In this document: one piece after another, positions 1 through 64,000 of the stretch
Numbering within the stretch: the stretch's first letter is position 1
Layout: every line of letters starts with the position of its first letter
Assembly: GCF_025465545.1 (NCBI RefSeq)
Contig: NZ_JAODMK010000045.1
Location: 1-64,000, forward strand
DNA from: Naasia sp.
Lineage (GTDB): Bacteria; Actinomycetota; Actinomycetes; Actinomycetales; Microbacteriaceae
Direction of reading: 5' to 3'
Length of the DNA: 64,000 bases
Program-made: the position numbers and the translations under genes
Notes under the pieces: generated by a model
Told to the model about the DNA's origin: nothing
What the model saw: only the letters and a program-made list of their open reading frames with translations
The model's database searches: none

Positions 1-349
1 GGAGGGCAAGACGGCCGACGCGCCCGTCTTCCCCGGAAGGCGGTCCGGATCCTGGCTGCGGAACCGGGCGTTCCGGCGCGGCTACCTGACCGCCGCTGCT
101 ACTGCGATCGGAGCCGACGGGCTTACCCCGCACGAGCTCCGGCACACCGCGGCCTCGCTTGCGATCAGCGCCGGCGCGAACGTCAAGGCGGTCCAGCGCA
201 TGCTTGGGCACGCCTCGGCTGCAGTCACTCTCGACGTGTACTCGGACCTGTTCGATTCGGACCTCGACGCCGTTTCCGCGGCACTAGACGCGGCGATCGC
301 AACTGCGGTTGTGTCCAAACCGCGTCCACTGCTTGCCCTGGTCGACTGA
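1..349 (+). CDS. Tyrosine recombinase (phage-type integrase), C-terminal part, cut by window edge
   Basis: The reading frame is open from base 2 to a TGA at 347-349 and has no start in the window, so about 115 C-terminal residues are visible. They hold the catalytic end of a tyrosine recombinase: the box HELRHTAASLAISAGA (second Arg and His), LGH seven residues after VQRM, and the nucleophile in TLDVYSDLF. Family members cut and rejoin DNA at att sites through a 3'-phosphotyrosine. The gene runs towards the 3' end of a tRNA-Arg gene 40 bp away, the usual layout of an element integrated at a tRNA. Its base composition looks less GC-rich than its neighbours. What element it belongs to lies outside the window. 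Confidence 0.9.
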   Translation, partial: EGKTADAPVFPGRRSGSWLRNRAFRRGYLTAAATAIGADGLTPHELRHTAASLAISAGANVKAVQRMLGHASAAVTLDVYSDLFDSDLDAVSAALDAAIATAVVSKPRPLLALVD

Positions 350-389
350 CTCAGCTGCACGGGCTGCGGGCCTGACCTGGCCTTTTACG

Positions 390-432
390 TGGTGCCCCCA
401 GCAAGATTCGAACTTGCGCCCCTGCCTCCGGA
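390..432. other. Probable attachment site (att) in the 3' half of tRNA-Arg
   Basis: Integrases of this class usually use the T arm or anticodon arm of a tRNA as crossover site and leave the tRNA intact. The recombinase gene ends 40 bp from the CCA end, so the att core is expected within the 3' half of the tRNA. The second copy would lie left of the window, so the core cannot be delimited here. Confidence 0.4.
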
Positions 433-464
433 GGGCAGTGCTCTATCCCCTGAGCTATGGGGGC
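390..464 (-). tRNA. tRNA-Arg (anticodon CCG)
   Basis: Read on the minus strand, a complete cloverleaf can be folded: 7-bp acceptor stem GCCCCCA/TGGGGGC, D arm GCTC/GAGC, anticodon stem CTGCC/GGCAG with loop CTCCGGA (anticodon CCG, reading CGG), T arm GCAAG-TTCGAAT-CTTGC, discriminator A and an encoded CCA at 390-392. The 3' end points at the integrase gene, so the tRNA is the probable integration target and has been kept intact. Confidence 0.95.
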
Positions 465-678
465 AAAGGGAACCGATCCAGACTAGCAGGAGGCCGAAGG
501 GGCACCCGCCGCCCGGTCCGCCGGTCGATGTCGCGGTCGCCGCGGCCGATCGCGAGGCGGGCGAGTTGCGCGCCGATCTGGGCCCGCGCCGATGAGACCG
601 ATGGTGGGTACTCCGGAGACCGTCATGGCGCCGCCAACCGGCGTGCCGGGGCGCCATTCCCCGTGCGAGGATTCCGGC

Positions 679-1476
679 ATGAAGCGCAGCGTGTCGGCCT
701 CCCTGGAGCTGGGAGTCGACCGCTCCGCCACCCTCGTCCTCTCGGTCGCCGTCGCCCGCCTGCCCGGACTCGAGGTGTCGGAGGAGCTGACCATCCTCGG
801 CCCCGACGGCCGGGTCGAGCCTGCCGAAGTCGCCGACCTGCACGGCACCCGGCTGCACCGCTTCGAATCGGGTCCCGGACGGGTCAGCATCCGCTACGAG
901 GCGGAGGTCTCGGGGCGCGCCGAGCCTGCGCCCGTCGATGACCTGGACCTCATCACCTACCTGAGACCGAGCCGCTACGCCGAGTCGGACTCGCTGCTGC
1001 CCACCGCCCAGTCGGAGTTCGGCGGGCTCGAGGGGCGCCAGCTCCTCGCCTCGGTGAGCAGCTGGGTCGGCTCTCATCTCAGCTACGTCCCGGGCTCGAG
1101 CGCCCCCACCGACGGCGCGACCCAGACCCTCCTGGACCGCAGGGGAGTCTGCCGCGACTACGCGCATCTCTGCGTCGCGCTGCTCCGCGCGCTGGACGTG
1201 CCGGCGCGGCTCGTCTCGGTGTATGCCCCGGGGCTCTTCCCGATGGACTTCCACGCCGTCTGCGAGGCCTTCGTCGACGGCGCGTGGCACGTCGTCGACG
1301 CGACCACCCTCGCACCGCGCCAGTCCCTGGTGCGGATCGGGACGGGCAGGGACGCGGCGGACACGGCGTTCCTCAACACCCACCGCGGCAACGTGGTGCT
1401 CGAGCGACTCTCGGTGCTCGCGATCGTGGACGAGCTGCCCCGCGACGACGTCACGTCGTTCGTGACGCTCGGCTGA
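679..1476 (+). CDS. Transglutaminase-like cysteine protease-fold protein
   Basis: A 265-residue protein. The ATG at 679 is chosen over upstream in-frame starts because GCGAGG precedes it by about seven bases and the typical N-terminal beta region (MKRSVSASLELGVD) begins there. The transglutaminase-core triad is intact: Cys in GVCRDYAHLC, His in MDFHAVCEAF and Asp in WHVVDATTLAP. Such soluble bacterial proteins are usually annotated as transglutaminase-family; the substrate is unknown, and proteolysis or amide hydrolysis is more likely than cross-linking. The gene converges on the next one with only seven bases between the stops. Confidence 0.85.
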   Translation: MKRSVSASLELGVDRSATLVLSVAVARLPGLEVSEELTILGPDGRVEPAEVADLHGTRLHRFESGPGRVSIRYEAEVSGRAEPAPVDDLDLITYLRPSRYAESDSLLPTAQSEFGGLEGRQLLASVSSWVGSHLSYVPGSSAPTDGATQTLLDRRGVCRDYAHLCVALLRALDVPARLVSVYAPGLFPMDFHAVCEAFVDGAWHVVDATTLAPRQSLVRIGTGRDAADTAFLNTHRGNVVLERLSVLAIVDELPRDDVTSFVTLG

Positions 1477-1483
1477 CCCTCTC

Positions 1484-2080
1484 CTACTGCAGGGCCGCCT
1501 TCACCGCGCTGATCAGCGGTGCGGCGTCCCCCGGCTCGTAGAAGGTCGGTGAGTCGGCGACGATCCAGTAGTCGCCCTCGAACACGTTGGCGATGCCGGT
1601 CGTGCCGGACTTCTCGAAGTAGTCGACGCCGCCGTAGGTGGGCACGGAGTGGCTGGTCAGCACCAGCCGGTTCTGCAGCGCCTCGATGTCGTCGGGGACC
1701 AGGTGGGCGACCGCGATCTCGATGGTCTGGCCGGTGGCGGGATCGATCCAGCCGCAGGTGACGCCCTCGAGCGTCGCGATCACCTCCGCGTCGCTGCCGG
1801 GAGAGGGTGCATAGCCCGGGTCGGCCGCGAAGTCCGGGTGAACGGCGGAGAGCTCCTCGGCCGTCACCAGCTCGTCGCAGGACTGCTCGACCGGGATCCC
1901 GACGGGTGGGGCGGGCGTCGGGACGGCGGGCGTCGGCTCGGCGGGGGTGGTCGGCTCCGGGGCCGGCTCGGCCGAGGAAGCCGGCTCCTCGGGCACGGGC
2001 TGCACCGGATTCGACGTGCAGGCGGCCAGCGACAGCATGCCGAGCAGTGCCAGCACCCCCGCGATGGACCGTCTCGTCAC
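1484..2080 (-). CDS. Secreted lipoprotein, possibly DUF3558-like
   Basis: A 198-residue protein. The GTG at 2080 is preferred over the longer frame because GGAGGGGGAG lies just upstream and the signal peptide starts there ([14 protein letters not shown]). A lipobox LAAC follows, then a Pro/Glu/Ala-rich linker of about 45 residues and a globular domain. Two cysteines, in QSCDEL and VTCGWID, are spaced as in DUF3558-type actinobacterial lipoproteins, but the match is loose. It is probably anchored on the outer face of the membrane; function unknown. Confidence 0.8.
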
Positions 2081-2197
2081 CGGATCTCCCCCTCCGCCGC
2101 CGGAGTCCGCTGAGAAAGGCAGGGACGAGCCGCGGGCAGGGTCGCAGAGTACCAACCGCGGGGAGAGTGGCCGGGATCGCGCCAGGCGAGTCCCGGC

Positions 2198-2203
2198 TAG
2201 GCT
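2198..2203 (+). promoter_or_regulatory. Probable -10 box of argS, near-leaderless transcript
   Basis: TAGGCT lies eight bases before the GTG of argS and there is no ribosome-binding site. Transcription would start at or next to the GTG, giving a leaderless mRNA. No convincing -35 is visible. Confidence 0.5.
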
Positions 2204-2211
2204 TGATCGCC

Positions 2212-3888
2212 GTGACTCCCGCCGATCTCGCCGACACCGTCGCGCGGCTCGTGACGGAGGCGGCCTCTCGGCGCGGCCTCGACGACATCCGCCCGACCGC
2301 CTCCGACGTGGCCCTGGAGCGCCCCCGCAACCGCGAGCACGGCGACTGGGCGAGCAACGTGGCGATGCGCTTCGGCAAGCGGTTCGGCACCACTCCCCGG
2401 GAACTCGCCGCCGAGCTCGCCGACGGCATCGCCGCTCTGGACGGCGTCCGCCGGGTCGACATCGCCGGGCCGGGCTTCCTCAACATCACGCTCGACACGG
2501 CGGCCGCCGCCGCCCTGGTGCGCGACATCGTGATCGGCGAGGGCAGCTTCGGCCGTGGCAACGCCCTCGAGGGCGTGAAGATGAACCTCGAGTTCGTCTC
2601 GGCCAACCCGACAGGACCGATCCACCTGGGCGGCACCCGCTGGGCCGCGGTCGGCGACAGCCTCGCACGCATCCTGCAGGCGCAGGGCGCCGAGGTCACC
2701 CGCGAGTACTACTTCAACGACCACGGCGCCCAGATCGACCGCTTCAGCCGCAGTCTCCTGGCGAGCTTCCTCGGCGAGCCGACCCCCGAGGACGGCTACG
2801 CCGGCGGCTACATCGCCGATATCGCCGCCCGCGTCGTCGCCGCTCATCCCGGCGACCTCACCGCCCTGCCCCGCGCCGAGGCGCAGGAGGTCTTCCGGGC
2901 GGTGGGAGTCGAGCTGATGTTCGGCGACATCCGGGGCCAGCTGCACGACTTCGGCGTCGACTTCGACGTGTACTTCCACGAGAACTCGCTGCACGAGACC
3001 GGAGCCGTCGAGCACGCGATCGCGCGGCTGCGGGAGCTCGGCCACATCTACGAGTCGGAGGGCGCGGTGTGGCTGCGCACCACCGAGTTCGGCGACGACC
3101 GGGACCGGGTGGTCATCAAGAGCGACGGGGAGGCCGCCTACATCGCGGGCGACCTCGCCTACTACCTCAACAAGAGGGAGCGCGGCTTCGAGCGCAACCT
3201 GATCATGCTGGGCGCGGATCACCACGGCTACATCGGCCGCCTGATGGCCGCCGTCGCCGCCTTCGGCGACACCCCCTGGGTGAACCTCGAGATCCTCATC
3301 GGGCAGATGGTGAACCTCGTCAAGGACGGTTCGCCGGTCCGGATGAGCAAGCGCGCCGGCACCGTGGTGACCATGGAGGACCTCGTCGAGGCGGTGGGCG
3401 TCGATGCCGCCCGGTACGCCCTGGTCCGGTCGTCCGCCGACTCCCAGCTCGACGTCGACCTGGACCTGCTCACCAAGCACAGCAACGACAACCCCGTCTT
3501 CTACGTTCAGTACGCCCACGCCCGCACCTGCGCGGTCGACCGCAACGCGGCCGCGTCGGGCGTCACCCGGGACCTGGACGGAGCCGAGGCCTTCTCGGGC
3601 GAGCTGCTCGGCCACGAGAGCGAGACGGCGCTGCTCGGCGCCCTCCAGGAGTTCCCGCGCATCCTCGCCCAGGCGTCGGAGCTGCGCGAGCCGCACCGGG
3701 TCGCCCGCTACCTCGAGGAACTCGCGGGCACGTATCACCGCTGGTACGACAGCTGCCGCGTGATCCCGATCGGCGACGCGCCGATCGAGCCGGTGCACCG
3801 CACCCGCCTGTGGCTGAACGACGCGACCGGCCAGGTGCTCCGCTCGGGCCTCGGGCTGCTCGGGGTCTCCGCCCCGGAGCGGATGTAG
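2212..3888 (+). CDS. argS: Arginyl-tRNA synthetase
   Basis: A 558-residue class I synthetase that charges tRNA-Arg with arginine in the cytoplasm. Visible features are the N-terminal Add-1 domain, the HIGH-like signature [13 protein letters not shown], the KMSKS-like [16 protein letters not shown], and the C-terminal anticodon-binding helices with HRWYDSCRV. Length fits the family. The GTG at 2212 is taken because the protein begins there as expected ([14 protein letters not shown]) and a TAGGCT -10 box sits just upstream; the frame is open further 5' but that part overlaps the divergent lipoprotein. Confidence 0.97.
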
Positions 3889-3893
3889 CCCCA

Positions 3894-4655
3894 GTGATCG
3901 ACGCCCCAGGGAGGCCGAGGAGGCGCTTCCGTCGCCTCTGGATCGTCCTCCTCGTGGTCCTTGCAGTGCTGGCGGCGCTCGCGGTGGCGATCGACCTCGC
4001 CTCACGCCCCTTCGCCGAGCAGTATGTGGAGGATCGCATCGAGTCGAGCCTCCCCGAGGGCGTTCAGGGGAACGTGGACGTGCAGATCGGCGGCCTCTCG
4101 GTGATCGCCCAGTACCTGAGCGGCCGGTTCGACGAGGTCGACCTCGCCAGCACGGCCCTCACCGTCGGCGGCATCCCCCTGCAGGCGGACGTGCATCTCG
4201 AGGGTGTCCCGGTCGACCAGACCCGGCCCATCCGCTCGGTGAGCGGAAAGGTCCTGCTCGACGAGGAGGACCTCGACGCGCTGATCGCCGCTCAGGGGAA
4301 CCCCGGGCACGTCCGGCTCACGGGCGGCAACGTCGAGTACACCGGCACCACACAGATCCTCGGCCTCGTCGATGTGGACTACCTGGTCATCACCCGCCCG
4401 GAGCTCAGCGGCGGGCGCCTCGAGCTCAGCCCGCTGAAGGCCCGGCTCGGCAACGGCGCCATCGACATCGACATCACGGCGCTCCTGCCGGTCGTCGCGC
4501 CGGGCGGACTCTCGATCTGCCTCGCCGAGAACCTGCCGGACACTCTCGCCGTCGACTCCCTCGTGGTCGGCAACGGCGCCGTCGCCGCCCGGTTCTCCGG
4601 GCGCAGCGTGCTCGTCACCGAGGAGGGCCTCGCGCGCCGCGGTGCCTGCTCCTGA
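3894..4655 (+). CDS. DUF2993 / LmeA-like membrane-anchored protein
   Basis: A 253-residue protein starting at GTG 3894, five bases after the argS stop and therefore probably cotranscribed with it. It has a basic N-terminus, one transmembrane helix (about residues 14-36, LWIVLLVVLAVLAALAVAI) and an extracytoplasmic domain with the DUF2993 pattern (ASRPFAEQYVEDRIESSL). The mycobacterial relative LmeA is a periplasmic phospholipid-binding protein involved in lipomannan elongation. A lipid-binding envelope role is inferred from that family only. Confidence 0.8.
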   Translation: MIDAPGRPRRRFRRLWIVLLVVLAVLAALAVAIDLASRPFAEQYVEDRIESSLPEGVQGNVDVQIGGLSVIAQYLSGRFDEVDLASTALTVGGIPLQADVHLEGVPVDQTRPIRSVSGKVLLDEEDLDALIAAQGNPGHVRLTGGNVEYTGTTQILGLVDVDYLVITRPELSGGRLELSPLKARLGNGAIDIDITALLPVVAPGGLSICLAENLPDTLAVDSLVVGNGAVAARFSGRSVLVTEEGLARRGACS

Positions 4656-4697
4656 CCCGGCGCCCGGCGCGCGTCCCGGGGCTCCCCGCGCATTCGA

Positions 4698-4703
4698 TAG
4701 GCT
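4698..4703 (+). promoter_or_regulatory. Probable -10 box of the lysA-hom-thrC-thrB operon
   Basis: TAGGCT lies 72 bases before the lysA GTG, which would give a 5' leader of about 65 nt. lysA itself has a GGGAG ribosome-binding site. No clear attenuator hairpin or T-box is seen in the leader. Confidence 0.4.
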
Positions 4704-4775
4704 TCCCGGCGTATTTCGACGGCTTCAGGGACCAATCCGGGTTCGCTCGCCCCAGCAGATCTCCTGGGAGTTTCC

Positions 4776-6221
4776 GTGACCGCCAGCGGCACCACGTCCG
4801 CGAACCCGCTCGCCCCTGCCTGGCTCTCGCCGCCAGAGGACGCGAACGCGCTCGACCCCGCCATCTGGCCCGCCGGAGCCGAGCGCTCGAACGGGGAACT
4901 GGTGCTCGGCGGCGTCACCGCCGGCGCCCTCGCCGCCCAGTACGGCACGCCCCTCTACGTCGTCGATGAGGAGGACGCGCGGCGCCGCGCCCGCGGCATC
5001 CTGCGCGACTTCGGCCAGGCGTTCGGCGCGGTCGGCTCGAGCGTGAAGGTCTACTACGCGGGCAAGGCGTTCCTCTCGGTCGGCGTGGTGCGCTGGATGC
5101 AGGAGGAGGGCCTGCACCTCGACGTCTGCAGCGGGGGAGAGCTGGCCGTGGCGCTCGCCGCCGGGTTCGACCCGGCACGGATCGGCTACCACGGCAACAA
5201 CAAGTCGCTGGCCGAGATCGAGACCGCGGTCGAGGCCGGAGTCGGGGCTCTCGTGCTCGACAGCCGCTGGGAGCTCGAGCGCGTGGCCGCCGCCGCCGCC
5301 GCCCGCGGGGTCCGGCAGAGGGTGCGGGTGCGCACCAACAGCGGCGTGCACGCCTCCACCCACGAGTATCTGGCGACCGCGCGCGAGGACCAGAAGTTCG
5401 GGATCGCCCTGCCCGACATCGCCGAGACGGTCGCGGCAGTCCGGGCGAAGCCGTCGCTGGAGCTCCTCGGCCTGCACTCCCACATCGGCTCGCAGATCTT
5501 CGACACCGGCGGCTTCGGCGAGGCGGCCCGCCGGCTGCTCGCCCTGCAGAAGGAGCTGCTCCAGGGCGGCCCGATCCCGGAACTCAACCTCGGCGGCGGC
5601 TTCGGCATCGCCTACACCAGCGCTGACGACCCGACGCCCCTCGCAGAGATCGCGGCGCAGATGGCCGAGATCGTCTCCACCGAGTGCGCGCGACTCGGCA
5701 TCCCCGTCCCGGTCGTCGCGATCGAGCCGGGCCGGGCGATCATCGGGCCGGCCGGCGTGACCCTCTACGAGGTCGGCACCATCAAGGACGTCCGTGTCGA
5801 GGCCGGCGAGGGAGCAGCCGTCCGGCGGTACGTCAGCGTGGACGGGGGAATGAGCGACAACCCTCGCCCGGAGCTCTACGGGGCCGAGTACGCGGCCCGC
5901 ATCGCCTCCCGGGTCTCCCCGGCCGCGCCGGTGCTCGTGCGGGTCGCAGGCAAGCACTGCGAGAGCGGCGACATCGTGGTGAACTCCGACTACCTGCCCG
6001 GCGACATCGCCCCCGGCGACCTGCTCGCCGTTCCGGCGACCGGGGCCTACTGCTGGTCGCTCTCGAGCAACTACAACCATGTCGGACGGCCGGCCGTGGT
6101 CGCCGTGCGGAACGGCGCCGCCCGGATCCTCGTGCACGGCGAGACGATCGCCGACCTGCTGCGCCGCGACGCCGAGGCGCCCGACCCCACATCCGTTCCC
6201 CTCTCGGAGGCCCGGTCATGA
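4776..6221 (+). CDS. lysA: Diaminopimelate decarboxylase
   Basis: A 481-residue fold-type III PLP enzyme that decarboxylates meso-diaminopimelate to lysine. The PLP lysine is in VYYAGKAFLS. Other family marks are HSHIGSQIFD, the phosphate-binding LNLGGGFGIAY, EPGRAIIG, the active-site Cys in GKHCESGDI, and the C-terminal GAYCWSLSSNYN. GTG 4776 follows GGGAG by five bases. It heads an aspartate-family operon and overlaps hom by four bases (ATGA). The roughly 40-residue N-terminal extension before the barrel is common in actinobacterial LysA. Confidence 0.97.
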   Translation: MTASGTTSANPLAPAWLSPPEDANALDPAIWPAGAERSNGELVLGGVTAGALAAQYGTPLYVVDEEDARRRARGILRDFGQAFGAVGSSVKVYYAGKAFLSVGVVRWMQEEGLHLDVCSGGELAVALAAGFDPARIGYHGNNKSLAEIETAVEAGVGALVLDSRWELERVAAAAAARGVRQRVRVRTNSGVHASTHEYLATAREDQKFGIALPDIAETVAAVRAKPSLELLGLHSHIGSQIFDTGGFGEAARRLLALQKELLQGGPIPELNLGGGFGIAYTSADDPTPLAEIAAQMAEIVSTECARLGIPVPVVAIEPGRAIIGPAGVTLYEVGTIKDVRVEAGEGAAVRRYVSVDGGMSDNPRPELYGAEYAARIASRVSPAAPVLVRVAGKHCESGDIVVNSDYLPGDIAPGDLLAVPATGAYCWSLSSNYNHVGRPAVVAVRNGAARILVHGETIADLLRRDAEAPDPTSVPLSEARS

Positions 6222-7540
6222 TCGAGTACCGCACTCTCCGCATCGCCCTGCTCGGCGCAGGCAGCGTCGGCAGCCAGGTGGCCGCCCTCCTCCTCGAGCA
6301 CGGTGACGAGCTGGCGGCCCGGGCCGGAGCCCGCCTCACCCTCACCGGCATCGCCGTGCGCGACCTCGACGCCCCCCGGGACACCGCCCTGCCCCCCGAG
6401 CTGCTCACCACCGACGCGCGGGAACTCATCCTCGGCGCCGACATCGTGATCGAGCTGATGGGGGGACTGGAGCCGGCGCGCGAGTACGTGCTGCTCGCGC
6501 TCGGCTCCGGCGCGGACGTCATCACCGGAAACAAGGCGCTCCTCGCCACCCACGGCCCCGAGCTGTTCGAGCTGGCCGAGCAGGTGGGCGCGCAGCTCTA
6601 CTACGAGGCCGCGGTGGGCGGCGCGATCCCCATCATCCGCCCGCTCCGCGACAGCCTCGCCGGTGACCGCGTCAAGCGCATCCTCGGCATCGTCAACGGC
6701 ACCACCAACTTCGTGCTCGATCGGATGGACTCGGCGGGGGAGGACTTCGCCACCGCGCTGGCCACCGCCACCGCGCTCGGCTATGCGGAGGCCGACCCGT
6801 CGGGCGACATCGACGGCTACGACGCCGCGCAGAAGGCCGCGATCCTCGCCAGCCTCGCCTTCCACACCCGGGTGCCCGTCGAGGCCGTGCACCGGGAGGG
6901 GATCAGCGGGATCACTGCGGAAGACGTCGAGGGCGCCCGCAAGGCGGGCTACGTGGTGAAGCTGCTCGCGATCTGCGAACGGCTCACCGACCCAGCGACC
7001 GGCACGGACGGCGTGAGCGCGCGGGTGTACCCGGCCCTCGTCCCCCGGGAGCATCCGCTCGCCGCGGTGCGCGGCGCCAACAACGCCGTGTTCGTGGAGG
7101 CCGAGGCCGCGGGCAGCCTCATGTTCTACGGTGCCGGGGCCGGCGGCATCGAGACCGCATCCGCCGTGCTCGGGGACCTCGTGTCGGCCGCACGGCGGCA
7201 CGTCGCCGGCGGCCCGGGCGTCGCCGAGTCCACCTCCGGCGGGCTCCCGGTGCTCGGCATCGGCCAGGTCACCACTCAGTACCGGGTCACCCTGACCGTG
7301 CTCGACAAGCCAGGCGTGCTGGCCGGCATCGCGAGCGCCTTCAGTGAGCACGGCGTCAGCGTCGAGGCCGTCGAGCAGTCGATCGGCACGGCCGGCGGTG
7401 CCGCCGACGAGGGCACCGCTAGCCTGGTGATCGGCACGCACCGCGCCCCCGAGGCAGCGCTGGCGGCCACCGTCGCCGCTCTGAGCGACACCGAGGCCGT
7501 CGTGGCCGTGAGATCCGTCCTCCGAATCGAAGGGGAGTGA
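6218..7540 (+). CDS. hom: Homoserine dehydrogenase with ACT domain
   Basis: A 440-residue protein that reduces aspartate semialdehyde to homoserine. It has the NAD(P)-binding motif GAGSVGSQVA at residues 10-19, the catalytic region GGAIPIIRPLRDSLAGD...GIVNGTTNFVLDRM, and the substrate motif YAEADPSGDIDGYDAAQK. The last 90 or so residues form an ACT domain (YRVTLTVLDKPGVLAGIASAF), usually the site of threonine feedback inhibition. ATG 6218 follows GGAGG by seven bases and overlaps the lysA stop. Confidence 0.97.
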   Translation: MIEYRTLRIALLGAGSVGSQVAALLLEHGDELAARAGARLTLTGIAVRDLDAPRDTALPPELLTTDARELILGADIVIELMGGLEPAREYVLLALGSGADVITGNKALLATHGPELFELAEQVGAQLYYEAAVGGAIPIIRPLRDSLAGDRVKRILGIVNGTTNFVLDRMDSAGEDFATALATATALGYAEADPSGDIDGYDAAQKAAILASLAFHTRVPVEAVHREGISGITAEDVEGARKAGYVVKLLAICERLTDPATGTDGVSARVYPALVPREHPLAAVRGANNAVFVEAEAAGSLMFYGAGAGGIETASAVLGDLVSAARRHVAGGPGVAESTSGGLPVLGIGQVTTQYRVTLTVLDKPGVLAGIASAFSEHGVSVEAVEQSIGTAGGAADEGTASLVIGTHRAPEAALAATVAALSDTEAVVAVRSVLRIEGE

Positions 7541-7542
7541 GC

Positions 7543-8640
7543 GTGGCCCATCAGTGGCGCGGCGTCATCCGTGAATACGCAGACCGGCTCGATGTCAGCG
7601 AGGCGACTCCGATCGTGACGCTCGGCGAGGGCGGCACGCCGCTGCTCCCCGCGGCCGCCCTCTCCCGGCGCACCGGCGCCGAGGTCTGGGTGAAGTACGA
7701 GGGGATGAACCCCACGGGCTCGTTCAAGGACCGCGGCATGACGATGGCCATCTCGAAGGCTCTCGAGCACGGCGCGAAGGCCGTCATCTGCGCTTCGACC
7801 GGCAACACGTCCGCTTCTGCCGCGGCCTACGCCACGCATGCCGGCATCACCGCCGCGGTGCTGGTGCCCGAGGGCAAGATCGCGATGGGCAAGCTCAGCC
7901 AGGCCATCGCGCACAACGCGGAACTCCTGCAGGTGCAGGGCAACTTCGACGACTGCCTGGACCTGGCCCGTGAGCTGGCCGCCCACTACCCGGTGCACCT
8001 CGTCAACTCGGTCAACCCGGACCGCATCGAGGGGCAGAAGACCGCCGCCTTCGAGGTCGTCGAGACGCTCGGCGACGCTCCCGACTTCCACTTCATCCCG
8101 GTGGGCAACGCGGGCAACTACACCGCGTACCACCGCGGCTACCGGGAAGAGCTGGACCGGGGCGCGACCACCACGCTGCCGCGGATGTTCGGCTTCCAGG
8201 CCGCCGGCAGCGCCCCCATCGTGCTCGGCAAGCCCGTGCGCAATCCGGAGACCATCGCGAGCGCGATCCGCATCGGCAATCCCGCCTCGTGGGAGCTCGC
8301 CCTCGCCGCCCGCGACGACAGCGACGGCTACTTCGGCGCCATCGACGACGCCAAGATCCTCGAGGCGCACCGCATCCTCTCCGCCGAGGTCGGCATCTTC
8401 GTTGAGCCCGCCTCGGCGATCAGCGTCGCAGGCCTCCTCGAGCGGGCCGAGGCCGGAGAGATCCCCGCCGGCGCGAAGGTCGTCCTCACGGTGACCGGGC
8501 ATGGCCTCAAGGACCCGCAGTGGGCGCTGCGCACGGCCGACGGCTCCGACATCACGCCCACGGTCGTCCCTGTCGACGCGGCTCAGATCGCCGACCTCCT
8601 CGGGCTGACCGCCGACGGCGGCGCGGCGGGAAACGCGTGA
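7543..8640 (+). CDS. thrC: Threonine synthase
   Basis: A 365-residue PLP enzyme that converts O-phosphohomoserine to threonine. The PLP lysine is in NPTGSFKDRGMT, followed by the CASTGNTSASAAAYA loop. GTG 7543 is chosen over GTG 7537 because AAGGGGAG lies at the right distance only for the former. It begins just after the hom stop and overlaps thrB by four bases, so translation of the pathway enzymes is coupled. Confidence 0.96.
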   Translation: MAHQWRGVIREYADRLDVSEATPIVTLGEGGTPLLPAAALSRRTGAEVWVKYEGMNPTGSFKDRGMTMAISKALEHGAKAVICASTGNTSASAAAYATHAGITAAVLVPEGKIAMGKLSQAIAHNAELLQVQGNFDDCLDLARELAAHYPVHLVNSVNPDRIEGQKTAAFEVVETLGDAPDFHFIPVGNAGNYTAYHRGYREELDRGATTTLPRMFGFQAAGSAPIVLGKPVRNPETIASAIRIGNPASWELALAARDDSDGYFGAIDDAKILEAHRILSAEVGIFVEPASAISVAGLLERAEAGEIPAGAKVVLTVTGHGLKDPQWALRTADGSDITPTVVPVDAAQIADLLGLTADGGAAGNA

Positions 8641-9578
8641 GCGGGCTCACCGGCCGGTCCGTCACGGTCCGGGTGCCGGCCACGAGCGCCAACCTCGGCC
8701 CGGGCTTCGACACCCTGGGCCTCGCGCTCTCCCTCTACGACGAGCTCACCGTGACCGCGGTGGACACGCCGGGCGCCGTCGTCGAGGTCCACGGGGTGGG
8801 GGAGGGGGAGGTTCCCACCGACGAGACCAACCTCGTGGTGCGCGCGATCGCCCACACCTTCGCCGCCGCCGGGCAGGAGCTGCCCGGCCTCCGCCTCGTT
8901 GCCCGCAACTCCATCCCGCACGGGCGCGGCATGGGCTCGTCCGGCGCGGCAATCGTGTCCGGCGTGATGGCGGCGAAGGGCCTGCTCGAGGGCGTCGTCG
9001 AGTTCGACTCCGACCGGCTGCTCGCCCTGGCCACCGAGCTCGAGGGGCACCCCGACAACGTCGCCCCCGCACTGTTCGGCGGTCTCACCATCGCCTGGGT
9101 CACCGAGAACGGTCCGCAGCACAAGAAGCTCATCGTGCATCGGGGCGTCGCCCCACTCGTGTTCGTGCCCGAGCACACCATGTCGACTGCTCTCGCCCGC
9201 AGCCTGCAGCCGGAGTCCGTGCCGCACCAGGACGCCATCTTCAACGTCTCCCGGTCGGCGCTCCTCGTGGCCGCGCTCGTGCAGAGCCCGGAGCTGCTGC
9301 TCGCGGCCACCGAGGACCGGCTGCACCAGAGCTACCGAGCTGCGGCGATGCCGGAGACCAACCGGCTGGTGCTGCTGCTCCGCGAACACGGCTACGCCGC
9401 CGTCGTCTCGGGGGCGGGCCCATCGATCCTGGTGCTTGGCAGCGACCCCTCCCAGCGGCTCGCCGCGGCCGAGCTGGTGGCGGCCTCGTCAGACACCCCG
9501 TGGCAGGCGCTCATGCTGGCCGTCGACTTCAAAGGTGCTACTGTTGTGCCGAATCCGATGGAATCGTCGCGGTCTTAG
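8637..9578 (+). CDS. thrB: Homoserine kinase
   Basis: A 313-residue GHMP-family kinase that phosphorylates homoserine. The N-terminal substrate motif VRVPATSANLGPGFDTLG and the ATP loop PHGRGMGSSGAAIVSGV are present. GTG 8637 overlaps the thrC TGA. It is the last gene of the lysine/threonine operon. A possible promoter for rho lies inside its 3' end. Confidence 0.97.
   Translation: MSGLTGRSVTVRVPATSANLGPGFDTLGLALSLYDELTVTAVDTPGAVVEVHGVGEGEVPTDETNLVVRAIAHTFAAAGQELPGLRLVARNSIPHGRGMGSSGAAIVSGVMAAKGLLEGVVEFDSDRLLALATELEGHPDNVAPALFGGLTIAWVTENGPQHKKLIVHRGVAPLVFVPEHTMSTALARSLQPESVPHQDAIFNVSRSALLVAALVQSPELLLAATEDRLHQSYRAAAMPETNRLVLLLREHGYAAVVSGAGPSILVLGSDPSQRLAAAELVAASSDTPWQALMLAVDFKGATVVPNPMESSRS
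9539..9544 (+). promoter_or_regulatory. Possible -10 box for rho, inside the end of thrB
   Basis: TACTGT is preceded by TGC, giving an extended -10 (TGNTANNNT). This would place the rho mRNA start near 9551 and give a leader of about 160 nt. Rho genes are often autoregulated through long leaders; no -35 is clear. Confidence 0.35.
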
Positions 9579-9710
9579 CGACGTCCGGCCCCGTGCTCGT
9601 GCAGGTGGCCGCAACATCGGCAAATGTTCAGAACCCCTGGTTCCCCGGTCGCACGCGATCGGCACGACCGGTGCGGTAACCCAGATCTTGGGGACAAGGA
9701 AACCTTTTTC

Positions 9711-12095
9711 GTGACTGATGCCGACATCAGCGCCGCGCGTGCGGCCTCACTGACGGCCCTCCGCCTTGCCGAACTGCAGGCGATCGCCGGTGCGCTCGGC
9801 ATCAGGAACGCAGCCCGACTCCGAAAGGGAGAACTCGTGGACGCAATCTCCGACGCGCAGACCGACTCAAGCACCGAGGTGCTCGACTCCGACACTGCGC
9901 AGAACACCCCCGCCGACGCCGGCCAGGACGCCCCGGCCCAGGACGCGGCAGAGCAGCCGGCCGAGGCCTCACAGCCGGCCGAGCCCGAGCAGCCCGCCGA
10001 GCCCGAGCAGCCCGCCGAAAGCGCTCAGGCCGCCGAACCCGAGCAGGCATCGCAGCCCGCCGAGGCCGAGGAGGTCCCGGTGACCGAGGCCCCGGTCGGG
10101 GCCGAGCAGACCGCCGCGCCGGTTGCGGACGCCGAGCCCGCCGAGGATGCCCCCGCCCGGACCGCCGCCGAGGCGGCTCCGGCAGCTGAGGCTCCCGCCG
10201 ACGACGCATCGACCGAGCCCGCCGCCGCTGAGGTCACCCCCGAGACTCCTGCGGCCGAGATCCCCGACGCAGTCATCGAGGCGCCGGTGGCACCCGAGCG
10301 CAAGCGCCGTCCGTCGCGCCGGGTGACCGCCGCCGATCCCTCCGCGCTTCTCGTGCCGGTTCCCGAGGACGCTCCGGCCGCCGCGCCGAAGAGCGCCGCA
10401 GACCACGTCAACCACGGCGAGACCGGCATCACCGAGGATCTCGAGGGGAGCAGCGTCGAGACCGACGAGGCACCCGAGGAGGGCCAGCACGACGGCACCC
10501 ACCCGGAGGCGCAGGACGAGTCCGTCGCCGCCGAGGGCGAGCCCCGTCAGGGACGCCGTGGCCGCGGCCGCGATCGCAACCGTCAGCAGGGCGATCGCCA
10601 GCAGGGCGAGCGCGGCCAGCAGAACGACCGCGCCACCCAGGGCGACGCCGCCCAGGAGGGCGAGCGCTCTCAGGGTGACCGTCAGCAGGGCGACCGCCGC
10701 CAGAACGCACAGGGGGACCGTCAGCAGCAGGGCGAGCGCCAGCAGGGCGAGCGCCAGCAGCAGGGCGATCGCCAGCAGGGTGACCGCCAGCAGCAGGGTG
10801 ACCGTCAGCAGCAGGCCGCCGCCCAGCAGGGTGACCGTCAGGCTCAGGACGCCGAGCGCGGCGGTCGCAGCCGCTACCGCGACCGCAAGCGCCGCGGCCC
10901 GGTCGGAGACGACTTCGAGCCCGAGATCAGCGAGGACGACGTCCTCATCCCGGTCGCCGGCATCCTCGATGTGCTCGACAACTACGCGTTCGTGCGCACC
11001 ACCGGCTACCTGCCCGGCGCGAGCGACGTCTACGTCTCGCTCGGCCAGGTCAAGAAGTACAACCTGCGCAAGGGCGACGCCGTGGTCGGCGCGATCCGGC
11101 AGCCGCACGACGGCGAGGCAGGCCGACAGAAGTACAACGCCATCGTCAAGATCGACTCCATCAACGGCCTCCCCGTCGAGGAGGCGGCCGGTCGCGTCGA
11201 GTTCAGCAAGCTGACGCCGCTCTACCCGCAGGAGCGCCTGCGCCTCGAGACGGACTCGGCCAAGCTGTCGACCCGGATCATCGATCTGGTGGCTCCCATC
11301 GGCAAGGGCCAGCGCGGTCTCATCGTCTCGCCGCCCAAGGCCGGCAAGACGCTGATCCTGCAGGCCATCGCCGGCGCCATCGCCAAGAACAACCCCGAGG
11401 TCCACCTCATGGTCGTGCTCGTCGACGAGCGTCCCGAAGAGGTCACCGACATGCAGCGCACGGTGAAGGGCGAGGTCATCGCCTCGACCTTCGACCGTCC
11501 CGCCGAGGACCACACGACGGTCGCCGAGCTCGCCATCGAGCGCGCGAAGCGCCTCGTGGAGCTGGGCTACGACGTGGTCGTGCTGCTCGACTCGATCACC
11601 CGCCTCGGCCGCGCCTACAACATCACGGCGCCGGCCTCCGGCCGCATCCTCTCCGGCGGCGTCGACTCGGCCGCTCTCTACCCGCCCAAGCGCTTCTTCG
11701 GCGCCGCGCGGAACATCGAGAACGGCGGATCCCTGACGATCCTCGCGACGGCACTCGTCGAGACCGGCTCCAAGATGGACGAGGTCATCTTCGAGGAGTT
11801 CAAGGGCACCGGCAACATGGAGCTGCGCCTCTCGCGCGGCCTCGCCGACAAGCGCATCTTCCCCGCCGTCGACGTCAGCGCCTCCGGCACCCGCCGCGAG
11901 GAGATGCTGCTCGGCACCGACGAGGTCAAGGTCACCTGGAAGCTCCGCCGCGCCCTCGCCGGCCTCGGCGAGCAGCAGGCCCTCGAGATCGTGCTCGGCA
12001 AGCTCAAGGAGACGCAGTCGAACGTCGAGTTCCTCATGCAGATCCAGAAGTCGCTGCCCGCCACGAACGGCAACGGCCACCGCAGCGAGGACTAG
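9711..12095 (+). CDS. rho: Transcription termination factor Rho, with long charged insertion
   Basis: A 794-residue hexameric RNA helicase that ends Rho-dependent transcription; the E. coli protein has about 420 residues. GTG 9711 follows AAGGA. The order is a Rho N-terminal helical domain ([18 protein letters not shown]), a low-complexity Ala/Pro/Glu-rich stretch (about 60-220), a Gln/Gly/Asp/Arg repeat zone (about 280-385), the cold-shock RNA-binding domain ([27 protein letters not shown]), Walker A in [11 protein letters not shown], Walker B in [17 protein letters not shown], and the R- and Q-loop region. Such insertions are typical of actinobacterial Rho and add RNA-binding surface. Confidence 0.97.
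10579..10850 (+). repeat. Low-complexity coding repeat in rho (RQQGD/ERQQGE units)
   Basis: About 270 bases are built from irregular copies of CGTCAGCAGGGCGA-like units that encode repeated Arg-Gln-Gln-Gly-Asp/Glu. Runs of CAG make it prone to length change between strains. The unit is in frame throughout, so length changes are tolerated. Confidence 0.85.
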
Positions 12096-12098
12096 GCC

Positions 12099-13178
12099 GT
12101 GTTCGAGTCGGTGGCGACGCTGCTGGCCGAGCATGAGGATCTGCAGCAGCAGCTCTCGGACCCGGCCCTGCATGCGGACGCGGCGCGATCCAAGCGGGTC
12201 AACCGGCGCTACGCCGAGCTGAGCCGGATCGTCGCCGCGCACAGCGAGTGGCAGGATCTGGAGAGCGACCTCGAGGCCGCTCGTGAGCTCGGCAGCGAGG
12301 ACGAGTCCTTCGCAGCAGAGGTGCCCGTCCTGGAGGCGAAGGCGGCGACCGCCGCCGAGCGGCTCCGCCGGCTGCTGATCCCGCGCGACCCGGACGACGG
12401 GCGCGACGTGATCATGGAGATCAAGGCGGGCGAGGGCGGCGAGGAGTCCGCCCTGTTCGCGGCCGACCTCCTGCGGATGTACCTGCACTACGCCGAGGCG
12501 AAGCGCTGGAAGACGGAGCTGCTCGACCGCACCGAGAGCGACCTCGGCGGCTACAAGGACGTGCAGCTCGCGATCAAGGGCAGCTCGTCCGATCCGGCGC
12601 AGGGCGTGTGGGCGCACCTCAAGTACGAGGGCGGCGTGCACCGCGTCCAGCGGGTGCCGGCGACCGAGTCCCAGGGACGCATCCACACCTCCGCGGCCGG
12701 CGTGCTCGTCTTCCCCGAGGTGGACGCTCCGGAGGAGGTCGGGATCAACCCCAACGACCTCAAGATCGACGTGTTCCGCTCCTCCGGTCCCGGCGGGCAG
12801 TCCGTCAACACCACCGACTCGGCGGTGCGCATCACGCACCTCCCCACCGGCATCGTCGTCTCCATGCAGAACGAGAAGAGCCAGCTGCAGAACCGCGAGG
12901 CCGCGATGCGGGTGCTCCGGGCGCGCATCCTCGCGGTCCAGCAGGAAGCGATCGACGCCGAGGCGAGCGCGGCGAGGCGCAGCCAGATCCGCACGGTGGA
13001 CCGGTCGGAGCGCATCCGCACCTACAACTATCCCGAGAACCGGATCGCCGACCATCGCACCGGCTACAAGGCGTACAACCTCGACCAGGTGATGGACGGC
13101 GCGCTCGAGCCGATCGTGCAGTCCGCCATCGCGGCCGACGAGGAGGCGCGGCTCCGCTCCCTCGGCGACGATGCCTGA
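12099..13178 (+). CDS. prfA: Peptide chain release factor 1
   Basis: A 359-residue factor that releases the peptide at UAA/UAG. It has the GGQ motif in [20 protein letters not shown], and the codon-recognition tripeptide PAT in [12 protein letters not shown], which marks RF1 rather than RF2. It starts (GTG) three bases after the rho stop, so it is likely cotranscribed. Its modifying enzyme prmC follows directly. Confidence 0.97.
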
Positions 13179-14091
13179 CCCCGCTGACCTGCCCAGTTCT
13201 GCCGCAACTCGGCCCCCAGTCGCGGCAGAAGTCGGCAGCTCGGTGGGCGTTCTCCGCCGGCATGCGGTCGAGCTGCTCACTCGCGCACGGGTGCCCTCGG
13301 CGGAGGTCGATGCGGAGCTCCTGATCGGGCACGTGCTGGGCCTCTCCCGCGGCGCCGTCCAGGCCCGTGCCCTCACCGGCGCGGCGGTGTCGCAGGAGGC
13401 GGCGGAGGCGATCATGCGGCTGATCGATCGCCGCGCCGCTCGAGAGCCGCTGCAGCACCTGACCGGTCGCGCAGCGTTCCGCACCCTCGAGCTCTCGGTC
13501 GGGCCCGGCGTCTTCGTGCCGCGTCCCGAGACCGAGTCGGTCGCGCAGGTGGCCATCGAGGCGCTCCGTGCCGATCCGGCGGCTGAGCCCATCGCGGTCG
13601 ACCTGGGCATGGGCAGCGGCGCCCTCGCCCTCGCCCTCGCCGCCGAGGTGCCCCACTCGCGAGTCGTCGGCGTCGAGAACTCACCGCAGGCGTTCGTCTG
13701 GGCGACCCGGAACTTGCGGGAGACCGGCCTCGGAAACGTCCGGATGGTGTTCGCCGACCTCGCGGGTGCGCTGCCCGAGCTCGAGGGCACCGTCGCCGTC
13801 GTCGTCTCCAATCCGCCCTACATCCCGATCGGCGCGATCCCTCGCGACCCGGAGGTGCGGCTGCACGACCCGGAGGCGGCGCTCTACGGCGGCGCGGACG
13901 GGCTCGACGTCGTGCGCAGCGTGTCTGTCACGGGGCTCCGCCTCGTGCACCCGGACGGCGTGCTCGTGCTCGAACACGGCGAGGCGCAGGGCGAAGAGAT
14001 CAGAGAGCTCCTCCGTGCGGACGGCTGGCATGACGCCGCGACTCTGCCGGACCTCACCGGTCGGCCCCGCACCACCACCGCCCGCCGCTGA
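13171..14091 (+). CDS. prmC: Peptide chain release factor N5-glutamine methyltransferase
   Basis: A SAM-dependent methyltransferase that methylates the GGQ glutamine of release factors. It has the helical N-terminal domain ([17 protein letters not shown]...[13 protein letters not shown]), SAM motif [14 protein letters not shown] and catalytic NPPYIP. As drawn it has 306 residues, from ATG 13171 overlapping prfA by eight bases. The first 24 residues are encoded by an inverted repeat and have no counterpart in the family. GTG 13243 ([12 protein letters not shown]) is the alternative start and matches the usual N-terminus better. Neither start has a strong ribosome-binding site. Confidence 0.94.
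13189..13238. repeat. Inverted repeat at the prfA-prmC junction
   Basis: Two nested pairs of arms: CTGCC/GGCAG outside and the perfect 9-bp TTCTGCCGC/GCGGCAGAA inside, with a 16-nt loop. It lies between the prfA stop and the second possible start of prmC (13243), and within the reading frame if prmC starts at 13171. It could be a transcribed hairpin that tunes prmC expression, or a small repeat insertion. Confidence 0.75.
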
Positions 14092-14119
14092 TTCCTTGCG
14101 ACCTCGTGCGGGCAGCCGC

Positions 14120-14125
14120 TACTGT
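14120..14125 (+). promoter_or_regulatory. Possible -10 box for the FecR-domain lipoprotein gene
   Basis: TACTGT lies 74 bases before the ATG at 14199, in the gap after prmC. It matches the box proposed for rho. No clear -35. Confidence 0.35.
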
Positions 14126-14198
14126 TCGCTTACGCTCCGGCCGAACCCCTCAGCGCAGCCCTCGCCGTTCCCCGCGTGCCTGTCCCGAAGGGCATTCC

Positions 14199-15308
14199 AT
14201 GCCTCGTCGCATCGCTTTCTCCGTCCTCTCGATCCTCGTCGTGGCCGGGCTCTGCGCCTGCACCTCCGGCCCCGTAGCCGAGGTGAGTGCGCGGGACGCC
14301 GTGGTCACCCTCGCGTCCGGTGACAACAAGCCCGCGGTCCTCGAGAAGAAGGGGTCCGCGCAGAAGGGCGATGTCGTCGAGACGGACGCGAAGGGCCAGG
14401 CGCAGGTCGTCTTCGCGGACGGTTCCCTCGCCCGGCTGGGTGCGTCCACCAAGCTGACGGTGACGGAGCTGTCCACGGCGGAGCTGCAGCGCTCTGCCAT
14501 GACGCTCGACGTCGGCGAGACCTGGCATCGGGTGCAGAAGCTGGTGGCCGAGGACCCGCTCTACGCGGTGAAGACCCCGGTCGGGGTCGCCTCGGTGAAG
14601 GGCACGGCCTTCGGCGTGACGTGCACGCCGGAGAAGGTCTGCACGATCACGGTCGTCGAGGGGGTCGTGGAGTTCACGACGAAGGACGGCACGGTGGTCA
14701 CCATCGAGCCGTTCCAGCGCCTGGTGGTGCCGGCGGCGGACGGCGGCACTCCCGCGGCGACCGCGCTGCCGATCGATGCGATGCTCACCGACCCGTGGCT
14801 GAGCGCGAACATCGACGAGGACAGCGTTCCGCTGGACGCGCCCAGCTCCTCGGCGAGCCTCGCGGGGGACTGGAAGCTCGAAGTGACGGTGGTGTCCACC
14901 GACGGCAGGCAGGGCTACGCCGTCGGGGATGTGGAGAAGCGGGATTGGAACCTGGCGCCCACCGAGTGCGACGGGGCCACCTGCACCACCACGATGACCT
15001 CGAGCTCGGGAAACAGCTGGCCCCTGACCTACGACGGGGAGGACCTCGTCTTCTCGGACACGAGCACGGTGTCCTGCGTGAACCTCGACAACCCCGAGGA
15101 GATCCGCGACCCCGACGGCTTCGACGACACGTTCACCTGGCGCCTCAAGGTGACTGAGACCAAGGTGATCGACGGCGTCCCGACCGCCACCAAGATCGAG
15201 GGCGAGGAGTCGGAGCACCTCAAGCTGCGTGCGGATGTCGACCCGATCTGCGACGCGGCATACACGACGGCGGACACCACCTGGTCCGTGTCCCTGGTCC
15301 GCGCCTGA
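14199..15308 (+). CDS. FecR-domain lipoprotein
   Basis: A 369-residue protein starting at ATG 14199 behind GAAGGGC. It has a signal peptide with lipobox (VVAGLCACTSGP), then a FecR domain of about 120 residues (DVVETDAKGQAQVVFADGSLARLGASTKL ending in TPVGVASVKGTAFGV). The C-terminal half (about 210-369) has four Cys and a beta-rich look and matches nothing I recognise. In Gram-negative bacteria FecR domains relay signals to ECF sigma factors, but no sigma factor gene is adjacent. It is probably an extracytoplasmic structural or sensory protein. A decayed copy of the gene follows. Confidence 0.8.
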   Translation: MPRRIAFSVLSILVVAGLCACTSGPVAEVSARDAVVTLASGDNKPAVLEKKGSAQKGDVVETDAKGQAQVVFADGSLARLGASTKLTVTELSTAELQRSAMTLDVGETWHRVQKLVAEDPLYAVKTPVGVASVKGTAFGVTCTPEKVCTITVVEGVVEFTTKDGTVVTIEPFQRLVVPAADGGTPAATALPIDAMLTDPWLSANIDEDSVPLDAPSSSASLAGDWKLEVTVVSTDGRQGYAVGDVEKRDWNLAPTECDGATCTTTMTSSSGNSWPLTYDGEDLVFSDTSTVSCVNLDNPEEIRDPDGFDDTFTWRLKVTETKVIDGVPTATKIEGEESEHLKLRADVDPICDAAYTTADTTWSVSLVRA

Positions 15309-15342
15309 TCCTTCCTCTCGGGCCCGTCCGCAGCGGCGGTCC

Positions 15343-15543
15343 ATGCGTAGCGTCCCGCTCCTGCTCCTCTCCGTCCTCGTGGGGACCGTGCTCTCGGTCT
15401 GCACCTCCGGCCCGAGGGCGAGACCTGGCACCGGGCGGCAGAAGCTGGTGGCGGGAGATTCGCTCTACGCGGTGACGACGCCGGTGGGGGCCGGCCCGGC
15501 GCCGCCCGGCCAGCGGGCGCCGAAGGCCCGGACGGCCGACTGA
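15343..15543 (+). pseudogene. Decayed, internally deleted copy of the FecR-domain lipoprotein gene
   Basis: The frame starts with a lipoprotein signal like that of the gene before it (LSVLVGTVLSVCTSGP) and then jumps to a stretch matching the middle of that gene (QKLVAGDSLYAVTTPVG against QKLVAEDPLYAVKTPVG). About 80 codons are missing. At the junction, bases that read GETWHR in the parent are in another frame, and an extra base in CGGGCGGCAG brings the frame back. After TTPVG the similarity stops and the sequence runs antisense into the HAD gene. There is no good ribosome-binding site, so this is most likely a remnant. Confidence 0.75.
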
Positions 15544-16127
15544 AGCGCGTCCGTGTCCCCGGTGAAGTGGAATGCGGTGATGCCCACCGCGGCCGCGCCG
15601 TCGACGTTCTCCGCGAGGTCGTCCGCGAAGAACGTTCGGGAGGGAACCCCGCCCAGCCGGTCCAGCGCCCGCTCGAAGATCTCCTCGCTGGGCTTCTTGG
15701 CGCCGAGATCCGCGCTGACCAGCACGTTGTCGCCGAGCAGGGCGGCGGCCTCGGGGGCCAGCAGGGGAAACGCGGCGGCCATCGGTGCCGGATTGTTCGA
15801 GAGCAGTCCCACCGTGCCGAGCGTTGCTGCGATCCTCAGCGCCTCGATCGCGCCCGGGATCGGCGTCATGGTCGCCCGGCGCGCCTCCGCCCACTCGGGG
15901 AGGGTCAGCCGGGCGCCGGTCACCCGCGCGAACTCGGCCAGGTACGCCTCCGCGGTGGGCCACTCGCCCGCCTCGGCGCGCTCCTCGAAGCCGCCCTCCC
16001 ACCAGTCCTTCGCGATCCGGTACTCGCTCTCCCCGCCGAGCCGCGCCAGCGCCGGCAGGCGCCGCTTCGAGTCGTGCGCGTACAGCGTCTTGTCGCAGTC
16101 GAAGAGGAACAGGGGCGCGGCGCTCAC
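15465..16127 (-). CDS. HAD-superfamily hydrolase
   Basis: A 220-residue phosphatase-like protein. It has motif I DCDKTLY with nucleophile Asp, motif II in GLLSNNPAP, a lysine in LGAKKPSEEIFERAL and motif IV in FFADDLAENVDGA. The cap (about residues 20-90) is of the small helical type seen in phosphoglycolate-phosphatase-like enzymes; substrate unknown. GTG 16127 has no ribosome-binding site, and a CAGACT box about seven bases upstream could make it leaderless. The last dozen residues lie opposite the FecR pseudogene, so the original C-terminus may have been replaced by the deletion there. Confidence 0.85.
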   Translation of the reverse strand: MSAAPLFLFDCDKTLYAHDSKRRLPALARLGGESEYRIAKDWWEGGFEERAEAGEWPTAEAYLAEFARVTGARLTLPEWAEARRATMTPIPGAIEALRIAATLGTVGLLSNNPAPMAAAFPLLAPEAAALLGDNVLVSADLGAKKPSEEIFERALDRLGGVPSRTFFADDLAENVDGAAAVGITAFHFTGDTDALQSAVRAFGARWPGGAGPAPTGVVTA

Positions 16128-16213
16128 TCGTGCGAGTCTGCCGCAGCCGAGGTTCGCTCCGGATCCACAGGGAACGCGGGCGGGCCCCGAGGCGGGGCGA
16201 AAGGCCCAGAGCC

Positions 16214-16219
16214 TAGACT
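16214..16219 (+). promoter_or_regulatory. -10 box for the TsaC-WecA-AtpI-like genes
   Basis: TAGACT ends nine bases before the ATG at 16229, and no ribosome-binding site intervenes. The mRNA would start one to three bases from the ATG. Confidence 0.5.
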
Positions 16220-16228
16220 CGATCCGTC

Positions 16229-16894
16229 ATGGCGCGCATCTTCGACTGCTCCGCCGAATCCGAACTCCTGCCCGGCATGCGCGCGGCGCGAGGAGCGATC
16301 GGGCGCGGGGAGCTGGTGGTCCTTCCGACCGACACGGTCTACGGGGTGGCCGCCGACGCCTTCGACCCCGCCGCGGTCCAGCGCCTCCTCGACGCGAAGG
16401 GCCGAGGCAGGCAGTCGCCGCCGCCGGTGCTGATCGCCGGCATCCCGACCCTTGACGCGCTCGCCGAGCAGGTTCCCGACGTCGTGCGGCGGCTGGTGAC
16501 CGAGTTCTGGCCCGGACCGCTGACGGTCATCCTGCCTGCGCGGAGCTCGCTCGTCTGGGATCTGGGCGAGACCGGCGGAACCGTCGCGCTGCGCATGCCG
16601 GACTCGCGGATCGCCCTCGAGCTCCTGGCCGAGACCGGCCCGCTCGCCGTGTCCTCCGCCAACCTCACCGGGCAGCCCGCCGCCACCACGGCTGCGCAGG
16701 CGTCCGCGCAGCTCGGCGACTCGGTCGAGGTCTACCTCGACGGCGGTCCGACCCCGGGGTCGCTGCCGTCCACCATTCTCGACGCGACGGGCCTGGTGGC
16801 CGGCACAGGAGGCATCCGCATCGTCCGCTTGGGCGCGCTGCCCGCTGAGCGCCTGCGGGACATCGCCGGCGATGCACTGGAGGAGCCGACGTGA
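16229..16894 (+). CDS. L-threonylcarbamoyladenylate synthase (Sua5/YciO/TsaC family)
   Basis: A 221-residue protein of the YrdC fold that makes threonylcarbamoyl-AMP from Thr, bicarbonate and ATP for the t6A37 modification of tRNAs. Seen are LPTDTVYGVAADAFD, the basic RLLDAKGRGRQSPPPVLIAG, the FWPGPLTVILPA loop and AVSSANLTGQPA. It lacks the Sua5 C-terminal domain, so it is the short TsaC-like form. It often follows prmC in actinobacteria, as it does here after the FecR/HAD interruption. It overlaps the next gene by four bases. Confidence 0.93.
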   Translation: MARIFDCSAESELLPGMRAARGAIGRGELVVLPTDTVYGVAADAFDPAAVQRLLDAKGRGRQSPPPVLIAGIPTLDALAEQVPDVVRRLVTEFWPGPLTVILPARSSLVWDLGETGGTVALRMPDSRIALELLAETGPLAVSSANLTGQPAATTAAQASAQLGDSVEVYLDGGPTPGSLPSTILDATGLVAGTGGIRIVRLGALPAERLRDIAGDALEEPT

Positions 16895-18144
16895 CCCTCT
16901 ACCTGCTGATGGCGCTCGCGGCGGCCGTCGTGACCTTCGGGCTCTCCTTCCTCGTGCTCAAGCTGGGCCTGCGCTTCCGGCTGCACCCGCCGATCCGCGA
17001 GCGCGACGTGCACACCCGGCCCACGCCGCGCCTCGGCGGCATCGCGATGTTCGGGGGAGTGACCATCGCGCTGGCGATCGCGTCGCAGATCCCCTTCTTC
17101 CGCCTGGTGTTCGCCGAGCCGGGCAAGATCTGGGCGATCGTCCTCGCCGCGCTGATCATCGTGCTGATCGGGGTGGCTGACGACCTGCTCGATCTCGACT
17201 GGATGATCAAGCTCGCCGGCCAGATCCTCGCCGGCGGAGTGCTCGCCTGGCAGGGCGTCGCCATCACCTCGCTGCCGATCGGCGGCCTCACGGTCGGCTC
17301 CGGCCAGATGTCGCTCATCCTCACCGTGTTCGCCGTGGTGTTCGTGATGAACGCCGTCAACTTCATCGACGGGCTCGACGGGCTGGTGGCGGGCGTCGCG
17401 ATCATCGCTAACGGGGTCTTCTTCCTCTACAGCTACCTGCTCGTGGTCGTCACGACGCCGATCAACTACTTCAACCTCGCCTCGCTCATCTCGGTGATCG
17501 TCATCGGCGCGTGCGTGGGGTTCCTGCCCTTCAACTGGCACCCCGCGCGGCTGTTCATGGGGGATGCGGGCGCCTACCTCATCGGGCTCCTGATGGCGAC
17601 GTCCGCCATCGCGGTCACCGGCCAGGTCGACCCGGGCCAGATGGCGCAGTTCGGGCGGGCCTCCCTGTTCCCGGCGTTCCTGCCGATCCTGCTGCCCATC
17701 GCGATCCTCGTCGTGCCGCTGCTCGACTTCACCCTCGCCGTCACCCGCCGGCTCCGCGCCGGCAAGTCGCCGTTCAGCGCGGACCGTCAGCACCTGCACC
17801 ATCGGCTGCTCGACATGGGCCACAGCGTCGTGCACGCCGTCGTCATCTTCTACAGCTGGACGGCGGTCGTCTCGGTCGGCCTGCTGCTGTTCTGGGTGGT
17901 CAAGCCGTACACCTGGGCCATCGCCTTCCTCGTGGTCGGCCTGATCATCTGCACCCTCCTCACGCTCGCCCCGCTGTCCCGCCGGAAGGCCGTCGAGGCG
18001 GCGGCGCAGGCGGCGCCGGCCGAGGCGACGGACTCCGCGGTCGCCCAGTTCGACCCGCTCGACGAGGCGGCGGACGCTCTCCCCGCCGGCGTCGAGCCTC
18101 CTGCCCTGCCTCCCCCCTCCGACCTGAAGGGCACCCTCCGATGA
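16891..18144 (+). CDS. Undecaprenyl-phosphate GlcNAc-1-phosphate transferase (WecA/TagO/MraY family)
   Basis: A 417-residue polytopic membrane protein with about ten transmembrane helices. Family residues visible are the Mg/substrate loop ADDLLDLDWMIK, NFIDGLDGLVAG, the Asp in RLFMGDAGAYLIGLL, and the His-rich loop DRQHLHHRLLDMGHS. It transfers a sugar-1-phosphate to the lipid carrier to start synthesis of a cell-wall glycopolymer. A TagO/WecA role is more likely than MraY because of its place outside the dcw cluster. The last 55 residues are an Ala/Pro-rich cytoplasmic tail. GTG 16891 overlaps the preceding stop. Confidence 0.93.
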   Translation: MTLYLLMALAAAVVTFGLSFLVLKLGLRFRLHPPIRERDVHTRPTPRLGGIAMFGGVTIALAIASQIPFFRLVFAEPGKIWAIVLAALIIVLIGVADDLLDLDWMIKLAGQILAGGVLAWQGVAITSLPIGGLTVGSGQMSLILTVFAVVFVMNAVNFIDGLDGLVAGVAIIANGVFFLYSYLLVVVTTPINYFNLASLISVIVIGACVGFLPFNWHPARLFMGDAGAYLIGLLMATSAIAVTGQVDPGQMAQFGRASLFPAFLPILLPIAILVVPLLDFTLAVTRRLRAGKSPFSADRQHLHHRLLDMGHSVVHAVVIFYSWTAVVSVGLLLFWVVKPYTWAIAFLVVGLIICTLLTLAPLSRRKAVEAAAQAAPAEATDSAVAQFDPLDEAADALPAGVEPPALPPPSDLKGTLR

Positions 18145-18599
18145 CCGAGCCCACCGCGCCCCCGAGCTCCAACCCGGTCCTTCGGCGGATCCTCCTCTAC
18201 GGCGGTCTGCTGGCGCTCGCGGTGGCCGTCGTCGGCGGTCTGCTCGGCTGGTTCACCGGCGGCTCCCGGGGCCTCGTGGGGGCGCTGCTCGGCGCGGCGA
18301 TGGCCTTCGCCTTCCTCGCCGTGACCGCCGCGTCGATCCTCGCCGCCAACCGGTTCTACGGCACGGACGCGTACCTCACCGCCTTCTTCGGCATCGTCCT
18401 CGGCGGCTGGCTGCTCAAGTTCCTCGTCTTCCTTGCCCTCGTATTCCTGCTGAAGGATCAGTCCTGGCTCGAGCCGGTCGCGCTGTTCCTCGCCCTCGTC
18501 GCGGCCGTGATCGGATCCCTCGTGGTGGACGTGCTCGTGGTCGCGCGCGCCCGCATCCCGGTGGTCTCCGACCTGCCCCCGTCGTCCCGCGTCGGTTAG
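18141..18599 (+). CDS. AtpI-like membrane protein upstream of the ATP synthase
   Basis: A 152-residue protein with four predicted transmembrane helices (starting near residues 16, 45, 80 and 112) and no soluble domain. It overlaps the WecA-like gene by ATGA and lies directly before atpB, where many actinobacteria carry an AtpI-type protein thought to help assemble the c-ring or take up Mg. Sequence similarity to AtpI cannot be judged by eye, so the call rests on topology and position. Confidence 0.7.
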   Translation: MTEPTAPPSSNPVLRRILLYGGLLALAVAVVGGLLGWFTGGSRGLVGALLGAAMAFAFLAVTAASILAANRFYGTDAYLTAFFGIVLGGWLLKFLVFLALVFLLKDQSWLEPVALFLALVAAVIGSLVVDVLVVARARIPVVSDLPPSSRVG

Positions 18600-18625
18600 G
18601 TGCGTACCCCGTTCGTTGATAGGGT
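18596..18625 (+). promoter_or_regulatory. Promoter of the atp operon
   Basis: A -35-like TTAGGT (18596-18601) and a -10 TAGGGT (18620-18625) are 18 bp apart, just after the AtpI-like gene. Transcription would start near 18632, with a leader of about 54 nt before atpB. Confidence 0.45.
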
Positions 18626-18685
18626 TCTTAGCAATCACCCACGTCCCATCGCCGCGCCACGAGCGCCCCGATACTGGAGAACGAG

Positions 18686-20379
<1,694 letters not shown>

Positions 20380-20380
<1 letters not shown>

Positions 20381-21168
20381 TGGGGTCCTCCAGTCGGGAG
20401 GCTCTCGAGCAGTCGCGCAACGTGCTCGCGGCGATCGGCGGCGTCACGGAGCGCACCGGCGAGCAGGTGCTGCTCGCCGCGCGAACCATCGCGGAGTCCG
20501 GCCAGCTGCGCGCGCTGCTGACCGACTCCGGCGTGCCGGTGGAGGACAAGGGCCGCTTCGTCGGCAGCCTGTTCGCCTCGCTCGACAAGAGCACCGTGCA
20601 GCTGCTCGCCGGAACGGTGGCCGAGCGCTGGTCGGACGAGGACGAGTTCGTGGCCGGCATCGAGGAACTCGGCTTCCGCGCCCTGGCGATGAGTGCCCCG
20701 GACGGCACCGCCATCGAGCGCGAGCTGTTCGCGTTCGAGCAGGCGGTCCGCTCGAACGCCGAGCTGGAGCTCGCGGTGAGCAGCAAGCTCGGCGCGTCCG
20801 ACGCGCGGGTCGCGCTGGTCGACGCACTGCTGGCGTCGGCGTCCTCGCAGACCCGCACGATCGTCAGCCACCTCGTGCGCATGCCGCGTGGCCGCCGCAT
20901 CGGCGAGGCGCTCCGGGGCACCGCGGGCATCGTCGCCGATCAGGCGGGCCTCGGCATCGCGACCGTTCGCGCGGCGCGGCCGCTGACCGCCCCGCAGCTC
21001 AAGCGGCTCGAGGGCATCCTCAGTGCGCGCTACGGACGGAAGCTCAGCATCAACCAGGTTCTCGATGAGACGCTCATCGGTGGGCTCCGCATCACGATCG
21101 GGGACGAGGTGATCGACGGAAGCGTCGCCTCCCGTCTCTCCGATCTTCGACTCTCACTCGTCGGCTAG
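20380..21168 (+). CDS. atpH: ATP synthase F1 subunit delta
   Basis: A 262-residue stalk subunit. Its C-terminal OSCP motif (VRAARPLTAPQLKRLEGILSARYGRKLSINQVLDETLIGG) is clear. At 262 residues it is longer than the E. coli protein (177), as usual in actinobacteria. ATG 20380 overlaps the atpF TGA. Confidence 0.95.
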
Positions 21169-21201
21169 GCCGGCGCCGCCTTTCAACGAAGGAACCACAC
21201 C

Positions 21202-22839
21202 ATGGCAGAACTGACGATCAGTCCCGACGAGATCCGCAACGCCCTCAAGGACTTCGTCGCCTCCTACGAGCCGGCGGGAGCCCAGACCACCGAGGTCGGC
21301 TACGTCATCGACGCGGCCGACGGCATCGCGCACGTCGAGGGCCTCCCGAGCGTCATGGCGAACGAGCTCCTCCGCTTCGGCGACGGCACGCTGGGCCTCG
21401 CCCAGAACCTCGACGAGTCCGAGATCGGCGTCATCGTGCTCGGCGACTTCCAGGGGATCCAGGAAGGACTCGAGGTGCACCGCACGGGTGAGGTCCTCTC
21501 GGTCGCCGTCGGCGACGGCTATCTCGGCCGGGTGGTCAACCCGCTGGGCGAGCCGATCGACGGACTGGGCGAGATCGCCACCGAAGGACGCCGTGCGCTC
21601 GAACTTCAGGCGCCGGGGGTGATGAGTCGCAAGAGCGTGCACGAGCCGATGCAGACCGGCATCAAGGCCATCGACGCCATGATCCCGATCGGCCGCGGCC
21701 AGCGTCAGCTGATCATCGGCGACCGCCAGACCGGCAAGACGGCCATCGCGATCGACACGATCATCAACCAGAAGGCCAACTGGGAGTCGGGCGACGCGAA
21801 CAAGCAGGTCCGCTGCATCTACGTGGCGATCGGCCAGAAGGGCTCCACCATCGCGGGCGTCAAGGGCGCCCTCGAGGATGCCGGCGCCATGGAGTACACC
21901 ACGATCGTCGCGGCCCCCGCCTCCGATGCGGCCGGCTTCAAATACCTCGCCCCCTACACCGGCTCCGCCATCGGCCAGCACTGGATGTACGCGGGCAAGC
22001 ACGTCCTGATCATCTTCGACGACCTGTCGAAGCAGGCAGAGGCCTACCGCGCCGTGTCCCTGCTGCTGCGCCGCCCGCCGGGACGCGAGGCGTACCCCGG
22101 CGACGTGTTCTACCTGCACTCCCGCCTGCTGGAGCGCTGCGCCAAGCTCTCCGACGAGCTGGGTGCCGGCTCGATGACGGGCCTGCCCATCATCGAGACG
22201 AAGGCCAATGACGTCTCCGCGTACATCCCGACCAACGTGATCTCGATCACCGACGGCCAGATCTTCCTCCAGTCCGACCTGTTCAACTCCAACCAGCGTC
22301 CGGCCGTGGACGTCGGCATCTCGGTGTCCCGCGTCGGCGGCGACGCCCAGGTGAAGAGCATCAAGAAGGTCTCGGGAACCCTGAAGCTCGAGCTCGCCCA
22401 GTACCGGTCACTCGAGGCGTTCGCGATGTTCGCGTCCGACCTGGATGCCACGAGCCGTCGTCAGCTCGCCCGGGGAGCCCGCCTCACCGAGCTGCTCAAG
22501 CAGCCGCAGTACTCGCCGTATCCGGTGGAGGAGCAGGTCGTCTCGATCTGGGCAGGCACGACCGGAAAGCTCGACGAGGTTCCCGTGCAGGACGTGCTCC
22601 GCTTCGAGCGTGAACTGCTCGACTACCTGGGCCGCAACACGCAGGTGCTCACGCGTCTCCGTGAGACGAACGTGCTGGATGACGACACGGTCGCCGAGCT
22701 CGGGCGCGAGGTCGACAAGTTCAAGCTCGAGTTCGCCACGGGTGAGGGCAAGCCGCTCGCCTCCGTCGGCCGCGAGGAGTTCACGGCGGCGGCCCCTGAG
22801 GACGTCAACCAGGAGCGAATCGTCAAGGGGCGGCGATGA
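21202..22839 (+). CDS. atpA: ATP synthase F1 subunit alpha
   Basis: A 545-residue regulatory nucleotide-binding subunit. Walker [15 protein letters not shown], the [10 protein letters not shown] loop, and the arginine-finger region [10 protein letters not shown] are present. ATG follows GAAGGAA. The next subunit gene starts 91 bases later, and that gap holds a small ORF and a hairpin described separately. Confidence 0.97.
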
Positions 22840-22930
22840 TGCTGGGAACGAAGGCGCGGTGCGCCTTCGTGCTCATCGCCGCCGAGCCGGCAACGGCGAG
22901 GTCTGCTGACACAGCACCGAAGGTCCACTA

Positions 22931-22931
<1 letters not shown>
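22836..22931 (+). CDS. Possible 31-residue peptide bridging atpA and atpG
   Basis: ATG 22836 overlaps the atpA TGA (ATGA) and has AAGGGG six bases upstream. The frame runs 31 codons to a TAG at 22929-22931 whose last base is the first base of the atpG GTG (TAGTG). The peptide would start [18 protein letters not shown], end in KVH, and have a weakly hydrophobic middle. No known family. It may be a real small protein, or a translated spacer that keeps ribosomes moving from alpha to gamma. It contains the 22848-22870 hairpin. Confidence 0.45.
22848..22870. repeat. Perfect 10-bp hairpin between atpA and atpG
   Basis: ACGAAGGCGC and GCGCCTTCGT form a perfect stem with a 3-base GGT loop. No T-run follows, so a plain terminator is unlikely. 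An intercistronic mRNA hairpin that sets subunit ratio or message stability fits better. Confidence 0.8.
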
Positions 22932-25316
<2,385 letters not shown>

Positions 25317-25320
25317 GCGC

Positions 25321-25581
25321 GTGCCTCTCAACGTGAGCGTCGTGTCCGCCGACGAGCAGATCTGGGCGGGCGAAGCCTCGATGGTCGTCGCTCGCACCAC
25401 CGAGGGCGAGATCGGCATCCTCACCGGCCACACCCCGCTGCTGGCGATCCTCGCCGGCGGCGAGGTGCGCGTGACCCAGACCGGCGGGCGGAAGATCGTG
25501 GTGAACGCCCAGGACGGCTTCGTGTCCGTCGACCACGACACCGTCACGGTGGTGGCGCGCGCCGCGGAACTGGTGAGCTGA
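25321..25581 (+). CDS. atpC: ATP synthase F1 subunit epsilon
   Basis: An 86-residue protein made of the N-terminal beta-sandwich only (VSVVSADEQIWAGEASMVVARTTEGEIGILTGHTPLLAIL). The C-terminal helical hairpin that inhibits ATP hydrolysis in E. coli is missing, as in several actinobacteria. GTG 25321 starts four bases after the atpD stop. Last gene of the operon. Confidence 0.95.
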   Translation: MPLNVSVVSADEQIWAGEASMVVARTTEGEIGILTGHTPLLAILAGGEVRVTQTGGRKIVVNAQDGFVSVDHDTVTVVARAAELVS

Positions 25582-25582
25582 C

Positions 25583-26332
25583 CTGCTCCTGCTGCTGCCC
25601 CCGTCCGAGACCAAGCGGGACGGGGGCGACGGCGCGCCTCTCGACTACGCCCGGCTGCGCTTCTCGCGCCTGACCGCCAAGCGGCGCGCCGTCGTGCGCG
25701 CGGTGCGCGCACTGGCACGTGATCCCGAGCAGGCCGCCGCGGTGCTGAAGCTCGGGCCGAAGCAGCGCGGCGAGCTGCCGCGGAACCGCATGGTCGCCTC
25801 CTCGCCGACGCTGCCCGCGATCGACCGCTACACGGGCGTCCTCTATGACGCGCTCGATGCGGGCTCGCTCCCGGACGACGCCCGCGCGCGTGCCGCGGAG
25901 ACGGTGCTCGTGCAGTCGGCCCTGTTCGGGCCGGTCGGCGCCCTCGACCCCATCCCCGCGTACCGGCTCTCGCACGACTCCCGTCTGCCCGGGCTGCCGC
26001 TCAAGGCGCACTGGGCGGCCACCGTGACCCGCGAGCTGCGGCACGCAGGCCCGCTGCTCGACCTGCGGAGCGCGGGCTATGCCGCGCTCGGCCCGCTGCC
26101 GGACCGCGACGACACCGCCTACCTGCGCGTCCTCGCCCGCGGCGGGGACGGCACGACCCGGGCGCTCAACCACTTCAACAAGAAGGCCAAGGGCGAGTTC
26201 ACCCGGGCGCTGCTGACGGCGGCCGACCCGCCCGAGACCCTCGAGGACCTGCTGGACTGGGCTCCGGGAGCGGGCTTCGTCGTCGAGGCGGCCGGTCCTC
26301 GCGAGCTGGCGCTCGTCGTGACCGAGGGCTGA
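25583..26332 (+). CDS. yaaA: Peroxide stress protein YaaA family (DUF328)
   Basis: A 249-residue protein. The conserved family N-terminus LLLPPSETKRDGG is encoded right after the atpC stop, but the frame is closed upstream at 25574 and offers no ATG, GTG or TTG before it; only CTG codons at 25583-25597 can start it, with GGTGAG upstream. The C-terminal motif HFNKKAKGEFTRALL is also typical. E. coli YaaA lowers free iron under peroxide stress; the fold binds DNA in vitro. A shorter start at GTG 25694 would delete the most conserved motif. Confidence 0.85.
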   Translation: MLLLLPPSETKRDGGDGAPLDYARLRFSRLTAKRRAVVRAVRALARDPEQAAAVLKLGPKQRGELPRNRMVASSPTLPAIDRYTGVLYDALDAGSLPDDARARAAETVLVQSALFGPVGALDPIPAYRLSHDSRLPGLPLKAHWAATVTRELRHAGPLLDLRSAGYAALGPLPDRDDTAYLRVLARGGDGTTRALNHFNKKAKGEFTRALLTAADPPETLEDLLDWAPGAGFVVEAAGPRELALVVTEG

Positions 26333-26411
26333 GCCATCTGCTCCGCTCCGCGACTGCCGCGGTTCTCCCGCCGATCGGACTGCTCTCGAGCGTGACGACG
26401 GCGATCTGTGC

Positions 26412-27053
26412 TCACGCCGGAGCGGCCGCTTCGGTGGACACCCGCCAGCAGCCCCGCACGTGGTCGTCGACGAGGCCGGCCGACTGCATCAGCGCGTACA
26501 TCGTGGTGGGTCCGACGAAGCGGAATCCGCGTCGGCGCAGCTCCTTGCTCAGCGCGGTGGACTCGGCCGTGACGGCAGGAAGTTCGGCGAGGGAGCGAGG
26601 ACGGTCCTCCTCGGTGCGGGGTGCCGGGGCGAAGCTCCAGATCAGCCGGTCGAGCGCGCCCTCCCCGTCCTCGACCGTCAGCTTCCGGAGTGCCCTCGCG
26701 TTGCCGAGGGTGGCCTCGATCTTCGCCCGGTTGCGGATGACGCCGGTGTCCTGCATGAGGCGCTCCACCTCGGGCTCGCCCCAGTGCGCGAGCACCGCCG
26801 GGTCGAAGCCCGCAAAGGCAGTGCGGAAGGTCGGCCGCCGACGCAGGATCGTGATCCACGACAGCCCGGCCTGGAAGCCCTCGAGGCAGAGCTTCTCGAA
26901 CAGCGCTCTGTCGCCGTGCAGTGGCGTGCCCCACTCCTCGTCGTGGTAGCGGCGGTACTCGGGGTCGCTGCCCGCCCAGCCGCATCGGGTGCGTCCGTCG
27001 TCGTCGTCGGTCGCGGTCACAGCTGCGAGCGTACGGGGAGCGGGAAGGATCAT
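26412..27053 (-). CDS. tag: DNA-3-methyladenine glycosylase I
   Basis: A 213-residue base-excision enzyme that removes 3-methyladenine from DNA. It has RCGWAG and the following YHDEEWGTP, the helix-hairpin-helix region GFQAGLSWITIL, and zinc ligands in the N-terminal Cys/His pair and in the C-terminal VDDHVRGCW. ATG 27053 has no ribosome-binding site but lies exactly six bases after TAGCCT, so a leaderless mRNA is likely. Confidence 0.95.
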   Translation of the reverse strand: MILPAPRTLAAVTATDDDDGRTRCGWAGSDPEYRRYHDEEWGTPLHGDRALFEKLCLEGFQAGLSWITILRRRPTFRTAFAGFDPAVLAHWGEPEVERLMQDTGVIRNRAKIEATLGNARALRKLTVEDGEGALDRLIWSFAPAPRTEEDRPRSLAELPAVTAESTALSKELRRRGFRFVGPTTMYALMQSAGLVDDHVRGCWRVSTEAAAPA

Positions 27054-27059
27054 GCGGGG

Positions 27060-27065
27060 AGGCTA
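27060..27065 (-). promoter_or_regulatory. -10 box of tag (leaderless)
   Basis: TAGCCT on the minus strand, six bases before the ATG; transcription would begin at the start codon. Confidence 0.55.
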
Positions 27066-27141
27066 GCGGAGGCGCTTCCACCATCTGCCGCTGCGCGGGT
27101 GTGCGGCCAACGAGCGAGCGGCAGGCCGCCCTGGGGAGGAC

Positions 27142-27699
27142 TCAGCTGTTGAGGTAGGCGTCGCCGAGATTGAGGGTCGTCGAGTAGAGGATCCAGGCCA
27201 GGTAGGGCAGGAGCAGGAGCGCGGCCGTCCGGCTGATCGGCCAGAAGGTCACGAGCGTGGCGATCACGCACACGTCGAGCACCAGGATCACGGCGAGGGC
27301 GATCCACAGCGACGCGGCCCCGATCAGCGAATAGCCCGCGAAGAAGACCGGGGACCAGAGTGAGTTCACGAACAGCTGGACAACGTAGAGCAGGAGCGCG
27401 GGACGCACGTCCTCGAACTTGCGGTGCCGCCAGACAAGCCAGGCGGACACGGCCATCAGCACATAGAGCACGGTCCAGACCGGGCCGAACATCCAGCCAG
27501 GGGAGGTCCAGGCCACCTTGGACGCGTCGGCGTACCAGCCGTCCTTGCTCGCGATGGTCGTGAGCGACCCGAACGCCGCGACGGCGAAGGAGATGGCGAG
27601 GAAGAGCGCGAGGACGAGGACCGATCGGCGTTCGAACCGGCCCCGGCGCGACGGGACCAGGCGGTCGTCCGTGGGGGACGGCGTGCTGTAGGTCATCAT
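27142..27699 (-). CDS. TspO/MBR-family membrane protein
   Basis: A 185-residue protein with five transmembrane helices. Family marks are SKVAWTSPGWMFGPVWTVLYVLMAVSAWLVW, QLFVNSLWSPVFF, and the last helix LPYLAWILYSTTLN. Bacterial TspO proteins bind porphyrins and other tetrapyrroles and are linked to stress responses. Two consecutive ATGs (27699, 27696) follow GCGGAG; the second has the better spacing. The basic, about 25-residue N-terminal extension is longer than usual. Confidence 0.9.
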   Translation of the reverse strand: MMTYSTPSPTDDRLVPSRRGRFERRSVLVLALFLAISFAVAAFGSLTTIASKDGWYADASKVAWTSPGWMFGPVWTVLYVLMAVSAWLVWRHRKFEDVRPALLLYVVQLFVNSLWSPVFFAGYSLIGAASLWIALAVILVLDVCVIATLVTFWPISRTAALLLLPYLAWILYSTTLNLGDAYLNS

Positions 27700-27793
27700 C
27701 GCTCCGCGGCCGTAGGGGTCACCCGCATCCTAAGGTCGCGCCGACCCCTGGCGCCGGAAGCGTCGGCCTGCCGCTGGAGCCTGTCGCGAGGGC

Positions 27794-29155
27794 TCAGTGG
27801 CCGACCAGGGGATGCATCGCGCGAGCGGCGAGCGAGGTGCGCCCGGTGATCTTCTCCTCGAGGTCGGCCGCCTGCATCGCGACGAGGCCGGCGTTGGCGC
27901 CGAGGAAGCGCAGCGGCTCCGGCTCCCAGCGGGGCGAGACGTGATTGACCCAGGGCAGCCGGGAGAGCTCGGTGCGCCGCCCGGTGATCAGCTCGGCGAG
28001 GGTGCGGCCGGCCAGGTTCGTGGTGGACAGCCCATCTCCGACGTAGCCGCCCGCGGAGGCGATGCCCGTGGCCGGGTTGTACCAGGCGCTGGAGTGCCAG
28101 TCCCGGGGGACGCCGATGGGGCCGCCCCAGCTGTGCGTGACGGCCGCGCCGGCGGCGGCGGGAAAGAGCTCGTCGAGCGCCCTGCGAAGATGCTCGAACA
28201 CGCGGGGCACCCGGTCGTAGCTCTCCCGCATCGCGCTTCCCCAGTGGTACCGGGCGCCACGGCCGCCGAACGCGAAGCGGTTGTCGGCGGTGCGCTGCCC
28301 GTAGACGATGAGGTGGCGGAAGTCGGTGAAGGTCTGCCCGTGCCCGATTCCCATCTCCTCCCAGACCGAGTCAGGGAGCGGCTCGGTCGCGATCATCAGC
28401 GAGTAGAGGGGCAGCAGGCGGCGCTTGGTGCGGGCGAGTGTGGCCGTGAATCCCTCGAGGGCGATCACCACGTTGTCGGCGCTGATCGTGCCCCGGTCCG
28501 TCTGCACCCGGTGCGGGGCGAAGTCGGTGACCGTGGTGCCCTCGTGGATGGTCACGCCGCGGCGCTCGAGGGAGGCGGCCAGTCCGCGGACCAGCTTCGC
28601 GGGCTGCAGCCGGGCGCAGTTCGGATCGAACACGGCGCCGGCCGCTCCCGCGACCGAGACCGCCTCGGGTCCGAGGAGCTCGAGGGGATCGACGCCGTAG
28701 CGCCGGGCCGACGCGACGTCCGCCTCGGCAGCTGCACGCTGGGTGGCGGACCGGTGGAAGGCGAGCGTTCCGCCCTTCGCGTAGTCGCAGTCGATGCCGA
28801 GCTCGGCGGAGACGCGACCGACCTCGTCGACCGTCTCGATCATCGCCTGGCGCATCGCGATCGCCGCCGCGCGCCCGTGCCTGCGCTCGAGCGCCGCGGT
28901 GCTCTGCGGGAACAGCGCCGAGCACCAGCCGCCGTTCCGGCCGGAGGCGCCGAAGCCGGCGATCTCCTTCTCGACGACGACGATCCGCAGGCGGGGGTCG
29001 ATGCCGAGCAGGTAGTGCGCCGTCCAGAGGCCGGTGAGGCCGCCGCCGATGATGCACACGTCCGCGGTGGTGTCCCCATCGAGTGCAGGCCGCGGCGAGA
29101 GGCTGTCGTCCTCCAGCGCGTCGAACCAGAAGCTGACGTCGCGGTAGGAGCTCAC
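27794..29155 (-). CDS. FAD-dependent amine oxidoreductase (DAO / gamma-glutamylputrescine-oxidase-like)
   Basis: A 453-residue flavoprotein. The FAD-binding GGGLTGLWTAHYLLG lies near residue 33, followed by GFGASGRNGGWCSALFPQ, a motif shared by PuuB-type oxidases, and the C-terminal GGYVGDGLSTTNLAGRTLAELI. It would oxidise a secondary or primary amine to an aldehyde or imine with release of hydrogen peroxide. GTG 29155 overlaps the aminotransferase stop by four bases, so both are translated together. Substrate not determined; a polyamine derivative is the best guess. Confidence 0.85.
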   Translation of the reverse strand: MSSYRDVSFWFDALEDDSLSPRPALDGDTTADVCIIGGGLTGLWTAHYLLGIDPRLRIVVVEKEIAGFGASGRNGGWCSALFPQSTAALERRHGRAAAIAMRQAMIETVDEVGRVSAELGIDCDYAKGGTLAFHRSATQRAAAEADVASARRYGVDPLELLGPEAVSVAGAAGAVFDPNCARLQPAKLVRGLAASLERRGVTIHEGTTVTDFAPHRVQTDRGTISADNVVIALEGFTATLARTKRRLLPLYSLMIATEPLPDSVWEEMGIGHGQTFTDFRHLIVYGQRTADNRFAFGGRGARYHWGSAMRESYDRVPRVFEHLRRALDELFPAAAGAAVTHSWGGPIGVPRDWHSSAWYNPATGIASAGGYVGDGLSTTNLAGRTLAELITGRRTELSRLPWVNHVSPRWEPEPLRFLGANAGLVAMQAADLEEKITGRTSLAARAMHPLVGH

Positions 29156-30588
29156 AGCCGGTTCCAGGCCTCCGTGAGCGTGCCGCGGAGGATCTGCTCG
29201 ATCTGATCGAATTCCTTCTCGCCGACCGTGAGCGGCGGGGCGAGCTGGATGACGGGGTCGCCGCGGTCGTCGGCTCGGCAGTAGAGGCCGGCGTCGAACA
29301 GCGCCTTGGAGAGGAACCCGCGCAGCAGTCGCTCGGACTCGTCGTCGTCGAAGGTCTCCTTGGTGGTCTTGTCCTTCACCAGCTCGATGCCGAAGAAGTA
29401 GCCGTCGCCACGCACGTCGCCGACGATGGGCAGGTCGAGCAGCTTCTCGAGGGTCGCCCGGAAGATCGGGCTCTTCTCGCGCACGCGCTCGTTGAGGCTC
29501 TCCTCCTCGAAGATCTTGAGGTTCTCGAGCGCCACCGCGGCGGACACCGGGTGACCGCCGAAGGTGTAGCCGTGGTAGAACGCGGTGCTCCCGTGCTTGA
29601 AGGGCTCGTAGATGCGCTCGCTGACGATGGTGGCGCCGATGGGGGAGTAGCCGCTCGTCATCGCCTTCGCGCAGGTGATCATGTCGGGCACGAAGCCGTA
29701 GGTGGTGCTCGCGAACCAGTTTCCGATCCGGCCGAAGGCGGTGATCACCTCGTCGGCGACGAGCAGGACGTCGTACTGGTCGCAGATCTCGCGCACGCGC
29801 TGGAAGTATCCGGGAGGCGGCGGGAAGCAGCCGCCGGAGTTCTGCACCGGCTCGAGGAACACCGCGGCGACCGTCTCGGGCCCCTCGAACTGGATCATCT
29901 CCTCGATCCGGTTGGCAGCCCAGAGACCGAACTCGGCCTCGCGTGCCGGGCCCTCGGGCGTGCTGGAGACGAAGCCCATCTCGGCGGACCGGTAGTAGTT
30001 GGTGTTCGGCACCCGGAAGCCGCCCGGGACGACCGGCTCGAACATCTCCTTCATCGCGGGGATGCCGGTGATCGCGAGGGCGCCCTGAGGGGTGCCGTGG
30101 TACGCGACGGCTCGGGAGATGACCTTGTGCTTGGTGGGCCTGCCCTGCAGCTTCCAGTAGTACTTGGCCAGCTTGAACGCGGTCTCGACGGCCTCGCCGC
30201 CGCCCGTGGAGAAGAAGACGCGGTTGAGGTCGCCGGGGGCGAGGTCGGCGAGCTTGTCGGCGAGCTCGATCGCGGCGGGGTGCGCGTACGACCAGATGGG
30301 GAAGAAGGCGAGCTGCTCGGCCTGCTGAGCGGCCACCTGGGCGAGCCGGCGGCGACCGTGGCCGGCCGCGACGACGAAGAGGCCGGAGAGGCCGTCGAGA
30401 TAGCTCTTGCCCGTCGAGTCCCAGATCGTGTGCCCCTCGCCGCGGACGATGATGGGGACGGATCCGCCGTCCTCCAGCACCGACTGGCGCGAGAAGTGCA
30501 TCCACAGGTGATCGCGCGCCTTCTTCTGCAGCTCCTGCTCGGAGGCGGTCTCGGCGTGCGCGGTAACGGCTTGTTCGGTGATCGTCAT
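29152..30588 (-). CDS. Class III (omega) aminotransferase, putrescine/amine type
   Basis: A 478-residue fold-type I PLP enzyme. The PLP lysine is in DMITCAKAMTSGYSPIGA, with DEVITAFGRIG and STGGGEAVETAFKLA typical of the family. The long N-terminus and FFPIWSYAHPAAIELA resemble amine:pyruvate and putrescine aminotransferases. It overlaps the Lrp regulator on one side and the FAD oxidoreductase on the other, a coupled three-gene operon. The pairing suggests catabolism of a diamine or amine nitrogen source. Confidence 0.9.
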   Translation of the reverse strand: MTITEQAVTAHAETASEQELQKKARDHLWMHFSRQSVLEDGGSVPIIVRGEGHTIWDSTGKSYLDGLSGLFVVAAGHGRRRLAQVAAQQAEQLAFFPIWSYAHPAAIELADKLADLAPGDLNRVFFSTGGGEAVETAFKLAKYYWKLQGRPTKHKVISRAVAYHGTPQGALAITGIPAMKEMFEPVVPGGFRVPNTNYYRSAEMGFVSSTPEGPAREAEFGLWAANRIEEMIQFEGPETVAAVFLEPVQNSGGCFPPPPGYFQRVREICDQYDVLLVADEVITAFGRIGNWFASTTYGFVPDMITCAKAMTSGYSPIGATIVSERIYEPFKHGSTAFYHGYTFGGHPVSAAVALENLKIFEEESLNERVREKSPIFRATLEKLLDLPIVGDVRGDGYFFGIELVKDKTTKETFDDDESERLLRGFLSKALFDAGLYCRADDRGDPVIQLAPPLTVGEKEFDQIEQILRGTLTEAWNRL

Positions 30589-31070
30589 CGTGTTCCCCAG
30601 TCATAGAGCTGCTTGTGCAGGCGGAGGTAGACGAAGGTCTCCGTCGAGGAGACTCCGTCGAGGGTGCGGATTTCGGAGTTGAGCAGGTCGATGAGCTCGT
30701 CGTCGTTCTCGCAGACGACCTCGGCGAGGATGTCGAAGTTGCCGGCGGTGAGCACGACGTAGTCCACGGACGGCATCGCGGCCAGCCGGTCGGCCACCAC
30801 CCGGGTGTCGCCGCTGACGCGGACGCCGATCATCGCCTGGCGATAGAAGCCGAGCTGCATCGGATCGGTCACGGCGACGATCTGCATGACGCCGGACTCG
30901 GTGAGCTTCTGCACCCGCTGGCGCACGGCCGCCTCGCTCAGCCCGACCGCTTTGCCGATCTCGGCGTAGGAGCGGCGGCCGTCATGCTGGAGCTGCTCGA
31001 TGATGGCTTTCGAGACGCCGTCCAGGGAGACTGGCTTCGGCGGCAGGGTCGCCCTGCGATGCTCCATCAC
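30585..31070 (-). CDS. Lrp/AsnC-family transcriptional regulator
   Basis: A 161-residue regulator with an N-terminal winged-helix domain (SKAIIEQLQHDGRRSYAEIGKAVGLSEAAVRQRVQKL) and a C-terminal RAM/ligand-binding domain (GFYRQAMIGVRVSGD...VVLTAGNFDILAEVVCEND). It heads the operon it probably controls. The start may be GTG 31070 or ATG 31067; GGAGG lies directly before both. It is also a candidate to act on ald, whose promoter carries Lrp-like palindromes. Confidence 0.92.
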   Translation of the reverse strand: MMEHRRATLPPKPVSLDGVSKAIIEQLQHDGRRSYAEIGKAVGLSEAAVRQRVQKLTESGVMQIVAVTDPMQLGFYRQAMIGVRVSGDTRVVADRLAAMPSVDYVVLTAGNFDILAEVVCENDDELIDLLNSEIRTLDGVSSTETFVYLRLHKQLYDWGTR

Positions 31071-31292
31071 CCTCCGATGATGTCAGTGATCACGCGCCGC
31101 GGCAAGTGAATCAGTGTCGCAACGGCGCTTTGGCAACGGAATCGGTCGAAAACCGTCTCCTTGCCGTCGCATCTGCGCACTCCGCGCCGACGTCGCGAAA
31201 GGCCAGCGGCGCGCTGCGGCGGCGCCTCGCCCGCTTCGGGTCGGTCCGGACGCGCCCCCGGCGCCGCCCTCTCGACGCTCGCCGTCGAGGAC

Positions 31293-31298
31293 TACACT
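31293..31298 (+). promoter_or_regulatory. -10 box of the FHA-PP2C genes
   Basis: TACACT lies 13 bases before GTG 31312, in the 241-bp region between this gene and the divergent lrp. It would give a leader of about seven bases plus GGGAAG as ribosome-binding site. Confidence 0.45.
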
Positions 31299-31311
31299 CA
31301 CGGGAAGCAAC

Positions 31312-32694
31312 GTGCTGAGCCGCGTCGGCCAGGACTTACCGCTGGGGGAGGGCGAGTCGTTCGTGACCCCGGGCCACGCCTACTACTCGCCTCTCGCCGC
31401 AGACGTGGGCGGCAATCTCAACTGGCTGTTCTTCGCCGCGGGCCGGGTGCTCGCCGGTTTCGAGCCCTCCACGCCGCTGGAGGTCGTGATGTCGCTGTGG
31501 CGGACCGCCACCGCGCCGGACGCCTCCATCGAGACCGTGGTGGCCGCCGTCCCCACCCGTGGTCCCTCCGCCATCGAGTCCTTCGCCGTCGTGGTGACCG
31601 GCACGCGCACCACCATCGTGGTGCGCGGCAAGGGCAGCGTCGACGTGCAGACCCCCGCGGGGCAGCGCCGGATCGACTCGCGCAACATGCAGCCCTGGTA
31701 TCTCGCCGAGTTCGACGGGGTGCACGGTCTCGCGCTCGGCTCCGTCGATCGTGCGGTGGGTGTGGACGCCAACCCCACCGCGGCGGACCTCCCGCTGCTC
31801 AGCGGCATCGTCCGCGCCCCGTGGCTCGCCTGGACGCAGCGGGAGCCCGGCGAGGTTCCCGCGCCCGCGGCCGCGCCGGTCCGGTCTCGTGGCCGGGGGG
31901 CGGGCCAGGCGCGCGCGGCGCAGTCCACTTCCACCGTGCCGCACCAGCCGTCCGCGCCGGTGACCGGATCCATCCCGGTGCAGAACATGGCGGTCGCGCC
32001 CGGTCCCTACCGCGCGCCCATCACGACTCCGATCCCGGTGATCCCCGCCACTCCGCCCGGCGGCATCCCGCCCATGCCGCCGTCCCGTGCCGCGATGGGC
32101 GACTCCGGCGACACCGCCGAGCTCGACGACACCGTGCGGGGGCTCGGCACCGGCCGCTGGTCGGTCCGCGACGCCGAGCGCGTGGCCGAGGTCGGGCGGG
32201 CTGGCGAGGAGTCCGGGGCGGACATCGAGGACACGATCGTCACCTCCCGGCGTCGGCACCGCGCTGACGTGCCGCCTCTCACCACCTGGTCGCCCGCCCG
32301 GATGGAGTTCGACCCGCGGTTCGCGCCCGGCCAGGAGGCCCGTGCCCAGACGGGGTACTACTGCTTCCGGCTGGGCGGAGGACAGGTCTACCGCCTCGAC
32401 ACACCGGTGTACATCGGCCGCAAGCCGAGCAGCCCGCGCATCGTCACGGGGACCCTGCCGCGTCTGCTCCGGGTGGCGTCGCCGTCGATGGAGGTCAGCA
32501 GTACGCACGTGGAGCTGCGCCAGGAGGGCTCGTCCGTCGTCGTCACCGACATGCGCTCGACGAACGGGACCTTCGTTTCGCAGCCGGGGGCCTCTCCCGT
32601 AAAATTGCGCCAGGGCGAGTCGATGGTCGTCACGCCCGGCACACTCGTGGATATCGGGGACGGCAACGTCCTCGAGATCCTGCCGATCCGCTGA
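31312..32694 (+). CDS. FHA-domain protein of the kinase/surface-protein cluster
   Basis: A 460-residue protein starting at GTG 31312 behind GGGAAG. The first 165 residues form a beta-rich domain I do not recognise. A Pro/Ala/Ser-rich linker follows (about 175-265), then acidic stretches with possible phospho-threonines (AELDDTVRGLG, IEDTIVTSRRR). The C-terminal FHA domain (about 350-460) has YIGRKP, SMEVSSTHVEL and DMRSTNGTFV, the phosphothreonine-binding residues. It likely reads the phosphorylation state set by the kinase and PP2C encoded next to it. First gene of an 18-kb plus-strand block. Confidence 0.88.
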   Translation: MLSRVGQDLPLGEGESFVTPGHAYYSPLAADVGGNLNWLFFAAGRVLAGFEPSTPLEVVMSLWRTATAPDASIETVVAAVPTRGPSAIESFAVVVTGTRTTIVVRGKGSVDVQTPAGQRRIDSRNMQPWYLAEFDGVHGLALGSVDRAVGVDANPTAADLPLLSGIVRAPWLAWTQREPGEVPAPAAAPVRSRGRGAGQARAAQSTSTVPHQPSAPVTGSIPVQNMAVAPGPYRAPITTPIPVIPATPPGGIPPMPPSRAAMGDSGDTAELDDTVRGLGTGRWSVRDAERVAEVGRAGEESGADIEDTIVTSRRRHRADVPPLTTWSPARMEFDPRFAPGQEARAQTGYYCFRLGGGQVYRLDTPVYIGRKPSSPRIVTGTLPRLLRVASPSMEVSSTHVELRQEGSSVVVTDMRSTNGTFVSQPGASPVKLRQGESMVVTPGTLVDIGDGNVLEILPIR

Positions 32695-32749
32695 GTTCGG
32701 CTCTTCCCCCCTCTCCGGCCTCGCCGGACTCCGGCACCAGGCAGGACAC

Positions 32750-33589
32750 GTGACGCAAATCGGGCGCAGCAACTCCGGCCATACGGTGACGGTTCCCCGC
32801 CGTCCCGACATCCAGCTGACCCTCGGCTGGTCGGCGGTGACCAACGTCGGGCGGAAGCGCCAGGTGAACGAGGACAGCTTCGTCGCGCAGAGCCCCGTCT
32901 TCGCGGTCGCCGACGGCATGGGCGGGCACACGGCGGGCGACATCGCGAGCACGGCGGTGGTCACCCGACTCGCCGAGGTCATCGAGACCGACTTCGTCGA
33001 TCCCGACGTGATCGAGCACGCGCTGGCGATCGCGGCTCGGGACATCTCCCGGGTCTCGGGGGAGAGCGCCCTCGGCACCGGCACCACCGTGACGGGGGCG
33101 GCGCTCACCCTCGTCGGCTCGGATCCGTACTGGGCCGTCTTCAACGTGGGCGACTCGCGGGTCTACCAGCTGCGTGGGCGCCTCTTCGAGCAGGTCACCG
33201 TGGATCACTCCGTCGTCCAGGAGCTCGTCGACTCCGGCGTGCTCACCCGCGAGCAGGCGGAGAACCACCCCGACAGCAACGTGATCACGCGCGCCATCGG
33301 ATTCAACGAGCTGCCGGCGCCCGACTACTGGATGATCCCCGTCACCGAGGGGCTGCGGCTCCTCATCTGCTCGGACGGCCTCACCAAGGAGCTCAGTGAC
33401 GACGACATCCGCTCGCACCTCGTCGCCGGCCGCACCGCCCGGGACACCGCGCACGACCTGCTCGACGCGGCCCTGGTCCGCGGCGGACGAGACAACGTGA
33501 CCGTCGTCGTCATCGACGTGCTCGAGACGAGCGGCGACTTCGACCTCGATCAGACCGTGCCGCGGCGGGGCACCGGCCGCCACTCCTGA
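32750..33589 (+). CDS. PP2C-family protein phosphatase
   Basis: A 279-residue soluble Ser/Thr phosphatase. Metal-binding and catalytic motifs are intact: RQVNEDSF, VADGMGGHTAGD, FNVGDSRVYQL, CSDGLTKEL and GGRDNVTVVV. GTG follows GGCAGGAC. It ends in FDLDQTVPRRGTG, a tail that repeats the D-x-T-V pattern of the FHA protein's acidic region. It should reverse phosphorylation by the kinase that follows. Confidence 0.95.
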   Translation: MTQIGRSNSGHTVTVPRRPDIQLTLGWSAVTNVGRKRQVNEDSFVAQSPVFAVADGMGGHTAGDIASTAVVTRLAEVIETDFVDPDVIEHALAIAARDISRVSGESALGTGTTVTGAALTLVGSDPYWAVFNVGDSRVYQLRGRLFEQVTVDHSVVQELVDSGVLTREQAENHPDSNVITRAIGFNELPAPDYWMIPVTEGLRLLICSDGLTKELSDDDIRSHLVAGRTARDTAHDLLDAALVRGGRDNVTVVVIDVLETSGDFDLDQTVPRRGTGRHS

Positions 33590-33623
33590 CGACCGGGCCC
33601 GCGCGGCCCTGACGACCGCATCG

Positions 33624-33675
33624 CTCCGGCCGAACTGCAACGGCGCACGGTTGCGTCGTGGCCGCTCGGTTGCGT
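33624..33675 (+). repeat. Dispersed intergenic palindromic repeat, copy B
   Basis: It lies in the 300-bp gap between the PP2C and kinase genes. The inner part is symmetrical: CGGCC-5-GCAAC-8-GTTGC-5-GGCCG (33627-33664). Over 52 bases it aligns without gaps, at about 75% identity, to the reverse complement of 53571-53622. The rest of the gap (33676-33889) holds a 12-bp direct repeat GGGCGACGAGCG near 33714 and the kinase promoter; no gene was seen. Confidence 0.65.
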
Positions 33676-33813
33676 TCCCTCGGGATCGGACTGCGCGAGG
33701 GGTCAGGGGCGAGGGCGACGAGCGGGGGCGACGAGCGGGTCTGCCCCAGCACTGGGGGATGCGAACTGCGACCGCGCCGGGCAGGGGGCCCCGAAAACGG
33801 TCCAGACCCTGCC

Positions 33814-33819
33814 TACAAT
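33814..33819 (+). promoter_or_regulatory. -10 box of the kinase / Ig-like protein operon
   Basis: TACAAT, 70 bases before the kinase ATG; the leader of about 63 nt ends in GAGGGGAGAAC, a strong ribosome-binding site. No canonical -35. Confidence 0.5.
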
Positions 33820-33889
33820 CGGACCGGGCACACGGTGGCGGCCCTGCCTCGCCCTGCCGTCGTACTCCGATCACCGCCGAGGGGAGAAC

Positions 33890-35317
33890 ATGACGCGACG
33901 TCTGCCCTCCACGCCGCCCACGCTCCCCGGCTTCAGCTACGTCCGCGCCCTCGGCTCGGGCGGATTCGCCGACGTGTTCCTCTACGAGCAGAACATGCCA
34001 CGCCGCCAGGTGGCGGTCAAGGTGATGCTCGCCGACGTGGTCAACGACCAGGTCCGTCAGATGTTCCAGGCCGAGGCGAACCTGATGGCTCAGCTGAGTG
34101 CGCACCCATCGATCCTCACCGTCTATCAGGCGAGCGTCTCCTCGGACGGCCGGCCCTACCTCGTGATGGAGCTCTGCTCCGCCACGCTCTCCGAGCGGTA
34201 CCGGCGCGAGCGCCTGCCGGTCGGCGACGTGCTGCGGATCTCGGTCCAGATCGCGAGCGCCGTCGAGACCGCCCACCGCGCCGGCGTGCTGCATCGCGAC
34301 ATCAAGCCCACCAACATCCTCACCACCGCGTACGGGCACCCCGTGCTCTCCGACTTCGGCATCGCGGCCACGCTCGCCGAGTCGGAACGCACCGAGTCGG
34401 TCGGCCTCTCCATCCCATGGTCCGCCCCTGAGGTGCTCATGGACGAGACCGCAGGCACGGTCGCCAGCGAGGTCTGGTCGATGGCGGCCACCGTCTACAG
34501 CCTCCTCGCCGGCCGATCCCCGTTCGAGGTGCCCGGCTCCGAGAACCGCTCCGTCGATCTGATCAGCCGCATCAACCGGGCCAAGCCGGAACCGATCGGC
34601 CGCGCCGACGTCCCCGCCCGCCTCGAGCTGATCCTGCAGCGGGCGATGGCCAAGCGGCCCGAACAGCGGCCGCGCAGCGTCCTGGAGCTGATCCGGGAGC
34701 TGCAGGCGGTGGAGACCGAGCTCGGGCTGCCCCAGACTCCGCTCGAGGTCGCCATGGACGACTGGGCGCTCGCCACCGTCGCCGACCTCGAGGACCGCAC
34801 GCGCATCCGGGGCGTGCCCGCGATCAGCCCCACCGGGGAGCGCCGGCGTCGCCGCTCCCGCGGAGGAGCAGAGGCGGCCGCTGCGGCGTACGCGCCGGTG
34901 GGCACGCTGATGCGCCCGCAGAGCGGGTCAGTCGACGCCGCGAGTGCAACGGGCGCCCCCCAGCCCCGCGGCGTGCAATGGCTGGCGTGGGTCCTGATCG
35001 GGCTCTCGACCCTCGTCATCGCGGTCGGCGCCACGGCCATGGTCTGGCTGATCCGCGACGCCTCGAGCGGCATCCCCCGGGTGACGGACATCTCCGCCGT
35101 GCTGCAGGACGGCGCCGTCCGCTTCAACTGGGACGATCCCGGCCTCGAGGACGGCGACGCCTACGAGATCACCACATCGGACGGCAGCTCCAGCGTGCAG
35201 AAGGACACCGTCTTCCTGGCCGATGCGCGCAGCGGCGGACGCGTCTGCATCAGCGTGACGGTGAACCGGCAGGGCAAGCAGGGCACCCCGAGCAACGAGA
35301 AGTGCGTGGACGCCTAG
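33890..35317 (+). CDS. One-TM Ser/Thr protein kinase with FN3-like ectodomain
   Basis: A 475-residue kinase. The catalytic domain (about 14-285) has loop LGSGGFADVF, Lys44 in QVAVKV, HRDIKPTNIL, DFG in SDFGIA and an activation loop rich in Thr/Ser (SERTESVGLS). A cytoplasmic linker, one transmembrane helix (about 365-388, WLAWVLIGLSTLVIAVGATA), and an 85-residue outside domain follow. That domain has FN3-like spacing (VRFNWDDPGL, YEITTSDG, CISVTVNRQG) and two Cys. It matches Pkb2 of the bifidobacterial PFNA cluster in position. The next gene starts directly at its stop. Confidence 0.93.
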   Translation: MTRRLPSTPPTLPGFSYVRALGSGGFADVFLYEQNMPRRQVAVKVMLADVVNDQVRQMFQAEANLMAQLSAHPSILTVYQASVSSDGRPYLVMELCSATLSERYRRERLPVGDVLRISVQIASAVETAHRAGVLHRDIKPTNILTTAYGHPVLSDFGIAATLAESERTESVGLSIPWSAPEVLMDETAGTVASEVWSMAATVYSLLAGRSPFEVPGSENRSVDLISRINRAKPEPIGRADVPARLELILQRAMAKRPEQRPRSVLELIRELQAVETELGLPQTPLEVAMDDWALATVADLEDRTRIRGVPAISPTGERRRRRSRGGAEAAAAAYAPVGTLMRPQSGSVDAASATGAPQPRGVQWLAWVLIGLSTLVIAVGATAMVWLIRDASSGIPRVTDISAVLQDGAVRFNWDDPGLEDGDAYEITTSDGSSSVQKDTVFLADARSGGRVCISVTVNRQGKQGTPSNEKCVDA

Positions 35318-38300
35318 TTGGCGGGCTCGGAATCCGTCGGGCGACGGCTCGGCGCGGCGATCGCCGCACGCCGCTCCCAGCTGATCTCCGCAGTCGGCGG
35401 AGTGGCCGTCGTCGGAGTGATCGCCACCGTCGCCGTGGTGTCGACGGGGTACACGGCGCAGCGCATGGACCTCGACGACGGCTCGGTGTGGGTGGCGAAC
35501 GGCTCGCGGCAGGTGATCGGCCGCGCGAACACCCTCGTGCACGAGCTCGACACCGTGGTGGCGACCGCCAGCAGCTCTCTCGAGGTGCACCAGGAGGGGC
35601 AGTCGGTGCTCCTCTTCGACCGCGGCAACAGCACCGTCGACATCGTCGACACGGCCACCTCGACCATCCAGGGCACGGTGCCGGTGCCGCCCGAGGACAC
35701 CGAGCTGCACCTCACCGGGGCAGAGGTGGCGGACGGCCGTGCCGTGATCCACGCCACCGGCACGGGGGAGGTGTGGATCGAGCCGCTGGCCTCGCTCGAC
35801 TCGTTCGACTCCCGCTCGGAGCCCGACCTCAGCTTCGGAGCCGGATCCGCGTCGTCGATGGAGCAGGACGGCACCCTCTTCGCCTACTCCCCGGAGACCG
35901 GTGATCTGTACCGGGTCGACGCCGCCTCCGGCGAGGTGGTGGATCGCACGCAGCACATCGACGCGGGACCCGCGGATGACGACTTCTCGGTCACCTCGGT
36001 GGGCGGGGCGTGGGCCGTCCTCGACGCGACCACCCGCACGCTGGCGCTCGACGGTCGGACGGTGGACCTCTCCGACCTGATCGGGGCCGACGCGAGCCCC
36101 GTCCTTCAAGAGGCCACCACGGCCGCGCGGGCCGGCGGCGGCGGGACCCTCTACATCGCCCACAGCGAAGGCCTCGTCCGGGTGCCGCTGGACAGCGGGA
36201 AGCCCGAGGCGATCGTCGACCTCGCGGCGGAGGGGCGAGCGGGAGCGGCCGCCGCCCCGGTGCTCGCCGGGAGCTGCGCCTACGCGGGGTGGACGAGCGG
36301 CGACGTCTGGTCCGAGTGCGCAGGAGCCGAGTCGGCTCCGGCGCTTCGCCAGGTGTCGGGCATGCCCTCGTCCGCGCAGCTCGCGTTCCGGGCCGCCGGC
36401 GGCAGCGTCGTGCTCAACGATGCGCGGGGCGGCGGCAGCTGGGCGGTGCAGGACGGCGACGCCCTCATCGACAACTGGGCTCAGCTGCTCGCCACGAAGA
36501 AGAACGACGACGTCGCTCCTCGGAACGACGCCGACACCCCGCCTCAGTACGAGGACCAGCAGGCGCCGCCCGTGGCCGCGGACGACAAGCTCGGCGCCCG
36601 CCCCGGTCGCGCGACCGTGCTGCCGGTGCTGCTCAACGACTACGACCCGAACGGCGACGTGCTCGTGATCTCCGAGCTGACGACGCTCGCCGCCGACGTC
36701 GGCACCCTGGAGCTGGTCAGCGACCGCCAGCAGGTGCTCCTCACGCTGCCCGACGACGCGACCGGATCGGTGTCCTTCGGCTACACGATCTCGGACGGGC
36801 GCGGGGCGTCCGCCTCCGCCTCGGTGACGGTGGCGGTCCGGAAGGACAGCGAGAACTCCCCGCCGGCGCAGGTGCGCTCGACGCGCGCCACCGTCGCGAG
36901 CGGGGGTCGCGTGACCGTCGACACCCTCGGCGACTGGCTCGACCCGGACGGCGACGCGCTGTACCTCACGAGCGCGAGCGTGCCAGGACCGGACAGCGCC
37001 ACCTGGAAGCCGGGCGGCGAGGTCGTCGTCGTCGACGCCGGCAGCGGAGCCGAGCGCAAGGACGTCGCCCTTGCCGTCTCGGACGGCCGCGCCGACGCGG
37101 CCGGCGTGCTCGCTGTGACGGTCCGCCCCGCCGGCGAAGTGCCCATCGTGGCCGACCCGTTCTCGGTGCTCGCCTACGTCGGCCAGGAGGTCACCGTCGA
37201 GCCGCTGCCCCACGTGCACGGCGGAACCGGCACCCTGCGGCTGAGCAACGTGCCCGAGAAGTCAGGCGTCTCCGTGCAGCCCGACTACGAGGGCGGCTCG
37301 TTCCGGCTGAGCAGCACCGAGGTGGGCACCCGCTACCTCGACTACACCGTGACCGATGGCGGCACCACGGGGACGGGCACCATCCGCGTCGATGTGGAGC
37401 CCGCGCCCGATCCGAACAGCCGGCCGATTCCCGTGCCGCACACGGCATTCGTCCGGGAGGGGGGCAGCCAGACGATCGACGTGCTCGCCACCGACATCGA
37501 TCCCGCGGGCGGCGTCCTGCTGCTCACCGGCGTCTCGGACGTGCCGGAGGACGAGGGCGTGCGTGTCGAGATCCTGCAGCAGAGCCTGCTGCGGATCACG
37601 CTGACCGCGCCGCTCGAGCGGTCCACCGCCTTCGCCTACCGGGTGAGCAACGGCCTCACCGATGCGGAGGGGACCGTCGCCGTGGTGGAGATCCCCGACC
37701 CGGCGCGCTCCCAGCCGCCCATCGCCCGTCCCGACGAGGTGTCGGTGCGGGTCGGCGACGCCATCGACATCCCCGTCCTCGCGAACGACGAGCAGCCTGA
37801 CGGCGAGCAGCTGAGCCTGGACGCCGACCTCGTCACGCCTCTGCCCGGCGGTTCCGGGCTCCTCTTCGCGTCGCAGAACCGGCTCCGTTATCTCGCGCCG
37901 AGCACCCCTGGCAACTTCACCGCGGTGTACCGGGTGAACGGGCCGGACGGCCAGTGGGCGACCGCCCAGGTGGCCATCGCGGTGCGCGAGGCCGACGTCG
38001 CCTCCAACAACCCTCCTGTGCCGCCCACCGTGGAGGCGCGCGTGCTCGCCGGCGAGAGCGTGCGCGTCGACCTTCCGCTCACGGGAATCGATCCGGACGG
38101 CGACTCGGTCCAGCTGATCGGGCAGGAGTCGAACCCCGAGAAGGGCGCCGTCACCGAGGTGGGCGACGACTGGATCCAGTTCGAGGCGGGCGACTACTCC
38201 GCTGGCACCGACTCGTTCCGGTACCGGGTGGTCGACGGGCTCGGCGCCCAGGCGGTCGGCACGGTGCGGATCGGCATCAGCCCGCGCCTGGAGGGCGCCC

Positions 38301-41278
38301 GCAATCCGGTGGCGGTGGAGGACGAGGTCACCGTGCGGCCGGGCCGCACGGTCACGGTCCAGGTGCTCGCCAACGACTCGGATCCGGACGGCGAGAAGCT
38401 CACCATCACCGGGATCGAGTCGACCAGCGAGGGCGGCACCGCCGAGGTGGACGGCCCGGTCGTGCGGGTCGCGGCCCCTGACCGTCCCGGCCGGTACGGC
38501 TTCGTGTACTCCATCGAGAACGAGCGCGGCGGGGTGAGCTCCAACTTCCTCACTCTGGTGGTCGACGCGGACGCACCGCTCGCCCGCCCGGTCGCCGAGG
38601 ACGCTGTGCTCGGGCTCAGCGACATCCTGGGCCGGGACAGCGTGGACGTGAACGTGCTCGCGGGCGTCTTCTTCCCCGAGGGCGCCTCGACCGATCTCGC
38701 TCTGCGCGTCCTGCCCGGCTACGGCAGCCGGGCGGAGGTCCTGCCGAACAAGCGGGTGCGGGTCCGGCTCGGCGACCGCAGCCAGATCGTGCCGTTCGAG
38801 GTGGCGCACCCGGAGGATCGCACAGTCACGGCCATCGCCTTCATCCGGGTGCCCGGCTTCGACGACGCGTTCCCCCAGCTGCGCAGAGGTGCTGCCCCGC
38901 TCACGGTCCGCAGCGGCGACGAGCTGACGATCCCGCTCCGCGACTACGTCGTCGCGGTCGGTGACGGCACGGTGCGGGTCACCGACACGGCGACGGTGCG
39001 GGCGACCCACTCCGACGGCACGGAGACGGTGCAGGGCGGCTCCCTCACCTACCGCAGCGCCGCCGGCTACTTCGGGCCCGCCTCCATCTCCTTCCAGGTC
39101 ACCGACGGGACCTCCGCGACCGATCCCCAAGGCAGGGTCGCCACCCTCGTGCTGCCGATCTCGGTCACCCCACGAGACGACCAGCCGCCCGTGTTCGACG
39201 GCGCGATCCTCGAGCTCGAGCCCGGCGCAGACCGCACCGTCAGCCTCGACCGGCTCACCAGTTACCCCTACGCGGACGACCTCTCCTCGCTGACCTACTC
39301 GATCGAGGGGGGAACGCCGTCCGGCTTCGACGTGGCGGTCGACGGTCAGGTCATGACCATCTCCGTGGCCGACGACGCCCGCGCCGGCGACGCGGGCTCG
39401 GTGGTCGTCGCGGTCCGGAACGCCCAGGGTCAGGGGGAGTCCGGGCGGCTGCGGCTGCGCGTTGTGGCCTCCACCCGGCCGCTCGCGACCCCGGCGTCCG
39501 ACACCGCCGTCGCCCGCCGCGGCACCACGACGAGCGTCGACGTGCTCGCCAACGACCAGGCCGCCAACCCGTTCCCCGGCACCCCGCTCCGCGTCGTCGC
39601 GGTCCGCGGCACCGAGGCGGGCTCCCTGCCCGCGGGGCTCACCATCACCCCGAGTGCCGACAAGTCCAAGCTCACCGTCGCCGTCGCGCAGGGCGCCGAG
39701 CCGCGGGACGTGACTCTGCAGTACCAGGTGCTCGACGCGACAGGGGACCTCGACCGGGCCGCGTGGGGATCGGTCAAGGTGTCCGTGCAGGACAAGCCCG
39801 ATCCCGTGACGGGCATCCGGGCGACGGGCTTCGGCGACAGGGCGATCACCGTGGTGTTCGATCCGGGGGCGTTCAACAACTCCGAGATCACCGGCTTCGA
39901 GGTGACGGCCACCCGGGTCTCCGACGGCGCCGCGCGCGTGAGCTCCTGCGCCTCGACCACCTGCACGGTGCCCACCACCGGGAACGGGCCCGCGAACGCG
40001 GTTCGCCTCTCGATCGTGGCTCGGAACGGCGTCGGCGCCTCGACGGCGACCGAGCTCGACGAAGACGTCTGGTCGGACATCGTGCCGGCCGCACCCACCT
40101 CCCTCGACACCCGATCGCTCGACCACGGCCTGCGCGTGTTCTGGCGGAAGCCGACCGAGACGGGCGGCAGCGCCATCACCTATTACCAGGTGACCGTGGC
40201 CGGCGACACGGAGACCCTCCCGGTCTCTCCGACGGACCCGGTGGGCACGGAGTACTCGCTCGATGTGACCAGCAGCTCGATCGGCAACGGCTCGGCCGTC
40301 GACGTCTCGGTGAGTGCCCGCAACGGGGCCATCGGCGGTCTCACCAACTGGAATTCGGTGTCCGGGTCCGGCACCCCCGCCGGCGCGCCCGTCGCGCTGT
40401 CCGCCCCGGCGGCAGGCGTCTCCGATGCGGGAGCGGACACCGGAGAGGTCGCCCTCGACTGGTCGGGCGTCTTCGACGGCAACGGCGCGGGCATCCGCGA
40501 GTACTTCGCCGCGACCTACACGGGCGCGCCGCCCACCTGCTCGGCCGCCGATGACGGGGCCCGCGGCACCACCCTCCAGGTACCGCCTCCCAGCGACGCG
40601 TTCCGGCACATGGGCACGGCCACTGCAGCGACCTTCGACGTGCCAGCCAACCAGGAGCAGCGCTTCGCGGTCTTCGCCTACAACGGCCAGGGCTGCACCT
40701 CGAGCGGCGAGATCACGGCCGTGACCCGGCGAGCCCCGGGCACGCCGACCCAGGTGCAGGTCAGCGGCCCGCAGGCGGCCGGCGACGGGCGCTACGACTT
40801 CCTGCTCGACTCGGTCGATTACGCCAGCGGCGGCGGCGACCCCGACGTGTCCTACAGCTACCGGGTCAGCGGTGCGGCGGGCAGCTGGGACATCGCCCCC
40901 GGCTCCGCCCTGGTCGGCGACGGGAACCTGTACGGCACGAGCGTGGCCGTCGAGGTGAAGGTCTGCGAGGCGCATCCCGAGAAGACGCTCTGCTCGGACT
41001 GGTCGGTGAGGTCGCCCGCATTCACCCCGGTCGACACACGCCCGGGCGGCCTCCAGTTCGCCGGCGACGCGACAGGCGGAACGTGGAGCTGGACCGCCGC
41101 TCCGTCGGGTTCCGGATACTCTGCGGTGGAGTACACGTGCAATGGCGGGGCGACGTGGACGGGGATGCCGGCGAGCGGCAGCTGCGCGGCGGGTGCCGGG
41201 GCGGGGCTGCAGGTCCGGGTGACGACGTCGAGCGGAACCTATCCGAGCCCGGTCTTCGACGGGCGGGACTTCGACTGA
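35318..41278 (+). CDS. Giant membrane-anchored surface protein with Ig/cadherin-like and FN3 repeats
   Basis: 1986 residues from TTG 35318, the base after the kinase stop; the next Met lies beyond the membrane helix, so TTG is the likely start. Order: cytoplasmic tail, one transmembrane helix (about 21-43), a beta-propeller-like region (about 48-400), eight or nine repeats of about 90 residues opening with P-P-V-A-x-D-D and L-A-N-D-x-D-P-D-G (bacterial Ig/cadherin type), then four or five FN3-like domains (from about 1500, starting DPVTGIRATGF). The Asp-rich turns suggest calcium binding. No sorting signal: it is an inside-anchored (type II) protein reaching through the wall. It occupies the fn3 slot of PFNA clusters. 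Ligand unknown. Confidence 0.9.
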   Translation: MAGSESVGRRLGAAIAARRSQLISAVGGVAVVGVIATVAVVSTGYTAQRMDLDDGSVWVANGSRQVIGRANTLVHELDTVVATASSSLEVHQEGQSVLLFDRGNSTVDIVDTATSTIQGTVPVPPEDTELHLTGAEVADGRAVIHATGTGEVWIEPLASLDSFDSRSEPDLSFGAGSASSMEQDGTLFAYSPETGDLYRVDAASGEVVDRTQHIDAGPADDDFSVTSVGGAWAVLDATTRTLALDGRTVDLSDLIGADASPVLQEATTAARAGGGGTLYIAHSEGLVRVPLDSGKPEAIVDLAAEGRAGAAAAPVLAGSCAYAGWTSGDVWSECAGAESAPALRQVSGMPSSAQLAFRAAGGSVVLNDARGGGSWAVQDGDALIDNWAQLLATKKNDDVAPRNDADTPPQYEDQQAPPVAADDKLGARPGRATVLPVLLNDYDPNGDVLVISELTTLAADVGTLELVSDRQQVLLTLPDDATGSVSFGYTISDGRGASASASVTVAVRKDSENSPPAQVRSTRATVASGGRVTVDTLGDWLDPDGDALYLTSASVPGPDSATWKPGGEVVVVDAGSGAERKDVALAVSDGRADAAGVLAVTVRPAGEVPIVADPFSVLAYVGQEVTVEPLPHVHGGTGTLRLSNVPEKSGVSVQPDYEGGSFRLSSTEVGTRYLDYTVTDGGTTGTGTIRVDVEPAPDPNSRPIPVPHTAFVREGGSQTIDVLATDIDPAGGVLLLTGVSDVPEDEGVRVEILQQSLLRITLTAPLERSTAFAYRVSNGLTDAEGTVAVVEIPDPARSQPPIARPDEVSVRVGDAIDIPVLANDEQPDGEQLSLDADLVTPLPGGSGLLFASQNRLRYLAPSTPGNFTAVYRVNGPDGQWATAQVAIAVREADVASNNPPVPPTVEARVLAGESVRVDLPLTGIDPDGDSVQLIGQESNPEKGAVTEVGDDWIQFEAGDYSAGTDSFRYRVVDGLGAQAVGTVRIGISPRLEGARNPVAVEDEVTVRPGRTVTVQVLANDSDPDGEKLTITGIESTSEGGTAEVDGPVVRVAAPDRPGRYGFVYSIENERGGVSSNFLTLVVDADAPLARPVAEDAVLGLSDILGRDSVDVNVLAGVFFPEGASTDLALRVLPGYGSRAEVLPNKRVRVRLGDRSQIVPFEVAHPEDRTVTAIAFIRVPGFDDAFPQLRRGAAPLTVRSGDELTIPLRDYVVAVGDGTVRVTDTATVRATHSDGTETVQGGSLTYRSAAGYFGPASISFQVTDGTSATDPQGRVATLVLPISVTPRDDQPPVFDGAILELEPGADRTVSLDRLTSYPYADDLSSLTYSIEGGTPSGFDVAVDGQVMTISVADDARAGDAGSVVVAVRNAQGQGESGRLRLRVVASTRPLATPASDTAVARRGTTTSVDVLANDQAANPFPGTPLRVVAVRGTEAGSLPAGLTITPSADKSKLTVAVAQGAEPRDVTLQYQVLDATGDLDRAAWGSVKVSVQDKPDPVTGIRATGFGDRAITVVFDPGAFNNSEITGFEVTATRVSDGAARVSSCASTTCTVPTTGNGPANAVRLSIVARNGVGASTATELDEDVWSDIVPAAPTSLDTRSLDHGLRVFWRKPTETGGSAITYYQVTVAGDTETLPVSPTDPVGTEYSLDVTSSSIGNGSAVDVSVSARNGAIGGLTNWNSVSGSGTPAGAPVALSAPAAGVSDAGADTGEVALDWSGVFDGNGAGIREYFAATYTGAPPTCSAADDGARGTTLQVPPPSDAFRHMGTATAATFDVPANQEQRFAVFAYNGQGCTSSGEITAVTRRAPGTPTQVQVSGPQAAGDGRYDFLLDSVDYASGGGDPDVSYSYRVSGAAGSWDIAPGSALVGDGNLYGTSVAVEVKVCEAHPEKTLCSDWSVRSPAFTPVDTRPGGLQFAGDATGGTWSWTAAPSGSGYSAVEYTCNGGATWTGMPASGSCAAGAGAGLQVRVTTSSGTYPSPVFDGRDFD

Positions 41279-41309
41279 TGCGCGCGGAACGAAGGAAGAG
41301 GAAGCGACG

Positions 41310-42275
41310 ATGACCCCGGAACAGGCTGCCTGGTTCAGTGAGATATTCGGCCGCCTGGCGGCGAACATCGAGCAGGTGCTGCTCGGCAAGAGCCACGTCA
41401 TCCGGCTCTCCCTCACCGCCATGCTGAGTGAGGGGCACCTGCTCCTCGAGGACTTCCCGGGGACCGGCAAGACCTCCCTGGCCCGGGCGATGGCGCAGAG
41501 CGTTCAAGGCTCGGCCAGCCGGGTGCAGTTCACCCCCGACCTGCTCCCGGGGGACATCACCGGCGTGAGCATCTACGACCAGCGCTCGGGCGAGTTCGAG
41601 TTCCACAAGGGACCCGTCTTCGCCAACATCGTGCTGGCCGACGAGATCAACCGGGCGAGCCCCAAGACGCAGTCGGCGCTGCTGGAGGTCATGGAGGAGG
41701 GCTCGGTCACCGTGGACGGCATCCGGCACGTGGTCGGTGCCCCGTTCATGGTCATCGCCACTCAGAACCCCATCGAGCAGGCCGGCACCTACCGGCTGCC
41801 CGAGGCCCAGCTGGACCGGTTCATCCTCAAGACCTCCATCGGCTACCCGGACCACGCCGCGACGCTGCGCATCCTGGAGGGGTCGACCGTGCGCTCGCAC
41901 GAGGTCATCATCCCGGCGATCGTGCCCGCCGAGGTCGTGGTGGACATGAGCCAGCTGTCCCGCACCGTGCATGTGGACCCGTCCGTCACCGACTACGTCT
42001 CCCGGATCGTGGAGGCCACCCGCACCGCGACAGAAGTCCGACTCGGCGCCAGTGTGCGCGCCGCCATCGCGCTGCTGCGCACGGCCAAGACGCTCGCCGC
42101 CTCGAACGGCCGCCACTACGTGATCCCCGACGACGTCAAGGCGCTCGCCGAGCCCGTGCTCGCGCACCGCCTGCTGCTCGACCCGGAGGCCGAGTTCGAC
42201 GGGGTCACCACCTCGAACGTCATGGCGCAGCTCCTCATCGAGGTGCCGCCGCCCAGCGAGCGGCAGGCCGTGTGA
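41310..42275 (+). CDS. MoxR-family AAA ATPase
   Basis: A 321-residue chaperone-like ATPase. Walker A is in EDFPGTGKTSLARAMA, Walker B in VLADEINRASPKTQSALLEVMEE, sensor 1 in IATQNPIEQAGTYRLPEAQLDRF. ATG 41310 follows GAAGAGGAAG. MoxR proteins act with VWA- or DUF58-domain partners to mature or insert client proteins; the DUF58 gene follows with a four-base overlap. Confidence 0.95.
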   Translation: MTPEQAAWFSEIFGRLAANIEQVLLGKSHVIRLSLTAMLSEGHLLLEDFPGTGKTSLARAMAQSVQGSASRVQFTPDLLPGDITGVSIYDQRSGEFEFHKGPVFANIVLADEINRASPKTQSALLEVMEEGSVTVDGIRHVVGAPFMVIATQNPIEQAGTYRLPEAQLDRFILKTSIGYPDHAATLRILEGSTVRSHEVIIPAIVPAEVVVDMSQLSRTVHVDPSVTDYVSRIVEATRTATEVRLGASVRAAIALLRTAKTLAASNGRHYVIPDDVKALAEPVLAHRLLLDPEAEFDGVTTSNVMAQLLIEVPPPSERQAV

Positions 42276-43720
42276 CGACGCCCTCCCGCCACCGGACCCA
42301 GCCGGGCGCCGGAACCCGCGGGCGCGGCCTCACCCGGGTGCCCGACTCCCGCACCCGCGGGCTGACCGCCGCCCGGGCGGAGACGCTCGGCGCCGCCGCG
42401 ACCAGCGGCCTGACGAACGCCCGCACGCGCATCGTCGGAACCAGGACGGGCATCGCGGCCGACGCGGTCGTGGTCGCCGTGCGGGCCTGGCGCTGGATCG
42501 CCGAGCACGCCGTCCGGACGGCGCGCGCCGTGGCGTCCGTGGTGACCCCGCTCGGCTGGAGCATGCTCGCCCTCGTCGTCGCCGCATTCTGGCTGGGCTA
42601 CGGGGCCGGCTGGGCGGAGCTCGCCGCCGTCGCCTGGGCCGGCACGGTGGTCATCGCGGTCGCATCGCTGTTCCTGCTGGGCTCGCACGCGCAGCAGGTG
42701 GAGCTCGAGATGCCGCACAACCGGGTGGTGGTGGGCGACAAGGCGGCAGGCGCCCTCGCCGTGCGCAACCCGACCGGCAGGCGGATCCTCGGCTCCACCG
42801 TCGAGATCCCGGTCGGCGAGGCGCTCCTCGAGCGGCCCGTCCCGTCGCTGGCCGGCGGAAGCGCCTACGAGGATCCCTTCCTGGTCCCCACCTCGCGCCG
42901 CGGCGTGATCCCCATCGGGCCGGTCCGCACCGTTCGGGCCGACCCCCTCGGCCTGGTGCGCCGCGAGCACGTCTGGGCGGCGAGCGTTGAGCTGTTCGTG
43001 CACCCCCGCACCGTGCCCATCCCGTCCACCAGCACCGGCTTCGTGCGCGACCTGGAGGGCCAGGTGACGCGGGACCTCACGTCCAGCGACGTCTCCTTCC
43101 ACGCGCTCCGCGAGTACCAGCCCGGTGACGACCGCCGCTACATCCACTGGAAGAGCACCGCGAAGCAGGGCGTGCACATGGTGCGACAGTTCGAGGAGAC
43201 CCGGCGCAGCCACCTGATGGTCGCGCTGAGCCTGGCGAGTGCGGACTACGAGAACGACGAGCAGTTCGAGCTCGCGGTGAGCGTTGCCGGGTCCCTGGGC
43301 GTCCGCGCCATCCGCGACGCGCGCACCGTGTCCGTGGTGGTGAGCGAGCGGACGCCGGAGTTCGCCAAGCGCAAGGTCTTCGCCGTGCGCAACCTCAGCA
43401 TCCTGAGCCCGACCCGGCTTCTCGACGACCTCGCCCGCGTCGAGCGCGCGGATGCGGCGCTCGGCGCCGTCGACCTCGCCCGCGTCGCAGCGGAGCAGGT
43501 GGCGGGCACCTCGGTGGCCTTCCTCCTGCTCGGCTCCCCGCCGACTCCGGCGCAGCTGCGCGCGGCCTCCGCGGTCTTCCCGGCCGGCGTCGAGGTGGTG
43601 GCGATCGTCTGCGATCCCGGCTTCGCCCCCGGTCTCCGGCGGGTGGCCGAGCTTTCGGTGCTGACGATCGGCTACCTCGAGGACCTGCAGAAGGCCTTCG
43701 CCCGGACCCGGGCGGCATGA
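42272..43720 (+). CDS. DUF58 protein (MoxR partner)
   Basis: A 482-residue protein. A variable N-terminus is followed by two close transmembrane helices (about 88-130) and the DUF58 core with REYQPGDDRRYIHWKSTAKQG, then a VWA-like C-terminal fold. It overlaps MoxR and the transglutaminase-fold gene by four bases each. The MoxR-DUF58-transglutaminase trio is widespread and thought to handle envelope proteins. Confidence 0.92.
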   Translation: MTTPSRHRTQPGAGTRGRGLTRVPDSRTRGLTAARAETLGAAATSGLTNARTRIVGTRTGIAADAVVVAVRAWRWIAEHAVRTARAVASVVTPLGWSMLALVVAAFWLGYGAGWAELAAVAWAGTVVIAVASLFLLGSHAQQVELEMPHNRVVVGDKAAGALAVRNPTGRRILGSTVEIPVGEALLERPVPSLAGGSAYEDPFLVPTSRRGVIPIGPVRTVRADPLGLVRREHVWAASVELFVHPRTVPIPSTSTGFVRDLEGQVTRDLTSSDVSFHALREYQPGDDRRYIHWKSTAKQGVHMVRQFEETRRSHLMVALSLASADYENDEQFELAVSVAGSLGVRAIRDARTVSVVVSERTPEFAKRKVFAVRNLSILSPTRLLDDLARVERADAALGAVDLARVAAEQVAGTSVAFLLLGSPPTPAQLRAASAVFPAGVEVVAIVCDPGFAPGLRRVAELSVLTIGYLEDLQKAFARTRAA

Positions 43721-46029
43721 GCGCGCGTTCCGCGGCGCGTCGCCGCCTGCCCGCCGGTGCGATCGTGCTGGACACGGCCTTCCTGGTTGTCGCGATGGCG
43801 CTTGCCGCCGCCTCCTTCTGGCCCGTGCACCGCACCAGCGCGCTGGTCGTTGCGGTGGCGGCCGCCCTTGCCGCGGGCGGCGCGGTCGCCCTGCTCGGGG
43901 CCGCGTTCCGCTGGCCGGCCTGGGCGGTGGGCCTCGCCACGATCGTCGCCTACCTGCTGCTCGGCGTCCCGGTGGCGGTGCCCGACCAGGCGCTCGGCGG
44001 CGTCGCGCCGACCGTGCCGGGGCTCACCGAGCTCGTGTCCGCCGCCGCGCTCAGCTGGAAGGAGCTGCTGACCATCTCGCTCCCGGTGGGCAGCTACCAG
44101 GAGCTCCTCGTCCCCGTCTTCCTCCTCACCCTCGTGCTCACGGTGGTGGCGCTCTCCGTCGCTCGCCGGACCCGGCATGGCGAGCTCGCGGTGCTCGCTC
44201 CGATCGCGCTCTTCCTCGGGGGCGTGCTGCTCGGCCCGGACGAGGAGAGCCTGCCGGTCCCCCTCGCCCTCGCCCTCCTCGTCACCCTGCTGCTGTTCCT
44301 GCTCTGGCGCCGGCAGCGGCGCCGCACTCAGGCGCTGCGGCTGCTCAACGAGCAGGCCGGAATGCGGGTGGAGGCGCGGGCGGACCGACGGGTGGCCGGA
44401 GCCCGCACCGCGGCCGGAGCTGCGGTGATTCTCGCCCTCGCGGCCGGCGGAGCCGTGGCGGCCAGTGCCGTCGTGCCGGTCAGCGCGCCGAGGACCGTGC
44501 TGCGCTCGGCCATCGAGATCCCGTTCGACCCGCAGGACTATCCGAGCCCGCTCTCCGGGTTCCGGCGGTTCTTCTCGCCCGAGGTCGCCGGCTCGACGCT
44601 GCTCACCGTGAGCGGACTGGAGAAGGGGGAGCGCATGCGCCTCGCGACCCTCGACACCTATGACGGAGTCGTCTTCACCGTCGGCAGCGCCGCCGTCACG
44701 AGCGCTTCGGGAGCCTTCGCCCGCGTCCCGTCGACGATCGACCAGTCGGGCGTGGACGGCAGGGACGCGTCCCTCGAGGTCACGATCGCCGGCTACCGGG
44801 GGGTGTGGCTGCCCGACGCTGGCCTGCTGCGCTCGGTCGATTTCCGGGGGCCGGGCGCGGCCGCGCTGCGGAACGCCTTCTACTACAACGGCGCCAGTGG
44901 CACCGGGGCCGTGCTCGGGGGGCTGAGCGAGGGCGACGAATACGTCCTCGACGCGGTGCTGCCGCCCGAGGCCGACGCCCAGGCGCTCGACGGCCTGGAG
45001 CCCGGCTCCTCGCCGGTGCCGGCCCTGGCGGTGGTGCCCGGCGAGCTCGATGCGACCATCGCGGAGTACACCGACGCCTCCGACTCACCTGGCCGGCGGC
45101 TCGCCGCGGCGATCGCCGGCCTCCGTCACGACGGCTACGTGAGCCACGGCGGCGACGGCGAGCCGTTCAGCGCGTCGGGCCACTCCGCCGCGCGCATCAC
45201 CGATCTGCTGACGGCCCGGCCGATGCTCGGCGACGCCGAGCAGTACGCCACGACGGCCGCGCTGATGGCACGCCGCCTCGGCTTTCCCTCCCGGGTCGTG
45301 CTCGGCTTCGTCGCGCCCCATGGGGGGACGGCCGTGCCGCTGACCGGCGCCGACGTGAGCGCGTGGATCGAGGTGGACACGGCCGAGTCCGGGTGGGTGC
45401 CCGTCGACCCGAACCCGGAGGTGCGGGACATCCCCGAGCGCCAGCCCGACCAGTCGACCTCGGTCAGCCGCCCTCAGTCGGTCGTCCAGCCGCCGCCCGA
45501 CGAGGAGCTCCAGCAGGACGAGCAGGTCCCGCCCGACGTGTCCGAGGAGGCGCAGCAGCCGCAGCCGCCCGCCTGGCTCGCCGTCGTGCTCACGGTCCTC
45601 CGCGTGCTCGGCTGGCTGGCCGTGGCCGGGGCGATCCTGCTTGCGCCGTTCCTGGCCGTGCTCGGAGCCAAGTGGACCCGCCGGCGACGGCGGATGCGCG
45701 CCCGGGATCCGCTCGCCCGGATCCGCGGCGGGTGGGACGAGTTCGCCGACGCGGCGCTCGATGCCGGGGTGGAGGTGCAGCCGAGTTCGACCCGGAACGA
45801 GCTCGCGATCGCAGTGGGTGGGCGGAAGCCACTCGTCCTCGCCTCGGTGGTCGACCGGGCGATCTTCTCCCCGGTGGACCCCGCTCAACTGGACGCGGAC
45901 CGCGTGTGGGCCGCAGTATCGGACCTGCGCTCCGACCTCGGACAGGGTCGCACCCGCTGGGAGCGGCTCAAGGCACTCGTGTCCCTCCGGTCGCTGCGGC
46001 GATCCTCGAAGCGGAAGGACAACGGGTGA
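43717..46029 (+). CDS. Membrane transglutaminase-fold protein with degenerate active site
   Basis: A 770-residue membrane protein: about six N-terminal helices (to about residue 255), an outside transglutaminase-core region, a Pro/Gln/Glu linker, a last membrane helix (about 622-647) and a cytoplasmic tail. The family's active-site Cys and His are absent: the segment is GDAEQYATTAALMARRLG with Ala507 in place of Cys, and VSAWIEVD with Ser548 in place of His; only Asp564 (WVPVDPNPE) remains. The fold is therefore kept but catalysis is unlikely. It fills the tgm slot of PFNA clusters. It overlaps both neighbours by four bases. Confidence 0.9.
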   Translation: MSARSAARRRLPAGAIVLDTAFLVVAMALAAASFWPVHRTSALVVAVAAALAAGGAVALLGAAFRWPAWAVGLATIVAYLLLGVPVAVPDQALGGVAPTVPGLTELVSAAALSWKELLTISLPVGSYQELLVPVFLLTLVLTVVALSVARRTRHGELAVLAPIALFLGGVLLGPDEESLPVPLALALLVTLLLFLLWRRQRRRTQALRLLNEQAGMRVEARADRRVAGARTAAGAAVILALAAGGAVAASAVVPVSAPRTVLRSAIEIPFDPQDYPSPLSGFRRFFSPEVAGSTLLTVSGLEKGERMRLATLDTYDGVVFTVGSAAVTSASGAFARVPSTIDQSGVDGRDASLEVTIAGYRGVWLPDAGLLRSVDFRGPGAAALRNAFYYNGASGTGAVLGGLSEGDEYVLDAVLPPEADAQALDGLEPGSSPVPALAVVPGELDATIAEYTDASDSPGRRLAAAIAGLRHDGYVSHGGDGEPFSASGHSAARITDLLTARPMLGDAEQYATTAALMARRLGFPSRVVLGFVAPHGGTAVPLTGADVSAWIEVDTAESGWVPVDPNPEVRDIPERQPDQSTSVSRPQSVVQPPPDEELQQDEQVPPDVSEEAQQPQPPAWLAVVLTVLRVLGWLAVAGAILLAPFLAVLGAKWTRRRRRMRARDPLARIRGGWDEFADAALDAGVEVQPSSTRNELAIAVGGRKPLVLASVVDRAIFSPVDPAQLDADRVWAAVSDLRSDLGQGRTRWERLKALVSLRSLRRSSKRKDNG

Positions 46030-46676
46030 GCTGCACGGTGTGCGGCGCCGACCTGCGGGACGGCGCCATGTTCTGCGGCGAGTGCGGCAGCGCGGTGGTC
46101 GAGCGGACCGCGGGCGATCGAGCGGTCACGGGGTCGCCCGCCGCGGAGCGACCGGTCGTGCCGCCACCCGGACCCCAGGAGCCGGATGGCTCGGACCCGG
46201 TGCCGCAGGCGCAGGAGCCCGACACGGAGGACTCCCTGCTCGAGGCTCCGCGGGCCGAGCCGGTCCCGGCGGACGGACCGGCACCCGCCCCGACGGCATC
46301 CGCGCCCGACGAGCAGACCAGACTCCCGCAGCTGCGCCTCAAGGCTCCGGCTGCCCGCTTCGTGCTGCAGTTCAGCACCGGGGAGTCGGTGACGGTGGAG
46401 GGGACCGGCCTGATCGGCCGGCGTCCCCAGGCGCAGCCCGGCGAGTACTTCGACGTCCTCGTCTCGGTGGATGATCCGGGACGGTCGGTCTCGAAGACCC
46501 ACCTGGAGTTCGGCCAGGAGGGCGGCACGTTCTGGGTGAACGACCGCTTCTCGGCAAACGGCACGGTGGTGCGCGAACCGGACCGGGCCGCCCGGCTGTC
46601 GGTGCCGGGCATGCGCAGCCGGGTGCAGCGGGGCTCCCGGGTCGAGATCGGCGAGCAGTTCTTCGTGGTGAGCTGA
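46026..46676 (+). CDS. Zinc-ribbon plus FHA domain protein
   Basis: A 216-residue protein starting at GTG 46026, overlapping the previous stop (GTGA). The N-terminus is a double-CxxC zinc ribbon (CTVCGADLRDGAMFCGECGS). An acidic/Pro-rich linker with a possible phosphosite (PDTEDSLLE, residues about 60-75) leads to a C-terminal FHA domain (GLIGRRP, RSVSKTHLEF, NDRFSANGTVV). A second phosphothreonine reader in the same block as the kinase. Confidence 0.9.
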   Translation: MSCTVCGADLRDGAMFCGECGSAVVERTAGDRAVTGSPAAERPVVPPPGPQEPDGSDPVPQAQEPDTEDSLLEAPRAEPVPADGPAPAPTASAPDEQTRLPQLRLKAPAARFVLQFSTGESVTVEGTGLIGRRPQAQPGEYFDVLVSVDDPGRSVSKTHLEFGQEGGTFWVNDRFSANGTVVREPDRAARLSVPGMRSRVQRGSRVEIGEQFFVVS

Positions 46677-46764
46677 CTCCTCCCCAGGGCGATCGCCCGC
46701 ACCGGCGTGCGCGGGTCCGGAGCGCACCCCGCTGCGGCCGCCCGACCGGGTCGATCCTGGGCGG

Positions 46765-49389
46765 GTGCAGCTGTCGCTCCCGCCGCCGCTCCCAGAGCCG
46801 CCGCAGCGGGCCTTCCCCATCGCGGGAGCGCTCGCGCCGGTGCTCGCCGCCGGCGTGCTCTTCACCCTCACTCGGTCGCCCATCACCCTCGCCTTCGCGG
46901 CGCTCGGTCCCCTCCTCGCCGCGGCCTCCCTGCTCGATGGGGGACGACAGGCGCGCAGGGCGACCCGGCGGGCCACGGAGCGGAGACTGACCGCCCTCGC
47001 CCGTCTCGAGGAGGACGTGCGCGTGGAGCATCGCCGGCTGCTCGCCGCGCTCTGGACGGCGACCCCGTCCGCGGCGACGATCCTCTCCGCGACCGGGCCG
47101 CCGGTCCGCCGGACTCCGGGACCCGTGCTGGTCGCGCTGGGAGCCGGGCCGGTGCCGAGCGGGCTGGAGCTCGTCGCGACCGATGAGGAGGATCGCGCGG
47201 CGTCGGCGCGGGCGGCGGAACTGACCGACGGTCCGGTGCGCGCGGACGCACGGGACGGCATCGGCGTGGTCGGCCCGCAGCCTCTGTCCTCGGCGGTGGG
47301 CCGCGCCCTGCGGGTCCAGGCGCTCTGGCACTCGGGCGAGGATCTCCCCGTCCTCGTCGGGCACACGGCGGACTCCCTCGCCGAGTACTGCCCTGTGCTC
47401 CTCGAGGTGCTCGGGCCGCGCCGCGCCGTCCTGCTCCGGCATCCCGACCCGCGCGCTCTGGTCGAGCTGCGGCCCGAGCTCGTCTCCCGCGTGCAGGAGC
47501 GCCGGTTCCGCGCGCGGATGCTGCGGAGCGCCTCCGCCGGCGCCCTGCCGTCCGACGTGCCGTGGGCGGGGCTGCCGCCGCTCGAGCACACCGGAGGACT
47601 GACGGCGCGCTTCCTCGTGGACGAGGCCGGTCCCGTGGACCTCGATCTGGTGGGCGATGGGCCGCACGCCGTGGTGGGCGGCACCACCGGCAGCGGCAAG
47701 AGCGAGTTCCTCGTTGCCTGGGTGGTCGCGCTCGCCGCCGCTCATCCGCCGGAGCGGCTCTCGATGCTGCTGCTCGACTTCAAGGGCGGGTCAGCCTTCG
47801 ACCGGCTCGCGGCCCTCGATCATGTCCAGGCGGTGGTGACCGACCTCGACGGGGACACGGTGGATCGTCTCGCGGACGGGCTGCGGGCCGAGGTGCGGCG
47901 GCGGGAGACCGAGCTTCGTGCGGCGCGTGCCCGCGATGTCGATGCCGCGCCCGGTCTCGCGCGGCTGGTGATCGTGATCGACGAGCTGGCCGCCCTGCTC
48001 GCGCTGAGGCCCGCGCTCGCGGGGCTGCTCACCGACATCGCCGCGCGGGGCCGCGCCCTCGGGATGCACCTCGTGCTGTGCACGCAGCGGCCCGCCGGGC
48101 TGGTGTCGGACGCGCTGCTGGCGAACTGCCCTCTGCGGATCTCTCTGCGCGTGCTGCAGGCCTCCGACAGCTCGGCGCTGGTCGGCGGTGACGACGCCAG
48201 CCGGCTGCCCCCCGATGTGCCAGGACGATGCGTGGTATCGCGTGCGGGGGAGCCGGCCGTGCTCTGCCAGAGCGCCCACGCCGCGCCCGGCGACACGGAC
48301 CGGGCCCTGCGCCGGCCACCCGGACGCAGCCCGGCTCCGCCGGTCTGGCTGCCGCCGCTGCCCGCCTCGCTGCCTCTGGCGGGGCTTCCCGTGCCGCCCG
48401 CCGGGCAGGTCGTCCTCGGTCTCCTCGACGACCCGGGGGGCCAGCGGCAGCCTCTCGCGCTGTGGGATCCGTTCCGGGACGCGTCCCTCCTCGTGGTGGG
48501 CGCCGCCGGCTCCGGCCGCAGCACGGTGCTCGCCACCCTCGCGGCCCAGGTCGGGAGCGCCGTCGTGGAAGGTGCCGGCCCGGATGCCGGTGAGACGCTG
48601 TGGGATCGCGTGGCGGGGCTCGGCGCGGCAGGGATGCTGCTCGTCGACGACCTCGATCTCGCGCTGTCCGCCCTCGGCCCTGAGCACTCCGCCGAGCTGA
48701 CCGCCCGCCTCAGCCTCGCCCTGCGGCGCCCGGGGACCCGGCTTGCCGCCACCTCGCGATCGCCCGCGCCGCCGCTGCGGTCCCTGCGCCCCGCGTTCGC
48801 CCGGACCCTGCTCCTCCGGCTGGATCGGGACGAGCACGCCCTGCTCGCGTCGCGGGGGGAGCGCCACGACCCGGAGCTGCGGCCGGGCGGCGGCTGGTGG
48901 GACGGGCTGCGGCTGCAGGCGGCCCAGAGCCCGATGGCTTCCCCGGCAGGCGGGGAGTGCGCGCCGGTGCTCCTCGACGCGTCCCTCGCCGCCGCCCTCG
49001 ACCCGGTAGCGGACCCGCTCGTCCTCGTCACGGCGTCGCCGTCCCTCCGGATCGGTCAGCTCGCGGGACACGTCGGCGACCGGCGGGTGCTGGACCTGCG
49101 GTCGGCGGCCCCGCCCGCCGCCGGGCTGGACGGGAGCCTGGTAGTGCTCGATCCCGCCGCGTGGCAGGCATCGCCGGCGCTGTGGGCGCTGCTCGAGCGC
49201 CGCACCCTCCTTCTCGACGGTGTCTCCGTTGCCGAGTTCCGGGCGATCACCCGGCGCCGTGAGCTGCCGCCCCCTCTCGCGCCTCGCGAGGGACGCGGCT
49301 GGCTGGTGGCACCCGAGCAGCCGGCTCGCCGGGTCGAGGTCCGCTGGACCGGCGATCAGGCGGCGAGTGCCGCCTCGAGCTCGGTGTGA
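46765..49389 (+). CDS. EccC/FtsK-type motor ATPase of type VII secretion style
   Basis: 874 residues from GTG 46765. Two N-terminal membrane helices (about 12-55) are followed by a linker and two P-loop domains. The first is complete: Walker A GGTTGSGKSEF (about 305), DFKGGSAFD, Walker B LVIVIDELA, and CTQRPAG. The second has GAAGSGRSTVL, with Arg in place of the Walker Lys, and LLVDDLDLAL. Layout fits EccC/EssC, the motor that selects and drives out WXG100 proteins. No Esx, EccB, EccD or EccE gene is present here. Its 3' end overlaps ald on the other strand by 34 bases. Confidence 0.88.
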   Translation: MQLSLPPPLPEPPQRAFPIAGALAPVLAAGVLFTLTRSPITLAFAALGPLLAAASLLDGGRQARRATRRATERRLTALARLEEDVRVEHRRLLAALWTATPSAATILSATGPPVRRTPGPVLVALGAGPVPSGLELVATDEEDRAASARAAELTDGPVRADARDGIGVVGPQPLSSAVGRALRVQALWHSGEDLPVLVGHTADSLAEYCPVLLEVLGPRRAVLLRHPDPRALVELRPELVSRVQERRFRARMLRSASAGALPSDVPWAGLPPLEHTGGLTARFLVDEAGPVDLDLVGDGPHAVVGGTTGSGKSEFLVAWVVALAAAHPPERLSMLLLDFKGGSAFDRLAALDHVQAVVTDLDGDTVDRLADGLRAEVRRRETELRAARARDVDAAPGLARLVIVIDELAALLALRPALAGLLTDIAARGRALGMHLVLCTQRPAGLVSDALLANCPLRISLRVLQASDSSALVGGDDASRLPPDVPGRCVVSRAGEPAVLCQSAHAAPGDTDRALRRPPGRSPAPPVWLPPLPASLPLAGLPVPPAGQVVLGLLDDPGGQRQPLALWDPFRDASLLVVGAAGSGRSTVLATLAAQVGSAVVEGAGPDAGETLWDRVAGLGAAGMLLVDDLDLALSALGPEHSAELTARLSLALRRPGTRLAATSRSPAPPLRSLRPAFARTLLLRLDRDEHALLASRGERHDPELRPGGGWWDGLRLQAAQSPMASPAGGECAPVLLDASLAAALDPVADPLVLVTASPSLRIGQLAGHVGDRRVLDLRSAAPPAAGLDGSLVVLDPAAWQASPALWALLERRTLLLDGVSVAEFRAITRRRELPPPLAPREGRGWLVAPEQPARRVEVRWTGDQAASAASSSV

Positions 49390-50474
49390 GGCAGGTCGTG
49401 CGCGGTCGCGACCGCGCTGTTGGTGAGCGATCCGCCGTGCACATTCAGCCCCAGCGCGAGAGCCGGGTCCGCCCTCAGCGCGTTGCGCCAGCCCGCGTTG
49501 GCGACGGCCCGCACGTACGGCAGCGTCGCGTTCGTGAGCGCGTAGGTCGACGTGTTGGGGACTGCACCCGGCATGTTGGCCACGCAGTAGAACAGCGAGC
49601 CGTGCACGCGGAAGGTGGGGTCGGCGTGCGTGGTCGGGTGGGAGTCCTCGAAGCAGCCGCCCTGGTCGATCGAGATGTCGACGAGCACGCTGCCCGGCCG
49701 CATGCGCGCCACCAGGTCGTTGGGGACCAGCTTGGGGGCGCGCGCACCGGCGACGAGCACCGAGCCGATCACCAGGTCGGCGTCGAGCAGGGAGCGCTCG
49801 ATCTCGTACGCGTTCGATGCGACAGTCGTGACGCGGCCGGCATACAGGGCGTCGATGTCGCGCAGGCGGGTGAGGTTGGTGTCCAGGACGGTCACGTCGG
49901 CGCCGAGGCCGACGGACATCGACACCGAGTTGGTTCCCGCCACCCCGCCCCCGAGCACCACGATGCGGGCAGGCCGGGTGCCGGGCACGCCAGGGACAAG
50001 AAGCCCGGGCCCCCCGTTGGGTCGCAGCATCGTGGACTGGCCCACCAGCGGCGCGAGCCGGCCGGCGACCTCGCTCATCGGCGCGAGCAGAGGAAGCGCC
50101 CGATTGGGCAGCTGTACGGTCTCGTAGGCGATCGCCGTCATCCCCGAGGAGAGGAGGGCGGAGGTGAGCTCGGGCTCGGCGGCGAGGTGCAGGTAGGTGA
50201 ACAGCACGAGGTCGCTCCGGAAGTACCCGTACTCGGACGCGATCGGCTCCTTCACCTTGAGCAGCAGGTCCACGGAGCCCCACACCTCGGCGGCCTCGGC
50301 CACGATGCGCGCGCCCGCGGCCGTGTACTCCGCGTCGGGGATGGAGGAGCCTTCGCCGGCCCCCGCCTGCACGAGCACCGTGTGGCCCGCCGCCGTCAGG
50401 TCGTGGACGCCCGAGGGGGTGATCGCCACCCGGAACTCGTTGTTCTTGATCTCGCGGGGGACTCCGATTCGCAT
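49356..50474 (-). CDS. ald: Alanine dehydrogenase
   Basis: A 372-residue enzyme that interconverts alanine with pyruvate and ammonia using NAD. Seen are MRIGVPREIKNNEFRVAITP, substrate-binding Lys in LLLKVKEPI, His in FTYLHLAAEPEL, and the NAD motif VVLGGGVAGTNSV. ATG 50474 has no ribosome-binding site but follows TAGGCT by exactly six bases. Its last 11 codons overlap the end of the EccC-like gene on the other strand. Confidence 0.97.
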   Translation of the reverse strand: MRIGVPREIKNNEFRVAITPSGVHDLTAAGHTVLVQAGAGEGSSIPDAEYTAAGARIVAEAAEVWGSVDLLLKVKEPIASEYGYFRSDLVLFTYLHLAAEPELTSALLSSGMTAIAYETVQLPNRALPLLAPMSEVAGRLAPLVGQSTMLRPNGGPGLLVPGVPGTRPARIVVLGGGVAGTNSVSMSVGLGADVTVLDTNLTRLRDIDALYAGRVTTVASNAYEIERSLLDADLVIGSVLVAGARAPKLVPNDLVARMRPGSVLVDISIDQGGCFEDSHPTTHADPTFRVHGSLFYCVANMPGAVPNTSTYALTNATLPYVRAVANAGWRNALRADPALALGLNVHGGSLTNSAVATAHDLPHTELEAALAA

Positions 50475-50480
50475 GGGACC

Positions 50481-50539
50481 AGCCTACTGAGCTAAGCGGC
50501 GGAATCCGCTAGGCGTCGCCGAAGATCCGACGGATTCCG
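50481..50539 (-). promoter_or_regulatory. Leaderless ald promoter with two phased palindromes
   Basis: The minus-strand -10 TAGGCT is at 50481-50486. Two 9-bp palindromes, CGGAATCCG (50500-50508) and its complement CGGATTCCG (50531-50539), have centres 31 bp apart, about three helical turns. The first lies over the -35 region. Phased paired sites are typical of Lrp/AsnC regulators, and AldR-type members control ald in mycobacteria. The binding protein is inferred. Confidence 0.5.
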
Positions 50540-50581
50540 CAAAGTTTGCGTGCCCATGCGGTCGAAATCCACTGCGAGAGG

Positions 50582-51574
50582 TCAGACACAGGTGACGCGG
50601 ATCTGGCCGACCGGGCGGCCGCCGCCCTGGACGACGAGGTCCAGCCGGGCGCGGACCCGTGCCAGGGCGGGGCCGTCGATCGCGCCGACGGAGGCGAGCA
50701 GGTCGGCGGCGACCGCCGCGACGGCGCGGAGGCTGCCGTCCAGCGTCTTCACCGCCACGGCATGCCCCTCCGGGGTCGCCACCGCGAACACCCCCTCGGC
50801 GCCCACCTTGGCCAGCCCCCCGAGTTCCTCGATGAGCACCGCGTCCTGGCCGCCCTCTCCTGAGATCAGGGCCGGATGCTCGAGCACCGCCTGGGTGAGG
50901 GCCGCCGCGTCCCGGTAGAGCGGCCAGGGCGAGTCCGCGCGGGTGGTCCGGATGCGGGAGAAGCCGGCGGCGAGGCCGGTCAGCGATATCGCGTGCACCG
51001 GAGCGCCGCACCCGTCGACGCCGGTGATCGACACGTGCTCGCCGGTCATCCGCTGGATCACCTCACGCACCCGTTCCTGCAGGGGATGCGCGGGATCCAG
51101 ATAGCTGCGGGTGTCCCAGCCGCTGCGCACGCAGGCCAGCAGCATGGCGGCGTGCTTGCCTGAGCAGTTGTGGAAGATGGGCAGCGGGCCGTGCCCGGTT
51201 CGGATCAGTTCGTCCCGCGAGTGCCGGTCGCTCGGCCAGTCAGCGGGGCAGCCGAGCGCGGAGATCGGCAGACCGGCCTTCTTGAGGATGCCCCGCACGA
51301 TCTTCGCCTGCTCGATGGTGCCGTGGTGGCTCGCCGTCGACAGCACCAGCTCCTCGGCGCTCAGGTCGCCTCCGCTCGCCATCGAGGCGAGGGCCTGGAA
51401 AGGCTTGAGGGAGGAGCGGGGGAAGAGCGGCGCTCGCACATCCCCCAGCTCCCGGCGGACCGCACCGTCCGGCGCGAGCACGACCGCCGAGCCGACATGC
51501 CGGGACTCCACGAAGCCGCTGCGCTCGACCACGGCGAGCTCGACGGCGTCGGCGGCCGCGAACGTGCCGCGCAT
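50582..51574 (-). CDS. L-asparaginase, Rhizobium etli type II family
   Basis: A 330-residue protein unrelated to the E. coli enzymes. The motif SSLKPFQA carries the Ser-x-x-Lys pair, and HNCSGKHAAML plus VDGCGAPVHA hold the Cys, Lys and Cys that bind zinc in the rhizobial enzyme. It hydrolyses asparagine to aspartate and ammonia. It lies 41 bases after gabT on the same strand and is probably cotranscribed. Confidence 0.88.
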   Translation of the reverse strand: MRGTFAAADAVELAVVERSGFVESRHVGSAVVLAPDGAVRRELGDVRAPLFPRSSLKPFQALASMASGGDLSAEELVLSTASHHGTIEQAKIVRGILKKAGLPISALGCPADWPSDRHSRDELIRTGHGPLPIFHNCSGKHAAMLLACVRSGWDTRSYLDPAHPLQERVREVIQRMTGEHVSITGVDGCGAPVHAISLTGLAAGFSRIRTTRADSPWPLYRDAAALTQAVLEHPALISGEGGQDAVLIEELGGLAKVGAEGVFAVATPEGHAVAVKTLDGSLRAVAAVAADLLASVGAIDGPALARVRARLDLVVQGGGRPVGQIRVTCV

Positions 51575-51615
51575 CAGGGCCGGACTGCCGCGGGCCGTCC
51601 GGATCGACTCCCCAC

Positions 51616-52986
51616 TCAGAGCGCGGCGAAGCCGTCCTCGAGCACGCCGAGGGCGTCCACGAGGAGCTCGTCCGTGATGGCGAGGCTCGGCAGGAACCGG
51701 ACGACGTTGCCCCAGGTGCCGGCCGTCAGCACGAGCACGCCGTTCTGCGCGGCGTGCGCGGCGAGAGCGGTGACCGCCTCCGCGTTCGGCTGCTTGGTGG
51801 TCTGCGCGGTGCCCGGCTTCACCAGCTCGATCGCCATCATGGCCCCGCGGCCCCGGATGTCACCGATGATGTCGTACTTCTGCTGCAGGGCGCCGAGGCC
51901 CGACGTGAGGGTCTTCTCGATGCGGACGGCCTCGTTCAGCAGGGAGTCCTGCTCGATCAGGTCGAACACCGCAACGGAAGCGGCTGCGGCGACGGGGTTG
52001 CCGCCGAAGGTGCCGCCCAGTCCGCCGGGCTGCGCGGCGTCCATGATCTCGGCGCGGCCCGTGACGGCGGCGAGGGGGAGCCCTGCCGCGATGCCCTTGG
52101 CCGACAGGAGGAGGTCGGGCACGAGGCCGAAGTGCTCGCTCGCGAAGTAGCGGCCGGTGCGGCCCATGCCGCTCTGGATCTCGTCGGCGATGAGCACGAC
52201 GCCGTTGGCGGTGGCCCACTGCTGGAGCGCGGGCAGGTAGCCCTCGGCGGGGGTCTGGAAGCCGCCCTCGCCCTGAATGGGCTCGACCACCAGGGCGGCG
52301 AGGTCGGTGGCGCCGACTCGCTTCTCCAGGTAGGCGATGGTGCGCGCCGCGGCCTGCTCGCCGGTGAGGCCGTCCCGGTAGGGGTAGGAGCTGGGCGCGT
52401 GGAAGATGTCGCCCGCGAAGGGCCCGAAGCCGGTCGCGTAGGGCGCCGCCTTGTAGTTCATGGCCATCGTGAGGTTGGTGCGCCCGTGGTAGGCATGCTC
52501 GAGCACGGCGACCGCGCGCCGGCCCGTGAACTTGCGGGCGATCTTCACGCCGTTCTCCACCGCCTCCGCGCCGGAGTTGACGAGCACGCTGCGCTTCTCG
52601 AAGTCGCCGGGGGTGTGCTCCGCCAGCAGCTCTGCCACCCGGATGTAGGACTCGTAGGGGGTGATGGTGAAGAGGGTGTGCAGGAAGGAGTCGAGCTGCG
52701 CCTTGGCGGCGTCGACCACGCTCTGCCGGGTGTGACCGACCGTGGTCACTCCGATCCCGGCGCCGAGGTCGATGAACTGGTTGCCGTCGACGTCGCGCAG
52801 CACCGCGCCGCTCGCCCGCTCGATGTAGACGGGAAGCGTGGAGTGCACGCCCGGCGGGACGACCTTCATGCGGCGCTCGTGGAGCGCCTGCGACTTCGGA
52901 CCGGGGATCGCGGTGACGATCTCCCGCTGCTGCGGGAGGGGGGTCTGAGCGGATGCGGACAGGTTCTCGAGCAGCGTGTCAGTCAT
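51616..52986 (-). CDS. gabT: 4-aminobutyrate aminotransferase
   Basis: A 456-residue class III PLP enzyme that moves the amino group of GABA to 2-oxoglutarate, giving succinate semialdehyde. The PLP lysine is in LLLSAKGIAAGLPLAAVTG; NSGAEAVENGVKIAR, EPIQGEGGF and DEIQSGMGRTG are typical of GabT. ATG 52986 is the first Met of the conserved region; the longer open frame upstream is not coding. TAAACT lies ten bases before the ATG. No succinate-semialdehyde dehydrogenase gene is nearby. Confidence 0.93.
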   Translation of the reverse strand: MTDTLLENLSASAQTPLPQQREIVTAIPGPKSQALHERRMKVVPPGVHSTLPVYIERASGAVLRDVDGNQFIDLGAGIGVTTVGHTRQSVVDAAKAQLDSFLHTLFTITPYESYIRVAELLAEHTPGDFEKRSVLVNSGAEAVENGVKIARKFTGRRAVAVLEHAYHGRTNLTMAMNYKAAPYATGFGPFAGDIFHAPSSYPYRDGLTGEQAAARTIAYLEKRVGATDLAALVVEPIQGEGGFQTPAEGYLPALQQWATANGVVLIADEIQSGMGRTGRYFASEHFGLVPDLLLSAKGIAAGLPLAAVTGRAEIMDAAQPGGLGGTFGGNPVAAAASVAVFDLIEQDSLLNEAVRIEKTLTSGLGALQQKYDIIGDIRGRGAMMAIELVKPGTAQTTKQPNAEAVTALAAHAAQNGVLVLTAGTWGNVVRFLPSLAITDELLVDALGVLEDGFAAL

Positions 52987-53049
52987 GGTGCAACCGAGTT
53001 TACGCCCGCCCTCGGACGGAACTCCCGGTGCTGCCCGGGAGTTCGCGGC

Positions 53050-53055
53050 TAGCAT
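53050..53055 (+). promoter_or_regulatory. -10 box of the OsmC-like gene (leaderless)
   Basis: TAGCAT is followed by exactly six bases and the GTG at 53062; no ribosome-binding site. Confidence 0.55.
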
Positions 53056-53061
53056 CGCGGA

Positions 53062-53529
53062 GTGATCATCGACCACTCCTACCGGGTCAGCGTCGAGTGG
53101 ACCGGCAGTCGCGGATCGGGCACCTCGGACTATCGCGCATACGGTCGGGACCACATCGTGCGCGTCGAGGGCAAGCCCGACCTGGCCGGCTCCGCCGATC
53201 GACCCTTCCACGGCGATGCCGACCGCTGGAACCCCGAGGAGCTGCTCGTGGCGGCGCTCAGCCAGTGCCACATGCTGTCCTATCTGCACGTCGCGGTGCA
53301 GAACGGCGTCACGGTGCTGGCCTACCGGGATGTGGCGACCGGGACCATGACGCAGACCGCCGACGGCGGCGGCCACTTCACCTCGGTCACCCTCTCCCCG
53401 GTCGTCGAGATCGCCGACCCCGCCCAGGTGGCGCTCGCCGAGTCGCTGCACGCTCAGGCCAATGCGAAGTGCTTCATCGCGTCCTCGGTGAACTTCCCGG
53501 TGCACCACTCGCCGACCATCCTGGCCTGA
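53062..53529 (+). CDS. OsmC-family peroxiredoxin-like protein
   Basis: A 155-residue protein. The two redox cysteines of the family are in [11 protein letters not shown] and [13 protein letters not shown]. OsmC/Ohr proteins reduce organic hydroperoxides with these Cys. The fold order (N-terminal beta strands with [16 protein letters not shown]-terminal strands) fits the OsmC-like branch rather than Ohr. Confidence 0.93.
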
Positions 53530-53569
53530 CCGGCCCTCGCCCGCCGGTGCCCGCCCTGTCGCCGCGACG

Positions 53570-53631
53570 GACGCAACGGTCCGGCCACACCGCGACGGCA
53601 CGCGGTGGCAGTTTGGCCGGACGGTCGCGTC
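53570..53631 (-). repeat. Dispersed intergenic palindromic repeat, copy A
   Basis: A large imperfect hairpin between the OsmC-like gene and dxr: arms 53570-53594 and 53601-53631 pair over GACGC, GTCCGGCCA and CACCGCG, with a six-base bulge on the right arm and a six-base loop. Its reverse complement matches copy B at 33624-33675. It could act as a transcription end for the OsmC-like gene. Confidence 0.7.
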
Positions 53632-53668
53632 TGTGAGGTGCCGAGGCGGCGGGTGGAAGGATGGTGCC

Positions 53669-54754
53669 GTGCGCCGCCTCGTCCTGCTCGGATCCACCGG
53701 ATCGATCGGCACTCAGGCGCTCGACGTCGTGCGCGCCAACCCGGACCGCTTCGAGGTGGTCGGCCTCGCGGCCGGCTCGGACCGGGAGGGGCTCCGGGCG
53801 CAGGCCGAGGAGTTCGGCGTGAGCGCCACAGCGCTCGGCGCGGAGGAGGCCGCCCAGCTGGTGCGGGACGTCGACTGCGACGTCGTCGTCAACGGCATCA
53901 CCGGATCGGTGGGGCTGGGTCCCACGCTCGCGGCCCTGCGCGCAGGCAGGACGCTCGCCCTCGCGAACAAGGAGTCCCTGATCGTCGGTGGGTCCCTGGT
54001 CACCGCCCTCGCCGCGCCGGGGCAGATCGTGCCCGTCGACTCCGAGCACTCCGCCATCGCCCAGGCACTCCGCGGGGGAGCGGCGGGCGAGGTCCGCCGG
54101 CTCGTCCTCACCGCCTCCGGCGGGCCCTTCCGGGGTCGCAGCCGGGAGCAGCTGCGTGAGGTCACTCCGGCCGAGGCGCTCGCCCATCCCACCTGGGACA
54201 TGGGGCTCGTCGTCACCACGAACTCCGCGACCCTCGTCAACAAGGGACTCGAGGTGATCGAGGCGCACCTGCTCTTCGGCGTGCCATACGAGAGCATCGA
54301 GGTGACCGTGCACCCGCAGTCGATCGTGCACTCCATGGTCGAGTTCGTGGACGGCTCCACCCTGGCACAGGCGTCCCCGCCCGACATGCGCCTGCCCATC
54401 TCGCTCGCGCTGGACTGGCCGGCCCGGGTGCCCGGGGTCGGCGTCCCGCTCGACTGGAGCACGGCGTCCGCCTGGACCTTCGAGCCGCTCGACGCCGCGG
54501 CGTTCCCCGCGGTCGAGCTCGCGAAGAGCGTCGGTCGGGTGGGCGGCAGCCTCCCGGCCGTGTTCAACGCGGCCAACGAGCAGGCGGTCGCGGCCTTCCA
54601 TGCGGGTCGGCTGCCGTTCCTCGGCATCCTCGACCTTCTCGCGGCGGTGATCGACAGCGCCCCCGACGACGACGGCGAGCTCACCGTGGAGTCGCTGCAG
54701 GAGACGGAGGCCTGGGCGCGAGCCGAGGCGGACCGGAGGATCGCGGCCGCCTAG
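53669..54754 (+). CDS. dxr: 1-deoxy-D-xylulose 5-phosphate reductoisomerase
   Basis: A 361-residue enzyme that makes MEP from DXP with NADPH, the committed step of isoprenoid synthesis. It has [36 protein letters not shown], the flexible loop SGGPFRG, and [16 protein letters not shown] 53669 follows GGAAGGA. Its TAG overlaps the stop of the facing kinase gene within a single CTAG. Confidence 0.97.
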
Positions 54755-56409
54755 GGCGTGGTCGAGGGGTTGGTCCAGCTGTCGATCTGGCGCTGCACCT
54801 CGCGCCCGACACGGTCGAGGCGCTCCCGCAGCCCGTCGAGGATCCCGCCCTGGGCGTCCTCCTGCTGCTGGAGCTGGCGCTGCTCCTGCAGGCGGGCCAG
54901 CTCGGCCTGCTCGGCCGCGAGTGCCGAGTCGAGGTCCTCCTGCACCGCGTCGATGGAGGCGAGGATCACCCTGTACTTGGCGGAGCTGACCTGATCGTCG
55001 AGGGCCGCCGCATCGACGTGGGCGGCGGTGTCCTCGAGCGAGCTCACGGCGGACGGGTAGTCGGTGACGGCCGAGGCGGTGGAGACCGCGAGGAGGTCGT
55101 CGCGGAGCGCCAGGGTGAGGTCGTCGGCGAGCCCCTCGCCCTCGATCGCGCCTTGGAGCCTGCCGAGGGAGGTGCCGAGGTCGCCTTCGACCGCCGGGTA
55201 CGCGGGCGGCGGCTCCGCGGGTCCGGGTTGCACCCAGGCGGTGATGGCCGGCCAGGCGGCGATGACTCCGAGGGTCGCCCCGACGAGGAGCACGAGGAGG
55301 AGAGCGAGCCAGCCGGCCCCCCGGCGGCGTCGCCGCGGGGCGGAGACCGGAGCGGGGGATGCGCCGCCGGCCGACCCGACCGTGGGCAGCAGCTCGGTGC
55401 CGCCGTCCGGTGCGGGCACGAGGCGCCGGGTGCGGTCGGCGGCGGGCGCGCCGAGGAGCCGCTCGGTCGGATTCCCGGCGGGAGCGAGCGGGCGCGTGGC
55501 GTCTTCGAGAGCGGGCAAGTGGAGGGTGGCGTCGCCGGGGCCGGGGAACTCGGTCGGCGAGAGGAGGAAGGGGCCGGGCGAACGCCAGGCCCGGAGACCG
55601 TCGCGGGCCTGCCGGGCGGAGAGCCGGTCCTCGGGGTCGACCGCCGTCATGCCGCGCAGCAGCTCGGCGTCAGCGGGGTCGAGGCCGGCGGGCAGTCGAG
55701 GAGCCCGCACCGTGCGCGCGACGGCCGACTCGCTGGCGGAGCCGGCGAACGGCGCCCGCCCAGTGAGTCCCTCGAGCAGCACCAGACCCAGCGAGTACAC
55801 GTCGCTGGCAGTGCCCACCGGCCGCCCCGTGACCTGCTCGGGACTCAGGTAGCCTGCCGTGCCGAGGACCGCGCCGGGGACGGTGAGCCGGGACTCGTCG
55901 ACGATGCGGGCGATCCCGAGGTCGGTCAGCTTGGCGCGGAGTCCGCCGTCGCCGTCCCTCGTGACGAGGATGTTCTCGGGCTTGATGTCGCGGTGCACCA
56001 CCCCGCGCGAGGCGATGTAGCCCAGCGCGTCCGCGACCTGCTCGAGCAGGGCGGAGACGTCCACGGGGGAAAGGGCGCCGTCGGCGAAGAGGTCGGCGAG
56101 GGTCGGGCCGTCGACGAGCTCGAGCACGAGGTAGGCAGCCTCGCCGGTCCCGCCCTCGCTGGCGTCGTGCAGCGTCACCAGAGAGGCGTGATTGAGGCCG
56201 GCGAGCATCCGGATCTCGGAGCGGATCCGGCGCAGGTCCTGGGCGTCGGCGATGTCCGGCCGGAACAGCTTGAGTGCGACGTCCCGGGAGAGTCGCTCAT
56301 CGTGCGCCCGGTAGACGGTGGCCATGCCGCCCGCACCGAGGAGCGAGCCGAGGCGGTACCTGCCGCCGAGCAGCGTGCCGGGCGCGGCGAGGAGCCTGGT
56401 GTCCGTCAC
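54751..56409 (-). CDS. Ser/Thr kinase 1, with fused extracytoplasmic helical domain
   Basis: A 552-residue one-TM kinase. The catalytic domain has [13 protein letters not shown], Lys47, [10 protein letters not shown] and DLG (not DFG) in [10 protein letters not shown] cytoplasmic linker (about 280-365) precedes the membrane helix ([21 protein letters not shown]). Outside come [19 protein letters not shown], the shared end motif of the two sister kinases, and then a helical domain ([20 protein letters not shown] onwards) that in the sisters is a separate lipoprotein. A Gln/Glu coiled tail (about 495-552) ends it. Signal and targets unknown. Confidence 0.92.
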
Positions 56410-56477
56410 GCGATCCCGATCCCTATGCGAAGAACCATGCCTACCATGCGGAGCCCGGCATGGTCCTCAGAGACCGG

Positions 56478-57119
56478 TCACGGTGTGCTCGTGTCCGCGG
56501 CGGTGAGCTGGTCGCCTGTGGTCGTGTCGCCCTCGGCTTTCGCCGGGGCGGTGGGTGAGGGGGTCGTGGAAGGATGCGGGGTGTCGGACGGAACCGGAGT
56601 CGGGGACGGGGTGGGCTGGGGGTCGGGGGACTTGGACGGCTCCGGCGTCTTCTCGTCACCACTGGAGTCGCCGCCGCCGGTCGTGTCCTTCGAGGGCGCG
56701 TCCGAGGCCGGCTCCTCGGACGGAGCGTCGGAGCTCGGGGCGGGGGCTGAGCTCTCTGTGCCGCCCGTCGTGTCGCCGCTCGAGTCGGTGCTCGCCGACG
56801 GCTGATCCTTGGGGTCGCCGTCCTTCGCCTTCTCGATCTCGGCCTTCAGCTTGTCCCGCAGCGCCGCGATGGCGGACTCGACCTGGTCATAGCGCTTGGC
56901 GGTGATCTCCCCCCGGTCGCGGGCCGCCTTCAGCTCGGCCTCGACGTCGTCGAGTCGGGCGAGGGCGTCCGTCAGGTCGTTCCCGGCCGCCGCCGTGCTG
57001 ACGGCGAGGACTGCGGTCTGCAGGCGGCCCGCGGTCGCGTCGGCGATGTCGCCCTGACCGGCGCACCCGGCGAGGCCGAGGGTGAGGGCGAGGGCGATCG
57101 CCACGGCTGTCCGTCTCAT
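56478..57119 (-). CDS. Lipoprotein coupled to kinase 2
   Basis: A 213-residue lipoprotein: signal peptide MRRTAVAIALALTLGLAGC with lipobox LAGC, a helical domain (about 25-95, RLQTAVLAVSTAAAGNDLTD, KRYDQVESAIAALRDKLK), then a Ser/Thr/Pro/Asp-rich tail of over 100 residues. ATG 57119 overlaps the kinase 2 stop (ATGA). Its helical domain aligns with the outside domain of kinase 1 and with the lipoprotein at 58641-59225. The tail may reach into the cell wall. Similar actinobacterial proteins are often named mucin-associated surface protein without evidence. Confidence 0.88.
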   Translation of the reverse strand: MRRTAVAIALALTLGLAGCAGQGDIADATAGRLQTAVLAVSTAAAGNDLTDALARLDDVEAELKAARDRGEITAKRYDQVESAIAALRDKLKAEIEKAKDGDPKDQPSASTDSSGDTTGGTESSAPAPSSDAPSEEPASDAPSKDTTGGGDSSGDEKTPEPSKSPDPQPTPSPTPVPSDTPHPSTTPSPTAPAKAEGDTTTGDQLTAADTSTP

Positions 57120-58561
57120 CCGTCCACGCTCTTCTGCAGGTCCTTGAGCAGGTCGCCGAGTTCGCCGGTCACCTGCGGGTACGGAACGTCGCCGGCCCTC
57201 GACGCGGTGAGGGCGTCGATCAGGAACGGCGCCGCGAGCACGGCGGCCAGCAGCAGCACCGCGAGCACGATCAGGAAGATGAGGAGGCCGCGGCGGCGGC
57301 GCTTGCGCGCCACCCGCATGGAGCCCGTGGTCGGAGGACCGGCCACCGCATACTGTTCGGCCGTCGAGGGGTAGCCGGGGGCAGCGAGCGCACCGGTCGC
57401 GGGGATGCCGCCGGTGGGATAGACGCCGCCGGTGGGATAGACGCCGCCCGTGGGATAGACGCCGCCGGTGGGATAGACGCCGCCCGTCGGGTAGCCGGTC
57501 GCCGCGGGGAAGTCCGAGGTCCCCAGCCGCGCCGTGGCATCCTGCTGGCCCGTCCAGGCGCCCGGCGCCTGGTACGCCGTCGGCGCTGCGGCGGGCATGC
57601 CCCCGGTGGGGATCCGCGCCGTGGCGTCGGTGGCGGTCCGGGGATCGAACGGCGCGCTCAGCGGCTGCGTGAAGTCGCTGAACTCGCCCGGGACGGTGCT
57701 GGTCGGCATGGTGAGGGTGCCTGGTCCGCCGGTCGCCCAGCGGGTCAGCGCCTCTTCCGCGTGTGCGGCCGAGATCCGCGCGGAGGGGTCAAGCGCGGTC
57801 ATGGCACGCAGAAGAGAGCTGTTCAGGGCGTCGACGCCCTCGGGCAGCTCGGGCGGACGGACCGTGCGCATCGCCGCGGACTCCTGCGGGGTGCCGGGGA
57901 AGGGCTTGCGTCCGCTCAGGGCCTCGATCAGCACCAGACCGAGCGCGTAGACGTCGCTCGTGCTGTCGATGCCCGCCCCGCTCACCTGCTCGGGGCTGAG
58001 GTAGGCGACCGTGCCGAGCACGGAGCCCGCGGTCGTGAGCCGGGTGGCGTCGGCGATCCGGGCGATCCCGAGGTCGGCCAGCTTCGCCCAGACCCGTCCG
58101 TCCTGATCGCGGCGGACGAGGATGTTGGCCGGCTTCACGTCACGGTGCACGATGCCCTTGCGATGGATGTGCGCCAGCGCGCCGGCGACCTGTGCCCCGA
58201 TCGTGACCGCGTCCCGCCGGCTGATCCGGCCCTCGGCGAGGAGCTGGCCGAGGTCCTCGCCGTCGATGAGCTCCATGACGAGGAAGGCCGTCTGGCCGTC
58301 CTCGCTGAGCGAGGCGTCGTGCAGGGTGACGAGGTTGGGGTGGTTGACGCTGCCGAGGATCTTCATCTCGGCCTGCACCCGGCGAGGGTCGTTGGCCTCG
58401 CTGACATCGGTGCGGAACACCTTGACGGCCACGTCGCGGTCGAGCACGAGGTCGTGGGCGCGGTGCACGGTGGCCATGCCGCCTGCGCCGACCGTCTCGT
58501 GAAGCCGGTAGCGACCGCCGAGGATCTCTCCGCTGTTCGTGTCGGGCCACGTACTCGTCAC
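57116..58561 (-). CDS. Ser/Thr kinase 2
   Basis: A 481-residue one-TM kinase with [13 protein letters not shown], Lys47, HRDVKPANIL and DLG in LADLGIARI. The linker (about 285-415) holds many Thr-Ala-Arg phosphosite-like patches (DATARIP, DATARLG) and five YPTGGV repeats. The membrane helix (GLLIFLIVLAVLLLAAVLAAPFL) is followed by only about 33 residues outside, ending in YPQVTGELGDLLKDLQKSV. The gene overlaps its lipoprotein. GTG 58561 is preceded by a TAGCAT -10 box. Confidence 0.93.
   Translation of the reverse strand: MTSTWPDTNSGEILGGRYRLHETVGAGGMATVHRAHDLVLDRDVAVKVFRTDVSEANDPRRVQAEMKILGSVNHPNLVTLHDASLSEDGQTAFLVMELIDGEDLGQLLAEGRISRRDAVTIGAQVAGALAHIHRKGIVHRDVKPANILVRRDQDGRVWAKLADLGIARIADATRLTTAGSVLGTVAYLSPEQVSGAGIDSTSDVYALGLVLIEALSGRKPFPGTPQESAAMRTVRPPELPEGVDALNSSLLRAMTALDPSARISAAHAEEALTRWATGGPGTLTMPTSTVPGEFSDFTQPLSAPFDPRTATDATARIPTGGMPAAAPTAYQAPGAWTGQQDATARLGTSDFPAATGYPTGGVYPTGGVYPTGGVYPTGGVYPTGGIPATGALAAPGYPSTAEQYAVAGPPTTGSMRVARKRRRRGLLIFLIVLAVLLLAAVLAAPFLIDALTASRAGDVPYPQVTGELGDLLKDLQKSVDG
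57407..57496 (-). repeat. 18-bp tandem repeat in kinase 2 (YPTGGV x5)
   Basis: Five head-to-tail 18-bp units, the last diverged, encode YPTGGV. They lie in the linker between the kinase domain and membrane helix. In-frame unit length allows copy-number change without loss of function. Confidence 0.95.
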
Positions 58562-58588
58562 GAGGTCTCGCTTTCGCCGGGTGCCATC

Positions 58589-58594
58589 ATGCTA
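58589..58594 (-). promoter_or_regulatory. -10 box of the kinase 2 - lipoprotein pair
   Basis: TAGCAT on the minus strand, in the 79-bp gap after the lipoprotein at 58641-59225; gives a leader of about 20 nt before GTG 58561. Confidence 0.4.
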
Positions 58595-58640
58595 GTCGCG
58601 CGAAAGTCGGCGAAGAGGGGGTTGAGTTCGCCGGAACCGG

Positions 58641-59225
58641 CTAGTCGCCCTCGCCCTCGCCGTCGCCGTTTCCCTCGTCCTTTCCCTTGTACTTCCCGTT
58701 CCCGTTCCCGTTCCGGTTCCCCTTGTCGCCGCTCGTATCGCCGGTGGCGGCGTCCGCCGCGGCTTGAGCCTGTGCGTCCGCCTGAGCCTGGGCGTCGGCC
58801 AGCTGCTGCGCCAGACGCTCCGCCTCAGCCTTGGCTGCTGCGGCCTCCGCCTTCGCCTTCGCGTCGGCCTTCGCCTTGGCGGCCGCGGCCTCCGCCTTCG
58901 CCTTCGCCTTCGCCTTCGCGGCCTCCGCCTTCGCCTGCGCAAGAGCCGTCTCGAGGTCGTCCCGCACGACGGCGAGAGCAGAGGAGATCTCTCGGTAGCG
59001 GTCGGTCGACACGAGGCCGGCATCGACCGCGGCGTCGAGCTGCGCCTCCGCGGCGATCAGTGCAGTGAGGGCGTCGCCGTACTGCTTGTCCGCGGATGCG
59101 GTGCTGACCGCGAGGACCTGCTCCTGGAGCCGCTCGGCGGCGCCGGGGGACAGGTCTGGTGGCTGCGGCGCGCAACCGGCCAGCAGGAGCGCTGCCGCGA
59201 GGAGCAGGGGCACGAGTCGTCTCAT
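58641..59225 (-). CDS. Lipoprotein coupled to kinase 3
   Basis: A 194-residue lipoprotein. Signal peptide MRRLVPLLLAAALLLAGC, then a helical domain ([38 protein letters not shown]) and a long Ala/Lys/Glu and Ala/Gln helix (KAEAAKAKAKAKAEAAAAKA, about 100-165) that should form an extended rod. It ends in a Gly/Asn/Lys/Asp tail. ATG 59225 overlaps the kinase 3 stop (ATGA). Same domain as the lipoprotein of kinase 2 and the fused end of kinase 1. Confidence 0.88.
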   Translation of the reverse strand: MRRLVPLLLAAALLLAGCAPQPPDLSPGAAERLQEQVLAVSTASADKQYGDALTALIAAEAQLDAAVDAGLVSTDRYREISSALAVVRDDLETALAQAKAEAAKAKAKAKAEAAAAKAKADAKAKAEAAAAKAEAERLAQQLADAQAQADAQAQAAADAATGDTSGDKGNRNGNGNGKYKGKDEGNGDGEGEGD

Positions 59226-60433
59226 GGCCGCACGCTGTCCTGCAGCTCGCCCAGATGGATGCCGAGGTCGCCCTCCACCACCGGGTAGGTGGGAGCGGGA
59301 GCTGGAGCCTCGGGAGGGTCCTGCCGCGTCAGCACGGCGGCGGCGGCGAGGCTCCCGGTCAGCACGAGAGCGACGGCGCCGAGAAGGACAGCCCGACGCC
59401 TGCGCCCGGGCCGCGGAGCAGGGGAGTCGAGGACCGCCCCGTCGCCGATGAGCTCGCCTGCGGAAGACTCCGACTGCGCGAGCTCGGCCGTGGCCCGTTC
59501 GGCCGCGGGCGCCGCCGGCAGGACCTGGGTGGGCGGCAGCCCGGGCTGAGTGGCGGTCAGTGACGTGAGCGACTCCGGGGCGGGGGTGGTCCGACGGAAC
59601 GGGCCGGGGGACGACCACGAGTGCAGACCGGCCTCGGCCGCCAGGGCGTCCACCCGGGCGCCGGGATCGAGCGCAGTCATCCCCGCGAGCAGGGCGGCAT
59701 CGGCGGGGTGCAGGCCGTCCGGGAGGTCGGGCGGCCGCGCCGTGCGCGCGGCGAGCGTCTCTGCTCGCGTGCCCGGAAAGGCCGGGGCGCTCGTCAGCGA
59801 CTCGATCAGGAGCAGGCCGAGCGCGTACACGTCGCTGGCCGGACCCGGCTGCCTGCCGAGCACCTGCTCGGGGGAGAGGTAGCCGACCGTGCCGACGATC
59901 GCGCCCGCCGCCGTGATCCGGGTCCCGTCCATCAGCCGGGCGATGCCCAGGTCGGCGAGCTTCGCGCGCACCCGATCGTGCTCCCGGAAGACGAGGATGT
60001 TGGCCGGCTTGACGTCACGGTGCACGATGCCCCTCGCATGCACGTGGGCCAGGGCGATGGCCACCTGCCGCGCCACCTCCACGACCTCGCCCACCGAGAG
60101 GTAGGGCAGGGCCGTCGCCAGGTCCTGGCCGTCGACGAGCTCCATCACCAGGTACGGCGGCACCCCCTCCCCGCCGGCCGACGCGTCGTGCAGCGTGACG
60201 AGGGCGGGCGAGTTGACGCTCGCGAGCAGCTGCATCTCCGCCTTGATCCGCCGCGGGTCCCCGGCGGTCGCGACATCGGAGCGGAAGAGCTTCACGGCGA
60301 CGTCGCGCTCGAGCACGAGATCGCGGCCCCGATGCACGACAGCCATCCCGCCCCGGCCGATTTCGGCGTCGAGGCGGTAGCGTCCGCCGATCAGGTCGCC
60401 GGGGGACGCGTCGGGCGTTCGCGTGTCCGTCAC
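59222..60433 (-). CDS. Ser/Thr kinase 3
   Basis: A 403-residue one-TM kinase. GTG 60433 is chosen over ATG 60463: AAAGG precedes it and VTDTRTPDASPGDLIGGRYRL then lines up with the starts of kinases 1 and 2. It has GRGGMAVVHRGRD, Lys48, HRDVKPANIL and DLG in LADLGIARL. Linker about 275-345, then membrane helix (AVLLGAVALVLTGSLAAAAVL) and an outside tail of about 30 residues ending TYPVVEGDLGIHLGELQDSV. First gene of the minus-strand kinase array. Confidence 0.92.
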   Translation of the reverse strand: MTDTRTPDASPGDLIGGRYRLDAEIGRGGMAVVHRGRDLVLERDVAVKLFRSDVATAGDPRRIKAEMQLLASVNSPALVTLHDASAGGEGVPPYLVMELVDGQDLATALPYLSVGEVVEVARQVAIALAHVHARGIVHRDVKPANILVFREHDRVRAKLADLGIARLMDGTRITAAGAIVGTVGYLSPEQVLGRQPGPASDVYALGLLLIESLTSAPAFPGTRAETLAARTARPPDLPDGLHPADAALLAGMTALDPGARVDALAAEAGLHSWSSPGPFRRTTPAPESLTSLTATQPGLPPTQVLPAAPAAERATAELAQSESSAGELIGDGAVLDSPAPRPGRRRRAVLLGAVALVLTGSLAAAAVLTRQDPPEAPAPAPTYPVVEGDLGIHLGELQDSVRP

Positions 60434-60538
60434 GGCGGCCTTTCGTCGGGTACGAGAGTCCATGGTACCGAAAGGGGTCCTGGGCCGCCCCAGACCTTGA
60501 CGCGGCCCGCCTTCGGCTGGTTCAGAGGGGAGGGCCTC

Positions 60539-60544
60539 TAGGGT
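60539..60544 (+). promoter_or_regulatory. -10 box of the M50 protease gene (leaderless)
   Basis: TAGGGT is followed by exactly six bases (TGCCGC) and the GTG at 60551; no ribosome-binding site. Confidence 0.55.
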
Positions 60545-60550
60545 TGCCGC

Positions 60551-61879
60551 GTGGACAGCGTCCTGTTATACATCCTCGGCGTGCTCGTGATCGTGATCGG
60601 GCTGGCGCTGTCGATCGCGCTCCACGAGGTCGGCCATCTCCTGCCGGCCAAGCTGTTCGGGGTCAAGGTGACCCAGTACATGATCGGCTTCGGCAAGACG
60701 CTCTTCTCGGTGCGCCGCGGCGAGACGGAGTACGGTCTCAAGGCCATCCCGCTCGGCGGCTACATCGCGATGATCGGGATGTTCCCGCCGGCCCGCCAGG
60801 GCGGTCCCATGCGCAACGCGAGCACCGGCTTCTTCAACACCATGGTGCAGGACGCGCGCGACTCGAGCACCGCGACCGTCAGCGAGGGAGAGGAGAGCCG
60901 CGCGTTCTACCGCCTCCCCACCGCCAAGCGCATCGTCATCATGCTCGGCGGGCCGGCCATGAACCTGCTGCTCGCGATCCTCTTCTACGCGATCGTGCTG
61001 ATGGGCTTCGGGGTGGCGCAGCTGACCACCACGGTCGGCTCCGTGTCCGAGTGCGTGCTCCCCGCGACGAGCACGCGGCAGAGCTGCGCCGACAGCGACC
61101 CCCGTGCCCCCGGCGCGGCGGCGGGGATCCTGCCGGGCGACACGATCGTCAGCATCGAGGGCACTCCCATCGAGCAGTGGGACCAGGCCACTGCGCTCAT
61201 CCGCGATTCCCCGGGACAGCCGCTCGACCTCGTCGTGGAGCGGGACGGCGCCACGGTGCCGATCATCGCGACGCCGCTGCTCACCGAGCGGTACGTGATC
61301 GACGACCAGGGCAAGGTGGCCACCGACGCGAAGGGGAACGCCGAGACGCAGAAGGTCGGCTTCCTCGGCATCGGCCCCACGTCGGCACTCGTTCCCCAGC
61401 CCGCGACCGCCGTCCTGCCGATGGTCGGTGAGAACATCGGGGCCGTGGCGGGCATCATCGTGCACCTCCCGCAGCGGCTCATCGACGTGGCCAATGCCGC
61501 CTTCGGACCCGGCGAGCGGGATCCCAACGGGCCGGTGAGCGTCGTGGGCGTGGGCAGGCTCGCGGGCGAGATCGCGAGCCTCGAGGACGTGCCCGTCGCC
61601 TCCCGGGTCGCGAGCCTCCTCGGCGTGATCGCGTCGCTGAACGTCGCCCTGCTCGTGTTCAACCTGGTGCCGCTGATGCCGCTCGACGGAGGCCACGTCG
61701 CCGGCGCCCTGTGGGAGGGCACCCGGCGCACCTTCGCACGCCTGTTCCGCCGCCGCGACCCGGGCCCGGTGGACACCGCCAAGCTCATGCCGCTCACCTT
61801 CGCCGTCGTCATCATCCTCGGCGGCATGAGCGCACTGCTCATCTACGCCGACATCGTGAAGCCCATCTCGATCCTCTGA
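60551..61879 (+). CDS. M50-family intramembrane metalloprotease (RseP/Rip1 type)
   Basis: A 442-residue site-2 protease. Helix 1 holds the zinc motif HEVGH (IALHEVGHLLPAK) and the third metal ligand is in LVPLMPLDGGHVAGAL. A PDZ domain (GAAAGILPGDTIVSIEGTPIEQW) lies between membrane helices. It cuts membrane-bound regulators such as anti-sigma factors inside the bilayer. In actinobacteria it usually lies between dxr and ispG; here the kinase array separates it from dxr. Confidence 0.95.
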   Translation: MDSVLLYILGVLVIVIGLALSIALHEVGHLLPAKLFGVKVTQYMIGFGKTLFSVRRGETEYGLKAIPLGGYIAMIGMFPPARQGGPMRNASTGFFNTMVQDARDSSTATVSEGEESRAFYRLPTAKRIVIMLGGPAMNLLLAILFYAIVLMGFGVAQLTTTVGSVSECVLPATSTRQSCADSDPRAPGAAAGILPGDTIVSIEGTPIEQWDQATALIRDSPGQPLDLVVERDGATVPIIATPLLTERYVIDDQGKVATDAKGNAETQKVGFLGIGPTSALVPQPATAVLPMVGENIGAVAGIIVHLPQRLIDVANAAFGPGERDPNGPVSVVGVGRLAGEIASLEDVPVASRVASLLGVIASLNVALLVFNLVPLMPLDGGHVAGALWEGTRRTFARLFRRRDPGPVDTAKLMPLTFAVVIILGGMSALLIYADIVKPISIL

Positions 61880-61970
61880 GCTCCTGGGTCCGATGGTCCT
61901 GACGGAGTACCCAGGCCCACCCGCCGCGCGCCGGGCACCCCGCGGCCCCGGCTCCCCGCCGAGGAGGAGA

Positions 61971-62201
61971 TCAGCGCCGGCCGGGCTGAACGAGGCCCGT
62001 CTCATCGGCCGGCAGGACGAGCTGGACGCGGTCGCGGCAGTCGGGCTTCGTGAGGATGCGCGACAGGTGCGTCTCGGCCGTGAGGGGGCTGAGGTGGAGG
62101 CGGGCGCCGATCTCCTCGTTGCTGAGCTCCTCTGCGACGTGGGGGAGCACCTCGAGCTCCCGATCGGCGAGGGGGGAGCCGCCGCCCCGCGGCTGACCCA
62201 T
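61971..62201 (-). pseudogene. Orphan LuxR-type HTH fragment, degenerate
   Basis: 76 codons matching the DNA-binding end of a NarL/FixJ response regulator (LADRELEVL, LSNEEIGARLHLSP, ETGLVQPGRR). The receiver domain is missing. Three prolines fall inside helices (EVLPHVAEE, TKPDCRD, LVLPADE), and a Glu stands in the recognition helix (LTAETHLSR) where Lys is normal. It lies in the 437-bp gap between the M50 and ispG genes, next to a strong hairpin. A decaying remnant is more likely than a working regulator. Confidence 0.7.
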
Positions 62202-62211
62202 CGAGCGCGCC

Positions 62212-62259
62212 CCGAAACACCGAGCGCGCCCTGGCCACGGGGCGCGCTCGGCGTTTCGC
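62212..62259. terminator. Strong imperfect hairpin between the M50 and ispG genes
   Basis: Arms 62212-62231 and 62240-62259 pair over 20 bases with two mismatches and an eight-base loop; flanks 62202-62210 and 62260-62269 can extend the stem. GAGCGCGCC occurs twice on the left side. No T-run, so it could end transcription from either side or be a palindromic repeat. The rest of the gap besides the LuxR fragment shows nothing else. Confidence 0.55.
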
Positions 62260-62305
62260 GGCGCTCTCGGTGATGAGGTCCATCGGGCGCTCAGCCGCTC
62301 CGGCG

Positions 62306-62311
62306 TAGGCT
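62306..62311 (+). promoter_or_regulatory. -10 box of ispG (leaderless)
   Basis: TAGGCT, then exactly six bases and GTG 62318; no ribosome-binding site. Confidence 0.55.
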
Positions 62312-62317
62312 TGCCGG

Positions 62318-63469
62318 GTGCCCGCTGTGAACCTCGGAATGCCGTCTGTGCCGGACGTGCTGGCGCCGCGCCGCAAGTCCCGGCAGATCCGGGTCGGCAA
62401 GGTCCTGGTGGGCGGGGACGCGCCCATCAGTGTCCAGTCGATGACGACGACCGCGACGACCAACATCAACGGCACTCTCCAGCAGATCGCTGAGCTCACC
62501 GCGTCCGGCTGCGACATCGTCCGGGTGGCGGTGCCCAGCCAGGACGACGCCGATGTGCTGCACATCATCGCCAAGAAGAGCCAGATCCCGGTCATCGCCG
62601 ACATCCACTTCCAGCCGAAGTATGTGTTCCAGGCGATCGACGCAGGCTGCGCGGCCGTCCGCGTCAACCCCGGGAACATCCGCAAGTTCGACGACCAGGT
62701 CGGCGCCATCGCAAAGGCCGCCAAGGATGCCGGAGTCAGCCTCCGGATCGGCGTCAACGCCGGCTCCCTGGACCCGCGCCTCCTGGAGAAGTACGGCAAA
62801 GCCACGCCCGAGGCGCTGGCCGAGAGCGCGGTGTGGGAGGCGGCCCTCTTCGAGGAGCACGACTTCCACGACTTCAAGATCTCCGTCAAGCACAACGACC
62901 CGATCGTCATGGTCAAGGCGTACCGACTGCTCGCCGAGCGCGGGGACTGGCCGCTGCACCTGGGCGTGACCGAGGCCGGGCCCTCCTTCCAGGGCACGAT
63001 CAAGTCGGCAACCGCCTTCGGGATCCTGCTCGCCGAGGGCATCGGTGACACCATCCGAGTCTCCCTGTCCGCCCCGCCCGCCGAAGAGGTCAAGGTGGGC
63101 TTGCAGATCCTGCAGTCGCTCAACCTGCGCGAGCGCAAACTGGAGATCGTGTCCTGCCCGAGCTGCGGCCGCGCGCAGGTCGACGTGTACTCCCTCGCCA
63201 ACGCCGTCACCGACGGACTCGAAGGCATGAGCGTTCCCTTGCGCGTCGCCGTGATGGGCTGCGTGGTGAACGGCCCCGGCGAGGCCCGCGAGGCCGACCT
63301 CGGCGTCGCATCCGGCAACGGCAAGGGCCAGATCTTCGTGAAGGGCCACGTGATCAAAACCGTGCCCGAGAGCGAGATCGTGGCCACCCTCATCGAGGAG
63401 GCGAACCGCCTCGCCGACGAGATGGGGCCCGGCGCCGCCACCGGGAAGCCCGAGGTCGTCACCGCCTGA
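62318..63469 (+). CDS. ispG: 4-hydroxy-3-methylbut-2-enyl diphosphate synthase
   Basis: A 383-residue [4Fe-4S] enzyme that turns MEcPP into HMBPP, late in the same pathway as dxr. Cluster cysteines are in [12 protein letters not shown] and [12 protein letters not shown], with the Glu of [11 protein letters not shown]; the TIM barrel starts at [20 protein letters not shown]. Typical bacterial length, without the plant-type insertion. GTG 62318 is six bases from a -10 box. Confidence 0.97.
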
Positions 63470-63514
63470 CCCGGAGTCGTCCTGGCGATCCCTGGTCGTG
63501 CGCCGAATCGGCCA

Positions 63515-63534
63515 GGCGCCGCAGCGTCGGCGCC
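63515..63534. terminator. Possible terminator hairpin after ispG
   Basis: Two copies of the self-complementary GGCGCC, eight bases apart, between the ends of two converging genes. No T-run. Weak evidence. Confidence 0.3.
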
Positions 63535-63544
63535 GTCGCGCCTG

Positions 63545-64000
63545 CTAGCGGGGGTTCCGGCGACGCTTCGGAATCAGGGCGCCCGCCCCGATGGCCCCCA
63601 TGGCGATCGCGAGCAGAATCCCTGCAACGACGAAGATCAGGCCGTCCTTCTGAGCGATCAGCTCGAGGCCAGACGGCCACGTCGCCGCCGCGCCGGTCTC
63701 GAGCACCGCGGACTGGGCGAGCCCGGCAGCCGAGACTTCGTCCTGGTGGGTCCCCTGAGCGGACTCGGTCTGACCGCGGTCGCCGGCACCCGCAGGGCCG
63801 TTCACGACTCGGGCAGCCGGAGCGGAGTCGAATCCCGACACCGTGCCGCTCGCGATTGCCTCCCCGGGAACGGAAAGGGGAACGGAAAGGGGAACGGCGA
63901 CGGGGAGGGGCGCGGCCGGGGGGGCGAGGACCTCGGCGAGGTCGTCAGCCTCGCGAACGACGAGGCGGGCACGTGGCGGGCGCGGCCCGGGGACGGTCCC
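63545..64000 (-). CDS. Secreted protein with C-terminal membrane anchor, 5' end outside window
   Basis: The frame is open from the right edge to the stop at 63545; 151 residues are visible and the start lies beyond 64000. The part seen is Pro/Ala/Val-rich (with a repeated VPLS), followed by a low-complexity stretch, one hydrophobic helix (GLIFVVAGILLAIAMGAIGAGA) and a basic end IPKRRRNPR. This resembles the tail of a wall- or membrane-anchored surface protein, but there is no LPxTG. GTG 63839-63841 could start a 98-residue form, but nothing favours it. Function unknown. Confidence 0.6.
   Translation of the reverse strand, partial: GTVPGPRPPRARLVVREADDLAEVLAPPAAPLPVAVPLSVPLSVPGEAIASGTVSGFDSAPAARVVNGPAGAGDRGQTESAQGTHQDEVSAAGLAQSAVLETGAAATWPSGLELIAQKDGLIFVVAGILLAIAMGAIGAGALIPKRRRNPR

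Follow-up and report, generated by a model that had tools for sequence, protein, structure and literature searches.

Two related palindromes in separate intergenic gaps

The sequence between an OsmC-like gene and dxr in this Naasia DNA is palindromic, and a second intergenic sequence nearby resembles it. What kind of repeat is this, and does the genome encode anything that keeps or spreads it? We analysed the whole stretch of 64,000 nucleotides (hereafter the window) together with the remainder of the Naasia genome (G000) and eight congeneric genomes (G001-G008). An ungapped alignment of 53571-53622 (minus strand) with 33624-33675 (plus strand) gave 39 identical bases of 52 (75%), in agreement with the original prediction. 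The best window 52-mer outside this family, termed here the GCAAC family, reached 30 of 52 in the same comparison. The two copies are real, but the proposed length of 52 bases was too short: a covariance model extended them to 68 bp (53566-53633 and 33611-33678).

Gene calls and Pfam matches confirmed that both copies are intergenic. The first (53566-53633, plus strand; covariance model score 81.5 bits on the plus and 71.7 bits on the minus strand) follows the OsmC-like gene (53062-53529, plus; Pfam OsmC, 4.4e-14), whose stop lies 43 bp ahead of the 56-bp core at 53573-53628, and precedes dxr, the gene for DXP reductoisomerase (53669-54754, plus; Pfam). Its boxes read GCAAC, GCGAC, GTGGC and GTCGC, spaced 19 bp apart in each half around GGCC arms. 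Compared by dxr, the closest named relatives belong to Naasia (Microbacteriaceae), with 84% for Naasia sp. SYSU D00057 and 81% for a Naasia MAG. The second copy (33611-33678, plus; 78.1 bits on the plus and 65.1 bits on the minus strand) has its core at 33618-33673. A PP2C phosphatase gene (32750-33589, plus; Pfam PP2C_2, 1.6e-10) ends 28 bp before this core, and a Ser/Thr protein kinase gene lies downstream (33890-35317, plus; Pfam Pkinase, 3.7e-41). In congener G001, an element is found 18 bp past the stop of the PP2C ortholog (91.6% identity, 215 aa). The PP2C and kinase orthologs of G001 are ~8 kb apart (L190 and L224, at ~92 kb and ~84 kb of G001:C1), and beside each there is a palindrome, the two being of different subfamilies. 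The OsmC-dxr junction could not serve as an orthologous test site; its synteny was absent in all 15 relatives read.

Hairpins had been proposed for both copies. Folding is good in the 53571 copy (z -4.24; opposite strand -3.95), but the 33624 copy folds at the level of its shuffles (z 0.19 and 0.18). Symmetric positions pair at 21 of 28 sites in the former and 16 of 28 in the latter. No stem followed by a T-run was present in either window region, and no sigma-70 promoter was found in the regions of both copies. Rfam at gathering thresholds gave a single match in the whole window, a tRNA at 393-464 (minus).

A dispersed four-box palindrome

A loose pattern derived from the two window copies matched 13 distinct places (14 rows, one place being hit on both strands); read backwards, it matched none in the 2.76-Mb genome. 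A covariance model of 68 positions, which takes base pairing into account, was built from these 13 places. The genome search with this model revealed further copies, and the expectation that two copies in one window imply many in the genome proved correct: the family occupies at least 31 places in 2.76 Mb. This number is a lower bound, 150 of 5672 first-look candidates having been scored genome-wide. The weakest of the 31 copies scored 46 bits; the best other match in 216 kb searched around the copies scored 21. Owing to the symmetry of the element, both strands gave a match at each place.

The core of the family is 56 bp long, 5′-GCAAC-N14-GCAACNG-N4-CNGTTGC-N14-GTTGC-3′, and forms part of a four-box palindrome of 56-68 bp. 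Box starts are 19 bp apart inside each half of the core. Column conservation, judged by eye, shows conserved blocks every ~9-10 bp, suggesting that contacts lie along one face of the double helix.

Distribution in the genus and the family

A generic box pattern with up to three mismatches was found at 30 places in G000, 43 in G001, 31 in G004, 15 in G005, and 33 in G007, and at none in G002, G003, G006, and G008. The reversed control matched nothing in all nine genus genomes. G001, G004, G005, and G007 have the same build as G000 with different arm sequences. G003 carries a diverged version, with five covariance-model matches at E ≤ 0.001. When 398 family genomes were searched with the generic pattern at two mismatches, seven genomes from 2 of 85 genera matched. 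Dispersed copies were counted within the family only.

A gene between matched palindromes

A cross-species comparison of genes adjoining the elements brought out one partner gene, G000:C16:82640-83536 (minus, 299 aa), which lies between two element copies. Elements flank the gene on both sides in G000, G001, and G004. The 299-aa protein had 37 matches in the nine genus genomes, none with stops inside the matched part. Its close clade (E ≤ 1.9e-80, at least 48% identity) comprises members in G000, G001, G003, G004 (two), G005, and G007, i.e., it is present in all six element-bearing genomes and in none of the three element-free ones. G002, G006, and G008 have only remoter paralogs, with 43% identity or less.

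We compared ~350 bp on each side of the gene at 30 of the 37 matches' loci (29 distinct loci, L269 and L275 being identical). The two flanks shared a segment in 29 of the 30, with scores of 19.5-59 vs. 9.5-15 for shuffled flanks. At the thirtieth, G001c, the bracketing pair lies just beyond the ~350-bp flank window, so that all 30 loci are bracketed. Among 406 control genes of similar size, three reached 19.5 or more, all in Frigoribacterium loci; this threshold is the lowest paralog score and was set afterwards. L269 and L275 (G003:C3 and G003:C4) match exactly along their full 3858 bp, including the nuclease gene, either through a large duplication or through an assembly artefact, and because of this identity they are useless for finding the ends of the element.

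The bracketing segments are palindromic, weakly so in G005b (6.8 and 7.6), and the palindrome differs between paralog groups. A direct repeat of the box at 19-20 bp within the half-site (at least 6 of 7 bases on at least one side) was seen in 20 of 29 loci by eye, a count that has no shuffled control. Left and right palindromes of the same gene had a median similarity of 38.5, vs. 8 between paralogs. Across the 28 paralogs compared, palindrome and protein similarity were correlated (Mantel r 0.31, a value reached by 0 of 2000 permutations). The correlation was strong for the 62 same-locus pairs (r 0.86) and absent for different-locus pairs (r 0.08, p 0.14). Gene and palindrome are cognate partners, a pairing that we regard as very nearly certain.

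An AbiEi-type protein with a nuclease half

Sequence comparisons indicate that the protein joins two halves: an AbiEi-type DNA-binding half at the N-terminus and, at the C-terminus, a PD-(D/E)XK nuclease of the DUF559/Vsr-like/EDxHD kind. AbiEi models (PADLOC) matched all 17 aligned members (best 3.6e-17); in the first member, the match covers residues 26-145. Pfam AbiEi_4 was found in 9 of the 17, and the locus A protein, which belongs to the GCAAC palindromes, showed only a weak AbiEi_4 match in Pfam. DUF559 was above cut-off in three members of groups D/E; in the same three, MTES_1575, a restriction-endonuclease-like family, was below it. A profile of five group D/E members matched PDB 3r3p, 'Mobile intron protein' (E 0.0014), which we take to be an EDxHD homing endonuclease. 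Groups A/X/B/C are homologous to groups D/E (hhalign 99.8%, E 3.9e-30, 251 columns), and the locus A protein is called a nuclease because of this homology. Residues D230, E241, D243, and K247 are invariant in 10 of 10 members and E198 is conserved at 90% or more; these are presumably the catalytic residues. The nuclease region is the best conserved part of the protein (mean pair identity 0.50, vs. 0.35 for residues 10-65). A single-sequence structure prediction of the distant homolog L144 had a pLDDT of 31.8. Annotation in four records reads AbiEi-domain or hypothetical protein.

Upstream of its own gene, AbiEi binds a pair of 23-bp inverted repeats separated by 3 bp, and Rv2827c binds two such pairs (PMC7319586). 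In size, these sites come close to the Naasia palindromes. No AbiEii-type (DUF1814) toxin family was found at E ≤ 1e-5 among ten flanking genes of five Naasia loci.

Further palindrome families and their chromosomal loci

On the assumption that every paralog comes with a dispersed family of its own, such families were also expected for the remaining G000 paralogs. The palindrome of locus X, CGGCGGGAAGTG-N14-CACTTCCCGCCG, which is that of the second G000 paralog, was found at 18 places in G000, the two gene-flanking ones included (control 0). A pattern for locus B was derived from a window copy (62202-62269) and from congener flanks. The flanks of the G000 locus B gene fit this pattern with 2 and 4 mismatches by our own count. 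Members of the locus B family were found at 19 places in G000, 75 in G001, 22 in G006, 18 in G004, 18 in G007, 7 in G005, and 4 in G003; there were none in G002 and G008, and the controls gave 0. In G006, the gene whose palindrome bears the locus B box sits at locus C.

The window holds solo palindromes of more than the GCAAC family. The one at 62202-62269 (no strand assigned) is the window's best palindrome, has CGAGCGC boxes of the locus B type, and is matched in its inner part; it fits the locus B pattern with one mismatch (our own count; the 19 places of G000 are given as a total). It lies in the gap ahead of a GcpE gene. A palindrome at 13180-13247 (no strand assigned; score 19.6), flanked by a release-factor gene and a PrmC-like gene (Pfam), is a probable solo member of the locus D family, judged by its likeness by eye to the palindrome flanking G001d (L278). 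Locus D nuclease genes occur in congeners; none was among the G000 loci read.

In G001, CGAGCGC palindromes also recur in tandem arrays with 225-bp and 272-bp units (L332, G001:C1:759600-761300; L334, G001:C1:2465800-2467100), inside which a tandem-repeat finder reported a period of 19. The G001 locus B nuclease gene (L273, G001c) has an apparent frameshift in its N-terminal third, despite the 75 palindrome copies of that genome; the frameshift could be a sequence error.

The paralogs occupy chromosomal sites that are shared between species. In G000, locus A has a 2-oxoglutarate dehydrogenase-type gene and a CNNM/CBS gene as its neighbours, locus X lies between two IMPDH-family genes, and locus B is flanked by the genes for topoisomerase IB and ribosomal protein S10. 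Locus X is occupied in all nine genus genomes. At loci A and X, flanking sequence aligns between species over ~1.1-1.4 kb at ~79-88%; divergence is much more rapid in the gene and in its palindromes than in these flanks.

Homologs beyond the genus

In genus g32, a matched palindrome pair was clear in 5 of 11 homologs and unclear or absent in 6. Two genes in that genus, L280 and L281, lie between GCAAC/GCAGC palindromes like those detected by the family-wide pattern search. The homolog in a named Microbacteriaceae MAG (L144) also has a matched pair. In an Actinomycetota sample, homologs were present in 41 of 246 genomes, G000 included. We read 29 of the phylum loci: 18 passed the flank score, 9 had a clearly palindromic segment by eye, and 20 had no clear matched palindrome pair. 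Four of 72,556 plasmids carried a homolog. The association of gene and palindrome is strong in the genus and partial elsewhere.

Position of the copies relative to genes

Placement was determined for 103 elements, comprising 31 from G000, 43 from G001, and 29 of the 31 from G004; genes were called by a codon-usage script trained on the window. The gaps of 97 elements could be classified as convergent (48), tandem (36), or divergent (13). Background gaps of at least 60 bp, taken from the window and 80 named loci, were convergent in 56 cases, tandem in 235, and divergent in 138. Elements are therefore enriched in convergent gaps (48 of 97 vs. 56 of 429). A gene 3′ end is faced by 88 of the 103 elements at a median distance of 20 bp. 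The same siting near gene 3′ ends is described for REPs by Di Nocera et al. (PMC3733652). For two of the 103 elements, a gene was called on one side only.

None of the 31 G000 elements overlaps a called gene. Four of the 103 overlap the end of one, all in G001 (L191, L192, L209, and L220), and some of these may provide the stop codon. At two further G001 sites, L193 (1958 and 2036) and L207 (1969 and 2058), a subfamily A and a subfamily B palindrome share a gap as neighbours, at distances of 22 and 33 bp.

In some orthologous gaps, an element is present in two or three species, each time with species-specific sequence. There were 11 element pairs with both neighbours orthologous, and the gene locus itself accounts for 3 of them. 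Given the preference for convergent gaps, this sharing amounts to a modest excess, as judged without a computed expectation.

Tests for copying, pairing and target-site duplication

Copies that differ by 1-2 mismatches of 56, variable positions included, occur at different sites, and in subfamily G001B conservation falls 2 bp beyond the core. Near-identical copies and the sharp G001B edge favour copying within the genome over selection alone. Elements 39 and 72 of G001 are identical but were not counted as copying of the palindrome: the neighbouring gene is also 100% identical, which indicates a longer duplication.

We compared the complementarity of the two halves, with copies in one orientation, against shuffles. 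Of 1000 shuffles, 499 reached the observed value in G000, 926 in G001A, and 444 in G001B. It exceeded the shuffles in G004A and G004B (6 and 7 of 1000), a signal perhaps due to a mixture of sub-subfamilies. Because complementarity is at the shuffle level in three of five subfamilies, the halves for the most part resemble a duplex recognition sequence present twice rather than a stem kept by pairing. An RNA or cruciform hairpin under pairing selection was likewise unsupported in these three.

Target-site duplications were sought for k = 3-9 at offsets of 0-11 on both sides. None rose above shuffled pairs in 103 copies, a test that is weak without empty sites. The best excess, 9 vs. 3.3 expected, was taken as chance because about a thousand combinations were tried. 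A search with PF01797 for a REP-type (Y1, RAYT) transposase gave no match in any of the 9 genus genomes, and matches in 5 of 14 controls. The GTAG tag was absent by eye from the 13-copy consensus and from the five subfamily consensuses. Only the G000 consensus has GACG (complementary to CGTC), at one of its ends; the other four subfamily consensuses lack it. The gene situated between two copies is an AbiEi/nuclease gene and no known transposase. The suggestion of a REP/MITE-like family therefore holds in part: the repeat is dispersed, intergenic, REP-like, and present in many copies, but neither a REP-type transposase nor a target-site duplication was found.

A site and its probable enzyme

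The repeat probably represents one side of a partnership of the REPIN/RAYT type with an unrelated enzyme, as the solo form of the site of its cognate protein. The protein is encoded between two copies of a symmetric 56-68 bp site that is also dispersed as solo copies. Its AbiEi half would bind the boxes, which at 19 bp apart would lie on roughly one face of the duplex; that this half binds the palindromes is very likely. The nuclease would nick or cut at or near the site, and repair would then copy the palindrome to new intergenic places and homogenise the copies in the genome. Spreading by the enzyme seems moderately probable; cleavage, copying, and the direction of copying are inferred.

More broadly, we lean slightly towards an undescribed class of sequence replicator in this genus and in the wider Actinomycetota, in which an endonuclease at a fixed locus spreads its own four-box palindromes and rewrites them as its specificity changes. 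Under such rapid co-divergence, the nine species would mostly carry different enzyme-palindrome versions at one locus, locus X. Several results weaken the view that the enzyme replicates its site. A duplication signal is missing. For G001A (17 copies) and G004A (21 of the 29 copies used from G004), no cognate gene is present at the loci read, which cover all but 2 of the G001 matches and 1 of the G004 matches. The correlation of palindrome with protein is absent across different loci, 6 of 11 g32 loci and 20 of 29 phylum loci lack a clear pair, and the matched repeat of G005b is weakly palindromic. Furthermore, an active double-strand nuclease with dozens of cut sites per genome would be dangerous.

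The palindromes might instead be immobile binding sites of the AbiEi-nuclease, kept by the host at gene ends and tracking protein specificity by selection. Their functions could be gene-end regulation, nucleoid organisation, checking of a defence nuclease, or the marking of self. AbiEi is an autoregulator that binds inverted repeats by its own gene (PMC7319586), and both the narrow position of 88 of 103 copies (median 20 bp from a gene 3′ end) and the orthologous gaps occupied in two or three species with species-specific sequence speak for such sites. However, copies that lie at different sites and differ by 1-2 mismatches of 56 point to copying, the repeats stand on both sides of the gene and not only at its promoter, and copy number among congeners ranges from 0 to 75. 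We consider this alternative unlikely, although clearly less remote than the following two.

The siting of the copies also speaks for recurrent bidirectional transcription terminators or mRNA 3′ hairpins: convergent gaps are enriched (48 of 97 vs. 56 of 429) and most copies lie close behind a stop codon. The terminator proposed in the original prediction is unsupported, since neither window region has a stem with a T-run, arm changes are non-compensatory in three of five subfamilies, and one window copy folds at chance level. Moreover, divergent gaps hold 13 of 97 elements (our own gene calls), and terminators would leave the bracketed nuclease genes unexplained; we regard them as highly improbable. 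An equally slim chance is given to a classical REP/REPIN moved by a Y1 (RAYT) transposase, or to a MITE of an undetected IS. Dispersed intergenic palindromes by gene 3′ ends are described for REPs (PMC3733652). Against this origin are the PF01797 result (0 of 9 genus genomes vs. 5 of 14 controls), consensus ends that lack the GTAG tag, and the missing duplication signal; compensatory changes are at the shuffle level in three of five subfamilies, while REPIN hairpins commonly show them (PMC3116915).

These findings link a different class of enzyme to its own repeat families through bracketing, presence and absence, co-divergence within loci, and two confirmed predictions. An unexplained gene family gains a function that is directly testable, and the many natural protein-DNA specificity pairs can be used to study how recognition changes.

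Comparison with known systems

In the open-licence full text of PubMed Central, we found no description of AbiEi/DUF559 genes bracketed by dispersed palindromes. The Vsr-like/EDxHD homing endonuclease of PDB 3r3p is related to the Naasia nuclease domain by profile (groups D/E, E 0.0014), and the Naasia genes likewise sit at fixed loci beside conserved genes. In contrast to that system, no intron or intein was seen at the Naasia genes, which are bracketed by palindromes that also disperse without the gene.

AbiEi of the type IV toxin-antitoxin system (AbiE; Rv2827c) shares the AbiEi-type domain with 17 of 17 members and has inverted repeats of similar size upstream of its own gene (PMC7319586). 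However, the Naasia proteins carry a C-terminal nuclease half where AbiEi has its antitoxin domain, no AbiEii-type toxin family was found among the ten flanking genes at five loci, and the Naasia palindromes also lie downstream of the gene and are dispersed genome-wide.

CGTC-tagged REPs resemble the Naasia repeat in being palindromic and intergenic and in lacking a RAYT; they apparently have no dedicated transposase (PMC3733652). According to the same source, they are 20-40 bp long, carry CGTC at one end, and occur mainly in Alphaproteobacteria, whereas a GACG end is found in the G000 consensus only. For GTAG-type REPs, RAYT transposases are the proposed movers, and other REPs have no known partner (PMC3733652).

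The REP/REPIN-RAYT systems have a similar mode of life. They likewise combine (PMC3733652 and PMC3116915) short dispersed extragenic palindromes, mostly past gene 3′ ends, with a single-copy enzyme gene that is flanked by its own repeat and has a largely species-like tree, and some genomes hold several enzyme-repeat pairs. The Naasia enzyme differs in being AbiEi plus PD-(D/E)XK, with no Y1 domain found, and its site differs in being a 56-68 bp four-box duplex palindrome that has no GTAG and, in three of five subfamilies, no compensatory pairing. Because the defining RAYT enzyme and the GTAG tag are absent and a kept hairpin is at best partial, what is new here is the pairing of this enzyme class with this repeat; the mode of life is familiar and REPIN-RAYT-like.
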